A stretch of DNA of 64,000 nt, from assembly GCF_000241265.1 (NCBI RefSeq), contig NZ_BAEE01000064.1, positions 1 to 64,000 on the forward strand, read 5' to 3'. Under the pieces are notes generated by a model. The model saw nothing but the letters and a program-made list of their open reading frames with translations, had not been told where the DNA came from and did no database searches. Of the stretch, positions 1 to 64,000 are shown in pieces. Position 1 is the stretch's first letter, and each line of letters begins with the position of its first letter. Source of the DNA: Gordonia araii NBRC 100433. Its GTDB lineage: Bacteria; Actinomycetota; Actinomycetes; Mycobacteriales; Mycobacteriaceae. The translations under genes were made by a program, and so were the position numbers.

Positions 1-735
1 ACCGGTCCGGCGGCGCTGGCCTTCGACAACGTCTCCTTCGGATACGTCCGCGGTCGTTACGTGTTGCGCGACTTCACGCTCACGCTTCCGGCGGGCGGCA
101 CAACCGCGATCGTCGGCCCGTCCGGCGCGGGCAAGTCCACCGTGGCCGCCCTGGCCGCACGCCTGTGGGACCCGGACCTGGGGGCTGTCACTCTGGACGG
201 CGCCGACCTGCGCACTATCGACGAAGACGATCTCCGTCGCCATGTCGCGGTCGTCCTGCAGGACGTCCAGCTGGTGCACGGCACGATCGCCGAGAACATC
301 GCCCTGGGTACTCCCGACGCGACTCGCGAGCAGATCGCCGACGCCGCGCGCACCGCCTACATCGCGAACGAGATCGAGGCGCTGCCCGACGGCTACGACA
401 CGGTCGTGGACCGTGACAGCCTGTCGGGCGGTCAGCGCCAGCGCATCGCGATCGCCCGCGCGCTGCTCGGGAATCCGCGTCTGGTGATCCTCGACGAGGC
501 CACCGCTGCTGCCGATCCCGACTCCGAGTGGGAGGTCCGGCAGGGCCTGACGAAACTCCTTGAGGGGCGGACCGTTCTGGTGATCGCCCATCGGTTGCAC
601 ACCGTGGCGCATGCCGAGCAGATCGTCGTCCTCGACGACGGCAGCATCGTCGAACAGGGCACCCGCGACGAGCTGATCGCGCTGGGCGGATTGTTCGCGC
701 GAATGCACAACCAGGCGATGGAGGCACTCGCATGA
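1..735 (+). CDS. ABC transporter, C-terminal ATPase part (5' end outside window)
   Basis: The reading frame is open from base 1, so only the nucleotide-binding domain is seen. It has Walker A GPSGAGKST (115-141), the signature LSGGQRQR (421-444), Walker B LVILDEATAA and an H-loop IAHRL. The architecture and the partner gene that follows suggest one half of a heterodimeric inner-membrane ABC exporter-fold transporter. The next gene resembles mycobacterial IrtB, so this may be an IrtA-like partner for siderophore handling, but the membrane part is missing and that assignment is inference. The stop overlaps the next start by 4 bases (ATGA), so the two are translationally coupled. Confidence 0.9.
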   Translation, partial: TGPAALAFDNVSFGYVRGRYVLRDFTLTLPAGGTTAIVGPSGAGKSTVAALAARLWDPDLGAVTLDGADLRTIDEDDLRRHVAVVLQDVQLVHGTIAENIALGTPDATREQIADAARTAYIANEIEALPDGYDTVVDRDSLSGGQRQRIAIARALLGNPRLVILDEATAAADPDSEWEVRQGLTKLLEGRTVLVIAHRLHTVAHAEQIVVLDDGSIVEQGTRDELIALGGLFARMHNQAMEALA

Positions 736-2438
736 TCTACTCCGATTTGGTGACCGTCACCGGCCCCGAGGGCCGCGGTGAACGGATCCGCTTCGTAGCC
801 CTGACCGTGTTCTCCACCCTGCTGCAGGCGGCGTCGGTGGTCACGCTGGTTCCGGTGCTGCACGCCCTGTTCGGCGATCGTCCCGCCGACGCCTGGCCGT
901 GGGTGGGGCTGCTCGTCCTGCAGCTGCTGCTGGCGTGGATCGCCGACCGGCTGGCCATTCGCGCCGGGCTGAAGCTCGGCTTCCGCATCATCGACACCAT
1001 CACCGAAACGGGTCTGTCCGGCATCCGGCGCCTCGATCCCGGATCGCTGCATTCCGAGCGGGCCTCCAAACTTCGCGACCTCGTCTCGGTGTCGGCGCCC
1101 GAGTCGATCTCGGCCGTGGTGCTCCTCGGGTCACCACTGATCCGCGCCGTGCTGTTGACACCGCTGATCGCGCTGATGTTGCTGTTCGTGTCGTGGAAGC
1201 TGGCGCTCGTCGCGCTGGTCGGCGGCATCGTGATGTTCCTGGCGCTGCTCGCCTCGCAGCGCGTCGTCACCCGATCCGAGGCGGCGTTCTCCGAGACCAA
1301 TCGCGTCCTCGACAATCGCGTACTCGAGTTCGCCTGGGCGCAGCCGACGTTGCGCGGCTCGGGGGCCGGGACCGGCACGGTGAACGACGTGTTGAGCGAG
1401 ACCCGGAACCGGGGGCTGAAGCTGCTTGCGTGGACCGTGCCCGGTGAGCTGATGTTCAGCGTGGTCCTGCAGTTGACGCTACTGGCCTTCGGCCTCACCA
1501 CCGCGTCGCTGTACCTGTCCGGCGAGATCTCCGGTGTCACCGCGGCCGCGATGATCGTGGTGCTCTTGCGGATCGTGGAAGTCGTCGGTTCCCTGTCGCT
1601 CCTGGGGCCCGCGGTCGCGAACGCATCACGCGTCTTCGGTGAGGTCGCCGGACTCGTCGACGAGGAGAAGGTGGCGGCGGCCCAGGCTACGGCCGCGGCC
1701 GAGCCGGTCTCCGGTGCCCCCGAGATCGCGCTGCGCGATGTGAACTTCACCTACCCGGACGGCACGCGAGCGCTCAGCGGTGTCGACACCGTGGTGCCGG
1801 CCGGTGGGATCACGGTGATCGTGGGTCGATCGGGGTCGGGCAAGTCGACCCTGCTGGACGTGGTGGCCGGACTCTGCGAGCCGACCGAGGGGCAGGTAAT
1901 CGTCGGCGATTCGCCCGCGTCTGCCGCGGAGCGTCTCGCCGGCGCCTCGGTGGTCTTCCAGACCACCCAGCTGCGTCCCGGCACGCTCAGGGAGAACGTC
2001 GGCACCGACGACGTCACGGCACTGGCCACACTTGCCGACCGCGCTCAGCTGGGGGAGGTTCTCGAAACACTCCCGTCCGGGTGGGACTCACGGGTCGGCG
2101 AGGGCGGCAACGCGCTCTCCGGCGGCGAACGTCAACGGGTGGGCCTGGCCCGAGCGCTCGCGAAGCCCTCCGGGCTGCTACTCGTGGACGAGGCCACCTC
2201 GGCGCTCGACGCCATCACCGAGCGGGCGGTCGTCGATGCCTTGGAGGAGACGCGAGGGGAGCGGACCGCCGTGATCGTGACGCACCGTCCCGCTCTCGTT
2301 TCGCTCGCTGATCGCGTGATCGTGCTCGACGACGGCAAGATCGTGGACTCCGGCAAGGTGGACGAACTCCTCGACCGCGGTGGCGTCTTCGCCGACCTGT
2401 GGACCCGCTGGCGCGAGTCGGAGGGCTGGCAGGTCTGA
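732..2438 (+). CDS. ABC transporter, fused membrane and ATPase domains (IrtB-like)
   Basis: 568 residues: an N-terminal membrane domain of about six helices (residues 1-310) followed by a nucleotide-binding domain with Walker A GRSGSGKST, signature LSGGERQR and Walker B LLLVDEATSALD. Short stretches such as ALFGD-P--AWPW near residue 45 and the C-terminal W-R-SEGWQV resemble M. tuberculosis IrtB, which with IrtA imports carboxymycobactin. The family match is by eye. It forms a pair with the preceding ATPase (4-base overlap). General exporter-type ABC function is secure; the siderophore role is a hypothesis. No siderophore biosynthesis gene lies in the window. Confidence 0.9.
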   Translation: MIYSDLVTVTGPEGRGERIRFVALTVFSTLLQAASVVTLVPVLHALFGDRPADAWPWVGLLVLQLLLAWIADRLAIRAGLKLGFRIIDTITETGLSGIRRLDPGSLHSERASKLRDLVSVSAPESISAVVLLGSPLIRAVLLTPLIALMLLFVSWKLALVALVGGIVMFLALLASQRVVTRSEAAFSETNRVLDNRVLEFAWAQPTLRGSGAGTGTVNDVLSETRNRGLKLLAWTVPGELMFSVVLQLTLLAFGLTTASLYLSGEISGVTAAAMIVVLLRIVEVVGSLSLLGPAVANASRVFGEVAGLVDEEKVAAAQATAAAEPVSGAPEIALRDVNFTYPDGTRALSGVDTVVPAGGITVIVGRSGSGKSTLLDVVAGLCEPTEGQVIVGDSPASAAERLAGASVVFQTTQLRPGTLRENVGTDDVTALATLADRAQLGEVLETLPSGWDSRVGEGGNALSGGERQRVGLARALAKPSGLLLVDEATSALDAITERAVVDALEETRGERTAVIVTHRPALVSLADRVIVLDDGKIVDSGKVDELLDRGGVFADLWTRWRESEGWQV

Positions 2439-2490
2439 CCTCGGGATTCACCACGTTGGGAAGTGAACGGTCTATTCACTATTTTCTGAA

Positions 2491-2506
2491 TACATAAATC
2501 TATGTA
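2491..2506. promoter_or_regulatory. Perfect 6-4-6 palindrome before the CmtR-type regulator
   Basis: TACATA-AATC-TATGTA lies in an AT-rich patch 13 bases before the regulator start codon at 2519. Its position and AT-rich symmetry fit an ArsR/SmtB-family operator, from which metal binding would release the repressor. Assignment as the operator is inference from location and symmetry. Confidence 0.6.
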
Positions 2507-2518
2507 CTGTTATGAGTC

Positions 2519-2851
2519 ATGGAGATGGTCGCCACCCAGCGTGATGCGTTGACGAGATTCGGCTACGCGTTGTCCGATTCGACGCGGACTCAGGTGCTTT
2601 TGCGCCTGCGGAGCGGGGGAGCGTACCCGTCGGAGCTGGCCGACGCGATCGGCGTTTCCCGGCAGGCGCTGTCGAATCATCTGGCCTGTCTGCGGGGGTG
2701 CGGCTTGGTTGTTGCGGTCCCAGAAGGCCGGCGCACCCGCTACGAGCTGGCCGATCCGCGCATCGGGCATGCGCTCGACGATCTGCTCGGTTTGGTGCTC
2801 GCCGTCGACCCGGAGTGCTGCGCCGATTCGGCCGATCAGGGCTGCTGCTGA
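2519..2851 (+). CDS. cmtR: ArsR/SmtB-family metal sensor, CmtR type
   Basis: 110-residue winged-helix repressor. The HTH is around SELADAIGVSRQALSNHL (residues 38-55). Cys57 and Cys61 (in ACLRGCG) occupy the same positions as the Cd/Pb ligands of M. tuberculosis CmtR, and a Cys-rich tail (Cys100, 101, 109, 110) can supply the third ligand that CmtR provides at Cys102. CmtR represses its own metal exporter until Cd(II) or Pb(II) binds. The next gene encodes a metal transporter and overlaps by one base (TGATG), so the pair is a self-contained metal resistance unit. ATG at 2519 was chosen; ATG at 2525 is an alternative. Confidence 0.88.
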   Translation: MEMVATQRDALTRFGYALSDSTRTQVLLRLRSGGAYPSELADAIGVSRQALSNHLACLRGCGLVVAVPEGRRTRYELADPRIGHALDDLLGLVLAVDPECCADSADQGCC

Positions 2852-3549
2852 TGGCCACCGAGTTGGGGATCGTCTCGTCGGCGCGAGCACGGCTCACGCC
2901 CGAACGACGGGCGATATTGCAGCGTCGTATCCGGTGGTTCGTCGCAGCGACGATTACCTACAACGTGATCGAGGCCGTGGTCGCGATCACCGAGGGCGCC
3001 CGGGTCTCGTCGACAGCGCTGATCGGGTTCGGGTTGGACTCGGTGATCGAGGTTTCCTCGGCGGCCGCTGTCGCGTGGCAATTCGCGGGCAAGGATCCCG
3101 AGCGGCGCGAGAAGGTGGCGCTGCGGATCATCGCATTCTCGTTCTTCGCGTTGGCTCTCTACGTCGGCGTCAATTCGATCCGGACGTTGCTGGGCTTCGC
3201 TGAAGACGCTCGGCACTCGTCGATCGGAATCGCGTTGGCGGCCGCGAGTCTGGCGATCATGCCCGTGCTGTCATGGGCCGAACGCCGCGCCGGCCGTGAA
3301 CTCGGTTCGCTGAGTGCGGTGGCCGACTCCAAGCAGACGCTGCTGTGCACCTATCTGTCGGCGGTGCTGTTGGTCGGCTTGGTGCTCAACAGCTCATTCG
3401 GCTGGTCGTGGGCCGACCCGATCGCCGCCTTGGTGATCGCCGCGATCGCGGTCCGGGAGGGCGTCAATGCGTGGAAGGGTGAAACCTGCTGCCCTCCCGT
3501 GAGAGGCCAGGCGGACGTCGACGACGATTGCGACTGCTGTAGCCGCTGA
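2851..3549 (+). CDS. Cation efflux (CDF-superfamily-like) membrane protein
   Basis: 232 residues with about six predicted membrane helices, a GFGLDSVIE motif in the second helix (D and E are typical CDF metal ligands) and a second acidic site near VADSKQT and SWADPIAALV. The C-terminus is Cys and Asp rich (TCCPP, DDDCDCC), a likely metal-capturing tail. It lacks the long cytoplasmic domain of classical CDF proteins. Coupled to the CmtR-type sensor, it probably exports Cd, Zn or Pb; the metal is inferred from the sensor, not shown. Confidence 0.82.
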   Translation: MATELGIVSSARARLTPERRAILQRRIRWFVAATITYNVIEAVVAITEGARVSSTALIGFGLDSVIEVSSAAAVAWQFAGKDPERREKVALRIIAFSFFALALYVGVNSIRTLLGFAEDARHSSIGIALAAASLAIMPVLSWAERRAGRELGSLSAVADSKQTLLCTYLSAVLLVGLVLNSSFGWSWADPIAALVIAAIAVREGVNAWKGETCCPPVRGQADVDDDCDCCSR

Positions 3550-3570
3550 GCCTGGACGCCGTGAACTCAC

Positions 3571-3870
3571 GTGGCATCGATTGAACTCGCATTCGTTCCG
3601 GACTCAGAGGAGACCCGGTCCGCCCGGGAGACATTCTGGGCCAGCCGCCTCCAAGCGGTCCTGCCGATGATCACACGAGCGATCGAACGCGGCGAGTTGC
3701 CGCCAGACGTCGACGGCCGAGCCCTCATCGAACTCCTCATCGCACCGATCCATTTCCGGCATTTGCTCACCCGAGAACATGCCGACCAAGCACTAGTGGG
3801 TCGTCTCGCAACTGCAGCAATTCAAGCCGCGCAGACTGTCCCGGCAGTACAGCCCGGAACCCGACGTTGA
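3571..3870 (+). pseudogene. C-terminal remnant of a TetR-family regulator
   Basis: 99 residues from GTG 3571 resemble the ligand-binding C-terminal half of a TetR regulator: helical, with the run RAIERGELPPDVDGRALIELLIAPIHFRHLL typical of the TetR C-terminal domain. No N-terminal DNA-binding HTH lies upstream, because the metal transporter ends only 21 bases before. The product cannot bind DNA as a TetR protein, so this is read as a 5'-truncated fossil marking the left edge of a rearranged segment. Confidence 0.65.
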
Positions 3871-4290
3871 CCCTGTTACGTCACTGTGACGCAATGAGCA
3901 AGGCTAGCTGGTTATACCGGAGCGGCGGGGCGGGCGTCGAATGGTCCGATGCAACCGTGGCGAGCGCCGGCGTCGGCGGCCGAGCCTGGCAGGAACAGGC
4001 CGACGGCCCGCGCGGCAGACGTGACGCCGTCAGGTAATCGCGGAAGCGCGCCGCCATATAGGTCGGCGAGACGTCGGGGCCGTCGCGGAAGCCGCAGCTG
4101 TGTGGATTGGACAATCAATCGGTCGGCTGCCAGGAAAACCCTGCGTTCATCGTGGTCAGACAACTGGTAACGAGACGTGTTGAAGTGGGACGAGTAGCTG
4201 GCCCCGTCCAGACCGCGGCCGAGGGAGCCCTGCCGACCCTGGACTCTGGACGTACGTCGCCCGTGATTGTCGGCACCGTTCGCTAGATTT
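3871..4290. other. Non-coding or decayed stretch, no convincing gene
   Basis: About 420 bases without a recognisable gene. Several frames stay open on both strands, but their translations are Arg/Pro/Ser-rich and look like GC-rich noise. A 6-1-6 palindrome CGTCACTGTGACG sits at 3879-3891, just after the TetR remnant, and could be a hairpin or an old operator. A TAGATT hexamer at 4284-4289 could be the -10 element of the following gene. Confidence 0.5.
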
Positions 4291-4323
4291 GGATGTGGTC
4301 CCGCACCGTGCAGGACCACATCC
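4291..4323 (+). promoter_or_regulatory. Perfect 11-bp inverted repeat in the leader of the 4337 gene
   Basis: Arms GGATGTGGTCC (4291-4301) and GGACCACATCC (4313-4323) are exact reverse complements around an 11-base loop that itself contains GCAC-C-GTGC. The repeat ends 3 bases before the GGGAGG ribosome binding site (4326-4331) of the gene starting at 4337. It can act as a repressor operator or as an RNA hairpin controlling ribosome access. With a -10-like TAGATT at 4284-4289 the transcript would start within the left arm. Confidence 0.7.
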
Positions 4324-4336
4324 CAGGGAGGTGTCG

Positions 4337-4822
4337 ATGGAACCCGTAACCCTGATTGTCGCGGCGATCGCGCTCGGCGCGACGGACGGTGCGCGTGAGA
4401 CCACGAAACTGGCAATCGGCGACGCCTACGCGGCCGTGAAGGGCTGGATCACGAACCGGTACAGCTCCGTGACCGCGGAGGTCGAGGGGCTAGAGCAGGA
4501 GCCAGAGGAAGAGCTCCGCCGCGCACTTCTCGCGAAGAAGCTCGAACAGGCGGGTGCTGGCGACGACGTCGAGCTGCTGGGGCTTGCTCAGTCGGTGTTG
4601 ACAGCCGTTGAGGAGCAGGCTCCCGAGTTGCCGGCCACCGTCGGCGTGGTGATCCGCCGCGCGTCGGTTGGGGGTGATATCGAGGTCGTAGATGTGGCTG
4701 TCGACGGCGGGAGTGGAGTTGTCGCCGAGGACGTGGCGGCTGGTGGCGATCTGCGGATCGGCAAAGTCGCAGCGCGTGCCCCGCAGGAGCCGCCCCACCC
4801 TACCCAGGCGCGGGAGCAGTAG
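4337..4822 (+). CDS. Small protein of the actinobacterial conflict-system type, function unknown
   Basis: 161 residues from ATG 4337, behind GGGAGG. The N-terminus (MEPVTLIVAAIALGATDGA, then a helix with DAYAAVKGWI) resembles the start of many short actinobacterial proteins found beside NLR/STAND-type effectors. Residues about 45-95 are charged and helical. Residues about 100-150 form short Gly-Asp beta repeats (VGGDIEVV, GGDLRIGKV). No enzyme motif is seen. The frame stops at 4820-4822, but the next frame carries on without a start codon, so this may be the front half of one broken gene. Function is inferred only from the general family look. Confidence 0.55.
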   Translation: MEPVTLIVAAIALGATDGARETTKLAIGDAYAAVKGWITNRYSSVTAEVEGLEQEPEEELRRALLAKKLEQAGAGDDVELLGLAQSVLTAVEEQAPELPATVGVVIRRASVGGDIEVVDVAVDGGSGVVAEDVAAGGDLRIGKVAARAPQEPPHPTQAREQ

Positions 4823-5487
4823 ACAGTCCGTCTGCTTCCGCGCACAACTTCACCTCGAACCAGCGCAACGTTATCGCTGGGCGGGATAACAACACGTACT
4901 ATTCGGTCGGCGCGACGGAGACGGGCAACAGTGGTGGCCGCATCCGGGCAGTAACGGCGTCGGCCAAGCCGGTGCCTATCGGTCGAGGTTTGTGGACCGT
5001 CACTGTGAACAACGCGAGTTCGGGTCCGATCACGGACCTCGCAGTCGATGTGTACGCCGTTGATGGGGACGGCAACCGGCTGGAGGGTGTATGTCATCCG
5101 GCGAAGGGCAAGATCTCGCTACAGGAACTCTTCCGTGAGGGTTTGGCGGGTGGGATGAGCGGAACGCTTGATGCCATCGGCTCCCGCGCCAACTCGATAT
5201 ACCCGCCGGGGATGTTCGGTGTTCCGGCGAACCTCGGTTCCTACGGGGGGATGTTCTCGGATCACCTCATGGGTGCGCCTGGCCTCTCCTCGCTTCTTCA
5301 GAACGCGCAGAAGCAGATGGTCGACAAATACCCTGACGTGATCGCGCGTGATCAGTCAGCTGAGGTGATGTACAGCGCCCCCGGAGCAGCCGACGTACGG
5401 GTCGATCTCCAGTTCGCCGACGACATGGGCGACTTGTGGCGTCGACGGCACGGTAAGCAACCTGAACCGGTTATGGAGAACGAGTAG
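4822..5487 (+). CDS. Ig-like domain protein with N-terminal amyloid-like motif; start unresolved
   Basis: The frame is open from 4678 to the stop at 5487, with no ATG, GTG or TTG before GTG 4972. Yet the peptide before 4972 looks real: Pro/Ser-rich linker, then NVIAGRDNNTYYSVG (about 4882-4926), which resembles the Asn/Gly-rich RHIM-like or BASS amyloid motifs of bacterial conflict proteins. After 4972 comes a beta-rich part (LWTVTVNNASSGPITDLAVDV), a hydrophobic middle, and an ending VDLQFADDMGDLWRRR-G common in actinobacterial proteins of this class. The likely explanations are a single gene with the 4337 frame broken near 4780-4822, or a -1 frameshift. Confidence 0.5.
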   Translation, partial: DSPSASAHNFTSNQRNVIAGRDNNTYYSVGATETGNSGGRIRAVTASAKPVPIGRGLWTVTVNNASSGPITDLAVDVYAVDGDGNRLEGVCHPAKGKISLQELFREGLAGGMSGTLDAIGSRANSIYPPGMFGVPANLGSYGGMFSDHLMGAPGLSSLLQNAQKQMVDKYPDVIARDQSAEVMYSAPGAADVRVDLQFADDMGDLWRRRHGKQPEPVMENE

Positions 5488-5539
5488 GCCAAGTCTCCGA
5501 GTCCGACCCACGCCCGAAATGATAAGAACGCCATAACAC

Positions 5540-6430
5540 CTAATCGCAAGGCGCCAGACCTCGGTCAGTCGCCTCTGAGAACAGAGCCACTCGATGTCGA
5601 CGACTATGCCCACACAGACGCCCCCGAAGATTGCGCCCTTCACCCCGGATTTCGTCAAGGGCGTGTGCGACGTGCTTGCGCAGACAGACCATCCGGGACT
5701 GACCGGTTCCGAGATCGACTCCCTGCTCCAGATGGTGGGAGTCAGGCAGCGTGAACCGGGCGGCAACAAGCGCGACAGCCTGTACGTCACTCTCTACAAC
5801 GTCCAGGTTCGACAGCAAGCCGGCAACGTCGTTGGCGGATTTATCGCAAAGGCGATGAGTCCTGGCCGGTATGCCGCTCAGCCAGCTCGTTTCGACGAGC
5901 TGCGCGACCAGCTCAACGAGTTCCTCGTGTACTACAGCTACGCAGTTAACGAAGCGGGCAAGCTCGCATCCGGAGCGAGGGCATCCACAATCTCCGAGGG
6001 TGCCGCCCTGTTGGGCGAAGTGCTCGATCGACACGGCGATGAACACCGCGTGGGCGGTGAACAAGGCGGTGCCGTCATCGGCGGTGGCGGTCGCCTTAAG
6101 GTGCAGTTTGCGGCCGTCAATCTCCCGGACGTGGGCGCTGATGCGCAGGGGCCGGTGCAGCGGGACGGGGGCGAGGTAGTCGACGGTGAGGCTCCGGGTC
6201 ACTGCCGGGGTGCGGGCGATCCAGAGGCCGAAGCCGAACAGGTCGTCGCAGGCGGCGGCCACTGCTCCGCCGTGCGCGAGGCCGGGCGCACCGATGTGGC
6301 GTTCGCCGAACGTCACATCGGTGTAGACCTCGTCGCCGGAGCGGAACACCACCAGTTGCAGGCCGGCGGGATTGTCTGGCCCGCACCCCATGCAGGTCGG
6401 CGAGTGCGGCGGCAGCGGTAGCTGGGTCAC
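5540..6430 (-). CDS. PaaI-type hotdog thioesterase with an aberrant C-terminal extension
   Basis: Residues 1 to about 145 are a normal hotdog thioesterase: CMGCGPDNPAGLQL, the helix motif GLAHGGAVAAACDDLFGFGLW and the strands RSLTVDYLAPVPLHRPL. This family hydrolyses acyl-CoA thioesters. After FIAVSIEHFAQQGGT the frame continues about 150 residues antisense to the truncated TIGR02391 gene, so the native stop has been lost and the predicted 296-residue length is artificial. The start overlaps the efflux pump stop by 4 bases (6427-6430), so it is the second gene of that operon. The hotdog domain may still fold. Confidence 0.75.
   Translation of the reverse strand: MTQLPLPPHSPTCMGCGPDNPAGLQLVVFRSGDEVYTDVTFGERHIGAPGLAHGGAVAAACDDLFGFGLWIARTPAVTRSLTVDYLAPVPLHRPLRISAHVREIDGRKLHLKATATADDGTALFTAHAVFIAVSIEHFAQQGGTLGDCGCPRSGCELARFVNCVAVVHEELVELVAQLVETSWLSGIPARTHRLCDKSANDVAGLLSNLDVVESDVQAVALVAARFTLPDSHHLEQGVDLGTGQSRMVCLRKHVAHALDEIRGEGRNLRGRLCGHSRRHRVALFSEATDRGLAPCD
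5594..6000 (+). pseudogene. TIGR02391/Ymh-type gene, 3' end lost
   Basis: From ATG 5594 about 135 residues read as a TIGR02391-family N-terminal part: LTGSEIDSLL, KRDSLYVTLYNVQVRQQAGNVV, FIAKAMSPGRYAAQP, LNEFLVYYSYAVNEAGKL and STISE. Family members go on to a C-terminal HEPN-type domain linked to abortive infection. Here the match ends near 5998, where the antisense of a thioesterase gene begins; the frame then runs on to 6421 with no resemblance to the family. The C-terminal, probably effector, half has been lost. The neighbouring amyloid-motif gene suggests an eroded defence patch. Confidence 0.65.
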
Positions 6431-8028
6431 GGGCGTTCCTTCTCGACGGTGCTGGCTAGCGGCGGGCGCGGGATCGACCTGCGCTGGGCCGGTTCAGCCG
6501 GGCTCCTCGATGCGCCTGCGTCCGGGGAAGCGCGGCCGGGCGCCCAGACCAGCAGGATCGCGGCACCCGCCGCCGCGATGAGTGCGAGGACGATCGCGGA
6601 CTGCTCGACGCCGTGCAGGAACGCGGACTTGGCGAAGTCGGCGAGTTGCTGGCCGGCCGGTCCCGCCCGGTCGGCGACCTCGAGGGCACCGGCGAGTGAG
6701 TCGGCGACCGGGCCCCGCGCCTCCGGTGGGAGCCGCGTGACCGCGGGGGCGATGTTGTGGCTGTACCCGGCGGCCAGGACACTGCCGGCGACCGCGATGC
6801 CGATCGCCGCGCCGACCTCGCGGGTGGCGTCGTTGACCGCCGCAGCGACCCCGTGCTTTTCGACCGCGGTGTCCGCGACGATAGCCGCCGTCGCCGGCGC
6901 CGCGGTCAGGCCCAGACCCGAGCTCATGATCAGCGTCGGCCACATCACGTCGAGGTAGGTGGAGTCCAAATCCAGCCGGCTGATGAAGTAGAACCCCGCG
7001 GCGATGGCGAGCAGACCGGTCACCGTCATCAACCGCAACCCCAGCCGGGTCGTCATCCACGGTGCGACCGCCGACAAGAGCACCAATGGCACCATCATCG
7101 GCGCCAAGGCCAGCGCTGAACCCAACGGGCTGTATCCAAAGATCAACTGCAGGTATTGGACGAGGACCAGGAAGACACCGAACGTCACCAGGAACTGGAT
7201 GGTGATGGAGAACGATCCGCTCCCGAAGCCACGACGGGCGAAGAACCGCACATCGAGCAGTGGATGATCCGCCCGCAACTCCCACACCACGAACACCCCT
7301 GTGGCCACCACCCCCAGCCCGAACCCGGTGACCACCACGGGATCCGACCAGCCGCGTACTGGGGCTTCGATGATGGCGAGCACCACTAGTCCGACCGCGA
7401 ACACCACCGCGACCGATCCGATCACATCCATCAGTGGCGGATTTTCCTGGCGGGATTCGGGAATGGTGAAGGCACACAACAGCAGAAACACCCCCACCGC
7501 GGTCAGGCCGACGAAGATTGACTGCCACGACCAGTAGTTGAGCAGCAGCCCCGACCCGAGAATCCCCAGCAGACCCCCGGACCCGGCGACCCCCGCCCAG
7601 ATCCCGACCGCACGCCCCCGCTGCTGCTCGGGGAATCCCGCAGTCAGGATCGACAGCGTGGACGGCATCATGAACGCCGCACCCACCCCGGCCGCTGCCC
7701 GCGCCGCGATCAACCACCACGGTGTCGATACCAACAGTGGCACCGCCGAGGCCAGCGAAAACAGCGCCAACCCCACGATCAGCACCGCCCGTCGGCCGTA
7801 GCGGTCACCCAGGGCCCCGGCGGGCAACACCAGACACGCCAGCACCAGCGTGTACCCGTCGACCACCCAGGTGAGCTGGGTTTGCGTCGCCCCGGTGGCC
7901 ACCGCAATGTTCGGAAGCGCGGTGTACAGGGCCGCCATTGAGGCGACCACCAGGGCCACCGACAGGCACGAGACCACCAACGTCCACTTCTGCGCCCGCG
8001 ACAGCAGCACTCGATCATCGGCGGTCAT
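6427..8028 (-). CDS. MFS multidrug efflux pump, DHA2 (14-TM) family
   Basis: 533 residues from ATG 8028, which is preceded by GGAGGTGG. It has about 14 hydrophobic helices, the MFS motif GDRYGRR between helices 2 and 3, and a motif-C-like VAGSGGLLGILGSGLLL in helix 5, marking a proton-driven drug exporter of the EmrB/QacA type in the inner membrane. It is divergent from a TetR regulator with a perfect inverted repeat between them, the usual arrangement for ligand-induced efflux. The thioesterase gene follows with a 4-base overlap. Upstream in-frame codons to 8130 are rejected because they cross the operator. Confidence 0.9.
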   Translation of the reverse strand: MTADDRVLLSRAQKWTLVVSCLSVALVVASMAALYTALPNIAVATGATQTQLTWVVDGYTLVLACLVLPAGALGDRYGRRAVLIVGLALFSLASAVPLLVSTPWWLIAARAAAGVGAAFMMPSTLSILTAGFPEQQRGRAVGIWAGVAGSGGLLGILGSGLLLNYWSWQSIFVGLTAVGVFLLLCAFTIPESRQENPPLMDVIGSVAVVFAVGLVVLAIIEAPVRGWSDPVVVTGFGLGVVATGVFVVWELRADHPLLDVRFFARRGFGSGSFSITIQFLVTFGVFLVLVQYLQLIFGYSPLGSALALAPMMVPLVLLSAVAPWMTTRLGLRLMTVTGLLAIAAGFYFISRLDLDSTYLDVMWPTLIMSSGLGLTAAPATAAIVADTAVEKHGVAAAVNDATREVGAAIGIAVAGSVLAAGYSHNIAPAVTRLPPEARGPVADSLAGALEVADRAGPAGQQLADFAKSAFLHGVEQSAIVLALIAAAGAAILLVWAPGRASPDAGASRSPAEPAQRRSIPRPPLASTVEKERP

Positions 8029-8044
8029 GCAGCCACCTCCACTT

Positions 8045-8065
8045 AACGCTACAGTTGGTAGCGTT
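8045..8065. promoter_or_regulatory. TetR operator between efflux pump and regulator
   Basis: Perfect 8-5-8 inverted repeat, AACGCTAC (8045-8052) and GTAGCGTT (8058-8065), placed 17 bases before the efflux pump start and 85-105 bases before the regulator start. Symmetry, length and position are typical of a TetR dimer site controlling both divergent promoters. Confidence 0.8.
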
Positions 8066-8149
8066 CCACTACTATGAGTACCACAATGCGGGGTGCGGGG
8101 ATAGTGCCTGCGACTGATCCGAGGGCACAATTACGAGGTGGGCGAAGAG

Positions 8150-8821
8150 ATGATCAACCAGAACTCCGACGACGACGAGGACCGGCTCGTGGATCCCCGG
8201 AAGGCACGCTCACGCGCACGACTGCTCGACGCGGCGACGTCCCTGCTCTCGACCGGCGGTATCGAGGCCGTCACGATCGACGCGGTCACCAAGGCGTCCA
8301 AGGTCGCGCGGACTACCCTCTACCGGCACTTCACCGACAGCACCCAGCTCCTGGCCGCGGCGTTCGAGCGTCTGCTTCCCCCGGTCACCGCGCCGCCGGC
8401 GTCCGGAACGATCCGTGAACAGTTGATCAAACTGCTGGACCGTCAGGCCAAGCTCATCGAGGAAGCCCCCGCCCAATTGACGATGCTCGGGTGGCTCGCC
8501 CTCGGGTCCGCCCAATCCGGCACGGCCGAGGCGACATCGCATCCCGAAGAAGACCGCAACCCGGTCAGTTCCCTTCGCGCACGGGTGGTCAACCAATACC
8601 GCGAACCGTTCGACCGGATCCTGGGCAGCCCCGAAGCCCAGCAAGAGCTCGGTCGCTTCGACACCAATCTCGCCCTGACCCAACTCGTCGGACCCATCGT
8701 CTTCACCCGACTCACTGCACTCCCGCCGATCGGCCCGGCTGAACGACAGCAACTCGTCGACGACTTTCTCGCTGCACGCTCCGCGCAACGCGCGCTGACA
8801 GTGACCCGCACTGATCTCTGA
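8150..8821 (+). CDS. TetR-family regulator of the divergent efflux pump
   Basis: 223 residues from ATG 8150. The N-terminal HTH is clear (RARLLDAATSLLSTGGIEAVTIDAVTKASKVARTTLYRHFTDSTQLL); the C-terminal ligand-binding part is all helical. It probably represses the MFS pump and itself through the repeat at 8045-8065 until a drug-like ligand binds. GTG at 8138 is an alternative start but has its GAGG directly against the codon; ATG 8150 has GGGCGAAGAG in front. A decayed HEPN-like gene ends against its 3' side. Confidence 0.87.
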   Translation: MINQNSDDDEDRLVDPRKARSRARLLDAATSLLSTGGIEAVTIDAVTKASKVARTTLYRHFTDSTQLLAAAFERLLPPVTAPPASGTIREQLIKLLDRQAKLIEEAPAQLTMLGWLALGSAQSGTAEATSHPEEDRNPVSSLRARVVNQYREPFDRILGSPEAQQELGRFDTNLALTQLVGPIVFTRLTALPPIGPAERQQLVDDFLAARSAQRALTVTRTDL

Positions 8822-8827
8822 TTCAGC

Positions 8828-8847
8828 ACCCGCCCGAGGCGGCGGGT
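8828..8847 (+). terminator. Hairpin after the TetR gene
   Basis: ACCCGCC (8828-8834) and GGCGGGT (8841-8847) form a 7-bp GC stem 6 bases after the TetR stop. No T-tract follows, which is common for actinobacterial intrinsic terminators. It may also stop transcription arriving on the other strand from the recombinase operon. Confidence 0.5.
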
Positions 8848-8859
8848 CGTCAAGGACCC

Positions 8860-9818
8860 CAATCTCTTGCCCGGCTCCAGAGCGGTGTCCTCGGCGGCTT
8901 TTCTCAGACGCTCGCTCAAAATCGTTGCACCAAAGCTCAGCTCCAGCGAATAATTCATGTACCGAATGTCGGTGGCACGGAACAACGCGGCCTTCCCGTT
9001 CGTGTACAGGTCGTTGTTGTTCTGATATCGAAAACGTTTGTCCTGATTAGGGAAATCAATCTTGATCGGGCCATCACCGGGCCCAAGGATGCCTTGCAAA
9101 CCGGCCCATCGAAGCCCACATGGTTCGAGGGAGCGCCGACTGGAGCATCACATTTGTTTCTCGGTCGAGGCGCTTGGTAACCGCGAGCACAGCGACCATT
9201 TCTCCATGCCCAAACTCGATCCTGTCGCCAACAGATAGCGTCGTCGGGTCTCGATGAGCGAGGGCGATCCAGCCATCTGTTAGCGGCCGAGTCCAACCTC
9301 GCACTGCATCAATCAACTGTTGACGCACGATTCCACCATTATGGATCACATCATTGCGCATCCAACGCAACGCGTCGATGTAGGCGATCATATCGGTTGT
9401 GTACTCACCACCGGAGGCATCCGCAATATTCTGATGCAGCTCATTAAGATTGGCCTTCGCCTTTGCGGCGGAACAGCACCCGGCGTTGTGTAGCATCTTG
9501 GCGCAGGTTCGCAGGTAGTCCTCGTGAAGTGACAATACGTAGGGAACCGACATCATCCCCAGATGGGAATCTGCCGCAGATAGGATCTCAGCAGCACTTT
9601 CAGACCGTAAATTAAATCGCTTGATATGTTCGACGTTCGGAAAAGATCTCAGGCAACATGCGCTCTGATCCGAGAGTGAGCTGTAAGAAGTGGGCGGATA
9701 ATTGAGCACCGGCAAGCAGCCCCATCACAGCATTGTTTGCTGCATCTTTTCGGGCTTCATACTGCCGGTGAATCTTGAAGCGTGCAACAGCACTCTTAGG
9801 TGGACCTGATCTAGACAT
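8860..9818 (-). pseudogene. HEPN-like gene, broken by two frameshifts
   Basis: Three minus-strand frames join into one plausible protein: 9818 to about 9644 (MSRSGPPKSAVARFK...LPEIF), 9640 to about 9090 (PNVEHIKRF...MWASMGRF), and about 9090 downward (GPGDGPIKIDFPNQDKRF...SERLRKAAEDT). The first join needs one T removed from a TTTT run (AAAA at 9641-9644 on the plus strand); the second needs one base removed within 9082-9102. The middle part holds RNDVIH (Arg codon 9356-9358, His codon 9341-9343), which matches the Rx4-6H catalytic motif of HEPN RNases. It is visibly more AT-rich than its neighbours. It is the last gene of the recombinase operon. Its 3' limit is uncertain. Confidence 0.55.
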
Positions 9819-9874
9819 GGTTACACCCCGACTGCGCCGATACATTTGCTGAATGCGTGGCGGCCCATCCTTCC

Positions 9875-11338
9875 TTAGACATTGATATCTCCATCGATCG
9901 CTGATATGTACTGGGCATATGTCGCTGCTGACGCCACAGCGTGTCGCTCGATGGTGGCAGGGGAGTAGCCGAGTGTGTCGGCAAGGATCGCGGCGGGCGC
10001 GAGTTTGGTGAGTTCGTGCAGGGTGCCGAGCCGGGCGGCGCGCGTGCCGAACGTCGACTTCAGCCGGTTCCGTAGGTGGCCTGGGTTGATGTGTTGGCCG
10101 GGGACGTAGCCGCGGAATACCCAGTTTGTGGCCGGGTGGGCGGCGGTGTTCGCCCGTTCCCCGGCGAGGTAACGGAACGGTTCGTCGAGCGGTGCGGGTA
10201 GAGCGACGGCGATGTCGCCAAGAGTGACGGTCACGAGTTCATCGGAAACGATGACGCAGTCCCAGGTGAGTTTGACGACCCGGTCGATCTGCTGGCCGAA
10301 GACGAGCACCAAGATCGCTGCAGCTCGGTCCCGTGGATTCAGTGCCGGTTGGTTTGACGTAATGCTGTCGACGGCGTCTTGCTGGGCCTCGGCACTCATC
10401 TTCGGGCTGGTTCCGCGACGATGAGGTGTCATCGTTAGGTCTACGGCGACCAGCTTGGTCGTGATCGCCCACGCAAGGAACCGGATGGCGAACTCTCGTG
10501 TGCTCGGGCCTTCGGATTGCCATGCGTCCAGATCGGGTTGGGATAGGTCGCCGATCAAGACGTCCCGGTCGGTGAGCCAATTGAGGAATTCGATTGTGAC
10601 GGTGACAGTTTGCTTAGATCGTAGGAACGTGCCGTGCGACACCGACTTCATCGAGTGCATCTGCCGCAGGTGGTGCCAACGAATGTAGCGGTTAGCGATG
10701 TCGCGATGTTCCGCCGATTTCAGGCGGTCGAGGGCGTCGTTGGACCAGTCGATGTAACGGTGGAGCAATCCATCCCTGGGCGGCAGGATCTGGTGTGTGA
10801 CAAGGAGTTCTCGGACGTATTCTCGGGTGCGCGATCGGGGGAGTCCGTCGACCGCATCGTGGGTAACGAGCGGGGTGCGGGCCAGCTCGGCTAGGAACGC
10901 CGTGACATGTTCTTGGTTGATCCAGGTCAGGCCGCTGTTGGCTCGTTTCATCGACTTCAGGGCAGTTGCAAAGGGGTTCAGCTCCTCGTTGATGACACCG
11001 GTCTCTGGATTTGTCAGCAATCGGTCGACGGTCGACCCCAGGACGCATCGCCAGCAGCGTCCCTGTGCGTAGAGTTCATCCTCGGCGCCGCACACAACGC
11101 AGTCGACGTTGAGTTTGATCCCCGCGCATTTGCGGCACGCCGGTTGGCCATTGATAATTCCTGGTAGTACTCCATCGTGACCGCACGGGCACACACCCCG
11201 GGTACGTTTGGCTGCTTGGTAGCAGTAGCCGCACACCCCGAGACCCTGCCAAGTGACGACACATTCTCGGTGCTCACCGCATCGGTCGCACGGGACCTCC
11301 CATCGCTGTGAGTCTTGGGGTTTACGTGGTCTTGCCAT
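9875..11338 (-). CDS. Zinc-ribbon protein with degenerate tyrosine-recombinase domain
   Basis: 487 residues from ATG 11338. The first 100 residues hold six Cys pairs (C17-x2-C20, C36-x2-C39, C50-x-C52, C68-x2-C71, C80-x2-C83, C95-x2-C98), enough for three zinc ribbons. The middle is a helical SAM-like region. The C-terminal 180 residues follow the integrase fold (ILVLVFGQQIDRVVKLTWDCV...ILADTLGYSPATIERHA...TYAQYI) but lack the box-I Arg and the HxxR pair, so it is probably not a catalytic recombinase. Its start overlaps the XRE gene by 17 bases. A structural or targeting partner of the intact recombinase at 11684-12817 is the likely role (inference). Confidence 0.75.
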   Translation of the reverse strand: MARPRKPQDSQRWEVPCDRCGEHRECVVTWQGLGVCGYCYQAAKRTRGVCPCGHDGVLPGIINGQPACRKCAGIKLNVDCVVCGAEDELYAQGRCWRCVLGSTVDRLLTNPETGVINEELNPFATALKSMKRANSGLTWINQEHVTAFLAELARTPLVTHDAVDGLPRSRTREYVRELLVTHQILPPRDGLLHRYIDWSNDALDRLKSAEHRDIANRYIRWHHLRQMHSMKSVSHGTFLRSKQTVTVTIEFLNWLTDRDVLIGDLSQPDLDAWQSEGPSTREFAIRFLAWAITTKLVAVDLTMTPHRRGTSPKMSAEAQQDAVDSITSNQPALNPRDRAAAILVLVFGQQIDRVVKLTWDCVIVSDELVTVTLGDIAVALPAPLDEPFRYLAGERANTAAHPATNWVFRGYVPGQHINPGHLRNRLKSTFGTRAARLGTLHELTKLAPAAILADTLGYSPATIERHAVASAATYAQYISAIDGDINV

Positions 11339-11687
11339 CGCCATCATCGCTACGGACGACGCGGATTCGGCGGGCAACGGAGCGCTTCTCACCAATGCCG
11401 AGATCCGCTGGGCTGGCTGGTGCGTCCGCCGTAGCTGCAGCACGCATCTCCACGTACGGCTCGAACAGATCGTTAGGCGTGCATTCAAGGATGTCGCATA
11501 ACGCGGCGAACGTGCGGGCAGGGATCCGCTCGGGTGTGCCGGTCACCAGTCGGTGGACCTGAGCATTCGACAGGTTGATACCGCGAGACTTCAGCAACGG
11601 GATGAGTTCCGTTGTCTTCCAGAGGTTGTGATCAGCCATCCGCTGGCGCAGATTCCAGTGATAGCCAACCCGACGTTGCTCGCTCAC
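11322..11687 (-). CDS. XRE-type helix-turn-helix protein of the recombinase operon
   Basis: 121 residues from GTG 11687, which overlaps the recombinase stop (GTGA, 11684-11687). The HTH lies at about residues 25-75: LWKTTELIPLLKSRGINLSNAQVHRLVTGTPERIPARTFAALCDILECTPNDLFEPY, the Cro/CI-like form (YozG type) with the ending CTPNDL. The C-terminal 40 residues are basic and probably disordered. It may regulate the operon or direct the recombinase to its site. It always sits between the other two genes here, with both junctions overlapping. Confidence 0.8.
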   Translation of the reverse strand: MSEQRRVGYHWNLRQRMADHNLWKTTELIPLLKSRGINLSNAQVHRLVTGTPERIPARTFAALCDILECTPNDLFEPYVEMRAAATADAPASPADLGIGEKRSVARRIRVVRSDDGDGKTT

Positions 11688-12817
11688 ATGCCCTTCCCTG
11701 CATCTTTTTCGTCACGTGTGACGATTCGTTGCTGGATCATCCGTTGGATGGTCTTCTGTTTAAAGTCTGCCGAGACCGAGGTGTAGAGCGCAGTGGTCGA
11801 TGAGTAGGCGTGGCCAACCTGTTGCTGGACAAACATCGGGTCGTACCCGGCCTCGAGGAGATGAGTGACATAGGAGTGACGCAGACAGTGCATCTTCAAC
11901 TCTGTCGGCAGCCCAGCCAGTTCGCGGACCGTAGTGAAAGTGCGATTGAAGTTGCGGATGCCCGTGGCGCCGGCGCGTTCCGACGGCCACAGCGAAGCCG
12001 AGCGGTCCGCTGTGGCGAACTGTTCGCGCCCCTGCGGCGAGAGCCAATGACCAAGAAGATCGACCACCCAGTCAAACTCAGGCACCGTGAGAACAGTGCG
12101 ACGGCGCGGTCCCGACCCCGACATACCTTTGGCGTAGCGAACCTGAACAGCGCCATAGCGGCCGTACTTGCCTACGTGCGGATTTGGGCCGAAGTCGTGG
12201 TAGTCGAGCATGGAAAGTTCCCGACGGCGCAAACCGTAGGCGTAGCACACCTTGAACGCAGTGGAGTCTCGCATCAGTGGGAGCCAGCGCTTCGAGCCTT
12301 TGGCGAACTCTCGATCGACGAGATCATCGCAGGCATCGAAGAATGTCTGCAACTCAGTCTGAGTGAAGCTGCGCCGGTCCGCCGGAATGGCGTCATCGGT
12401 CTTGTGACGCGGCGTGTTCCACTCGAACACGACTTGGGCGGGAACGTCGTCAAATGCTTTGCTGCAGAACGCAGCCCAACCATACCTTTCGTCAGTGACG
12501 TAATAGCAGAAGGCCCTGATCGTGCCGGCGTTCGCGCGCAGCGTCGACACCGAAACCGCCTTGGGGCCGGTGCGTCGATCTGCCAGAAACTCATCGACAT
12601 GGATAGGCTGCCACGCCCACGGGTACTCGTTCGAGTGCTCCTGAAAACGAGACACCAGGCTGCACGATGACTGGATGAACGGCACGCCGAGTCCACGGGC
12701 CAGCATTTGCGCTCGCCAGCCATCCAGCATCGCCTCGAAGACGCGGTCCTCGGGCCGCAGTAGACCGACGACACCGTTCGACAGAAACTCTGGTAGCCGA
12801 CCCGGAACACTCTGCAT
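11684..12817 (-). CDS. Tyrosine recombinase / integrase, catalytic
   Basis: 377 residues from ATG 12817. All catalytic residues are visible: Arg197 (YGLRRREL), Lys230 (RYAKG), His310 and Arg313 (HCLRHS), His336 (QVGHAY) and the nucleophile Tyr345 (TALYTSV). The N-terminal 150 residues form the core-binding domain. It cuts and rejoins DNA through a 3'-phosphotyrosine. ATG 12847 is an alternative start but falls inside an inverted repeat; TACACT 7 bases before ATG 12817 suggests a leaderless transcript. It heads a coupled operon with the XRE and zinc-ribbon genes. Confidence 0.9.
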   Translation of the reverse strand: MQSVPGRLPEFLSNGVVGLLRPEDRVFEAMLDGWRAQMLARGLGVPFIQSSCSLVSRFQEHSNEYPWAWQPIHVDEFLADRRTGPKAVSVSTLRANAGTIRAFCYYVTDERYGWAAFCSKAFDDVPAQVVFEWNTPRHKTDDAIPADRRSFTQTELQTFFDACDDLVDREFAKGSKRWLPLMRDSTAFKVCYAYGLRRRELSMLDYHDFGPNPHVGKYGRYGAVQVRYAKGMSGSGPRRRTVLTVPEFDWVVDLLGHWLSPQGREQFATADRSASLWPSERAGATGIRNFNRTFTTVRELAGLPTELKMHCLRHSYVTHLLEAGYDPMFVQQQVGHAYSSTTALYTSVSADFKQKTIQRMIQQRIVTRDEKDAGKGM

Positions 12818-12841
12818 GAACACAAGTGTAGCGCGAGAATC

Positions 12842-12974
12842 TCTCATCTGTTTGCATAAACAGATGCTGATCTGCGCACTCGATCAACACGGCAGCCCTC
12901 GATGCGATGCCGCCATGCCATGCGGCCTGCGATTTCATTCAAGATCCGGTGGGACGGGTCTTCTCATCTGTTTG
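12842..12974. repeat. Recombination-site-like repeats at the recombinase promoter
   Basis: CATCTGTTT (12845-12853) and AAACAGATG (12858-12866) form a perfect 9-bp inverted repeat with a 4-base spacer GCAT. The 13-base TCTCATCTGTTTG at 12842-12854 recurs exactly at 12962-12974, 120 bases away in the same orientation. A short-armed inverted repeat plus an extra arm copy next to an integrase gene is the usual layout of a recombinase core site with an accessory site; it can also serve as an autoregulatory operator. The 12867-13051 gap contains nothing else recognisable. Confidence 0.55.
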
Positions 12975-13051
12975 AACTCGTCTCCTTTTTATGCCGATAA
13001 GATACATTATGTCAAGTAACGTTCGGTGCGCCCCGCCCCTACGAAATCGGA

Positions 13052-13498
13052 CTAGTCCCCGTCTCCGCCGCCGCCGACGGAGTCCGGGTGTGGGACTGGC
13101 CGCACCTGCAGTTGAGGGATTCCCGCAAAATCTCCGGGGCTGCACGTGTACAACGACAAGCCGTGTGAGATGGCGGTTGCCGCGATGAGCGCATCGTAGG
13201 CGCGTGCGGCGGGCTTCCGACCTGCTGCCCGAAGCGAGGCTGCTACCGCGCCGAATGCTCGCGCGCTCTCCGCATCGAACGGAACGACGTCGAAATCAGC
13301 CTCTGCCTGCTGTAGATGTTGCTGACGTGCGCTCCTTTCTGAGTCAGTCGATGCGACGTTCGGTCCCACTGACAATTCAGCGAGAGTGATGGCGCTAATC
13401 ACCGATTCGTCAGGCAAGTTGTCTGGGTCGGACAGACGTCCAAGCAGAATCACGGTGGACGTATCGAGCATTCCCCTGCTGTTGGATTCCTCGCTCAT
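13052..13498 (-). CDS. vapC: VapC-type PIN-domain toxin
   Basis: 148 residues. PIN acidic residues are present: Asp12 (MLDTSTVIL), Glu41 (TLAELSVG), Asp102 (AYDALIAATA) and Asp123 (SPGDFAGI). Such toxins cleave tRNA or rRNA with Mg2+. The gene overlaps the antitoxin stop by 4 bases (13495-13498). A start at Met10 (13471) is possible, but the overlap supports the longer form. The C-terminus is Gly/Asp rich (SVGGGGDGD). Confidence 0.92.
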   Translation of the reverse strand: MSEESNSRGMLDTSTVILLGRLSDPDNLPDESVISAITLAELSVGPNVASTDSERSARQQHLQQAEADFDVVPFDAESARAFGAVAASLRAAGRKPAARAYDALIAATAISHGLSLYTCSPGDFAGIPQLQVRPVPHPDSVGGGGDGD

Positions 13499-13734
13499 AG
13501 CGAGGAATCCAACACGCTGTCGATGTCCGAGCGCAGCGCGTCAGGATCAACGTGCGGCAGATGGCGGCGGCGGCGGATTAGCTCGGCAGCACTTGCCGCG
13601 CGCCGCGGCAGTGGGTTGAGCATGGCGACTGGATCGCCGTCCCGGGTCACTATGATCCGTTCTCCACGTTCGACCCGCCGTAGCACTTCCCCACCGGCGT
13701 TGCGTAGGTCCCGGACGCTCACCACCTCGTTCAT
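13495..13734 (-). CDS. vapB: VapB/Phd-type antitoxin
   Basis: 79 residues. The N-terminal Phd/YefM fold is seen as VSVRDLRNAGGEVLRRVERGERIIVTRDGDPVAML, followed by an Arg-rich region and an acidic C-terminal tail that would wrap the VapC active site. TACAGT lies 6 bases before the ATG, so the transcript is probably leaderless. A palindrome immediately upstream is the likely autoregulatory site. Confidence 0.92.
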   Translation of the reverse strand: MNEVVSVRDLRNAGGEVLRRVERGERIIVTRDGDPVAMLNPLPRRAASAAELIRRRRHLPHVDPDALRSDIDSVLDSSL

Positions 13735-13746
13735 AACTCAACTGTA

Positions 13747-13756
13747 TCACCGGTGA
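13747..13756. promoter_or_regulatory. Palindrome at the vapBC promoter
   Basis: TCACCGGTGA is a perfect 10-bp palindrome directly upstream of the TACAGT -10 element of vapB. This is where Phd/VapB complexes typically bind to repress their own operon. The assignment rests on position and symmetry. Confidence 0.5.
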
Positions 13757-13772
13757 GACACCTGTGGGATGG

Positions 13773-14423
13773 CTACTCTGCCGGCACGACCTTGTCGTTG
13801 ACCGTCACCGTGACCTTGCCGGTCTTGGTGTTGAAGGAGATCTTGCCGTGCTCGAAGGTCGATTCTCGCAGGTCCCCGTTCGTGGTCTCGTCGCTGGTGG
13901 CGACCCCGAGCGGCCCTGCGGAGCCGTTCTTTCCGGTGATCGACGGCGTCCCGTCCGGCGCTCGCTCGATGTTCCACGCATCGCGGATCTTGCCCCAGGT
14001 GATGAAGGCCGGCGTTCCGGGATCGTCGTTCTTCGCGGTGATGACGCCGCCCCGGAATTGCTGGTACACGACGCCGCTGTCGCGCTCTCCGGCGTTGCGG
14101 TCCCCGGTCAGCGGGACGCCCAGGGACTTCTTCTGCGCGGCGGTCGCCGTCGAGTACTTGGCGGCGATGGGGCCCGTCAGCGTCACCATGCTGCCGTCGG
14201 CGCCTCTGAGCTTGACGTCCCCCACCGGTGCGGCCGCGGACGAATCAGCGGTCGAGGACGTGGGAGACGCGGTCGGCGAGACGGTCTCGGTGGTGGTCGT
14301 GGCCGGCGGCGAGGCGTCCTCTCGCCCCTCCCCTCCATCGCTGCCGCAGGCCGTCGCGATCAACGTGACGGCGGCTAATCCTGCGACGATGCTCGCCGGG
14401 CGACGGCAGGCGGTCTTCCACAT
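13773..14423 (-). CDS. Secreted LGFP-repeat lipoprotein
   Basis: 216 residues from ATG 14423, preceded by AGAGGA. A signal peptide ends in a lipobox (LIATAC, Cys at about residue 26), followed by a Thr/Ser/Pro-rich linker (about residues 35-65). One or more LGFP units follow (KSLGVPLTG-ERDSGVVYQQFRGGVITA; AFITWGKIRDAWN). LGFP modules are found on cell-wall-bound proteins of mycolic-acid bacteria. It is probably anchored in the outer leaflet of the plasma membrane and contacts the wall. The exact role is unknown. Confidence 0.85.
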   Translation of the reverse strand: MWKTACRRPASIVAGLAAVTLIATACGSDGGEGREDASPPATTTTETVSPTASPTSSTADSSAAAPVGDVKLRGADGSMVTLTGPIAAKYSTATAAQKKSLGVPLTGDRNAGERDSGVVYQQFRGGVITAKNDDPGTPAFITWGKIRDAWNIERAPDGTPSITGKNGSAGPLGVATSDETTNGDLRESTFEHGKISFNTKTGKVTVTVNDKVVPAE

Positions 14424-14454
14424 AAGGCGTCCTCTCGGAGATGTGCGGGGGTGC

Positions 14455-14925
14455 TCAATCCGAGTATGGCTCTCCGTCCCCAGTCGCGCGGCGCATCTGC
14501 TCGGCCAGGTCTGGGTTTCGGGTGGCGAATTCTTCCGCGATCCGTTCACGCACCTCCGGCGACTTGTTCTGACTCAGTTTGGCCCGAGCGTCGAACCGGG
14601 TGATCGGTACTCGCAATCCGACTGCCCCCTTCGCCGCCCGCCGGGTGCCGGCTTCATCCTCCAAGAGGCTGCGTCCCCGCGGATAGTTCTGCTCGAAGTG
14701 GTCGGTCAGGCGAGCGAGTAACGCGAGCTCGTGAAGCAGGTCGTCGGGACGACCGAAATGACTGACGAGCGTCAGCTCGTCGCGACTCTCATCCAGCAGG
14801 ACCGGATAGTGCGAGGCGACGAGGCCGTTCGTCGTCGACGACACGAAGGTCGCCCACGGGTGCTGGCGGATCAACCGCTTGATCTCGTCGACGTCGGTCA
14901 GCAAGTACCGAGGAGTGTTTCTCAT
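14455..14925 (-). CDS. PaiB-type FMN-binding protein, internally shortened
   Basis: 156 residues against about 205-215 for the family. The start (MRNTPRYLLTDVDEIKRLIRQHPWATFVSS, then LVASHYPVLLDE) and the end (ALLARLTDHFEQ, GAVGLRVPITRFDARAKLSQNKS) match PaiB-like proteins. The central segment with the GPHxYISPxWY motif is missing between HEL and ALLARL, a clean in-frame loss of roughly 55 residues. FMN binding is therefore doubtful. The gene is divergent from the crotonase gene, with 69 bases between the starts. Confidence 0.8.
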   Translation of the reverse strand: MRNTPRYLLTDVDEIKRLIRQHPWATFVSSTTNGLVASHYPVLLDESRDELTLVSHFGRPDDLLHELALLARLTDHFEQNYPRGRSLLEDEAGTRRAAKGAVGLRVPITRFDARAKLSQNKSPEVRERIAEEFATRNPDLAEQMRRATGDGEPYSD

Positions 14926-14994
14926 CGACGTTCATTCTCCCGACCCGCCACGGCGGTCGCCACCGACTTTCGTCCGATAGCGCATACTTCGGCT

Positions 14995-15810
14995 ATGACA
15001 CCGATTGACGACAACGCCGCAGCCGCACCTGTTCTGGTCGAACGAATCGAGCACGTGTGCGTCCTCACCATCAACCGCCCGGAAGCCCGGAACGCGATCA
15101 ACGGACCGGTCACCGACGCCTTGGGCGTGGCACTCGATGAAGCCGACGCCGACCCCGAGATCCGCGCCATCGTCCTGACCGGTGCCGGCGACAAGTCCTT
15201 CTGTGCCGGCGCCGATCTGAAGGCGCTCTCGCGCGGCGAGAACATCGGACCCAGCGACCCGGCCCACCATAGGTGGGGCTTCGCGGGCGTCGTCAGCCAT
15301 CCCGTCAGCACTCCCCTCATCGCCGCGGTGAACGGCACGGCACTCGGCGGAGGAACCGAACTCGTCCTCGCCTGCGACCTGGCCGTGTCGGCCGAGTCGG
15401 CCAGCTTCGGACTGCCGGAAGTCAAGCGGGGCCTCTTCGCCGCGGCAGGCGGAGCGTTCCGGATCGTCGACGCGGTGCCGCAGAAGGTTGCCATGGAACT
15501 CCTGCTCACCGGCCGCCCCATCACCGCTGAACAAGCACTGGGCTACGGCCTGATCAATCGCGTCGTGCCCGACGACCAGCTGCGCAGCGCCGCCCTCGAC
15601 CTGGCTGCCGAGATCGCCGGCAACGCTCCCCTGGCCGTGCAGGCGTCCAAACGCCTGGCGCAGCGGATCAACGACGGCGAGGTCGCCGGCGACGACCAGC
15701 TGTGGGCCGCCAACTCCCGCGAACTGGCCGTCGTCTTCAGCAGCGAAGACGCGATGGAGGGTCCCCGGGCGTTCGCGGAGAAGCGTGCCCCGGTGTGGAA
15801 GGCGCGTTAG
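14995..15810 (+). CDS. Enoyl-CoA hydratase/isomerase (crotonase) family protein
   Basis: 271 residues. Crotonase markers: oxyanion-hole segments SFCAGADLKAL and NGTALGGGTELVLACDLAV, and both acidic positions used by hydratases (TEL and LPEVKRG). It probably hydrates trans-2-enoyl-CoA in fatty acid or isoprenoid degradation; the specific substrate cannot be read. CATACT lies 6 bases before the ATG at 14995 and no ribosome binding site is seen, so the message may be leaderless. Confidence 0.92.
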   Translation: MTPIDDNAAAAPVLVERIEHVCVLTINRPEARNAINGPVTDALGVALDEADADPEIRAIVLTGAGDKSFCAGADLKALSRGENIGPSDPAHHRWGFAGVVSHPVSTPLIAAVNGTALGGGTELVLACDLAVSAESASFGLPEVKRGLFAAAGGAFRIVDAVPQKVAMELLLTGRPITAEQALGYGLINRVVPDDQLRSAALDLAAEIAGNAPLAVQASKRLAQRINDGEVAGDDQLWAANSRELAVVFSSEDAMEGPRAFAEKRAPVWKAR

Positions 15811-15816
15811 CCGCGG

Positions 15817-16026
15817 CTACAGGGGCAGGTAGCGGTACCGGCCGCGGACCCTCCGGGAGAAGAATCGGCCGAGACAACTCGCGCTCATCAGGTCGGAATA
15901 GACCTCGGCGGGCACGTCGAAGTACTGATAGACGCTGCCGCTCGTGAACTCGATCTCCAGCGTCGAAGTCGGCTCGTCATAGCCCACCGACGCGAGACTG
16001 GAACTCGAGACCGGTCTGCGTTTCAT
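15817..16026 (-). CDS. KTSC-domain protein
   Basis: 69 residues, the whole protein being one KTSC domain: SSSLASVGYDEPTSTLEIEFTSG, YQYFDVPAEVYSDLMSA, then GRFFSRRVRGRYRY. KTSC domains are small beta proteins, often fused or adjacent to nucleic-acid enzymes, and of unclear function. It ends 7 bases from the crotonase stop on the other strand. Confidence 0.8.
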   Translation of the reverse strand: MKRRPVSSSSLASVGYDEPTSTLEIEFTSGSVYQYFDVPAEVYSDLMSASCLGRFFSRRVRGRYRYLPL

Positions 16027-16099
16027 CGCGGTCCCTTCGGGGTCGGTGGTCGCGGCGACTGGACGTCCTCCAAGTCCGATTGTCGCCCCGACCGCACCG

Positions 16100-17587
16100 C
16101 TACCCCACCGCGACGGGCCGCCTGGCCGTCTCGTGCACGAAGATCCGGTAGTCGCGCAGGTCGACGCGGCGGAGCTGGTTGACGTACTGGGTAGCGAACC
16201 CGGGGAACATCGTGGCGTTGAAGCCGTCGTCGGTCAGGTACCAGCTCTGGCAACCCGAGTTCCAGGTCGTCGAGGTGAGGCGGCGCTGCAGGTCGCGGTT
16301 GTACTCGTCCTGTACCTCCGTCCGGACGTCGAGCGCCTTCCAATCGTTGGCGAGCAGCTGCGCGACCAGATCGGTGATGTAGTCGATCTGGGCTTCCATG
16401 TACACCAGGGCCGAGTTGTGTCCGGGCCCGGAATTGGGTCCGAAGGTGAAGTACAGGTTCGGGTAGCCCGAGACCGCGACGCTCCGGAACGCGTACGCTC
16501 CCCCGCGCCATTCGTCGGCGAGTACACGACCGTCGGATCCGACGATGGGCATGGGTGTGCCGGCTTTGGAGACGTCGAAACCGGTGGCGAACACGATGCA
16601 GTCGAATTGGTGCTCGACGCCTTCGACGGTCCGGATGCCTCGCTCGGCGATCCGCGCGATCGGCCAGGTGACCAGCTTGCAGTTGTCGCGCTGCAGCGCC
16701 GGGTAGTAGTCGTTCGTCATCAGCAGACGTTTGCACCCGGCCGCGAAGTCCGGGGTGAGCTGCCGGCGCAGCCATGGGTCGGCGACCTGCGTGCGCAGGT
16801 GAAGCTTGCTGATCGCCTCCACGACCCGGGTGAGCGGCGTGTTCCACACGACTCCCAGCGCCACCGACTCGTGGCCCCAGAACCAGAGCGCGCGGACCAG
16901 CTGCTGCGCGCCGGGAACGGTCCGGTAGATCCGTTTGGTGAATCTCCCGGTCTCGGTGTCAATCCTGGGCAACACCCATCCCGGCGTGCGCTGGAAAACC
17001 TTGACGGACCCGGCCCGGTCGACCAGCTCCGGCACGATCTGCACCGCGCTGGCGCCGGTGCCGACGACGGCCACCTTCTTGCCGGTGAAGTCGTAGTCGT
17101 GGTCCCAGCGCGCGCTGTGAATCTTGTGCCCGGCGTAGTCGTCCAGCCCAGGAATATCGGGAAAGGACGGGTTGGCGAGCGGGCCCGACGCCACGATCAC
17201 CGACCGTGCGCGCACCGGTTTGCGTTTCCCGGCGAACGAGATCGACCACTCCCCGTCGTCGGCGTGATATTCCAGCCCGGACACGCAGTGCCCGAACCGG
17301 ATATGCGGCCCGATCCCCGACGACTCCACCATGCGATCGATGTAGCCGAGGATCTCGTCGCTGCCGGAGTAGGTCCGCGACCAGCCCGGATTGCGGGCGA
17401 AACTGTAGGAGTAGAGCTGCGACGGGATGTCGCAGGCAGCACCGGGATAGGTGTTGTCGCGCCACGTGCCGCCAACGCGGGAATCGCGCTCGAAGATCGT
17501 GAAGTCGGCGATGCCCTTGTCTTTCAGGCGGATCGCGGCGCCTATGCCGGCGAAGCCGGCGCCGATGATGGCTACCGAGATGGTCAT
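16100..17587 (-). CDS. Flavin-containing Baeyer-Villiger monooxygenase
   Basis: 495 residues from ATG 17587 (AGGAA in front; ATG 17605 is an alternative). The N-terminal FAD site is VAIIGAGFAGIGAAIRL, followed by the BVMO-type start FERDSRVGGTWRDNTYPGAACD. The fingerprint region is YAGHKIHSARWDHD (consensus FxGxxxHxxxW, F replaced by Y) and the NADPH-binding site is VAVVGTGASAVQIVPEL. It inserts oxygen next to ketones using NADPH and O2. It is the last gene of a three-gene operon with an SDR and a diiron protein, suggesting stepwise oxidation of a hydrophobic substrate. Confidence 0.92.
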   Translation of the reverse strand: MTISVAIIGAGFAGIGAAIRLKDKGIADFTIFERDSRVGGTWRDNTYPGAACDIPSQLYSYSFARNPGWSRTYSGSDEILGYIDRMVESSGIGPHIRFGHCVSGLEYHADDGEWSISFAGKRKPVRARSVIVASGPLANPSFPDIPGLDDYAGHKIHSARWDHDYDFTGKKVAVVGTGASAVQIVPELVDRAGSVKVFQRTPGWVLPRIDTETGRFTKRIYRTVPGAQQLVRALWFWGHESVALGVVWNTPLTRVVEAISKLHLRTQVADPWLRRQLTPDFAAGCKRLLMTNDYYPALQRDNCKLVTWPIARIAERGIRTVEGVEHQFDCIVFATGFDVSKAGTPMPIVGSDGRVLADEWRGGAYAFRSVAVSGYPNLYFTFGPNSGPGHNSALVYMEAQIDYITDLVAQLLANDWKALDVRTEVQDEYNRDLQRRLTSTTWNSGCQSWYLTDDGFNATMFPGFATQYVNQLRRVDLRDYRIFVHETARRPVAVG

Positions 17588-17607
17588 CGATTCCTGCTTT
17601 CCCATCG

Positions 17608-18531
17608 TCAGGCGGTCGGTTCGTAGGTGAGTTCCTGCGACCACGTCGGAGTGCGGTGGACCAACGGGACCGGAATCAGACTCGTCGCCTTGACCAGCGA
17701 ATCGGCGAACGCGTGGTACGGCAGATTGCGCCGGTTGATCACCCAGCGGCCGTGCAGGGAGACGACTCGATACATGGGAAGCCGCCGCACGTACTTGCTG
17801 CGGTCGCCGACCGAGCTGTAGCGCTTCATCGCGCCGTACAGCTTCTCCTCGTTGACACCCATTTCGACGATGTTGTCGCGCATCTTGTTCAGCAGCGGGA
17901 TGTAGCTCAGCGTGCCCACCAGCAGCGACGGTTTGACCCACCCGCCGACGAAGTCGATCGTTCGCTTGCGCAGGTCCGCATGGCCGAGCAGGTCCATCAC
18001 CTCGAAATCGACCGCCAAATGCCTCGACTCGTCGGCGTTGATCCGCTTGAACGCCTCCTGGGCGATCGGGTCCTTGACCTCGTCGGTGATGAACTTGATC
18101 AGCGCGCCGTCGAGCGCCACTTCGAGCATGGGGATCACGGTGCCGAGAAACGAGAGCGACATGCCGTCGGAGTACTGGTCGAGCCAGTTGATCACCAACT
18201 GCACGTTGACGTTCGGCGAGGGGATCTCGTCGTCGTCGAGCATCCCCCAGCGTCGCATCAGCGCGAGCTCGGCGTTCGCATGCTTCTGCTCCTCGGCGTG
18301 GAAATGCTCGTAGATGCTCTTGAGCGTCGGCGTCGGCGCCTTCTTCGCCATGGCGGCGAAACCGCGGGCCCCGACGTTCTCGATCCACATCAGGTCGGAC
18401 ATGAACGGCTTGAGCTTGGCGTGGAGTTCGGGATCGATCAGCTCCGCACCCGGCGCGTCCCAGTCGATATCGGTCAGCGCCCACTGGCGGTCCTTGATCT
18501 TCTGCAGCATGTCGTCGAGATTGATGGCCAT
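17608..18531 (-). CDS. Ferritin-like diiron protein (putative oxygenase)
   Basis: 307 residues, mostly helical, with two ferritin-like metal half-sites: Glu in MWIENVG plus the EEQKHANAE ExxH, and Glu in MLEVALDG plus the ADESRHLAVD ExxH. This is the carboxylate-bridged diiron arrangement of AurF/ferritin-like oxygenases. No electron-transfer partner is encoded nearby. The adjacent SDR and BVMO suggest it hydroxylates the same substrate (inference). AAAGGA precedes the ATG at 18531. Confidence 0.82.
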   Translation of the reverse strand: MAINLDDMLQKIKDRQWALTDIDWDAPGAELIDPELHAKLKPFMSDLMWIENVGARGFAAMAKKAPTPTLKSIYEHFHAEEQKHANAELALMRRWGMLDDDEIPSPNVNVQLVINWLDQYSDGMSLSFLGTVIPMLEVALDGALIKFITDEVKDPIAQEAFKRINADESRHLAVDFEVMDLLGHADLRKRTIDFVGGWVKPSLLVGTLSYIPLLNKMRDNIVEMGVNEEKLYGAMKRYSSVGDRSKYVRRLPMYRVVSLHGRWVINRRNLPYHAFADSLVKATSLIPVPLVHRTPTWSQELTYEPTA

Positions 18532-18595
18532 GGTCGGGATCCTTTCCGGTGGGCTGCGGTGTCCGGCTGGCGCCGGCTCCGCGATCGAGATGTCG

Positions 18596-19453
18596 TCAGC
18601 CTGAAGGCAGGACGCGGTTGACCAACCCGAGACCGCGGGCGTACTGGGCCGGGAAGTGGCGCTTGAGGTGCCAGATGACGTTCGCGTCGAACTGCGGTAC
18701 GACGTAGAGACGTCCGAGGTCGAGGGCGTCGAGCGTCGACGTCGCCACGCTCCCCGGCGAGATGCCCGTCAACCGCATCAGGCGTCCCGCCAGGTCGCGG
18801 CTGGCGTCAGTGATCCGGCCGTCGCGGGCGACGTTGGTCTTGACGAAGGTGGGACACAGTACGGTCACGCGGACGCCGGTGCCGGCGAACTCGGCGGCGA
18901 GCGTCTCCGACAGCGACATGACGCCCGCCTTGGTCACGTTGTAGGGCCCCATCGACGGGGCTGCGGCGAAGCCCGCCGCCGAGGCGACGTTGATGATGCC
19001 GCCGCGTCCCGCCTCGCGGAGCATGGGCGCGAACAGTTCACAGCCGTGCACCACTCCCCACAGGTTGATGCCCACGGCCCAGTCCCAGTCGTCGAATCCG
19101 ACGTCGCCGACTGTGCGCCCGCCGATGCCCACCCCGGCGTTGTTGATCACCACGGTGGGCGGTCCGCCAAACGTTGCCGTGGCGAACTCCGCGAGCTCTT
19201 CGACGTTGGATCTGTTGGCGACGTCGCAGGTCACGGCGTACGCGGTCCGGCCGGTCTCGGACTTGATCTGTGCGACGGTCTCCGCGGCGCGATCGGCGTC
19301 GATGTCGGCGCAGATCACTTGACCGCTACGACGAGCCAGCTCGAGGGCGAAGGCCCGGCCGATCCCGCTTCCGGCGCCGGTGACGACCGCCTTCGCGTCG
19401 GCCGAGACCGGATCCCGCACCAGCTTGTGGAGAATGCGGTCGATGCCGAACAT
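18596..19453 (-). CDS. Short-chain dehydrogenase/reductase, first gene of the oxidation operon
   Basis: 285 residues. Classical SDR: TGAGSGIGRAFALEL cofactor site, VINNAGVGIGG, catalytic Ser in NVASAAG and YNVTK. The acidic residue in ICADIDADR after the second strand suggests NAD(H) preference. It probably oxidises an alcohol to the ketone used by the BVMO. The C-terminal part HLKRHFPAQYARGLGLVNR looks amphipathic and may touch the membrane. It has its own promoter with an operator-like palindrome upstream. Confidence 0.9.
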   Translation of the reverse strand: MFGIDRILHKLVRDPVSADAKAVVTGAGSGIGRAFALELARRSGQVICADIDADRAAETVAQIKSETGRTAYAVTCDVANRSNVEELAEFATATFGGPPTVVINNAGVGIGGRTVGDVGFDDWDWAVGINLWGVVHGCELFAPMLREAGRGGIINVASAAGFAAAPSMGPYNVTKAGVMSLSETLAAEFAGTGVRVTVLCPTFVKTNVARDGRITDASRDLAGRLMRLTGISPGSVATSTLDALDLGRLYVVPQFDANVIWHLKRHFPAQYARGLGLVNRVLPSG

Positions 19454-19518
19454 CTCAATGCCTCCGAACTGGTCCTGCTGCCACTCGGTCGAGCTCTGCG
19501 GAGGACGCCCTCGTCATC

Positions 19519-19547
19519 ACTACATCAATGACTGTGTCATTTGTCAA
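19519..19547 (-). promoter_or_regulatory. Promoter of the SDR-diiron-BVMO operon with operator in the spacer
   Basis: On the minus strand a perfect -35 TTGACA (19547-19542) is followed after 17 bases by TGTAGT (19524-19519), a fair -10. The spacer holds ATGAC-TGT-GTCAT, a perfect 5-3-5 palindrome at 19528-19540. A protein bound there would cover the space between -35 and -10, so repression is expected. The regulator is not identified; no TetR gene is adjacent. Confidence 0.65.
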
Positions 19548-19658
19548 TGGCGACGATTGGGGTCGTCGGCGTGCCGAGCGGGAGTGCAGCAGGGGGCAAG
19601 AACGGACATGATTCTTATCCGGACAAGTCGACGACGGTGTGGCACGGTGTGAAGTACC

Positions 19659-19673
19659 CCCCGATCGTCGGGG
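19659..19673. promoter_or_regulatory. Palindrome upstream of the GlsB-type gene
   Basis: CCCCGA-TCG-TCGGGG, a 6-3-6 inverted repeat ending 21 bases before the start codon at 19695. It could be an operator or a leader hairpin. A CAGGAG ribosome binding site follows. Low certainty as to function. Confidence 0.4.
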
Positions 19674-19694
19674 TGTAACCGTTCAGGAGACACC

Positions 19695-20024
19695 ATGACC
19701 ATCATTGAAGCGACATCAATCGAAGCGGCGACCGAGGTGCTTGCCCGGTCGACCACGTTGTCCCAGCAAGTCGGATGGGTCGGCTACATCTTCATCGGCG
19801 CGATCGCCGGCTGGCTCGCAGGCAAGATCGTCAAGGGCGGTGGATCAGGCATTCTGATCAACATCATTACCGGAATCGTCGGCGCACTTCTCGGCGGTTT
19901 CCTGCTCAGCTTCTTCGTCGATACCGCGAGCGGCGGGTGGTGGTTCACCCTGTTCACCGCCATTCTCGGCTCCGTGCTGCTGCTGTGGATCCTTAGCTTC
20001 GTGACGGGTTCCAGAAAGGCGTAG
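19695..20024 (+). CDS. GlsB/YeaQ/YmgE-family small membrane protein
   Basis: 109 residues. After a 28-residue N-terminal extension come three hydrophobic helices with the family motif GYIFIGAIAGWLAGKIVKGGGSGILINIITGIVGALLGGF (Gly-rich, the so-called transglycosylase-associated fold, which has no enzymatic evidence). Members are stress-linked inner-membrane proteins. Single-gene unit closed by a strong hairpin. Confidence 0.88.
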   Translation: MTIIEATSIEAATEVLARSTTLSQQVGWVGYIFIGAIAGWLAGKIVKGGGSGILINIITGIVGALLGGFLLSFFVDTASGGWWFTLFTAILGSVLLLWILSFVTGSRKA

Positions 20025-20034
20025 CTACGACACG

Positions 20035-20072
20035 ACTTCCGCCCGCGCCGGCTATCCGGTGCGGGCGGAAGT
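20035..20072. terminator. Strong bidirectional hairpin between convergent genes
   Basis: Arms 20035-20051 (ACTTCCGCCCGCGCCGG) and 20056-20072 (CCGGTGCGGGCGGAAGT) pair over 17 positions with one G-T wobble around the loop CTAT. It lies between the stops of the GlsB gene (+) and the PPOX gene (-) and can end transcription from both sides. Confidence 0.85.
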
Positions 20073-20073
20073 G

Positions 20074-20505
20074 CTATCGGAGCTTTGCCCCGTAGACCCG
20101 TTTGACGTGCAACGACATCAGAACGCGGCGGTCGTCCACCATGACCTTTCGGTACTCCGCCCAGTCGGGGTGTTCACCGGCGCCCAGCCGGTAGTAGTCG
20201 ACGAGGGCCTCCACCTCCGGCCCGTTCGGATCCGTACCGGGGCCGGTGAGCGTGACATCGCCCTCGGCCGTCGCCCAGGTGTAGCCGTCGGGACTGGTGA
20301 ACTCGATCGCCGCCCGTGGATCCCGTCGAAGATTGGCCGTCTTGGCGCGCCCTTCGGTCATCGACACGTGAATCACATCGGCGCCTCGGTCGTAGACCGC
20401 GGTTACCGGTGACAGCTGCGGCAGGCCGGAGGATTTGATCGTCGCGAGGATGCCGATCTTGGTTTCGGAGATGAGCGAGCGCGGGTCGTAATCAGTCGTC
20501 GTCAT
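20074..20505 (-). CDS. PPOX-class F420- or FMN-dependent protein
   Basis: 143 residues from ATG 20505 (ATG 20511 also possible). Split-barrel flavin fold: ISETKIGILATIKSSGLPQLSPVTAVYD, GRAKTANLRRDPRAAIEFTSPDGYTWATAEGDVTL and the C-terminal DDRRVLMSLHVKRVYGAKL. Many mycobacterial members of this size use F420H2 to reduce small substrates; the cofactor cannot be fixed by eye. It is convergent with the GlsB gene. Confidence 0.85.
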   Translation of the reverse strand: MTTTDYDPRSLISETKIGILATIKSSGLPQLSPVTAVYDRGADVIHVSMTEGRAKTANLRRDPRAAIEFTSPDGYTWATAEGDVTLTGPGTDPNGPEVEALVDYYRLGAGEHPDWAEYRKVMVDDRRVLMSLHVKRVYGAKLR

Positions 20506-20555
20506 GACCATGGCAACGGTGCTGGTCGTTGCCGAATTCCCGTCGAGCGGCTCGG

Positions 20556-20939
20556 TTACGACACCCACTGCACCAGTTGTACGACGATCCCGTTCGGATC
20601 GGCGAACTGGCAGTAGCGCTCACCCCACGGTTCGGTTTCCGGTTCGGTCACCACCGGTGCGCCGGCGTTCTTCATGGCCGTGAACGCCGCATCGATGTCG
20701 TCGACGATGAAGACGAGCAGCAGCCCCTCCCCCGCGCTTCCCGCTCGGTCGACCGGCTTGAACGTCTCCAGTCCGGTGCGCAAGAAGATGACATTCGGCC
20801 CGCCCTCGACCGGGCTGGCGAGGGACACGAAGCCGTCGGCTTCCATCTCGACCCGAAAACCGAGGTGGGTGGTCAGAAACGTTGCCGACGCGCCTGGTTC
20901 GTCGACGTTGAGCGAGATCGCCGTGGCGGTAATATTCAC
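20556..20939 (-). CDS. VOC-family (glyoxalase/bleomycin resistance) protein
   Basis: 127 residues from GTG 20939, with AAAGG 9 bases in front; TTG 20945 is possible. One vicinal-oxygen-chelate module pair: ISLNVDEPGASATFLTTHLGFRVEME, LLLVFIVDDIDAAFTAMKNAG, and the ending ERYCQFADPNGIVVQLVQW with a metal-ligand Glu or Gln at the VQL position. It may bind or detoxify a small molecule. It is divergent from a TetR gene with palindromes between the starts, so it is probably that regulator's target. Confidence 0.85.
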   Translation of the reverse strand: MNITATAISLNVDEPGASATFLTTHLGFRVEMEADGFVSLASPVEGGPNVIFLRTGLETFKPVDRAGSAGEGLLLVFIVDDIDAAFTAMKNAGAPVVTEPETEPWGERYCQFADPNGIVVQLVQWVS

Positions 20940-20966
20940 ATTCAAGCCTTTCCCGTATCTTGTACC

Positions 20967-20991
20967 GTTAATGTTAACCGTACTAAGTACG
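20967..20991. promoter_or_regulatory. Two adjoining palindromes in the VOC/TetR divergent promoter
   Basis: GTTAA-TG-TTAAC (20967-20978) is followed without a gap by CGTAC-TAA-GTACG (20979-20991). Both are perfect and lie between the divergent starts at 20939 and 21009. They are the likely operators for the TetR regulator encoded at 21009; the two different cores could be one composite site or sites for two proteins. Confidence 0.6.
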
Positions 20992-21008
20992 TGAATCAAG
21001 GAGGATTC

Positions 21009-21746
21009 GTGGACAGCATCGATCTGCTGTGGCGCAACGAACTGCCGAGTTCGCGTCGCGGACGTCCGCCGAAGTACACGACCGATCAGATCGTCGAGGC
21101 GGCGATCGCCGTCGCCGACCGGGAAGGCTCGTTCTTCACTTTGCGCGATGTCGCGGGTGAACTGGGCATTCCGGTCATGTCGCTGTACTCCTACGCCGCC
21201 AACCGCGAGCAGCTCGTCGCGCTAATGATCGACGACGTGTACGCGGCCATGCGCTATCGAGAGCCGACCGGCGATTGGCGAGAACGCCTCACCGTGGTCG
21301 CCGAAGACAATCGCCGCCTCCTCGCCCAGCACCCCTGGCTGGCCGACATCGAGTCCGAGCGAGCCATTCTGGGCCCGGGCACGTTGGCGAAGTACGAGCG
21401 CGAACTAGACGCCGTCGAACCCCTCGACCTGCCGGATTCGGCCAAAGACTCCGTGCTGACGCTCATCCTCGATTTCGTGCGCTCGGGCGCACGGTCGATG
21501 GCCCACGCGCAGGTCGAACGCGAGGAGGAGGACCCGGCCCAATGGTGGGAGCGTGAAGGCGCGAAGCTGGCCGTGCTGGGGATCGAGGCGCGGTTCCCCC
21601 TCGCGTCCCGCATCGGCGCCGCCGCGGGCGAGGCGCAGGGCGCCGCACGAAACGCCGTAACTGCCTACGAGTTCGGGCTTCAGGTCATCCTCGACGGGAT
21701 CGCCGCGAAGCTTGCCGCCCAGCCGGATGTCCGACGGAAAGATTAG
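21009..21746 (+). CDS. TetR-family regulator
   Basis: 245 residues from GTG 21009 with GGAGG 4 bases in front. After a basic GRPPK segment, the HTH is DQIVEAAIAVADREGSFFTLRDVAGELGIPVMSLYSYAANREQL. The C-terminal domain matches the large TetR_C class (WRERLTVVAEDNRRLLAQHPWLADI). Upstream in-frame codons are rejected because they cross the divergent promoter. It probably controls the VOC gene and its own downstream UvrA-like gene, which starts 12 bases after its stop. Confidence 0.88.
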   Translation: MDSIDLLWRNELPSSRRGRPPKYTTDQIVEAAIAVADREGSFFTLRDVAGELGIPVMSLYSYAANREQLVALMIDDVYAAMRYREPTGDWRERLTVVAEDNRRLLAQHPWLADIESERAILGPGTLAKYERELDAVEPLDLPDSAKDSVLTLILDFVRSGARSMAHAQVEREEEDPAQWWEREGAKLAVLGIEARFPLASRIGAAAGEAQGAARNAVTAYEFGLQVILDGIAAKLAAQPDVRRKD

Positions 21747-21757
21747 AGTCCCTGAAT

Positions 21758-24136
21758 ATGTCAGCCACCAGCTCCCCCGAACTCCATCCGGCCGATTCCC
21801 ACGACCTGATCCGCGTCGTCGGCGCCCGCGCGAACAACCTGCGCGACGTCAGCGTCGAGTTGCCCAAACGCCGGCTGACGGTCTTCACCGGCGTGTCGGG
21901 TTCCGGCAAGAGTTCGCTCGTCTTCGGAACCATTGCGGCGGAATCGCAACGGCTCGTCAACGAGACGTACAGCGCCTTCGTCCAGGGATTCATGCCCTCC
22001 CTCAGCCGGCCGGACGTCGACGTTCTCGACGGCCTGACGACGGCGATCATCGTCGACCAGGAACGCATCGGCGGCAACCCCCGCTCGACGGTCGGCACGA
22101 TCACCGACGCCAACGCGATGCTGCGCATCCTGTTCAGCCGCTGCAGCGACCCGTACGTCGGGCCGTCGACGGCATTCTCGTTCAACGTTCCGACGGTCAG
22201 CGGCAGCGGTGCCATCAAGGTCGGCGACAAGCAGGCCAAGAAGGCCACCTTCGAGAGCCTCGGTGGCATGTGCCCCCGATGCGAAGGGATGGGGGTCGTG
22301 TCCGACGTCGACCTCACCGAGATCTACGACGAGGACAAGTCGTTCAGCGAGGGGTCCATCAAAGTTCCCGGTATCACTCCAGACGGCTGGTACGGCCGTG
22401 TGTACGGGGGCTCCGGCTTCTTCGACCCGGACAAGCCGATCAAGGAGTTCACCGCGAAAGAACTCGACGCCCTGCTCTACAAAGAGGCGACGAAGATCAA
22501 GGTTGACGGCATCAACATCACCTACGAGGGCATCATCCCCCGTATCCAGAAGTCCATGCTGTCCAAGGACATCGACTCGGTGCAACCGCACATCCGCGCC
22601 TTCATCGAGCGTGCCGTCACGGGCATGACCTGCCCGGAGTGCGACGGTACGCGGCTGGCCGAGCACGCCCGCAATGCCAAGATCGGCGACGTCAGCATCG
22701 CCGACGCGTGCCGCATGCAGATCAGCGACCTCGCGGAATGGGTCGCGGCACTCGACGAGCCGACGGTCGCCCCGCTGCTCGCCAATCTGGTCCACACGCT
22801 GGAATCCTTCGTCGAGATCGGCCTCGGCTATCTGACCCTCGAACGGCCGACCGGCACGCTGTCCGGCGGTGAGGCGCAGCGCACCAAGATGATCCGGCAC
22901 CTCGGCTCGTCGCTGACCGACATCACCTATGTGTTCGACGAGCCGACCGTCGGGCTGCACCCCCACGACATCGCCCGCATGAACAACCTGCTGCTTCGAC
23001 TGCGCGACAAGGGCAACACGGTGCTCGTCGTCGAGCACAAGCCGGAGACGATCCTCATCGCCGACCATGTGGTCGACCTCGGTCCCGGAGCCGGTACCGA
23101 TGGCGGCACGATCTGCTTCGAAGGGACGGTCGAGGGGTTGCGCGACAGCGACACGCTCACCGGGCGCCACCTCGGCGACCGCGCGTCGCTGAAGACAACG
23201 CTGCGAGAGTCCAACGGCGCCTTGGAGGTTCGCGGTGCGTCGACGAACAATCTGCGCGACGTCGACGTCGATATCCCGCTCGGCGTTCTCGTCGTGGTGA
23301 CCGGGGTAGCCGGGTCGGGCAAGAGTTCGCTGATCCACGGATCGGTGGCCACTCGCGACGAGGTCGTCACCATTGACCAGTCGGCGATCCGAGGGTCCCG
23401 GCGCAGCAACCCGGCGACCTACACCGGTCTTCTCGAACCGATCCGCAAGGCGTTCGCCAAGGCCAACGGCGTGAAACCGGCGTTGTTCAGCGCGAACTCG
23501 GAGGGCGCCTGCCCGACCTGCAAGGGCAACGGCGTGATCTACACCGATCTGGCCACGATGGCCGGCGTCGTCACGCGCTGCGAAGAATGCGAAGGACGCC
23601 GATTCCGCCCCGAGGTCCTCGAATACAAACTCGGCGGCCGCGACATCAGCGAAGTGCTGGCGATGTCGGTGGCACAGGCGTCGTCATTCTTCGGTGGCGA
23701 GGTCGAGGGAAGCGAGGACGCGAAGACCCCGGCCGCACACCGGATCCTGGTTCGGCTCGCCGATGTCGGGCTCGGATACCTGCGCATCGGTCAGCCGCTG
23801 ACGACATTGTCCGGCGGTGAACGCCAGCGCCTCAAGCTAGCGACGCAGATGGGCGAAAAAGCCAACGTCTACATCCTCGACGAACCGACGACCGGCCTGC
23901 ACCTCGCCGACGTCGAGAATCTGCTTCGGCTCCTCGATCGTCTCGTCGACGCGGGCAAGTCAGTCATCGTTATCGAGCACCACCAGGCGGTCATGGCGCA
24001 CGCGGACTGGATCATCGATCTCGGGCCGGGCGCGGGACACGACGGCGGCTCGATCATCTTCGAGGGCACTCCGCAGGCGATGGTCGACGCGAACAGTACG
24101 TTGACCGCCCGACACCTGGCCGCCTACGTCGGATAG
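21758..24136 (+). CDS. UvrA-like ABC ATPase (class without UvrB-binding domain)
   Basis: 792 residues, shorter than housekeeping UvrA (about 950). Two ABC ATPase units: Walker A TGVSGSGKSSL (about residue 47) and TGVAGSGKSSL; signatures LSGGEAQR and LSGGERQR; Walker B VFDEPTVGLHP and ILDEPTTGLHL. Two zinc modules are seen (CPRCEGMG...CPECDG and CPTCKGNG...CEECEG). Such UvrA2/DrrC-like proteins are tied to DNA-intercalator tolerance and drug self-resistance. The gene is 12 bases behind a TetR gene, which suggests drug-induced expression. Confidence 0.88.
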   Translation: MSATSSPELHPADSHDLIRVVGARANNLRDVSVELPKRRLTVFTGVSGSGKSSLVFGTIAAESQRLVNETYSAFVQGFMPSLSRPDVDVLDGLTTAIIVDQERIGGNPRSTVGTITDANAMLRILFSRCSDPYVGPSTAFSFNVPTVSGSGAIKVGDKQAKKATFESLGGMCPRCEGMGVVSDVDLTEIYDEDKSFSEGSIKVPGITPDGWYGRVYGGSGFFDPDKPIKEFTAKELDALLYKEATKIKVDGINITYEGIIPRIQKSMLSKDIDSVQPHIRAFIERAVTGMTCPECDGTRLAEHARNAKIGDVSIADACRMQISDLAEWVAALDEPTVAPLLANLVHTLESFVEIGLGYLTLERPTGTLSGGEAQRTKMIRHLGSSLTDITYVFDEPTVGLHPHDIARMNNLLLRLRDKGNTVLVVEHKPETILIADHVVDLGPGAGTDGGTICFEGTVEGLRDSDTLTGRHLGDRASLKTTLRESNGALEVRGASTNNLRDVDVDIPLGVLVVVTGVAGSGKSSLIHGSVATRDEVVTIDQSAIRGSRRSNPATYTGLLEPIRKAFAKANGVKPALFSANSEGACPTCKGNGVIYTDLATMAGVVTRCEECEGRRFRPEVLEYKLGGRDISEVLAMSVAQASSFFGGEVEGSEDAKTPAAHRILVRLADVGLGYLRIGQPLTTLSGGERQRLKLATQMGEKANVYILDEPTTGLHLADVENLLRLLDRLVDAGKSVIVIEHHQAVMAHADWIIDLGPGAGHDGGSIIFEGTPQAMVDANSTLTARHLAAYVG

Positions 24137-24174
24137 GTTGGAAGTACGCACAAAACGGACCGGGGAGGTGGCGC

Positions 24175-24696
24175 GTGCTGGGCATTGTCCTGTTGACAAT
24201 CGGACTTATCGGACTCGTCCTGACCATCCTCTCGCTCGTCGGGCTCGATATCGACGCGGCCGTCGACTTCGATTTCGATGTCGGTGACTCGGGCGTCGGG
24301 CTGCTGTCGCTTCTCACACCGTTCGTCACCGGCTTCGGGTTGATCTCGGGCGGCTTGATGACGTTCCGCGATACGTCGGCCGCCCCCGCACTCGGTGCCG
24401 GGGCGTTGACGGGACTCGTGCTCGCCGGCGTCGCCGGGGTGCTACTCGCCTACCTGCTGAAGTCGGGTGCCGAACTGCCCAGCATCGACCTGGTCGGTGC
24501 GCGGGTGCGCGTCGTCGAACCGGTCGGCCCCACGCACCTCGGCACCGGCGAGGTGCAAACCGAAACCGGGGCGCGGCAGATCTCGATCACCGCTGACGAG
24601 GACTACGTACTGGGCGACTTCGTCCGCATCACCTCCAAGCTCGAAGACCGCAACGTCTACCACGTGCAGCAGTTGCCCTACGACCAGCTTTCCTAA
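24175..24696 (+). CDS. NfeD/YqiJ-like membrane protein
   Basis: 173 residues from GTG 24175, behind GGGGAGG. Three hydrophobic segments (residues 1-22, about 45-62, 75-95) are followed by a small OB-like beta domain (LVGARVRVVEPVGPTHLGTGEV...ISITADEDYVLGDFVRI). NfeD-type proteins act with SPFH proteins in membrane microdomains, and the next gene is a flotillin, which supports this reading. Confidence 0.8.
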   Translation: MLGIVLLTIGLIGLVLTILSLVGLDIDAAVDFDFDVGDSGVGLLSLLTPFVTGFGLISGGLMTFRDTSAAPALGAGALTGLVLAGVAGVLLAYLLKSGAELPSIDLVGARVRVVEPVGPTHLGTGEVQTETGARQISITADEDYVLGDFVRITSKLEDRNVYHVQQLPYDQLS

Positions 24697-24728
24697 CCAG
24701 ACCGGTTTCCTCAGAAAGGACCACCCAC

Positions 24729-26042
24729 ATGTCGACGCTGATCCCCGTCATCGGGGCCGCCGCGGTACTCGTCATCCTGTTCATCCTGCTGCTCCTCTCC
24801 CGCTACCGGGTTCCCGGTGCCGAAGAGGCGTTCATCGTCACCGGCACGGGCAAGGGCCATCAGGGCAAGGTGTACCGGGGAACCGGCACTTTCGTGCTGC
24901 CCGTCGTGCAGCGCTCCAGCCGCGTGCAGCTGTCGTCGGTCAAGGCCGACCTGGACACCTCGACGCCGGCCAACGACGGCATCGAGCTCAAGGTCCGCGG
25001 CGTGGCCGTCGTGAAGGTCGGCGACACCCCGGAGGACATCCTCAAGGCGGGTCCGCGTTTCGGCGACGACCTCGATCGCGTGAAGATCCTCGTCACCGAA
25101 CAGCTCTCCGGTGAGCTGCGGTCCATCGTCGGCACCATGACCGCCAAGAGCATCCTCGTCGACCGTCAGCAGCTCGTCGACCAGGTCGCCCAGTCGATCA
25201 AGGAGATCCTCTCCAACCAGGGTCTTGTGCTCGACAGCTTCTCGATCAACGACGTGCAAGACTCCGACGGCCAGTACTTCAGCGACCTGGCGGCCAAGGA
25301 GCGGTCGGATCAGGCGGCGATCGCGGCCCAGTCGCGGGCGGTCGCGCACCGCGTGGCCGAGGAGAGCCGGATCGCGAACGAGCAGGCGGTCATCGAGCAA
25401 CAGCGCGAACTCGATATCGAGCGCGAAGCGGCTCGTCAGGCCACCGACCGGGCGTCAGCCGAGGCTGACGCCGTGCGCCCCCTCGTCGAGGCGGAGCGCC
25501 GCCGCGTCCAGGTCGAGAAGGACAATGAGGTCGCCGAGCAGCAGGCGCGTCTGCGCGATACCGAACTCGACGCCGAGGTTCGTCGCCCGGCCGAGGCCGA
25601 GCTGTACGCGGCCCAGCAGCGGGCGGAAGCGAAGAAGGCCGAGATCACCGCGGAGGCGGAGGCTCGTGCGGCGGGTATCCGGATCACCGGTGAGGCCGAG
25701 GCGCAGGCGCTGGAGATGCGCGCCGAGGCGCTGGGCAAGCTCGATCAGGTCGGTCAGCTGGAACTCGTGCTGTCCAAGCTGCCCGACATCGTGCGTGCGG
25801 CGGCCGAGCCGCTCGGCGACGCCAACATCACGCTCGTCGGCGACTCCGTCGATCCGCTGACCCGCGGCGCCGGCTCGGGTCTTGCCGGAGGGCTAGAGGT
25901 CATCCGCGGGACCACGGGCCTCGACATCGCGGGGCTGCTCAACGACCTCGGCGACAAGGTCGTCGGATCTGCCGGCGGCAAGGTCGTAGGATCCGGCGGT
26001 AACGGCCAATCGGCCGCCCCGACCGGCGACGCGAACGAGTAG
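24729..26042 (+). CDS. Flotillin-like SPFH-domain protein
   Basis: 437 residues from ATG 24729, AAAGGA in front. N-terminal hairpin helix (residues 5-25), SPFH domain (about 30-190, with QLSGELRSIVGTMTAKSILVDRQQL), a long Glu/Ala/Arg coiled coil (about 200-335, repeated AEAR/AEAE) and a Gly-rich C-terminus. Flotillins organise membrane microdomains and couple to NfeD proteins. It is the last gene before the 22-bp repeat array and ends 14 bases from its first unit. Confidence 0.9.
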   Translation: MSTLIPVIGAAAVLVILFILLLLSRYRVPGAEEAFIVTGTGKGHQGKVYRGTGTFVLPVVQRSSRVQLSSVKADLDTSTPANDGIELKVRGVAVVKVGDTPEDILKAGPRFGDDLDRVKILVTEQLSGELRSIVGTMTAKSILVDRQQLVDQVAQSIKEILSNQGLVLDSFSINDVQDSDGQYFSDLAAKERSDQAAIAAQSRAVAHRVAEESRIANEQAVIEQQRELDIEREAARQATDRASAEADAVRPLVEAERRRVQVEKDNEVAEQQARLRDTELDAEVRRPAEAELYAAQQRAEAKKAEITAEAEARAAGIRITGEAEAQALEMRAEALGKLDQVGQLELVLSKLPDIVRAAAEPLGDANITLVGDSVDPLTRGAGSGLAGGLEVIRGTTGLDIAGLLNDLGDKVVGSAGGKVVGSGGNGQSAAPTGDANE

Positions 26043-26055
26043 ACGCGCTCTCGCC

Positions 26056-26248
26056 GAGTGGGCACCTCAACCCCGTCGACTGGGCACCTCAACCTCGTCG
26101 ACTGGGCACCAATACGGGCCGAAGTGGGGGTCCGTGCGCTCGGCGACTGCCCACTCGGCGCAGGTGGGGTGCCCACTCGGCGTAGGTCGACTGCCCACTC
26201 GGCGCAGGTGGGGTGCCCACTCGGCGCAGGTGAGGTGCCCAGTCGGCG
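26056..26248. repeat. Head-to-head arrays of a 22-bp repeat between convergent genes
   Basis: Five copies of core GCCCACTCGGCG start at 26149, 26171, 26193, 26215 and 26237, exactly 22 bases apart (the last has AGTC for ACTC). Three copies of the reverse complement (GAGTGGGCACC / GACTGGGCACC) start at 26056, 26078 and 26100, also 22 apart. A 38-base centre (26111-26148) separates the two sets. There is no spacer diversity of the CRISPR kind. The array fills the gap between the flotillin stop and the SDR stop and can fold into large hairpins, so it may act as a terminator or a multi-site protein-binding element. Confidence 0.85.
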
Positions 26249-27067
26249 CTAGCGCTTGAGACCGTGGCGGCGGGCGACCATCGTGGTGACGACACTGCGC
26301 GGGACGAGCCGCCTGAGCGTGAAGACCAGCGGCGCGTTGGAACCGACGGCGTAGAACTCGCGCGGCTTGTCGGCCTCGATGGCCTTGACGATCGTCGTGG
26401 CCACCTTCGCCGGTGCGATGCCCGCCTGCTCGTTCGCGTCGAGGTGGGCGATCATCGTGTCGTAGTCGTCGCGGTACACCGAGTCCTCGGCGATGTAGTG
26501 GGTGCGCCGCTCGCCGATACCGGTCGCGATCGAGCCGGGCTCGACGTGGCTCACCCACACCCCGAACGGCGACAACTCCTGCCGGGCCGACATGGCGAAG
26601 CCCTTGAGGGCCGCCTTGGCCGCACAGTAGGACCCGCGATGGGCCAGCGGGAAGCTGGCGAGCATCGACCCGACGGTGATCACCCGGCCGTATCCCTGCT
26701 CCCGCATGTGCGGCAGCAACGGCTGCGTCAGCTGCACCGCACCGAAGACGTTGGTCTGGAACAGCCGATCCACCGCGTCGTCGGGGAGCTCCTCGACCGG
26801 CCCGGACTGGCTCTCCCCCGCGTTGTGCACGACGATGTCGACGTCGCCGACGGCCTTCGCGCACGATCCGATCGACTGCCGGTCGGACAGGTCGAGCGCG
26901 ACGTACTCGACACCGGGGATCCGCTTGTCGTCGGGAAGCGCGTCAGGGTTTCGACTCGTCCCGATGACCCGGTATCCACGATCGGCCAGCTGCCGCGCGA
27001 CCTCGAGCCCGATGCCCGACGATGCCCCGGTCACCAACGCGGTCCGCTTGTCCTTGTTCGCTGCCAC
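26249..27067 (-). CDS. Short-chain dehydrogenase/reductase
   Basis: 272 residues from GTG 27067, with GAGGAG 6-9 bases in front. SDR motifs: TGASSGIGLEVARQL, VVHNAGESQSG, catalytic Ser in TVGSMLA and Tyr-Lys in YCAAK. The residues after the second strand (GTSRNPDAL) suggest NADP(H). The C-terminus (RRLVPRSVVTTMVARRHGLKR) is basic. Single-gene unit; its stop touches the 22-bp repeat array. Confidence 0.9.
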   Translation of the reverse strand: MAANKDKRTALVTGASSGIGLEVARQLADRGYRVIGTSRNPDALPDDKRIPGVEYVALDLSDRQSIGSCAKAVGDVDIVVHNAGESQSGPVEELPDDAVDRLFQTNVFGAVQLTQPLLPHMREQGYGRVITVGSMLASFPLAHRGSYCAAKAALKGFAMSARQELSPFGVWVSHVEPGSIATGIGERRTHYIAEDSVYRDDYDTMIAHLDANEQAGIAPAKVATTIVKAIEADKPREFYAVGSNAPLVFTLRRLVPRSVVTTMVARRHGLKR

Positions 27068-27168
27068 TACATACTCCTCGACTCGCCCCGATGTGTTAGA
27101 AGCGAGCTTAGCCACGCCGGCGCCGGCTCACCCGAGGCGCATGCCACCGAGCTGAGAGGCGACCGTGT

Positions 27169-30045
27169 CTACCCGCTGTTGCGCAGTGCGGTCGCGAGCC
27201 CGTTCATCGTGATCAGGATGCCCCGCCTCACTTCACGGCTGTCGTCCCCCGCGCGGTACCGGCGCAGGAGCTCGACCTGCAGCAGATTCAGCGGCTCGAG
27301 GTACGGATAGCGGTTGTACACCGACCGTTTGAGCGCCGGGTTGTCGGCGAGCAGGTCGTCGTTGCCGGTGATGGCGGCGTGCATCGCGATCGTGAGTTCG
27401 TGCTCCGCGACTATCTTGCCGAATACGCGCTCGCGCAGTTGTTCGTCGGGCACGAGTTGCGAATACCGATGTGCCACACCCATATCCGACTTCGCGAGCA
27501 CCTGGGCCATGTTCGACATGACGCTGGCGAAGAACGGCCACCGGTCGTTGTAGTCCCGCAGTGTCGCGAGACGCTCGGCAGACCCGTCGTCGTCGCCGAT
27601 CCATTCGGCGAATGCCGAACCCGTCCCGTACCAGCCCGGCAACATCACGCGTGATTGGCTCCACGACAACACCCACGGAATCGCACGCAGGTCGGAGATC
27701 TGCTGCGTCTGCTTCCGCGACGCCGGCCGGCTGCCGATGTTGAGCTCACCGATCTCCGACAGCGGAGTCGACGTGGTGAAGTATTCGACGAAGCCGTCGG
27801 TCTCGTGCACGAGTTCGCTATAGGCCCGGCGGCCACGGGCGGCGAGATCGTCGAGGATCGCGTAGGCGCGCTCCGATTCGTCGCCCAGCCCCTCGACGTC
27901 GAGCAGCGACGACTCGATGGTCGCGGCCAGAATGGTTTCCAGGTTCCGGTGCGCCGACACCGGTTCGGCGTACTTGGCCGCGATGATCTCCCCTTGCTCG
28001 GTGATGCGGAGCGAACCCTGCACCGCGCCCGGCGGCTGCGCCAGGATCGCCTCGTAGCTCGGCCCGCCGCCGCGACCGACCGTCCCTCCACGACCGTGAA
28101 ACAGGCGCAGACGAATGCCCGCGCGCTTCGCCGCGTCCACCAGGTCGAGTTCGGCCCGATACAGCGCCCAGTTCGCCGCGAGGTATCCCCCGTCCTTGTT
28201 GGAGTCGGAGTAGCCGAGCATGACCTCCTGGGTGTTCTGCTGCGCCTGCACCACCTGCCGGTAGAGCGGGACGTCGAGCGCGTCGAGAATCGTCCGGGCG
28301 CCCTGCTGCAGGTCCTCGATCGTCTCGAACAACGGCACCACCCGCAGCCGGCTGCGGGCGCCCTCCCCTGCCGCGCCGGCGTCGTACAGTCCGGCCTCTT
28401 TCAGGAGGATCATCGCCTCGAGCATGTCGCTGACCGACGTGCACATGCTGATCACGTAGTTCGGTACGGCCTCGGGTCCGAAGGTCGCGACGGCTTTGGC
28501 GGCCGCGTGCACGATGGCGAGTTCCTTCACCGCCAAATCGCTCAGCGCCGCATCGGCACCGGTCAGCGGGCGTCGCGACTGCAATTCGGCAACCAGCAGA
28601 TCGACGCGCTCGGGTTCGGAAAGCGAGAGGTAGTCGTCGTGGACGCCGGCCCACGCCAGCAGTTCGGCCACCACCGTCTCGTGCACCTCGGAGTTCTGGC
28701 GCATGTCCAGGCCGGACAGGTTGAACCCGAACGTCAGCGCACTCTCGCGGACGCGGAGCAGCCGGTCGTCGGCGATCGTCTGGTCGGCGTTCTCGCGCAA
28801 CGCCTCGTCGAGCACGTCGAGGTCGGCGCGCAGCTCGTCCTTGTCGGCATACGGCGCGGCCGCGGCGCGGCCACTGGAATCGACGCCCACCAGGTGCGAA
28901 AGGGCCGACGCCGACGAACCCAACCGGGACAGCGCGGTGGCGGACAATCGTGCGCGGATAGTCTGCAGCGCGCCGCGGAACGGCTCGTCGGGTGACGCCG
29001 CCTCGCCCGGCTGCGCGGAAGCGAGCGCCGACAACGCATCGGGAACGGTGACCAACCGGGCCGACATGCTCAACTCCCGAGCGAGGATCTCGAGCTGTTC
29101 GAGGTGATGGGCGAAGGCCAAGCGGGCAGCCGACGACGTCGCGATGCCCACCACCTCGCCGGTGACGAACGGATTGCCGTCGCGGTCGCCGCCGATCCAC
29201 GATCCCATCCGGACCATCGGGGCGCGCTCCAGACCCGCGGCGGGATAGGCCGAGCACAGTGCCGCGCGGGTCTCGGTGTTGATGCGGGGCACCACCTCGA
29301 AGAAGGTGGCGTCGTAGTACCGCAGCCCCGCAGCGATCTCGTCGACGATGGTGAGCCGCTCCAGCCGGATCAGCGCGGTCTGCCACATCGTGAGGATCTG
29401 GCGTCGGATGCCCTCGAGTGAGGCCGCCTCCTCGGCCGGGGTGAGTTCGGTGCGGCGGCGCAGGCGCATCAGCTCGGTGATGCGATTCTGCGCCTCGAAG
29501 ATCGTCCGCCGCCTGGTCTCCGTCGGGTGGGCGGTGATGACCGGCACCACGGTGGCGTCGGCGAGCTTCTCACCCACCTGCTCGTCGCTGAGACCGGCGG
29601 CGCCGAGTTTGGCGTAGGTGGCCGCCAGACTGCTGTTCTGCGGGGTATCGCCGGCGCGGAGGTGAATCGCGCGCCGCCGTTCCCGATGCAGGTCTTCGGC
29701 GAGGTTGGCCAGGAGTGCGAACAGTGAAAAGGCGCGGGCGACGGGCAGCAGTTCGGTCGCCGGCTCCGGCACGAATCGTTCCACCAGATCGTCGCGATCG
29801 ATCTCGTTCTCACGGATGTCGAAGGCCGCTTGCCGGGAGCCCTCGACCAGGTTGAACGTCGAGGTGCCCGAGTGCTCGCGGATGATGTCGCCGAGCATCC
29901 CGCCCAAGAGCCGGATGTCCTCGCGCAGCGGTTCGGTGAGAGCCCTGTCGGTCTTGTCGACCTCGAGATGGCTGACGATGGTGCCGCTCGGGCGCCATTG
30001 CGCGGAGTGGACGGGAACAGCTGGACCGGACGCAGGATCACCCAT
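27169..30045 (-). CDS. ppc: Phosphoenolpyruvate carboxylase
   Basis: 958 residues, usual length. Makes oxaloacetate from PEP and bicarbonate, the anaplerotic entry to the TCA cycle. Catalytic His in [13 protein letters not shown], the [26 protein letters not shown] loop that holds the carboxyphosphate, and [14 protein letters not shown] are all present; the C-terminus ends in [11 protein letters not shown] (usual NGIAAGLRNTG). ATG 30045 was chosen because upstream codons are Arg/Pro-rich noise. It follows secG in the gap-pgk-tpiA block, as in corynebacteria. Confidence 0.97.
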
Positions 30046-30101
30046 GCGTCGAGTATTGCCGAAGGCCGGTGACCCGGCTACCGGTAGCGGTGTTGCGCCG
30101 G

Positions 30102-30341
30102 TTACTCCGCGACGAGCTTGATGTAGAGCTCCATGCCGATGATCAGCACGACCCACAGGAATCCGACGATGATGGTCAGATAGTCGAGGTTGCGCTCGAC
30201 GACGCTCGACCCGGACAGGCTCGACTGCACACCGCCGCCGAACAGCGACGACAGGCCGCCACCCTTACCCCGATGCAGCAGCACCAGCACCACCAACAAC
30301 AAGCTGGTGACGACGATTGCGATCTGGAGTGCGAGTTTCAC
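30102..30341 (-). CDS. secG: Preprotein translocase subunit SecG
   Basis: 79 residues from GTG 30341. Two membrane helices (residues 1-20 and 52-76) flank a Gly/Ser loop with the family motif [17 protein letters not shown]. SecG assists SecYE in protein export. It lies between tpiA and ppc, the order seen in mycobacteria and relatives. Confidence 0.95.
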
Positions 30342-30417
30342 GGTGGTCAGGTCCTTGCTCTAAATCGGTTCCGGGGCCGCAGGGCCACCGAAAAGTGTAC
30401 GCGACGACGATCGCCGG

Positions 30418-31209
30418 CTACGGCAGCGGCCCGCCGGCGGCGATCGCGGAGAGTGTCGCGAACTCCTCGGCTTTGAGGGAGGCGCCCCCCACGAGTGCGC
30501 CGTCGACGTCGGCCTGGGCGATGAGGTCGCCGATGTTCTTCGCGTTCACCGAGCCGCCGTAGAGCACCCGGATCTTCTCCGCGACCGAATCGTCGGCGAG
30601 CTCGGCGATTGTGGCGCGCACCGCGGCACACACTTCCTGCGCGTCGTCGGCGCTGGCCACCCGACCGGTTCCAATCGCCCACACGGGCTCGTAGGCGATG
30701 ACCGTCTTGGCGATCTCGCCGGCCGACAATCCGGCCAGCGAACCTTTGAGCTGTTCGGTGTTGAAGGACAGGTGCTCGCCGGCTTCACGCACGTCGAGGC
30801 CTTCGCCGATGCAGACGATCGGGGTCAGCTCGTGCCGCAGCGCGGCCTTCGTCTTGGCGAGCACGACCTCGTCGGTCTCGTTGTGATAGGTCCGGCGCTC
30901 GGAATGGCCGACGACGACGAACGTGCACCCGAGCTTGGCGAGGAAAGCGCCGCTGATCTCGCCGGTGTAGGCACCCGAGTCGTGCTCGGAGAGGTCCTGC
31001 GCGCCGTAGGTGAGCAGCAGCTTGTCCCCGTCGACGATGGTCTGGACGCTGCGGATGTCGGTGAACGGCGGGATGACCGTCACGTCGACCTTGTCGTAGT
31101 ACTTGTTCGGCAGCCGGAAGTCGATGTTCTGCACCAGGGCGATCGCCTCCAGGTGCGTCATGTTCATCTTCCAGTTGCCGGCGATGAGCGGCTTGCGGGT
31201 GGTCGACAC
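30418..31209 (-). CDS. tpiA: Triosephosphate isomerase
   Basis: 263 residues from GTG 31209 ([16 protein letters not shown], as in related genomes, with GGAGG 10 bases in front); GTG 31218 is an alternative that overlaps the pgk stop. Catalytic Lys in NWKMN, His in VVGHSERR and Glu in [13 protein letters not shown] are present, as are the phosphate-binding YGGSVNAKN and GALVGGASL. Interconverts dihydroxyacetone phosphate and glyceraldehyde 3-phosphate. Confidence 0.97.
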
Positions 31210-31214
31210 GATCC

Positions 31215-32426
31215 TCACGCCTCCAAAACGGTGAGCCCGGGCAGTTGTTTGCCCTCGAGGTACTCCAACGATGCTCCACCGCCGGTCGAGATGTGCGAGA
31301 AGTCGCCGTCCGGGATCCCGAGCGCACGCACCGCGGCCGCCGAGTCGCCACCGCCGACCACCGTGAAGGCGCCGTCCGCGGTCGTCGCGGCGATGGCTTC
31401 CGCGACGCCCTTGGTGCCCGCGGCGAACTTGTCGAACTCGAACACACCCGACGGGCCGTTCCAGAACACGGTCTTCGCCGCCGACAGCACGGCGGCGAAC
31501 CGCTTGACCGACTCCGGCCCGATGTCGAGGCCCATCCAGCCGTCCGGGATCTCGTCGGCCGGCACCGTCTTCGCCTCCGCGTCGGCGGCGAACTTGTCGG
31601 CGACCACGACGTCGACCGGCAGGCGGATCACGTCGGCGAATCGATCGAGCAGATCCTTGCAGACGTCGATCTGGTCCTCCTGCAGCAGCGAGGTGCCCAC
31701 GCCGAGTCCCTGTGCGGCCAAGAAGGTGAACGCCATGCCGCCGCCGATGACCAGCGTGTCGACCTTCGGGGCGAGCGCTTCGATGACGCCGAGCTTGTCG
31801 GAGACCTTCGAGCCGCCGAGCACGACCGCGTAGGGGCGCGCCGGGTCCTCGGTGAGCCGTGACAGCACGTCGACCTCGGCGGTCACCAGGTCGCCTGCAT
31901 AGTGCGGCAGCAGTTTGGCGACGTCGTAGACCGAGGCCTGCTTGCGGTGGACGACGCCGAAGCCGTCGGAGACGAAGGCGCCGTCGGGACCGGTCAATTC
32001 GGCCAGCGCTTCGGCCAGCGCCTCCCGCTCGGCGTCATCCTTGCTGGTCTCGCGCGGGTCGAACCGCACGTTCTCCAGCAGCAGCACGTCGCCGTCGGTG
32101 AGCCCTTCGGCGCGCGCCAGCGCATCGGTCCCGACGACGTCGGCGGCAAGCTGGACGTTGCGGCCCAGCTCCTCGCCGAGCCGCTCGGCGACCGGCGCCA
32201 ACGACAGCTTCGGATCCGGCTCCCCCTTGGGCCGCCCCAGGTGGGCGGTGACGATGACGCCGGCACCGGCCTCGGCGAGCTTGCGGATCGTCGGCGCCGA
32301 CGCCACGATCCGGCCCGGATCGGTGATGGCGCCGTCGTCGAGCGGGACGTTCAGATCCGAGCGCACCAGGACGATGCGGCCGGCGACCCCGGTCTCCAAC
32401 AGGTCGGCGAGGGAGGGCACTGCCAT
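31215..32426 (-). CDS. pgk: Phosphoglycerate kinase
   Basis: 403 residues. Transfers the acyl phosphate of 1,3-bisphosphoglycerate to ADP. N-terminal [19 protein letters not shown], substrate Arg in HLGRPKG, the hinge and nucleotide site [12 protein letters not shown] and the C-terminal [12 protein letters not shown] are all intact. AAGGAG precedes the ATG. It is 36 bases after gap, in the same operon. Confidence 0.97.
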
Positions 32427-32462
32427 GCGAGGACTCCTTGACGAACTGGATCGACGGGCGGG

Positions 32463-33602
<1,140 letters not shown>

Positions 33603-34580
33603 TCACGCCTCGTCGAGCAGTTCGGAAGTGACGACGGACTCGGTGTCGGGGATGCCGTCGGTGCGCGCCTTCTTGTCCGCCATGGACAGCAGCCGCCGGA
33701 TTCGGCCCGCCACCGCGTCCTTGGTCATCGGCGGGTCGGCGAGCTTGCCCAGCTCCTCCAGGGAGGCCTGGCGGTGGGTCACGCGCAGCTGGCCGGCCGC
33801 GATCAAATGATCGGGCACCTCGTCGCCGAGAATCTCCAGCGCCCGCTCGACCCGAGCAGCCGCCGCGACCGCGGCCCGGGCGGACCGCCGCAGATTGGCG
33901 TCGTCGAAGTTGGCCAGCCGATTGGCCGTGGCCCGGACCTCGCGGCGCATCCGCCGCTCCTCCCAGTCCAGCCGCGTGTCCTGGGCGCCCATCCGGGTGA
34001 GCAGCGCGCCGATGGCCTCGCCGTCGCGGATCGCGACGCGATCGGCGCCGCGAACCTCGCGGGCTTTCGCCGAGACCCCCAAGCGCCGCGCGGCGCCGAC
34101 CAGCGCGAGGGCGGCCTCCGGGCCCGGACAGCTGACTTCCAGTGCCGACGACCGACCCGGTTCGGTCAGTGAGCCGTGCGCCAGAAACGCTCCGCGCCAG
34201 GCCGCTTCGGCATCGGCGATGCTGCCGCCGACCACCATCGCGGGCAGGCCGCGCACCGGTCGGCCCCGCTGGTCGAGCAGCCCGGTCTGCCTGGCGAGCG
34301 CCTCGCCGTCCTTGACGACGCGGACGATGTAGCGCGCGCTCTTGCGGATGCCTCCGCTGCGCAGCACGTGAACATCGGACGGATATCCGTACAAGTCGTG
34401 GATCTCGCGCCGCAGACGCCGCGCGACGTTGCCGGTGTCGACCTCTGCTTCGACGACGACGCGCCCGCCGACGATGTGCAGCCCGCCGGCGAAGCGCAGC
34501 AACGCCGCGACTTCAGCGCGGCGACAGCTCTGTTGTGTCACCGTCAGACGACTGAGTTCGTCCTTGACCGCCGCTGTCAT
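33603..34580 (-). CDS. whiA: Transcription regulator WhiA
   Basis: 325 residues from ATG 34580, nearly collinear with the mycobacterial protein. N-terminal LAGLIDADG-like fold ([50 protein letters not shown]) without endonuclease residues, and a C-terminal HTH ([31 protein letters not shown]). WhiA controls sporulation in Streptomyces and division-linked genes elsewhere. It ends the uvrC-rapZ-yvcK-whiA block. Confidence 0.96.
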
Positions 34581-34624
34581 GGCCACCGCTGTCGATCCTC
34601 CACTCACGTGTCGTCTCCCGCTCT

Positions 34625-35665
34625 CTATGCCAATTCCCGGCGGGGCGAGCGCTTCCCCGACGGTGGTGGGTTCGTTTGAACCAGCCCGGCCACCGCCTCG
34701 GCGACCCGCGACGGATCGTGGACGTGTTGCCCGGGCAACGCGAGATCCCCGACGTGTAGCTGAGCGCCGAACAGCGCGGCCGCACGCGCGAGATGCTCAC
34801 GTTCCCGGCCGGCCGGGACAGAACTCTCGTCGACGATCACATCGTCGATCCGGAGCCTGTCCGCATGTGCGTGCAGGACGTGGAGGTGGCGCTCGACCGA
34901 GAAGCCGGGCGTCTCCCCCGGCTCCGGCGCGAGATTGACTATCAGCATCTTACGTGCAGATGTCGAAATGAGCGCGTCGAGCTGATCCGGCACCAGGACG
35001 TGCGGGATCACGCTGGAGAACCACGACCCCGGTCCGAGTACGACCAGATCCGCCTGCTTGATCGCGTTGACCGCATCGGCGCTGGCGGGCGGCGATTCCG
35101 GAAGCAGACGCACGCGGCGCACCTTGCCCGGAGTTGTGGCGACCGCCACTTGCCCTTGAATGCAGCGACTCAGTCTCGGATCGGCCTCGAGCCCGGTGAC
35201 GTCGGCCTCGATCGTGAGCGGCGCCGTCGACATCGGCAACACCCTGCCCGTGACTTCGAACAGTTCGCGAAGGCGGTCCAGTGCCTCCACGGCGTCGCCG
35301 AGCAGTTCGGTTAGACCGATCAGCAGCAGATTCCCGATCGGGTGCCCGGCCAGTGCGCCGTGGCCGCCGAATCGGTGCTGGAGCAACCGGCCCCACAGCT
35401 GGGCGTCCTCGACGCTGCGCCCGTCGGCGGCCGCGTCGTCGAGCGCGGCCGGTGCGACGAGGAGCGCCGCCAGCGCCATGCGGAGGTCGCCGGGAGGAAT
35501 CAGGTCGAGTTCGCTGCGCAGCCGGCCCGACGACCCACCGTCATCGGCGACGGTGACGATCGCGGTGATATCCGGACTGAGGTAGCGCATCGCGGTGAGC
35601 GTCGCGTACAGCCCGTGCCCGCCGCCGAGGGCGACGACGCGAGGGGTATCCGGCTCGGCGGTCAT
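34625..35665 (-). CDS. yvcK: YvcK/GlmR-type UDP-GlcNAc-linked regulator (CofD-like fold)
   Basis: 346 residues. Nucleotide-binding start [14 protein letters not shown] (residues 10-23), then [22 protein letters not shown] and [19 protein letters not shown], the marks of the YvcK branch of the CofD superfamily. YvcK proteins bind UDP-sugars and are needed for cell envelope growth on gluconeogenic carbon. The start overlaps the rapZ stop by 4 bases (35662-35665). Confidence 0.93.
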
Positions 35666-36546
35666 TCGCGCCCCAGATCGCGGTGCATCACCCGCACGTC
35701 GAACTTCGTCCCGTCGGCGCGCTGGCCCTCGGTCAGGCGGCGGGCGAGTTCTTCGGCCATCGCGACGCTGCGGTGCTTGCCGCCGGTGCAGCCGATGCCG
35801 ACGCTCATGTAGCGCTTGCCCTCGCGCAGATAGCCGTCGGCCACCAGCCGGATGATGTCGGCGTAGAGGCGGGCGAACTCGTCGGCGCCCTCTTGACCGA
35901 GGACGTAGTCGCGCACGGGCGCGTCGGTGCCATTGTGTTCGCGCAGTTCCGGGATCCAGAATGGGTTCGGCAAGAAGCGCACGTCGGTCACCAGGTCGGA
36001 GTCGATCGGCAGCCCGTACTTGAACCCGAAGGACTGGATCGACACCGACAGCCCGGTGTTGCTGGCGGTGTCCTCCGAGGCGTTGGCGAGGACCTCGCGC
36101 AGCCGCGCCACCGAGAGCGACGATGTGTCGACGACCAGATCCGACTGTTCCTTGACGCCGGCGAGATAGTCGCGTTCCCGGCCGATCGCCTCGACGAGGG
36201 TGTCGTCGGTCTGCAGCGGATGCCGGCGGCGGACCTGCTCGAACCGGCGGACCAAGACCTCGTCGCTGGCATCGAGGAAGACCTGCCACACCGAGGTGCC
36301 CGCTGCCTCCAAATCGGCCCGTAGCGCGGCCAATTCGGCGCTGAAGTGTTCGTCGGTGCCGCGCACGACCATCGCCAGGCGCGACGTCTGGTCGCCACCC
36401 GTTCGCGCGAGTTCGACGAGCTTGCCGATCAGCGTGACCGGGACGTTGTCGGCGACGTACCAGCCGTCGTCCTCGAAGACGTCGGCCGCGGCGGAGCGAC
36501 CCGCACCGGACATGCCGGCGATGAAGACAACCGTGATCTCAGTCAT
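35662..36546 (-). CDS. rapZ: RapZ-family nucleotide-binding protein
   Basis: 294 residues. Walker A GMSGAGRS (11-18), then [14 protein letters not shown]. The C-terminal half contains [46 protein letters not shown] and MHRDLG, as in all RapZ proteins. In E. coli RapZ controls GlmS through small RNA decay; in actinobacteria its role is unproven, but linkage to yvcK and whiA is near universal. It overlaps uvrC by 8 bases. Confidence 0.95.
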
Positions 36547-38494
36547 CGTTCTCCTGTCTACCCACTGCTAGCGCCTCGTGGACCGTCTTTGCCGTTGTTG
36601 GGCCGATTCCAGGAACCGCGGCGATCTCGTCGACGCTGGCGGCCCGGAGATTCGCCACCGAACCGAAGGCGGTGACCAGGGCCGTCCGGCGCGTCGGCCC
36701 TAGGCCCGGGACGGCATCCAGGGCCGAGGTGGTCATCCGCTTGCTCCGCTTGCTCCGGTGGAAGGTGATGGCGAACCGGTGCGCCTCGTCGCGCACGCGT
36801 TGCAGCATGAACAGCCCCTCGCTGGTGCGCGGCATGATGATCGGTTCGTCGTCGCCGGGCGCCCAGATCTCCTCCATCCGCTTGGCCAGGCCGACGACGG
36901 TGACGTCGGTGATCCCGAGTTCGTCGAGGACCGCCGCGGCGGCGTGCGTCTGCGGCGCACCGCCGTCGACGACGAAAAGGTTTGGCGGATAGGCGAAGCG
37001 GCGAGGTTTGCCGGTTTCCGGATCAACGGCCGAGACGGGAGCATCCGCTTCGGATCGATGGCGCAGGAAGCGGCGCCTGGTGATCTCGGCGATCGAGGCG
37101 ACGTCGTCGGAGCGACCGTCGCCCGCCGCCTCTTTGATCGAGTAGTGGCGGTAGTCGGATTTGCGCGGCAGCCCGTCTTCGAAGACGACGAGCGAGGCGA
37201 CCACGTCGGTGCCCTGGACGTGCGAAATGTCGACGCATTCGATCCGCAGCGGTGCCGAGTCCATCCCCAGATACTCCTGGATCTCGGTGAGTGCCGCAGA
37301 ACGAGAGGTGAGATCGCCGGCCCGGCGCAGCTTGTGCAGGGCCAGCGCCTCGCTGGCATTGCGCTCGACCGTCTCCAACAGGTCGCGCTTGTCGCCGCGC
37401 TGCGGGACGCGCAGCCGGACCCGCGAACCGCGGAGCCCGGTGAGCCACTCGGCCAATTCGTCCGCGTCCTCGGGCAGTTCGGGAACGAGGACTTCCCGGG
37501 GAACCGACTCGCCCAGCTCGCGGCTGGCCGACATGGCGACGGTCGCGTCCTGGTCGGCCTGCGCACCGTAGAACTGGGTGAGGAACTGCTCGACCTGGCT
37601 GCCGAGGGTGTCGTCGTCGGGCCGTTCGACGACCCATCCCCGCTGACCGCGCACCCGCCCGTCCCGGACCTGGAAGACCTGCACCGACGTCTCCAGTTCA
37701 TCGCCGACCATCGCCACGACGTCGGCGTCGGTCCCGTCGCCGAGAACGACCGTCTGCTTCTCCATCGCCCGACGCAGTGCGGTGGCGTCGTCGCGCAGCC
37801 GGGCGGCGCGTTCGAAGTCCAGGTCGTCGGAGGCCTTGCGCATCTGCCGCTCGACGTCGGCGATCATCTTGTCGGTGCGCCCGGACAGGAAATCGCAGAA
37901 GTCGTCGACGATCTCCCGGTGCTCGTCGGCCGTGACCCGCCCGATGCAGGGCGCCGAGCATTTGTCGATGTAACCGAGCAGGCAGGGCCGCCCGATCTGA
38001 TTGTGCCGCTTGAAGACTCCGGCCGAGCAGGTCCGGGCCGGGAACACCCGGGTCAGCAGGTCGAGGGTTTCCCGGATGGCCCACGCGTGGGAGTAGGGCC
38101 CGAAGTAGCGCACACCTTTGCGTCGGGGACCGCGGTAGACGAACAGACGCGGGTACTCCTCGTTGAGGGTGACTGCCAGCATCGGATACGACTTGTCGTC
38201 GCGGTAGCGGACGTTGAACCGCGGATCGAACTCTTTGATCCAGTTGTATTCGAGCTGGAGCGCTTCGACCTCCGTGGTCACCACGGTCCACTCGACCGAA
38301 GCGGCGGTCGTGACCATCTGGTGGGTGCGCGGGTGCAACGACGCGACGTCGGCGAAGTACGAGGTCAGGCGGGAGCGCAGGCTCTTGGCCTTGCCGACGT
38401 AGATGACCCGGCCGTGGGGATCCCGGAACTTGTACACCCCTGGCTGGGTGGGGATCGACCCTGGCGCGGGTCGGTAGGTCGAGGGATCGGGCAC
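36539..38494 (-). CDS. uvrC: Excinuclease ABC subunit C
   Basis: 651 residues. GIY-YIG nuclease domain at the N-terminus ([29 protein letters not shown]), Cys-rich segment [20 protein letters not shown] helix pair ([21 protein letters not shown]), the RNase H-like second nuclease with [24 protein letters not shown] and [11 protein letters not shown], and a C-terminal helix-hairpin-helix pair. It makes both incisions in nucleotide excision repair after UvrAB loading. Confidence 0.97.
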
Positions 38495-38557
38495 GGGTCC
38501 CAGGTTAGTCGCCGGTGCCGACAGTGTTTGCCCGCCTCGATCCGCGCGGGTGACCGG

Positions 38558-40848
<2,291 letters not shown>

Positions 40849-40856
<8 letters not shown>

Positions 40857-41448
40857 TCTTGCCTCCGGTCAACCGCTCGACGTACTTGGCGATCACGTCG
40901 GCTTCCAGATTCACCGGTGTGCCGACCTGCGCCTGGCCTAGGTTGGTGTGCTGCAGTGTCGTCGGGATCAGCGAGACCTCGAACCAGTCCTCGCCGACCG
41001 CGGACACGGTCAGGGAAACGCCGTCGACCGTGATCGAGCCCTTCTCGACGACGTACCGGTCCAGATGCTCGGGCAGCGCGATGCGGATGACGGTCCAGTT
41101 CTGGGCCGGAGCGATCTCGGCGATCGTCCCGACCCCGTCGACGTGTCCCTGCACGATGTGCCCGCCGAATCGCCCGTCGGCGCGCATGGCCCGTTCCAGG
41201 TTCACCGACGCCCCGACGCCGAGGTCGGCCAACGAGCTGCGCCGCAGGGTCTCGGCCATCACGTCGACCGCGAACTCGCCGTCGGCGGTCAGCTCGGTGA
41301 CGGTCAGACAGACACCGTTGACGGCGATGGAATCGCCGAACGCGGCGTCGCTGGTGACGGTGGGACCGCGGACGGTCAGCCGCGCGGCCTCGGTCAGCTC
41401 CGTCTTGGCGGTGATGGTCCCGCGTTCTTCGACGATTCCGGTGAACAC
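40849..41448 (-). CDS. ribE: Riboflavin synthase, alpha chain
   Basis: 199 residues from GTG 41448 with GAGGAG in front. Two lumazine-binding repeats, [12 protein letters not shown]...[14 protein letters not shown] and [16 protein letters not shown]...[14 protein letters not shown], dismutate two lumazine molecules into riboflavin. First gene of the ribE-ribBA-ribH run and placed about 98 bases after an FMN riboswitch. Confidence 0.96.
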
Positions 41449-41545
41449 GTCGACTCCTCTCCTGCGCTCCACAGCGCTGCCATGGCGAGTCTGCGGGGAG
41501 GGGCGCGAGGGCGCCGAGGCGGGACGGCTGACGCGCCGCCGCGGT

Positions 41546-41694
41546 GTTCTCTCACATCCGGACTATGACCGTCGGCTCCGGATTCACACCGGATCTGCTG
41601 TCCCCGCAATCAGCCGTGGCCTATGCGGGCGCTCGCGGGCTCGATCGAAATTCGATCATCACCGCCGGTAGGGAATTGCACCCTGCCCCGAGAA
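41546..41694 (-). ncRNA. FMN riboswitch (RFN element)
   Basis: Read on the minus strand, the conserved blocks occur in order: GGGGCAGGGTGCAATTCCC and TACCGGCGGT at the 5' side, GAGCCCGCGAGC, then CAGATCCGGTGTGAATCCGG and AGCCGACGGT, and at the 3' end AGTCCGGATG-GAGAGAAC. FMN binding closes the junction. A GC-rich leader (41449-41545) follows, which can form a hairpin before the ribE ribosome binding site, so ribE-ribBA-ribH should be switched off by excess flavin. Confidence 0.95.
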
Positions 41695-41816
41695 CTCTGT
41701 AGAAAACGCTAGCACGCGAGGCAAATCCGCTGCAGCCGCGACCGGCTTCCGATCACGCCGAACGCAAGTTCGCGACCCTCGCCTGCGTGCGGTAGGGCTG
41801 TGCCATGCTTTCGGTC

Positions 41817-42047
41817 ATGGCGAACAACACGCAAGGCACGAGCTTCCTCGGTTCCGTCCTCAACCTGGTCAAGAAGCACTGGTTCCCGCTCGCGGTGGCG
41901 ATCATCGCGATCGCCTTCATCGCGCTCAACCGGGTACCGGCGGAAGTCAACTTCCTGTTCTTCCGGGTCGACATCGCGCTGTGGCTCGCCCTCACGGTCG
42001 CGTCCGTACTGGGCCTGATCGTCGGGCTGTTCGTTGCGCGCAAGTAG
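41817..42047 (+). CDS. Small LapA-like two-helix membrane protein
   Basis: 76 residues from ATG 41817 (ATG 41805 also in frame). Two membrane helices (about 18-36 and 47-70) with the DUF1049/LapA-type pattern HWFPLAVAIIAIAFIALNRVPAEVNFLFFRVDIALWLAL. It is the only plus-strand gene between 26042 and the right edge that looks real. Role unknown; family members sit in the envelope. Confidence 0.7.
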   Translation: MANNTQGTSFLGSVLNLVKKHWFPLAVAIIAIAFIALNRVPAEVNFLFFRVDIALWLALTVASVLGLIVGLFVARK

Positions 42048-42070
42048 CTCGATCACCCGTCGCTCCCCGA

Positions 42071-43093
42071 TCAGGCATCGGGGCTCGGGCGCAGCGTCAT
42101 CCGCACGTCGTCGCCGAGCCGGCGGACGTCGACCGTCATGAACCGGTGCGCCTGCGCCAGCGTGGCGACGGTCGAATCGTCGACGGCGTTGGCCCCGGCG
42201 CCGAGCAGCACCGGCGCGACGTAGGCGTGCACCTCGTCGACCAGGCCGGCGGCGAGGAAGGCGCCGATGATCCGGGGCCCGCCTTCGACGAGGACCGACA
42301 GCGCGTCCGGAACCGCCGCCAGCACGTCGGCCGGGTCGTGGGAGTCGACGACGACGGTCGGAGCCGCGTCGTCGAGGATCCGCGCGGATTCCGGGATCGT
42401 GCGGTTGCCCATGATGATCCGCGTCGGCTGGTGCGGGCGCGGTGACCCGTCGGGCTCGCGGGCGGTGAGCGCGGGGTCGTCGGCAAGTACCGTGCCGGTG
42501 CCGACGACGATGGCGTCGAGACCGGCGCGCACGTCGTGGGCGTCGGCGCGCGCCTGCTCACCGGTGATCCACCTGCTGGTTCCGTCCGGAGCAGCCGTAC
42601 GGCCGTCGACGGTCGCGGCGACCTTCGCGATCACGAGCGGGCGCCCGGTGCGCTGACGGTGCAGCCAGGCCCGCAGGGGCCCGTCGGCGGCCGCGGCGGC
42701 GCCGACGCCCGACACGACCTCCAGACCGGCGTCCCGGAGGGTTTGCGCACCGCCTGAAGCCTGCGGATTCGGATCGCCGAGCGCGTACACGACCCGCGCG
42801 ACCCCGGCGTCGACGAGTGCCTGCGCACACGGCCCGGTGCGGCCCTGGTGGTTGCAGGGCTCGAGGGTCACGACGACGGTCGACCCGCGGGCCTGCTCCC
42901 CCGCCGCCTCCAGCGCGACGACTTCGGCGTGGGGTCCGCCGGCCGGACGGGTGTATCCGGACGCGATGACCTCTCCGCGTTCGCCGACGATCACGGCGCC
43001 CACCGGCGGATTCGGGGTCGACGAGCCCGCCGCCGCACGGGACTCGGCGATGGCGCGGGTCATCGCGTCGACGAGAAGCTGATCCGGTGCCAT
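42071..43093 (-). CDS. ribD: Bifunctional riboflavin deaminase/reductase
   Basis: 340 residues. N-terminal zinc deaminase with PNPPVGAVIV, HAEVVALEAAG and TLEPCNHQGRTGPCAQALVDAGV; C-terminal reductase with VIAKVAATVDGRTAAPDGTSRWITG, VLADDPALTAR and LVEGGPRIIGAFLAAGLVDE. It carries out the two steps after GTP cyclohydrolase II. Encoded away from the riboswitch-controlled genes, 10 bases after rpe, so it probably is not under the same FMN control. Confidence 0.96.
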   Translation of the reverse strand: MAPDQLLVDAMTRAIAESRAAAGSSTPNPPVGAVIVGERGEVIASGYTRPAGGPHAEVVALEAAGEQARGSTVVVTLEPCNHQGRTGPCAQALVDAGVARVVYALGDPNPQASGGAQTLRDAGLEVVSGVGAAAAADGPLRAWLHRQRTGRPLVIAKVAATVDGRTAAPDGTSRWITGEQARADAHDVRAGLDAIVVGTGTVLADDPALTAREPDGSPRPHQPTRIIMGNRTIPESARILDDAAPTVVVDSHDPADVLAAVPDALSVLVEGGPRIIGAFLAAGLVDEVHAYVAPVLLGAGANAVDDSTVATLAQAHRFMTVDVRRLGDDVRMTLRPSPDA

Positions 43094-43102
43094 CGGCGCG
43101 GC

Positions 43103-43795
43103 CTAGTCGGCGACGGTGGTCGGCCAGTGGGCGGCCGCCTGCGCGCGGAGCGCCGCGACGGCCCGCCCGGGGTCGTCGGCGCTGTAGACGGCCGAGCCGG
43201 CGACGAAACAGTCGACGCCGGCCTCCGCGGCCTGTTCGATGGTGTCGGCGTTGATGCCGCCGTCGATCTCCACCAGGACGCTCAGGTCGCCCGCGTCGAC
43301 GAGGGCCCGCACGGTGCGCACCTTGGACAGCACCTCGGGGATGAAGCTCTGGCCTCCGAAGCCGGGCTCGACGCTCATCACCAGCAACGTGTCGACGTCG
43401 CGCAGGATCTCCAGATACGGCTCGAGGTCGGTGCCCGGCTTGATAGCGAGGCCGGCCTTCCCCCCGGCCGCGCGGATGTCGCGTGCGACGGCGAGCGGGT
43501 CGTCGGTCGCCTCGGCGTGGAAGGTGACGTTGTAGGCCCCCGCTTCGGCGTAGGGCGGTGCCCACCGACCGGGGTCCTCGATCATCAGGTGGCAGTCGAG
43601 CGGGATATCGGTCGCGTTGAGCAGGCTCTCGACGACGGGTAGGCCGAGAGTCAGATTGGGCACGAAATGCGCGTCCATGACGTCCACGTGCAGCCAGTCG
43701 GAACCCGTCACCGCTTCCGCCTCCGCCGCCAGATTGGCGAAGTCCGCGGACAGGATGGACGGAGCGATCATCGGGACGCTGGGACGCTGGCACAT
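43103..43795 (-). CDS. rpe: Ribulose-phosphate 3-epimerase
   Basis: 230 residues from ATG 43795 (Met9 at 43771 is another possible start). TIM barrel with [10 protein letters not shown], metal ligands in [20 protein letters not shown] and [24 protein letters not shown] and VEIDGGIN. Usual HFVPN-TFG differs only slightly. Interconverts ribulose and xylulose 5-phosphate in the pentose phosphate pathway. Confidence 0.96.
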
Positions 43796-43805
43796 GCCGA
43801 TCAGT

Positions 43806-45212
43806 CTATGTCTGCGCTTCGCCGGGGCGGCGCAGTGCCGCGAGGTACATCGCGTCCGTGCCGTGGAGATGAGGCCACAGCTGCACGTGCGGTCCGGGTC
43901 CGAGGTCGGGGACGGCCATCCCATCGGTCTGGACGAATCCGCGGGCGTCGATGACCGTCGCGCCGGTCGTCGCGCACACCGCGTCGACCACCCCGACGGT
44001 CTCCGCAGGATGCGGCGAGCAGGTCGAGTAGACGACGGCTCCGCCCGGCCGGACCAGCGCCAACGCTTCGGTCAGCAGGGCGCGCTGCAGCGGCACCAGC
44101 TCGTCGACGTCGGACGGCCGGCGCCGCCACCGGGCCTCGGGCCGCCTGCGCAACGAACCGAGACCGCTGCACGGGGCGTCGACCAGCACGCGGTCGTAGC
44201 CCGGCGTCAGACCGGGATCGCGGCCGTCGCCGACGATGACCGTCACCGGCAGGTCCGCGGTGAGCGAACGAATCAGCTCGGCGCGGTGCTCGGAGATCTC
44301 CACGGCATCGAGGTGGGCACCGCTGATCTGTGCCAGTGATCCGATGAGCGCGGCCTTGCCGCCGGGTCCGGCACACAGGTCGAGCCAACGGCCGCGATCG
44401 GGGCCGTTGAGCTCGGCACGGGTGAGGGCCAGGGCGACGAGTTGGCTGCCTTCGTCCTGGACACCGGCGAGGCCTTCGCGCACGGCGTCCAGCTGACCGG
44501 GATCGCCCCCTGGCAGGTAGACGCAGTAGGGCGACCATCTGCCCTCGTCACCGCCGCACATGGCCGCCAGCTCGGCGGCGCTGACCTGGCCGGGCCGCGC
44601 CACCAAGTGCACCTCGGGCCGGGCGTCATCCGCGGCCAGCGCTGCCTGCAGCGAGCCGACCGAACCGCCGAGCGCCTCGGTGAAGACGTCGGCGATCCAT
44701 CGCGGATGCGAGTAGCGGAAGGCCAGATGCCCGACGGGGTCCTCGGCGATCGACGGGGCGAGCTCGTCGGCCCACAGATCCTCGTCCCGCTGGGAGACCT
44801 TGCGCAGCACGGCGTTGACGAAGCCCGCGGGACCTTGGCCGTCCTCGGCGCGGACCAGGTCGACCGACGTCGAGACGGCGGCGTGGGAGCCGATCCTGGT
44901 TCGCAGGAGCTGGTAGGCGCCCAGCCGCAACACGTCGAGCAGGCGGCCGTCGATCTCGGCAACCGGGCGGCCGGCGGCCGCGGCGATCACGGCGTCGAGC
45001 GTGCCTTGCGCGCGGGCGGTGCCGTAGGCCAATTCGGTGGCGAGCGCGGCGTCGCGCCCGGTGATCCCCCGCTCGCGCAGCAGGGAGGGCAGCAGGAGGT
45101 TCGCGTACGCGTCGCGCTCGCGCACGGCCCGCAGCACGTCGCGGGCAGCCTCCCTGGCGGCGTCGGCCGCCTTGTCGCGGAGCTTCCCGCCCCCGCGGCG
45201 GTCCGTGGTCAT
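43806..45212 (-). CDS. rsmB: 16S rRNA m5C967 methyltransferase (RsmB/Sun family)
   Basis: 468 residues. N-terminal NusB-like RNA-binding domain (about 1-150, [34 protein letters not shown]), then a Rossmann methyltransferase with the SAM site [14 protein letters not shown], the cysteine of [19 protein letters not shown] and the catalytic [15 protein letters not shown]. Its stop lies 10 bases before rpe; its start overlaps the fmt stop by 4 bases. Confidence 0.95.
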
Positions 45213-46180
45213 CGGAGCACCTGCCCGGGTGCGAGACGCGCACCGCGCGCCCAGTCCGCCGCCGGCATCTGTTTCTTGCCCGGCGGCACCACCCAGGTCA
45301 GGGCGACCACGTCGTCGGCGGTTCCGACGTAGAGGGCCTTCTTCGCGACGGCCAGCTCCCCCGGTGCCAGCGATTCCGGCGCACCGGGTTCACCGGCCAC
45401 GCCGCGGCGCAGCGGTCCGACGCGCAGGCGCAGTTCGCCGTCGCGCGCGTCGATGACTGCCCAAGCTCCCGGCTCCGGCGTGTGGGCCCGGATCAGGCGA
45501 TCGACGATGTGGGCCGGTCGTCCCCACACGATGCGGGCGTCCTCGACGCTGATCTTCGGGGCGTAGGAGACGTCGTGATCCGGCTGGGGCACCGGCGAGA
45601 GCTCGCCGGCCTCGATGCCGTCGAGGGTGGCGACCAGTAGGCGGGACCCGGACTCGGCGAGGCGGTCCAGCAGTTCACCGCTCGTCTCGGTCGGCTCGAT
45701 GTCGGTGGTCAGGGTGCCGTAGACCGGCCCGGTGTCGAGTCCGGCCTCGAGCCGGAACGTGGTGGCGCCGGTGGTTGTGTCGCCCGCGGCGACGGCCGCC
45801 TGCACCGGCGCGGCGCCGCGCCACGCCGGCAACAGCGAGAAGTGCAGGTTGATCCAGCCGTGTGCCGGCACGTCCAGAAGGGCTGGCGGCACCAGCGCGC
45901 CGTAGGCCACCACGGCCGCGCAGTCGGGCGCCCAGCGTTCGAGCGCGGCCAGCACCGTGGGATCGGCTTCGCCGTCGCGGGACAATCGCTCCGGTGTCAG
46001 CACCTCGATGCCCAGCTCGTCCGCGCGTCGTGCGACCTCGCTGCGGACGACCTTGCGCCCGCGGCCGGACACCGCGTCCGGGCGGGACAGGACACCGACG
46101 ACCTCGTGATCGGAAGATTCGTGCAGGGCGTTCAGCGAGGGCACCGCGACTGCTGGTGTGCCGGCGAAGATGACGCGCAT
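45209..46180 (-). CDS. fmt: Methionyl-tRNA formyltransferase
   Basis: 323 residues. [18 protein letters not shown] at the start, catalytic Asn-His-Asp signature region [35 protein letters not shown], and a C-terminal OB-like tRNA-binding domain. Formylates initiator Met-tRNA. It is adjacent to priA without a gap (priA stop at 46181). Confidence 0.97.
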
Positions 46181-48214
46181 TCAGCCAATAGTAGGCGGGT
46201 CGACTTGAACCCTGAGCGGCCCGCCGTCGTGGGCGCCCGCACGACGGGCCTGGGCCCGGCCCAACGCCCCGGCCAACGCACGGCCGTGCCGCCGATCGAC
46301 GCGCAGCAGCACCCGCTCGACCTCCTCCCCCGCGCCGAGTTCGCCGGCGGGGGCGCGGACTCCGCGCGGGAGCGGCACCGGGCCGAGCACACCGGTGTCC
46401 TCGGGCAGCTCGAGCAGATCGAGGAACTGCCTGATAGCCGCCGGGGTGCCGTCGACCGAGGCCATCGTCACCGCGGGCGGAAAACCGAGTTCCGCGCGCT
46501 GGGACAACTGTTCTTCGGCGAAGGTCACCGGGTCCCAGCGCACGAGCGCCTGCACCGGCGGGAGATCGTTGTCCGCCAGCAACACGACGTTCCCACCGTC
46601 GGCCGCTGGGCGTGCCAGCGCCGCGATGGCGAACCAGTGCCGGGCCGCGTCCTCGTCCGCACGCAGGTCCTCGCGATCCAGATGCGCCCAGGTGTCGACG
46701 GCGATCACCGTGCCGTAGCCGCTGACGGCCCCGTCCCCCGTCGCGGCGACGACGGGTTCGGCACCGGGTGTCGCGACGACGAGCCGCGCTTCGTCGGACA
46801 CCGAGTCGACGAGTCTGGAGCCGTCGCTGGTCACCACCGGTACCCCGCGGAAGGCGCGGCCCAGCTCCTCGGCCGTGCGGGCGGCCCCGATCGACCGGGC
46901 GCGGATCTCGGTGGAACCGCACGCGGCGCATCGGGGCGCCGGGTCGACTCGGCCGCACCAGCGGCACGCGACGACCCGATCTTCAGCCATGGCGAGCGGC
47001 CCGTGGCAGGACCGGCAGCGCGCGTGCGTGCGGCATTTCGCGCAGGCGAGTGACGGCAGGTACCCGCGACGCGGGACGCTGATGAGAACGGGTTGGCCCG
47101 CGTCGAGGCTGGTGCGCGCCAGGCGAAAGGCGAACTCGGGCACCCGCGCCAGCCGGACCAGCGGATCGTTGCCGATCGCCCGATTCTCGTCGGCGATGCC
47201 CTGGACGCGCGGCCCGCGGCGGCGCACGGCGGCGCGATCGGCGGTGATGCCGTGCGCCCAGCCCGCGGCGACGAGCGCCTGTGCCTCGGTGGTCCTGCCG
47301 TAGCCACCGAGGAGCAGGCCGCACTGCTGCTGGTGGCTGCGCAGCACGGCCACTTCGCGGGGGTGGGGGTACGGGGCGCGGGGCTCGTCGAGGCTCGGGT
47401 CGCCGTCGTCCCAGACGATCACCAGCCCCAGGTCGTGGACCGGCGCGAAGACCGCGCTGCGCGTGCCCAGCACGACGCGGGCCGTACCGCGCAGCGCCGC
47501 GAGCCAGCGCCGGTACCGTGCCGTCGGGCCGAGCCCGGCCGCGAGCGTCACGCAGCGATCCCCCAACGGCGCACACGCGAGCTCCAGCCGGTCCAGGTCG
47601 CGCTGATCCGGAACGACCGCGATCACCCCCCGACCGGACGCCACGGCGTGGCCGATCATCTCGGCCAGGCGCAGGGGCCAGTTCTCGCCCGGTGCCGCCT
47701 GCCATGCGGCGCGCGGAGCCCGGCCCTCGGCGACCGCGGTCGCGAAGGCGTGCCCTCCCCGGTAGTCGGCCCAGTCCGGCAGCTCCGGGCACGGGTCGAG
47801 AAAGGGCGCGGGGTCGGCAGACGACGGATCTTCCTTCTCGGTCCGCGCGTGCCTCGGCGGTACGGCGAGCCGCACGACGTCCGACATCGTCCCGGCATAG
47901 CGGTCGGCGACGGCCCGGCACAGGGTCGCGACCTCCGGGGCCAGCACGGGCTCCGGCGACACGACGCGATCGATCCAGCCGAGCTTGCCGTCGTGTTCGC
48001 TCGTCCCGTGGCGCGACAGCAGGAAGGCATCGACGAGCCGGCCGGAGAAACGGACGCGCAGGCGAGCGCCGGGCACCGCATCGGCGTCCTGTTCGGCGTC
48101 GACGAGGTAGTCGAACGGTCGGTCCAGGTGGGCGAGCCCGAGCATCGGGAGCACCTGCGCGACCGGCAGCTTCGGTGCGGGTGTGCGCGACCCGGACTCC
48201 ACGCGAGGCCTCAC
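46181..48214 (-). CDS. priA: PriA-type primosome protein with degenerate helicase domain
   Basis: 677 residues from GTG 48214; GTG 48202 or the longer frame to 48286 (overlapping metK) are alternatives. The N-terminal DNA-binding part (VAQVLPMLGLAHLDRPFDYLVD) and the zinc module (CAKCRTHARCRSCHGPLAM...CRWCG...CAACGS) are kept. The Walker A GxTGSGKTE is replaced by AVASGRGVIAVVPDQ and the DEAH box by DDGD, so it should not hydrolyse ATP. Loss of helicase motifs is known for actinobacterial PriA. Probably a structural replication-restart factor. Confidence 0.92.
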   Translation of the reverse strand: MRPRVESGSRTPAPKLPVAQVLPMLGLAHLDRPFDYLVDAEQDADAVPGARLRVRFSGRLVDAFLLSRHGTSEHDGKLGWIDRVVSPEPVLAPEVATLCRAVADRYAGTMSDVVRLAVPPRHARTEKEDPSSADPAPFLDPCPELPDWADYRGGHAFATAVAEGRAPRAAWQAAPGENWPLRLAEMIGHAVASGRGVIAVVPDQRDLDRLELACAPLGDRCVTLAAGLGPTARYRRWLAALRGTARVVLGTRSAVFAPVHDLGLVIVWDDGDPSLDEPRAPYPHPREVAVLRSHQQQCGLLLGGYGRTTEAQALVAAGWAHGITADRAAVRRRGPRVQGIADENRAIGNDPLVRLARVPEFAFRLARTSLDAGQPVLISVPRRGYLPSLACAKCRTHARCRSCHGPLAMAEDRVVACRWCGRVDPAPRCAACGSTEIRARSIGAARTAEELGRAFRGVPVVTSDGSRLVDSVSDEARLVVATPGAEPVVAATGDGAVSGYGTVIAVDTWAHLDREDLRADEDAARHWFAIAALARPAADGGNVVLLADNDLPPVQALVRWDPVTFAEEQLSQRAELGFPPAVTMASVDGTPAAIRQFLDLLELPEDTGVLGPVPLPRGVRAPAGELGAGEEVERVLLRVDRRHGRALAGALGRAQARRAGAHDGGPLRVQVDPPTIG

Positions 48215-48234
48215 ACGAGGGCGTTCGGCCCGGC

Positions 48235-49443
48235 TCAGAGCCCGGCCGCGGCCTTCAGCTCCGCGGCCTTGTTCGTCCGCTCCCACGGCAGGTCGAGGTC
48301 GGTACGCCCGAAATGGCCGTAGGCGGCCGTCGGCGCGTAGGTCGTGTGCAGCAGATCCAGGTCGCGCACGATCGCACCCGGGCGCAGGTCGAAGACCTGG
48401 GTGATCGCCTTCTGGATCAGCTCGGGATCGACCTTCTCGGTGCCGAAGGTCTCCACGAAGAGACCGACCGGGGCGGCCTTGCCGATCGCGTAGGCGACCT
48501 GCACCTCGATCCGGCTGGCCAATCCGGCGGCGACCGCGTTCTTGGCCACCCAGCGCATCGCGTAGGCGGCGCTGCGGTCGACCTTTGACGGGTCCTTGCC
48601 GGAGAACGCACCGCCCCCGTGGCGGGCCATCCCGCCGTAGGTGTCGACGATGATCTTGCGGCCGGTCAGACCCGCGTCGCCCATGGGGCCGCCCAGCACG
48701 AAGCTGCCGGTCGGGTTGACCAGCAACCGCGGCGCGGAGGTGTCGAGTCCGTCGACGGTGAACTCCGCCAGCACCGGCGCCAGCACCTTGTCGCGGAGCG
48801 CGGGCGCCAGAACGGTATCGCGGTCGATGCCTTCACTGTGCTGCGTGGAGATCACCACGGTGTCCAGCCGGACCGGCTTGTCACCGGCGTATTCGATGGT
48901 GACCTGCGTCTTGCCGTCGGGCCGCAGGTAGTCCAGCTCGCCGCTCTTGCGGACCTCGGTCAGCTTGCGCGAAAGGCGATGGGCCAGCGCGATGGGGACG
49001 GGCATGTACTCGGGGGTCTCGTCGGTGGCGTAACCGAACATCAGGCCCTGGTCGCCCGCGCCCTGCTTGTCCAGGTCGTCACCGTCGGAGCCGGTCTGTG
49101 TCTCGTGCGAATCGGTGAGGCCCTGGTTGATCTCCGGGGACTGCGCGCCGATCGCGACATTGACCCCGCACGACGCGCCGTCGAAACCCTTCGTCGACGA
49201 GTCGTAGCCGATGTCGAGGATGCGCTCGCGCACGATGGTGGGGATATCGGCGTAGGCGATCGTGTTCACCTCGCCGGCGACATGCACCTGGCCGGTCGTC
49301 ACCAAGGTCTCGACCGCCACCTTCGCGTTCGGATCCTTGGAGAGCAGCGCGTCGAGGATGGAGTCGCTGATCGCGTCGCAAATCTTGTCGGGGTGTCCCT
49401 CGGTGACGGATTCACTGGTGAACAGTCGCGACGAGATTGTCAT
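48235..49443 (-). CDS. metK: S-adenosylmethionine synthetase
   Basis: 402 residues. [21 protein letters not shown], the methionine-site [15 protein letters not shown] and the P-loop-like [23 protein letters not shown] are all intact. Makes SAM from methionine and ATP with K+ and Mg2+. No SAM riboswitch is visible in the 101-base gap upstream, only a GC hairpin at 49468-49488. Confidence 0.97.
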
Positions 49444-49467
49444 CGGTTCCCTCTCGAGCCTTCTCGC

Positions 49468-49488
49468 GCCGATCGCCTGCCGATCGGC
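49468..49488 (-). terminator. Perfect 8-5-8 hairpin between coaBC and metK
   Basis: GCCGATCG (49468-49475) and CGATCGGC (49481-49488) are exact reverse complements. It lies 57 bases after the coaBC stop and 25 bases before the metK start. No T-tract follows, so it may be a U-less terminator of the upstream operon or a metK leader element. Confidence 0.5.
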
Positions 49489-49544
49489 TCAAAACAAGTC
49501 CAACCTACATGCCCGCGCGGACCGCAGCGGGTGACGGTCGTCGC

Positions 49545-50789
49545 TCAGCGCTGCGAAAGCAGCGGTGCGAGGGAGTCCAGGATACGGCTCGCCAGCAACG
49601 TCTTCGACGTGAGGGGAAGCGCCGTCTCGGTTCCTGCCGCGCTGAGCAACCAGCCGGTGTTGTCCTCGGTGCCGAACGCCTTGCCCGAGCCCACCGGATT
49701 CACGACGAGCAGATCGCACCCCTTGCGGGCGAATTTTGCTCGCCCGTGTTCCAATACCCCGCCGTTCTCGTCTCCGGTCTCCGCGGCGAAGCCCACGATG
49801 ACGGTATCGGCGCCGATCTCCCCTCGTCCGCGCGCTTGCACCAGACCCGCGAGGATGTCCGGGTTGGTCTCCAGTTCGATCGGTGCCGGCCCGGCGGAAC
49901 TCTTCTTGATCTTCGCGTCGGACACGGCGACGGGCCGGAAGTCGGCTACGGCCGCGGCCATGATGATCACGTCGGCCTCCGCGGCCCGCTTCGTCATCTC
50001 GTCGGCGAGTTCGACGGCGCTGGAAATGGGCACGATGTCCACACCGGCGGGATCGCCGGCATTCGACGTTGATCCGGCGACGAGCGTGACGTCGGCTCCG
50101 CGGGCCGCCGCCGCCCTGGCCAAGGCGAAACCCTGCTTGCCCGAGCTGTGGTTGCCGAGATAGCGAACAGGGTCCAACGGCTCCCGTGTGCCGCCGGCGC
50201 TGATCACGATGCGGACGCCGGCCAAGTCGTAGGGCAGCGCGTCGGGCTCGTCGAGCAGGAGGTCGCCGAGCAAGCCGATCTCTCCCGGGTCGGGCAGGCG
50301 GCCGGCACCGCTGTCCCGCCCCGTCAGCCGGCCGCTGGCCGGCGGCATGACGGTCGCGCCGCGACGTCGCAGAAGGGCGACGTTGTCCTGGGTGGCCGGA
50401 TGCTCCCACATCTCCGTGTGCATGGCGGGCGCGTACAGCACCGGACAGCGGGCGGTCAGCAGCGAGGCCGTCAGCAGATCGTCGGCGCGGCCGGCGGCTG
50501 CCCGGGAGAGGAGGTCGGCGGTGGCCGGAGCGATGACGACCAGGTCGGCCTCCTGGCCGAGCCGCACATGCGCGACCTCGTCGACGTTCTCGAAGACGCT
50601 GGTCGACACCGGATGTCCGGACAGCGCCTCGAACGTGGCGGCGCCGACGAACTTCAGGGCCGCCGGCGTCGGGACGACGTGGACGTCGTGACCCGACTCG
50701 GTGAAATGGCGGAGGACCGAACACACCTTGTAGGCGGCGATCCCCCCGCCAACGCCGACGAGGATGCGCTTGCGCGCCGGAGAGGTCAT
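49545..50789 (-). CDS. coaBC: Bifunctional phosphopantothenoylcysteine decarboxylase/synthase
   Basis: 414 residues. The N-terminal CoaC flavoprotein half (1 to about 180) has GGIAAYKVCSVLR, the FMN-site FVGAATFEALSGHPV and active-site APAMHTEMWEHPATQDN; the C-terminal CoaB half has ISAGGTREPLDPVRYLGNHSSGKQG and NPDILAGLV. Catalyses two steps of coenzyme A synthesis. Follows rpoZ by 19 bases. Confidence 0.96.
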   Translation of the reverse strand: MTSPARKRILVGVGGGIAAYKVCSVLRHFTESGHDVHVVPTPAALKFVGAATFEALSGHPVSTSVFENVDEVAHVRLGQEADLVVIAPATADLLSRAAAGRADDLLTASLLTARCPVLYAPAMHTEMWEHPATQDNVALLRRRGATVMPPASGRLTGRDSGAGRLPDPGEIGLLGDLLLDEPDALPYDLAGVRIVISAGGTREPLDPVRYLGNHSSGKQGFALARAAAARGADVTLVAGSTSNAGDPAGVDIVPISSAVELADEMTKRAAEADVIIMAAAVADFRPVAVSDAKIKKSSAGPAPIELETNPDILAGLVQARGRGEIGADTVIVGFAAETGDENGGVLEHGRAKFARKGCDLLVVNPVGSGKAFGTEDNTGWLLSAAGTETALPLTSKTLLASRILDSLAPLLSQR

Positions 50790-50808
50790 GACCTGCGGCC
50801 GGGAGCGG

Positions 50809-51126
<318 letters not shown>

Positions 51127-51160
51127 TTACGAATCGATGGTGAAAGATTTGGCGGGGCCG

Positions 51161-51760
51161 CTAGTGATCTGGTCCGACCAGCAAGGATACCAACTGATCG
51201 GCGGTCGAGTCGACTTCGTGGTTCACCAGCACGTGGTCGAACGTGTCGGCGAGCGCCATCTCGGCGCGCGCGGTCTCCAGTCGTCGCGTCACGACGTCGG
51301 CGGATTCGGTGCCGCGGCCGGTGAGCCGGGACACGAGATCGTCCCACGTCGGCGGAGCGAGGAACACCGTGCGCGCCTCCGGGAGGCGGGCGACGAGGTT
51401 GTTCGCGCCCTGGATGTCCACCTCGATCAGCACCGGGACTCCGGAGTCGAGCGCGGCGAGCACCGGCGCGGCGGGAGTGCCCGACCGCTGCAGCCCGCCG
51501 TGGATCTCGGCCCACTCGAGCAACTCGCCGCCTTCGATCATCTCGGCGAACCGTTCCGGCGAGACGAAGTGGTAGTCGCGGCCGTCGACTTCGCCCGGCC
51601 TGGGTCCGCGCGTCGTCGCCGAGACGCTGAAGAACAGCTGCGGTAGGCGCTCGCGGACAGCGTTGACGACGGTGGACTTACCGACAGCCGAGGGGCCGAC
51701 CAGTACAACCAGTCGGCCCCTCGGCGTCGAAAGCTCAGGTGAGCGATCAGGCAAGGTCAA
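51161..51760 (-). CDS. gmk: Guanylate kinase
   Basis: 199 residues. P-loop [18 protein letters not shown]-binding [27 protein letters not shown], then EWAEIHGG and VEIDIQGA-type [16 protein letters not shown]. Phosphorylates GMP to GDP. The start lies inside the mihF 3' end (14-base overlap), so translation is probably coupled. Confidence 0.97.
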
Positions 51761-52064
51761 ACTTCTCCAGCAAAGCCTTGCGCTGACGGTCGCCCAGGCC
51801 GCGCACGCGGCGGGTCGGGGCGATCTCCAGCTCTTCCATGATCTCGGCGGCCTTGACCTTGCCCACCTTCGGCAGGGCTTCCAGCAGCGCCGAGACCTTC
51901 ATCTTGCCGAGGATCTCGTCGTTCTCGGCGTCCTTGAGGACCTGCTTGAGGTCGGTGCCGCCTCGCTTGAGGCGCTCCTTGAGCTCGGCGCGGGCCCGGC
52001 GGGCGGCCGCAGCCTTTTCCAGCGCTGCTGCGCGCTGCTCATCGGTCAACTGGGGAAGGGCCAC
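51747..52064 (-). CDS. mihF: Actinobacterial integration host factor mIHF
   Basis: 105 residues from GTG 52064, GGAGG in front. Basic N-terminal helix ([25 protein letters not shown]) and a helix-two-turn-helix core [50 protein letters not shown], the mIHF type unrelated to HU/IHF. An essential nucleoid protein in mycobacteria that binds and bends DNA and supports phage L5 integration. Confidence 0.97.
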
Positions 52065-52485
52065 GTGATCCTCCGTAGATCGTTCTTTCGTATCCGCCGC
52101 TCAGCCATGGTGATGACCGGCGGGCCGCCGGTTTACCTGCGGCGCAGCGTTGACGGTACCCAACCTGAGCAGGCATTTCGAGGGGTACCCCACCTTAGGT
52201 CCCGACCGGGCATGGGGTAGCGTGCGGCAGGTTTGCCCGCGTGCGAGGAGCCGATGACGTCCCGCTGCGACGACCATTGTCGCAGGTCAAAGCGAGATCG
52301 CAGCACATCGGGCCGCCGCGGTCGGCGTCACGCGTGTGACAGATGTGACGTAGGTTCGTCCGAATGCATCTCACCCACATTCGTTGTCACAGTCCGCGTG
52401 TCGTGCTCACACATGCTCCTGACCGGCCCGGATCATGCGTCGAGCGCCGGGCCTGACCACGAGCGGGGAACTCGGTCCGGGAGCT
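52065..52485 (-). promoter_or_regulatory. Long upstream region of mihF, no gene
   Basis: About 420 bases separate mihF from the deaminase remnant. Visible structures: an 8-1-8 hairpin ACCGGCGG-G-CCGCCGGT at 52116-52132 in the probable leader, and GTCAC-GCGT-GTGAC at 52327-52340 followed by a second TGTGAC (52344-52349), somewhat like half-sites of a CRP-family regulator. The promoter itself cannot be fixed. The region may control the gmk-rpoZ-coaBC run as well. Confidence 0.45.
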
Positions 52486-52951
52486 TCAGCGTCGAGATCG
52501 CGCGTGCAGCTCGCGAATCCGGCCGGCCAGCTCGGGAGCAGGACCGTCGACCGGTATTCCAGGAGCGACGGTGGTGATCGGCAACGCGACCACCGGCGCG
52601 GGCGGTGCCGCGAACTCGGCCAGCCATGCCGTCAGCTGAGTCGACGAACTGGCGAACACAATGCGCCCCAACCCCACCCACGCATGCGCGGCCGAACACA
52701 TCGGGCAATGCTCGCCGGAGGTGTAGACCGTGGCAACCGCCCGCTCCTCGGGAGCCAGTTCGCGCGCGGCGAGTTGGGCCAGGGTCAACTCCGGGTGATA
52801 CGTCGGGTCGCCGTTCCCGACGATCCGGTTGCGGTCTTCGGCGATCACCGCCGACCAGAATCGAGCCGAACGGTTCGTCACCGGCCTCGAGTGCCTCCTC
52901 GGCCAGGTCGACGCATCGACGCAAGTGGTGCAGATCAGTCTCGTCGATCAT
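52486..52951 (-). pseudogene. Nucleoside/guanine deaminase, frameshifted
   Basis: The start (MIDETDLHHLRRCVDLAEEALEAGDEPFGSILV, from 52951) is in one frame and the rest (AVIAEDRNRIVGNGDPTYHPELTLAQLAA...TVYTSGEHCPMCSAAHAWVGLGRIVFA...) in another. Joined near 52846-52856 they give a normal zinc cytidine-deaminase-like protein with the HPE and PCxxC-type CPMC zinc ligands. Loss of one G in the GGCGG stretch restores continuity. True pseudogene or base-calling error cannot be told apart. It sits between pyrF and mihF, where M. tuberculosis has PE/PPE genes. Confidence 0.75.
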
Positions 52952-52966
52952 GGGCGCAACCTCATT

Positions 52967-53787
52967 TCACGGCCTCAGCGCGGCCTCGACCTCGTCGCGG
53001 ACAGCCTCACACGCGGCTCGCAGCGCTGCGACATCCGGCCCGGAGCGCAACACGCCTCGCGAGCTGGCGGGCAACAGCCAGCGCTGATCGGCGCCGGCGA
53101 ACAGTTCGGCCAGCTCGGCCGCGGTCGCGCCCTGTGCGCCCAATCCAGGCGCCAGAATCACCCCGCCCAAGCCGGTCAGGTCGAGCCCATGAGCGCGAGT
53201 CGCGCCCACCACGACGCCCGCGGTCGCACTGCCGTCGAGATTGGCCGCCGCGGCCTCATCGACGATCGCCTGTCCGACGCTCCTCCCCCGTTCCTGGGCG
53301 AGTTGGATCTCCCCACCCTCGGGGTTGGACGTGCGGGCGAGAACGATCACCGCGCGCTCGGTCGTCCGCGCCTGGACGATCGCGGGTTCCAGCGACCCGA
53401 ATCCGAGATAGGGCGACGCCGTGACCGCGTCGGCGCACAGGGGGGATTCCTCGGCGAGCCACGCCCGGGCGTACGCGGCCATCGTCGAGCCGATGTCACC
53501 CCGTTTTGCGTCGGCGAGCACGAGTGCTCCGGCATCGCGGCAACCCGCGATGACCCGCTCCAGCGCGGCGAAACCGGCCGACCCGAACGCCTCGAAGAAG
53601 GCGACCTGGGGTTTGATCACCGCCGCGGTCGGGCCGAGCGCTTCCACGCAGATGTCGCCGAAGCGGGCGAGCCCCTGCGCGGACACGGGCAGCCCCCAAC
53701 TGGCCAGAAGCTCCGGATGGGGGTCGATGCCCGCACACAGCCGCCCCCGCGCGGCGACCGCCGCGCGATAGCGGGACGCGAATCCGG

Positions 53788-53791
<4 letters not shown>
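52967..53791 (-). CDS. pyrF: Orotidine 5'-phosphate decarboxylase
   Basis: 274 residues from GTG 53791, overlapping the carB stop by 4 bases. Type 2 family: [12 protein letters not shown], catalytic [19 protein letters not shown] and [13 protein letters not shown]. Makes UMP, last step of de novo pyrimidine synthesis. Upstream in-frame codons lie inside carB and are rejected. Confidence 0.96.
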
Positions 53792-57158
<3,367 letters not shown>

Positions 57159-57159
<1 letters not shown>

Positions 57160-58301
57160 CAGGCTTTCTCCATCGCGGTGGCGAACTTGTCGAAGAGGTC
57201 GGCGGCGTCGTGCGGGCCGGCGGCGGCCTCGGGGTGGTACTGGACCGAGAAGGCGCGGCCGTCGAGCAGTTCGACGCCTTCGACCGTCCCGTCGTTGGCG
57301 CACACGTGGCTGACGCGGGCCCGACCGAAGTCGGTGTCGAACTCCTCACCCGCCTCGCCTTCGAGGGCGAAACCGTGGTTCTGGGAGGTGATCGCGGCTC
57401 GGCCCGTGGCCAGGTCGAGGACCGGGATGTTGATGCCGCGGTGCCCGAAGCGCATCTTGTACGTATTCCGCCCGAGGGCCCGGCCCAGGATCTGGTTGCC
57501 GAAGCAGATGCCGAACAGCGGGTATCCGGCGTCGATGACCGACCTGGTGAGTTGCACGGCGGCGTCGGCGGTGGCGGGGTCGCCCGGGCCGTTGGAGAGG
57601 AAGACTCCGTCGGGCTTGAGGTCGGCGATCGCGTCCAGACCGGTGCCGACCGGCAGGACGTGGACTTCGATCCCGCGCTGAGCGAGCATCCGGGGCGTAT
57701 TCGCCTTGATGCCGAGATCGAGCGCCGCAACCCGGAAACGGACCGGCCCGTCCGGCTTGACGACATACGGGCTCGCCGTGCTGACTTCGGCGGACAGGTT
57801 CGCGCCGGCCATCGGCGGCTGCGCGGCGACCCGGGCCAGCAACTCCTCGTCGTCGGCCAGCGCGGTGCCGGAGAAGACCCCGGCCCGCATCGAACCGTGG
57901 TCGCGCAGGACGCGGGTCACCGCACGGGTGTCGATACCGGCGATGCCGACGATTCCCTGTTCGCGCAGCTGGTCGTCGAGGTTGCCGGTGGCCCGCCAGT
58001 TGGACACCCGCCTGGTCGGATTGCGCACGGCGTAGCCCGCCACCCAGATCTTGCCCGGATCCGGGCCGTTGCCGACGTTCAGGCGGCTCTCGCCGTCTTC
58101 GTCGTTCCACCCGGTGTTCCCGATCTGCGGTGCGGTCGCGACGAGGATCTGCCGGTGGTAGCTCGGGTCCGTGAGCGCTTCCTGGTAGCCGGTCATCGCC
58201 GTGCAGAAGACGGCCTCGCCGAGGGTCTCGCCGACGTCACCGAACTCGAGGCCGGTGAACACCTGGCCGTTCTCCAGTACCAGTTTTGCCGTGTTGCTCA
58301 T
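57159..58301 (-). CDS. carA: Carbamoyl-phosphate synthase, small subunit
   Basis: 380 residues from ATG 58301; GTG 58313 would overlap the upstream stop (GTGA) and is also possible. N-terminal [16 protein letters not shown]...[16 protein letters not shown] domain and a class I glutamine amidotransferase domain with nucleophile Cys in [15 protein letters not shown] and the His-Glu pair in [11 protein letters not shown]. Releases ammonia from glutamine for CarB. Confidence 0.97.
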
Positions 58302-58309
58302 CAATCTGC

Positions 58310-58855
58310 TCACTCTGCTGCGTTCGGGTCGGTGGGTTCTGCGGTGCCGGGGAAGGCCACCAGCCAGTGCGGGTAGACGGCCTTGTCATCGGCGCGGATG
58401 GCGGTGGTCACGCCCGCCCGGGAGGGCAGCGTCCAGTCGAAGGCGAGGATGCCTCCGGCGTGCATGACCTTGCTCGCGGCACGGTTGGTGGTCCGGACGG
58501 CCACCAGATCGTCGCGCGGAATCCAAATCGTCGCCGCGCCGCGCCGCTCGATCGCCACCCCGTGGGTGTAGCCCGTGGCCGTCGCCGGTGCCCGGTCGCC
58601 GACGTCGTCGACCTGGACGCGGTCGATCCAGTTCTCGACGCGGGTCGTCCCCAGATACAGGCACTCGGTCGGTCCGACGACGAACTCACCCGGATCCGCC
58701 GGCGGGGCGGGAAAGGACCCGAACTCGGCGAGTTGCTGTTGTCCGCGGCGCTGCCGACCGGTGAAGAAAAGCCAGATCAGCCACCCGATGAAGATCAGGA
58801 ACAGCGCGACCAGCGCCAGGAAGACGATGTTGAAGACGAGGGCCCCGGTACTCAC
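58310..58855 (-). CDS. Membrane protein of the pyr operon (Rv1382 type)
   Basis: 181 residues. One strong N-terminal helix (residues 5-33) and a cytosolic beta-rich domain ([29 protein letters not shown]...[25 protein letters not shown]). Position between pyrC and carA, with 4-base overlaps on both sides, matches Rv1382. Its constant place in the operon suggests a link to pyrimidine or carbamoyl-phosphate supply, but no activity can be read. Confidence 0.85.
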
Positions 58856-60162
58856 CAGCGCACCTCCCCGCCGAGCTGGGTGATGCGGCCGCGCAGCAGC
58901 GTCGCGGTGATGGTCGCGGGCATGGTCATGCCGCCGTACGGCGTGTTCTGCGACTTACTCGCGAGATCGGTCGGCACCACCTCCCACGAGGCGGTCGGGT
59001 CGATCAGCGCGAGGTTGGCGGGCTCGCCGACGGCGATGGGCCTCCCCTGGTCGGGCAGTCCCACGATCTCGGCGGGCCGTTCGCTCATCACGCGCGCGAC
59101 ACCCCGCCAGTCGAGCAGGCCGGGCTCGACCATGGTGTCGACGAGGATCGGCAGCGCCGTCTCCAGTCCGAGCATTCCCGGTCGGGCCGCGGCGAACTCG
59201 CAGCACTTGTCCTGCATCGCGTGTGGCGCGTGATCGGTGGCGACGCAGTCGATGACCCCGTCGGCGAGAGCAGCGCGCAGCGCCTCGGCGTCGCTGGCCT
59301 CTCGCAGCGGTGGGTTCACGCGGTTGAGGCCGTCGTAGGTGCCGAGCCGCTCGTCGGTGAGCAACAGATGGTGCGGTGTCACCTCGGCGGTGATCGAGAT
59401 GCCCTGCGCGCGAGCCCAATTCACCAGCTCGACCGTGCCGGCGGTCGAGGCGTGGCAGATGTGGACGCGGGCGCCGGCGTCGCGGGCGAGCAGCGCGTCG
59501 CGGGCGACGATGGATTCTTCGGCGGCGCGCGGCCAGCCGGTGAGGCCGAGCCTGGCGGCCGTCGGACCCTCGTGGGCGACGGCGCCGACGGTGAGCCTCG
59601 GCTCCTCGGCGTGCTGGGCGATCAGCACTCCCAGCCCGGTCGCGTATTCCAGGGCGCGTCGCATGACCAGCGGATCGTCGACGCACTTGCCGTCGTCGCT
59701 GAACATCTTCACCCGGCCGACTCCGGCGGCCATCATGCCCATCTCGGCGAGCTGGCGCCCTTCCAGGCCGACAGTGACCGCGCCGACCGGGTGGACGTCG
59801 ACCAGCCCGACCTCCTGCCCGGCGCGATAGACGTTGTCGGTGATCGTGGCGTTGTCGGCGACCGGGTCGGTGTTGGCCATCGCGAACACTGCGGTGTAGC
59901 CGCCTCGCGCCGCGGCGGCCGAGCCGGTGGCGATGGTCTCGGTGTCTTCGCGCCCGGGCTCGCGCAGGTGCGTATGCAGGTCGACGAATCCGGGCAGCGC
60001 GATAGCGCCCCCGGCGTCGACCACCTCGGCGTTCTCCGGGGCTGTCAGGCCGGCACCGATCTCGCCGATCACCCCGTCGACGATCGCGATGTCGGTCTCG
60101 TCGCCGCCGTAGGGCCGCACGCGGCGCAACAGCACGGGCGCACCCTTTCGCTCGAGCGTCAT
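58852..60162 (-). CDS. pyrC: Dihydroorotase
   Basis: 436 residues. Class I dihydroorotase: metal ligands in [15 protein letters not shown], substrate-site NTDPVADN, later His ligands in HICHAST and [15 protein letters not shown], and the catalytic Asp in [14 protein letters not shown]. Forms dihydroorotate from carbamoyl aspartate. Overlaps pyrB by 4 bases. Confidence 0.97.
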
Positions 60163-61145
60163 GAACTCGCCTCCACCTGCTGGTCTCCTCGCTGTTGTTC
60201 CGGATCGATGCCGACGAGCAGCCGCAGCAGGACCGCCATGCGGACGTGGACGCCGTTGCGCACCTGTTCGAGGACCGTCGCCTGTGGCGCGTCGGCGACC
60301 GAGTAGCCGATCTCCATGCCGCGCAGCATCGGGCCGGGGTGCAGCACGACGGCGTTCTCGTCGAGCAGCCGCAGCCGGTCGTCGTTCAGGCCGTAGCGCA
60401 CGGAGTATTCGCGCGGGCTCGGGAAGAACGCGCCGTTCATCCGCTCGGCTTGCACGCGCAGCATCATGACCGCGTCGGCGGAGGGCAGTTGCGCGTCGAG
60501 TTCGTGGGCGATCGTCACCGGCCAGGTCTCCACCCCGGCGGGCAACAGCGTGGGCGGAGCGACGAGGACGACCTCGGCCCCCAGCGTCGAGAGCAGGTGG
60601 GCGTTGGAGCGGGCGACCCGGGAGTGCACGATGTCGCCGACGATCACGACGCGCCGCCCGTCGATCCCGCCGAGGCGCTGCCGCAGGGTGAGCGCGTCGA
60701 GCAACGCCTGGGTCGGGTGCTCGTGCGTGCCGTCGCCGGCGTTGATGACGGCCGGGCCCGTCAGCGCTCCCGATTCGTCGCGTTCAGAGGTCCACTCCGC
60801 GATCTGATGCGCGGCGCCCGAGCTCGGGTGCCGCACGATCAGGGCGTCGGCGCCCGCTGCGTGCAAAGTCTTGGCGGTGTCCCGCAGGGACTCCCCCTTG
60901 CCCGCGGACGAACCGGTGGCACTGACGTTGATCACGTCGGCGCTCATCCACTTCCCGGCGACCTCGAAGGACACCCGGGTGCGCGTCGAGTTCTCGTAGA
61001 AGACCGTCATCACGGTGCGGCCGCGCAGCGTGGGGAGCTTGCGGATCTCACGGCCGAGCAGCGCTTGGGCGAAGCCGTCGGCGTCGTCGAGGATCCCGAG
61101 CGCGTCGTCGCGGGAAAGGTCGGCGGTGGACAGCAGATGCCGCAT
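60159..61145 (-). CDS. pyrB: Aspartate carbamoyltransferase, catalytic chain
   Basis: 328 residues. Carbamoyl-phosphate site [19 protein letters not shown], loop [32 protein letters not shown] and the aspartate-site [25 protein letters not shown]. No regulatory PyrI chain is encoded, as expected for actinobacteria. One-base overlap with pyrR. Confidence 0.97.
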
Positions 61146-61723
61146 CAGGCGCTCCCCTCGCCCGTCGACCGGGCCGATGCCAAGACGACCTCGTCGACCC
61201 CGTCGGTCTCGGCGAAGTGGACGGCGACGTCCTCGTCGCGGGCGGTCGGAAGATTCTTCCCGACATAGTCGGCGCGGATCGGCAGTTCGCGGTGGCCGCG
61301 GTCTACGAGGACGGCCAACTGGACGGTTGCCGGCCGGCCGAGGTCGCGCAGGCCGTCGAGCGCCGCTCGTACCGTGCGCCCGGAGTAGAGCACGTCGTCG
61401 ACCAGGATGACGTGGGCGTTGTCGATTCCGCCCGGGGGCACGGCCGTGCGCTCCAGCGGCCGATGCGGCTGCGCGCGCAGATCGTCGCGGTACAGCGTGA
61501 TGTCGAGGAAGCCGGTGGGGATCTCGATGCCGGAGTATTCGGCGATCCGCGCCGCGAAACGCTTTGCCAGGATCGGGCCGCGAGTCGGAATGCCGAGGAG
61601 GACGACGTTCTTGTCGCCGTCGTCGTCGAGCGCGGTCTTCTCGATGATCTGGTGCGCGATCCGGGCGATCGTCCGATTCACGTCCGAGCTGTCGAGCAAA
61701 ACCCTGCGGGCAGCGCTGGTCAA
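61145..61723 (-). CDS. pyrR: PyrR regulatory protein / uracil phosphoribosyltransferase
   Basis: 192 residues. PRPP motif [21 protein letters not shown], plus [26 protein letters not shown] and [25 protein letters not shown] 61723 was chosen as start because AAGGAGG lies 8 bases before it; the alternative GTG 61750 would lie within the PyrR-binding RNA loop. PyrR binds that RNA when UMP is high and shuts down the operon. First gene of pyrR-pyrB-pyrC-carA-carB-pyrF. Confidence 0.95.
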
Positions 61724-61740
61724 AGCAGCCGACCTCCTTC

Positions 61741-61760
61741 TCCGCCTCACGGGACGGATC
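61741..61760 (-). promoter_or_regulatory. PyrR-binding RNA loop at the pyrR ribosome binding site
   Basis: On the minus strand the leader reads TCCG-TCCCGTGAGG-CGGA, a stem-loop whose loop carries the C-x-GxGAGG core of known PyrR binding sites. The AAGGAGG ribosome binding site begins 2 bases after it (61739-61733). No terminator/antiterminator pair follows, so control is probably translational: PyrR-UMP on the loop would mask ribosome entry, as described for mycobacteria. Confidence 0.75.
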
Positions 61761-61802
61761 GTTAAAGGATGTCTGTCGGCTACGAGGCTACACGGTGCCG
61801 GC

Positions 61803-62942
61803 TCAGCCTCGTCCGCGAGTGGCCGATTTCGCGGTGAGCACCGTCAGGTTGGGACTCTGGAACTCGGTGGCGAGGACGAGGCCGGTGCGTGGGTCGACGG
61901 CCACCGTGTGCGGGCGCCGGGCGGTCGGTACGGTGGCGACGACCCGGTCGCTGTCCAGGTCGATCACCGTGATGGACCGCTTGAACAGGTTCGCCGTGTA
62001 GGCCAGTCGGCGCTGCGCGTCGATGGCCACGTTCACCGGCGTCGTACCGGTCCTGATCCGCTTCGCCACGGTCAGCGTGTCCGGGTCGATCACCGCGATC
62101 TCACCGGTCGCGAAGCTGGCCGCGTAGACGCGGCCGGTCGCGGGATCGACCGACGGCCGGGAGTTCGGCGCGGTCGCGATCTTCTTGACGACGGCGTTGG
62201 TCTTCGCGTCGATGACCGCGACGTAGTTGGTCTTCTTCGCCTTGGTGTCGGCGTTGCCGACGTAGACGCGGCCGCGCCCCGGATCCACCGACAACAGCGA
62301 TGGGCGGTAGACGCCCCGGATAACGGCCAGTTCGCCCCGCGTCGCCGTGTCGACGACCATCACCGCGTCGGCGTTGCTGTTGGCGATGTACGCGCGCCCC
62401 GACACCGGGTCGGCGGCGACGCCCATCACGTGTTTGAGCGGGATGCTCGTACGGATCATGTCGCTCGGTCGCGCCCGCGTCGCACCCATGTCGACGATGG
62501 CCGCGCCGCCGGCACGGGCGCTGGTGGTCAGGACCCGGCCACGCGCGGGATCGACCGCGAGACCGACCGGCACCTGCGGCATCGGAACCGTCAACGGGCC
62601 CATCGTCGTGCGGCCGTTGGGCAACGGTGCGTAGTCGATCGTGCGCTTCACCCGTCGGGAATCCAGGTTGACCACCGCCACCTTGGGTCGGAGCTGGTGC
62701 GGGTAAGGCACGACGGCGCCGACGGTGTCGTCCTTTTGGTTGTAGTCGTCGCCGTCGGCGATGAACACGGACCGGCGGCCCGGATCGATCGCCAGTTCGG
62801 CCCCCTCCGTCACCCCCGCCGGAATCGACGCGACGTTGTACGCGCCGCCCGGCGCGGCGCCCGACATCGGTGACGCCGCGACAAGCGAGAGCACCGGCAC
62901 CAGGCCGGCAACGAGAACAGGTGGCAGGCAACGGCTTTGCAT
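61803..62942 (-). CDS. Secreted YncE/YVTN-type beta-propeller protein
   Basis: 379 residues from ATG 62942 (GAGGGGG in front; ATG 62960 also in frame). Signal peptide [24 protein letters not shown], then about seven propeller blades, each with a V/I-AVDPxxGRVY-type strand and a VVD or VID strand ([84 protein letters not shown]). It is exported and probably binds a ligand or wall component. An iron-box-like sequence precedes it, suggesting induction in low iron. Confidence 0.85.
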
Positions 62943-62976
62943 GATCCCCCTCAGTGTCATTTCATGAGGGTAACAG

Positions 62977-62995
62977 TAAGGTTAGCGCACCCTAA
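62977..62995 (-). promoter_or_regulatory. IdeR/DtxR-type iron box
   Basis: On the minus strand TTAGGGTGCGCTAACCTTA matches 15 of 19 positions of the IdeR consensus TTAGGTTAGGCTAACCTAA, with intact outer half-sites. It ends 34 bases before the start codon of the beta-propeller gene at 62942, a usual distance for repression by iron-loaded IdeR. Confidence 0.7.
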
Positions 62996-63104
62996 CTTCG
63001 CTGTGGGTGATCTGCGTCATGGATCTGAAGCCATCCACATCACGAGCGTCGAACCCGGCACACTTCGCTGGCCACAACGTGCGCGCTGGCAGGAATCCCT
63101 ACCC

Positions 63105-63141
63105 GTAGGTTCTCCGCCGCAGTTCGTGGCGAGGAACCTAC
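63105..63141 (-). terminator. Long hairpin downstream of nusB
   Basis: GTAGGTTC (63105-63112) pairs with GAACCTAC (63134-63141), and the inner TCCGCC with GGCGAG-side bases apart from one bulged C, giving about 14 base pairs around a 9-base loop. It is 152 bases past the nusB stop and 110 bases before the iron box, so it is placed to end the efp-nusB transcript. No T-tract follows. Confidence 0.6.
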
Positions 63142-63292
63142 CTCTGGCGCCTTGCCGCAGCTCGGTAGCAAGGCCACCACCAAAGCGACAAGACCGGCAA
63201 GGCTCCGTCGTACTGAAGGAGCGTGAGTGGAGATGGGCATCATCAAGGCAATCGCCCTGCCGTCGCCGGCGCGGCGAGTGTTTGATCGATCT
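63142..63292. other. Gap between nusB and the hairpin, no convincing gene
   Basis: A 66-codon frame on the minus strand from ATG 63240 has a hydrophobic stretch ending in PSCGK that looks a little like a lipoprotein signal, but it lacks a clear ribosome binding site and runs through the hairpin. Nothing else is seen here. Confidence 0.4.
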
Positions 63293-63766
63293 TCACGCCT
63301 CGTCGCCGGGCTCCTGCGGCTGGGCGGCGGCGGCCGCGCGCACCTGCGGCGCGAGTTCGGCGATCTTGGCCAGCACACCGTTGACGAAGGCCGGCGAGTT
63401 GTCCGTCGACAGTTCTTTGGCGAGTTGGACGGCCTCGTCGACGATCACGACGGGGTCGACGTCGTCGGCGTTGAACAGCTCCCACGCCGCGAGGCGCAAG
63501 ATCGCCCGGTCCACGGCGGGCAGGCGGTCGAGCTGCCATTTGTCCAGGTGCGACGAGATGACCGCATCGATCTGCGCGGCATCGCCGGTGACGCCCTTGA
63601 CCGCCCTCTCGGTGTAATCGTGGATCGTTCCGACGCTGTCGTCGACGACGAAGATGCGACGTCGCTGGTCGATCAGTTCCAGCGGCGAGACGCCCTTGGC
63701 CTCGGCTTCGAACAGCAGATCCACCGCGCGGTTGCGCGCTTTGTGGCGGGTACCGGAATGTTTCAC
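63293..63766 (-). CDS. nusB: Transcription antitermination factor NusB
   Basis: 157 residues. All-helical NusB fold: [82 protein letters not shown]. Binds boxA RNA with S10 in rRNA antitermination. It lies 21 bases after the efp stop; the pair is the usual efp-nusB unit. Confidence 0.96.
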
Positions 63767-63787
63767 TTCGGCCTGTGTCGATCCGGG

Positions 63788-64000
63788 CTAGGAGTTGACG
63801 CGACCGAGGTAGCTGCCGTCGCGCGAGTCGACCTTCAGCTTGTCACCAGTGTTGATGAACAGCGGCACGTTGATCTCGGCGCCGCTCTCCATGGTGGCGG
63901 GCTTGGTGCCGCCGGTCGAGCGGTCGCCCTGCAGCCCCGGGTCGGTGTGGGTGACCACCATTTCGACGGTGACGGGCAGCTCGATGAACAGCGGCACGCC
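63788..64000 (-). CDS. efp: Elongation factor P, C-terminal part (5' end outside window)
   Basis: 71 codons including the stop. The C-terminal OB domain is visible: [63 protein letters not shown], the highly conserved end of EF-P, which rescues ribosomes stalled at proline runs. The N-terminal domain with the modified residue lies beyond base 64000. Confidence 0.97.

Follow-up and report, generated by a model that had tools for sequence, protein, structure and literature searches.

A three-gene tyrosine-recombinase element of actinobacteria that probably transposes to the edge of dif

The window analysed here, a stretch of 64,000 nucleotides of Gordonia araii DNA, carries a trio of genes that apparently drive a mobile element found in many actinobacteria. 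We are largely confident that this is a transposable element with a three-protein tyrosine-recombinase machine, and that it inserts exactly beside dif, the site used by bacteria to separate joined chromosomes. dif lies in the terminus region, occurs on almost every circular chromosome and many plasmids, and is needed for cell division. Comparison among loci shows the element to be a discrete unit with conserved ends, its recombinase gene always next to dif, and places the insertion point between two bases 4 bp past the TTATCGGC (XerC-side) arm of dif or of a plasmid dif-like site. The same comparisons show that a sister family inserts likewise at the opposite TTATGTCAA, XerD-side arm and that the element transfers between replicons and species.

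The element and its trio in Gordonia araii

The ends of the element (Table 1) were set by the position at which homology to G. spumicola begins (4162) and by the end of the dif-flanking spacer (12989); both agree with the Rhodococcus empty-site comparison described below and with the family end map. The element begins 4 bp past the TTATCGGC arm of dif, the element block recurs at 99.8–100% identity in another species, G. spumicola, and the 3' junction is the same in G. spumicola, G022 and G014; no clean empty site for this element was found on a Gordonia chromosome. The dif pattern, TTGACATAA-N6-TTATCGGC, has one match in the window genome at up to 1 mismatch and is present in 56 of 59 genomes of the genus, with none in the reversed pattern among the matches listed. 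The G. araii dif agrees with the Frankia dif printed in PMC3025954, and GC skew within the 64-kb window was uninformative, marking no terminus. Both element ends and the dif core had been missed in the original prediction. An inverted repeat was found at 58 five-prime ends, with a mean perfect arm of 6.8 nt versus 3.7 nt in shuffled sequence. For the 3' end, most inverted-repeat matches scored no higher than the shuffled control; the 3' motif, spotted by eye from such matches and from copies and then scanned, was present in 42 of 95 sequences, at least three of these occurrences being spurious.

Table 1. Coordinates of the element, its target and its genes in the window
Feature	Position	Strand	Basis
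Whole mobile element, 8,827 bp (5' end 12988, 3' end 4162)	4162–12988	-	G. spumicola homology start; dif-flanking spacer end
Host dif, 28 bp (23-mer core 12993–13015); insertion target, outside element	12990–13017	-	Pattern match
Element 5' end, inverted sites GACGAGT ... CCCGTC	12953–12988	-	Inverted repeat at family 5' ends
Catalytic tyrosine recombinase, 387 aa	11684–12847	-	PF00589, E 2.9e-17
Small Cro/C1-type HTH protein, 121 aa	11322–11687	-	HTH_26, E 2.1e-15
Zinc-ribbon protein, putative degenerate recombinase-like C-terminus, 487 aa	9875–11338	-	12 invariant Cys; PF00589 in relative P0094
Cargo: broken HEPN-like gene, two overlapping frames	9074–9845	-	9612–9845 and 9074–9715
Cargo: TetR regulator	8138–8821	+	PF00440, E 4.1e-11
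Cargo: MFS transporter	6427–8130	-	PF07690, E 2.2e-39
Cargo: thioesterase-superfamily (4HBT) protein	5540–6430	-	PF03061, E 1.3e-8
Element 3' end, CTCGTCCCACTTCAACACGTCTCGTTACCAGTT on - strand	4162–4197	-	Conserved 3' motif, 0 mismatches

All three trio genes predicted originally from the window were confirmed, each on the minus strand, and the overlaps between them are exact, namely GTGA at 11684–11687 between the recombinase and HTH genes and 17 bases at 11322–11338 between the HTH and zinc-ribbon genes. The catalytic set assigned to the recombinase likewise stands, with residue numbers that had been 10 too low because they were counted from the second ATG; R207, K240, H320, R323, H346 and Y355 are each kept in 57 or 58 of 58 aligned relatives, and the nearest solved structure to this protein was E. 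coli XerD (E 8.6e-10). The HTH protein showed no integrase domain in the Pfam scan and no TnpC-like family in Pfam and NCBIfam at E up to 0.1, its match being to HTH_26, and the Pfam scan gave no transposase match for any trio protein. The twelve cysteines proposed for the zinc-ribbon protein (Cys 17, 20, 36, 39, 50, 52, 68, 71, 80, 83, 95 and 98) proved invariant in 50 of 50 aligned relatives, whereas the integrase-like C-terminus proposed with them, and with it a recombinase-like fold, is weakly suggested: the window protein had no integrase match in the Pfam scan, and of three relatives scanned against PF00589 one passed the cut-off (34.2 versus 27.1 bits), the other two falling just under it (26.2 and 26.9 bits). 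An hhalign comparison of the zinc-ribbon family with the recombinase family, using alignments of low diversity, returned no match (probability 0.1%), and a search of solved structures with the zinc-ribbon family profile gave no match at E up to 1. At the position where the alignment suggests HxxR, the zinc-ribbon protein has H441-E-L-T444.

Cargo

The module had been proposed to mobilize small defence-type cargo, and two loci speak for it as chiefly a carrier of defence genes: the HEPN-like gene comes after the trio in G. araii, and a Paenarthrobacter trio is preceded by genes annotated as Pycsar effector and cyclase, outside the mapped element. However, 13 of the 29 trio-bearing elements with both ends mapped measure only 3.4–3.9 kb, with little space beyond the trio, and cargo is therefore optional; in addition, among 103 loci scanned only G. 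spumicola shared the HEPN-like gene, and PADLOC gave E 0.01 or better for none of nine cargo proteins. We thus hold the defence-carrier reading to be improbable. The predicted frameshift and RNDVIH motif of the HEPN-like gene were recovered, the motif lying in the second of its two frames (9074–9715), and in G. spumicola the gene is one open frame. Its HEPN identity, also predicted, is weak (DUF4145, E 0.12; PADLOC CARF_HEPN, E 0.015 for the window piece), and among its 68 database relatives one is named Abi-like and one Apea-like HEPN. Besides IS transposases and unknowns, the scanned cargo comprised an MFS pump, TetR, a thioesterase-like protein, a luciferase-like monooxygenase and a HAD hydrolase.

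Recurrence of the trio and its link to dif

As anticipated in the original prediction, the three genes recur together in one order, at 69 of 88 loci with a match to the zinc-ribbon gene by an ORF scan that also accepted shortened genes. Of 78 named loci, 24 were dropped (12 without the 5' end of the zinc-ribbon gene and 12 with too little upstream DNA); a dif-like site precedes the trio at 46 of the remaining 54, all in one orientation. At 45 of these 54 the site matched at least 14 of 17 dif-arm positions, compared with at most 12 in the reverse-orientation control and at most 11 in the shuffled control, and L135 was added as the 46th locus. Three loci have a degenerate dif (L105 and L159 with 13/17, L146 with 12/17). 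dif is absent at five: L120 has a run of N before the recombinase gene, L155, L169 and L178 have an incomplete trio, and L166 has the genes and is missing the 5' end. Among class-level homologues 14 of 20 had no nearby dif, so the association with dif is a property of two clades and not of the entire superfamily.

Empty and occupied sites

Four empty Rhodococcus plasmids (NZ_CP011297.1, NZ_CP072109.1, NZ_CP070871.1 and NZ_CP017300.1) read TTATCGGCGAAC^GTATGG, and two occupied plasmids (NZ_CP054210.1 and NZ_CP096565.1) read TTATCGGCGAAC/AAGAAGG...CCAGTT/GTATGG. The insertion is clean, 1 bp outside the 28-bp dif, which stays intact, and these six plasmids showed no target duplication; between the dif arm and the inverted site lie 4 target bases and a short element end. 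In R. qingshengii one element is present at four different dif-like sites in copies 99.0–99.98% identical, of which only three have independent 3' flanks, as the targets L231 and L232 share a right flank of more than 10 kb (their left flanks are short in the records). G056 carries a 14.2-kb element twice, each copy beside its own dif or dif-like site and the pair 99.94% identical. The trio is mobile, as had been predicted, with empty and occupied sites, several replicons and two species represented. A locus fixed at one site, named with that prediction as the finding that would speak against it, was seen only in the sense that landing is always beside a dif-type site, yet the elements change replicon. 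Mobility is thus established by this comparison, the chemistry and the role of each protein being what we infer below.

Insertions located at dif are also what integration by the host XerC/XerD enzymes would give, as in IMEX elements, which carry a dif mimic and use host Xer enzymes (PMC9765430 and PMC5357621). We find this explanation unlikely, and reject IMEX membership, given that the junction lies beyond the dif core and arms, that the mapped 3' ends have no dif half and that the element has its own recombinase with conserved catalytic residues. XerC/XerD could still serve as a landing platform.

A sister family on the opposite arm

A diverged sister family, B, has a mirror placement on the opposite dif arm, and A and B can flank one dif. 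A Gordonia census, which took in 69 of 85 dif sites, found TTATCGGC-side trio genes at 11 sites, all A-type, and TTGACATAA-side trio genes at 14, all B-type. In the tree the 22 A rows form one side of a branch (support 100/100, 100% of 200 bootstraps); 'B' alone requires 5 changes, and a 22-row branch with 98/95 support unites B with four rows placed by hand in 'other' before counting, namely G007 (trio interrupted), L279 (short frame, no dif), and L271 and L276 (contig too short). L279, a B-clade member with a shortened zinc-ribbon frame, has no dif within 4.9 kb. Two B members, G020 and G043, are near-identical over ~18.6 kb apart from insertions; no B-family 3' terminal motif was recognized in their comparison, and no empty B site was found.

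The location at dif, and a recombinase most like XerC/XerD, could also suggest that the trio assists the host in chromosome dimer resolution and lies beside dif by chance; but with A-type trio genes at only 11 and B-type at 14 of the 69 census sites, and a trio that moves, is multi-copy and is also found on plasmids, we regard this as very improbable. That the dif-like sequence is the element's own left-end resolution site, with arbitrary targets, is the least credible reading: the distance to the recombinase gene is constant in most loci, but the same dif in four empty plasmids without the element contradicts it, one near-identical element lies beside four different dif-like sequences, and the window genome (G000) has a single dif match.

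A possible mechanism

For the preferred reading, a transposable element directed to the edge of dif, we propose that the recombinase would cut and rejoin DNA at both element ends and at the target, and that the zinc-ribbon pseudo-recombinase and the HTH protein would provide targeting by binding either the dif arm or the element ends; the earlier suggestion that the zinc-ribbon protein gives target recognition in a complex is plausible. The substrate would probably be a circle, either excised or copied, and its joined ends (in Rhodococcus, CCAGTT/AAGAAGG) would recombine with the dif edge. Because the conserved dif arm, rather than the far-side DNA, would set specificity, later arrivals could insert between dif and an older copy, leading to stacking. 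Stacked ends were seen at 4 of 29 mapped elements. A signature for trio-less ends was picked after inspecting sequences.

More tentatively, and with rather more doubt than belief, we raise the possibility that the two sister families share out dif, one at the XerC-side arm and the other at the XerD-side arm, with the zinc-ribbon pseudo-recombinase or the HTH subunit docking either on the dif arm itself or on XerC/XerD bound there. The dimer-resolution complex would then be a landing beacon, one specific half-site would be enough and no homology would be needed in the other half; dif would be a docking port, with elements stacking on both sides and the cell keeping dif.

A dif-edge transposon that spares dif would explain the differing dif-side DNA among related actinobacteria, provides a sequence rule for automatic detection of such elements and their cargo, and may offer a simple system for studying how an active recombinase is guided by a recombinase-like subunit that has lost catalysis.

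Relation to known systems

Elements of the IS1202 family (ISAjo2 and ISAba71, the Acinetobacter 'dif site hunters') also insert beside dif or plasmid dif in one orientation and leave dif intact; they are 1.5 kb long, encode one DDE transposase of ~441–457 aa, lie 5 bp from the XerC site and produce 5-bp target duplications (PMC10132070). The trio element has the same oriented dif-side insertion (46 of 54 loci; 11 A and 14 B sides), which is shared behaviour and not membership, as it has no DDE transposase and makes no duplication; it differs further in its tyrosine-recombinase trio, its insertion 1 bp outside dif, its one family per arm and its actinobacterial hosts. The DDE dif hunters thus have a counterpart among tyrosine-recombinase elements, and dif-edge targeting therefore seems to have arisen more than once. 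No tyrosine-recombinase trio inserting beside dif was found in the literature searched.

Strand-biased circularizing integrative elements (SE) share with the trio element inverted motifs at the termini and a small end operon that includes a recombinase-fold protein without catalytic residues (Tfp); a short footprint, 6 bp in SE, may be shared as well. SE also form a strand-biased circle. They are defined by intA, tfp, intB and srap, with two catalytic recombinases, and belong to Gammaproteobacteria; dif is not stated as their target in the parts of PMC10214605 covered. With three genes and one catalytic recombinase, the trio is not an SE. GInt islands, first described in an ABC-transporter gene with flanking 10–11 nt imperfect repeats, are similar in that the recombination operon lies at the 5' end, cargo is optional, the 3' end is conserved and one integrase-like protein is degenerate, but have four genes (ginABCD), three of them integrase-like (PMC5385486), and the trio, whose three-gene content recurs in its family, was not assigned to them.

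Tn554 and its actinobacterial relatives are likewise site-specific tyrosine-recombinase transposons with three genes (PMC3414803). They encode two catalytic recombinases, TnpA and TnpB, with TnpC, whereas the trio has one catalytic recombinase, an HTH_26 protein and a putative zinc-ribbon pseudo-recombinase (with H441-E-L-T444) and no TnpC partner, and we rejected membership. RIT elements also have three overlapping genes in one operon, but these encode three recombinases (PMC3414803); the original prediction had set the trio apart from them, correctly, as recombinase residues are kept in just one of its three proteins.

A Recombinase Trio and Its Kin

Re-examination of the sequence bears out the original prediction of the three genes with both overlaps between them, of the residues of the recombinase and of the twelve cysteines; only the residue numbers were off by ten. 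The best NCBIfam match of the recombinase was to XerC, at 73.6 bits far under the family cut-off of 335, and its best solved relative was E. coli XerD (E 8.6e-10); as judged by sequence, its nearest kin are XerC/XerD. At E 0.001 the Zn (zinc-ribbon) protein has at least 514 relatives in the database, out of 7,997 candidates that were scored, several of them named "Fis family transcriptional regulator" by NCBI and "integrase" in some sources.

Coordinates of the element and other features of the window
Feature	Start	End	Strand	Remark
Element	4162	12988	-	8,827 bp; 5' (recombinase) end at 12988
Tyrosine recombinase	11684	12847	-	trio
HTH protein	11322	11687	-	trio
Zn protein	9875	11338	-	trio
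HEPN-like gene	9074	9845		cargo
TetR-MFS block	6004	8846		cargo
dif	12990	13017		28 bp, host site outside the element
PIN/Phd-type toxin-antitoxin pair	13052	13734		
FMN riboswitch	41542	41699		E 9.9e-26

Boundaries and Insertion beside dif

Window positions 4162-13018 are present in genome G020, judged by one of its contigs to be Gordonia spumicola NBRC 107696, at 99.8-100% identity, broken by two insertions. Alignments with three further Gordonia genomes (G022, G045 and G014) all end at the right edge, and at the left edge short matches in G022 and G014 end at one same point. The right-edge sequence, TTGACATAATGTATCTTATCGGC, fits the dif published for the actinobacterium Frankia, CACGCCGATAATGCACATTATGTCAAGT when read on the other strand (PMC3025954). 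When 59 Gordonia genomes were scanned for TTGACATAA-N6-TTATCGGC with at most one mismatch, 56 had the pattern, singly in 40 and in two to five copies in 16 (85 sites in total), with zero hits to a reversed-pattern control among the matches listed; in the window's genome the sole match is the site adjoining the trio. On either side of the two insertions in the G. spumicola copy (L021, 539-2003 and 6051-7444) element sequence is repeated, over 8 bp and 5 bp; the first insertion is also in G045 (97.8%). Directly across dif from the element lies a PIN/Phd-type toxin-antitoxin pair; DNA resembling it occurs ~280 nt from dif in G028.

Rhodococcus qingshengii has a relative (Zn protein 89% identical), present at one site on plasmids NZ_CP054210.1 and NZ_CP096565.1; NZ_CP011297.1, NZ_CP072109.1, NZ_CP070871.1 and NZ_CP017300.1 have that site empty, and the flanking DNA agrees at 99.9-100% identity. 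The empty site reads ATGACATAATATAGGTTATCGGCGAAC then GTATGGGCGG; when the site is occupied, those first 27 bases lead into AAGAAGGTCGAG ... CGTTACCAGTT, after which GTATGGGCGG resumes. The comparison of empty and occupied sites in relatives, proposed earlier as a check, shows a clean insertion on these plasmids. The insertion point is 4 bases past TTATCGGC, and the 28-bp dif ends 1 base before it. Two strains together hold six copies of this element (pairwise identity 99.0-99.98%), spread over several plasmids and four distinct dif-like sites, and G056 holds two 14.2-kb copies, 99.94% identical, one at a chromosomal dif and the other at a dif-like site. Sequence comparison establishes the unit, its ends, target, orientation and recurrent movement. 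Two R. qingshengii plasmid loci (L231 and L232) have the element and >10 kb of right flank in common yet differ in their left dif-like sites, and therefore a larger, composite or stacked unit may have moved.

Two Mirrored Families and Their Breadth

In G. spumicola and G045 a second, diverged trio (Zn protein ~33% identical) faces the first head to head across the same dif, as is likewise seen on R. qingshengii and Arthrobacter plasmids. Our census of trio genes beside dif, covering 69 of the 85 Gordonia sites, found them on the TTATCGGC side at 11 sites, all closest to family A (the window type), and on the TTGACATAA side at 14, all closest to family B; G020, G045 and G040 (fragments in the last) have trio genes on both sides. 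The putative names XerC-side and XerD-side for these arms follow the XerD consensus, printed as TTATGTTAAAT (PMC10132070). In a Zn tree the 22 A rows form one side of a branch with support of 100/100 and 200/200 bootstraps, and the 18 B rows, together with four that were set apart manually, make up a branch supported at 98/95. Twenty homologous loci taken from the class comprised four B-type at dif, two too short and 14 without dif nearby (one of these, L279, yet lying inside the B branch), so dif targeting is a trait of the two clades and other branches must use other sites.

With the Zn family as query, GTDB genomes yielded 78 named loci, in genera including Arthrobacter, Sinomonas, Rhodococcus, Mycolicibacterium, Nocardioides, Dietzia, Isoptericola and Georgenia; 24 of the 78 were left out because they lacked the Zn 5' end or had insufficient DNA upstream, and the other 54 were assessed. 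A dif-like site matching at least 14 of 17 arm positions lies 1.5-1.9 kb ahead of the Zn gene, in a single orientation, at 45 of the 54 (controls: at most 12 in reverse orientation, at most 11 in shuffled DNA), and at a 46th (L135) dif is more distant. At the other eight of the 54, the dif-like site is degenerate (L105, L159, L146), the expected position holds a run of N (L120), the trio is incomplete (L155, L169, L178) or the end is missing (L166). Of 72,556 plasmid records, 242 contain relatives; 50,697 phage records yielded none. In a class sample, a Zn relative (E 1e-20) was detected in 44 of 394 genomes, not always in association with dif. Related trios with long Zn proteins or from other clades (L282-L288 and others) have no dif near them.

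Ends, Size and Proposed Mechanism

The 3' motif CAACACGTCYCGYTRCCAG, allowing three mismatches on the trio strand and two on the other, was found in 42 of 95 sequences, at least three of these spuriously, and five times in 1.63 Mb of shuffled sequence. Both ends were mapped in 29 of 92 sequences, giving lengths of 3,435-11,698 bp; 13 of the 29 measure at most 3,879 bp, with all three genes in 11 of these by a loose ORF scan. The 5' end of another element follows directly in four of the 29, as expected if newcomers enter between dif and an older copy. Inverted repeats at 58 five-prime ends (mean perfect arm 6.8 nt vs 3.7 shuffled), with paired variants such as GACGAGT/ACTCGTC and CGGGAGT/ACTCCCG, are probably paired protein-binding sites. 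Twelve census sites have an A-type 5' end and no trio genes within 4.2 kb. Right of dif, with no trio genes near, G029 (L191) has a perfect 3' motif ~0.75 kb on and G037 (L195) has three; trio-less copies may exist, to go by the G029 motif, and the ends at L191 and L195 are possibly non-autonomous or stacked copies.

In the mechanism we propose, the trio recombinase would carry out strand exchange; both the HTH and the Zn protein would be needed, one or the other reading dif, and a circle may be the intermediate. As the sites listed (from the Gordonia census and the Rhodococcus empty and occupied plasmids) show no conservation in the far half of the target, the dif arm or Xer proteins on it must supply most of the specificity.

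Comparison with Known Systems

Among the matches listed from mostly open-access literature, none described a tyrosine-recombinase trio that inserts next to dif. Closest in behaviour is the IS1202 family of Acinetobacter, DDE elements that lie at dif and at plasmid dif sites, 5 bp away from the XerC site (PMC10132070). SE, GInt, Tn554 and RIT are closest in machinery (PMC10214605, PMC5385486, PMC3414803, PMC8138268). By their descriptions in those papers, none of these has the trio gene set; we therefore regard the element as a multi-protein tyrosine-recombinase transposon that is new both in its composition and in its rule for choosing targets.

Cargo

Beyond the window trio lie a broken HEPN-like gene, TetR, an MFS transporter and a thioesterase-like protein. 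The small defence-type cargo proposed originally was not borne out: PADLOC matched none of nine cargo proteins at E 0.01 or better, the HEPN piece of the window gave one PADLOC match at E 0.015, and among 103 loci the HEPN-like gene was found outside the window only in G. spumicola. Found 98-99% identical elsewhere in G043, G014 and G023, the TetR-MFS block makes the cargo a mosaic and, judged by the boundaries of its own, is a separately moving piece. In other elements the cargo is a HAD hydrolase, a luciferase-like monooxygenase, IS transposases or unknowns. Elsewhere in the window there is an FMN riboswitch with no relation to the element.
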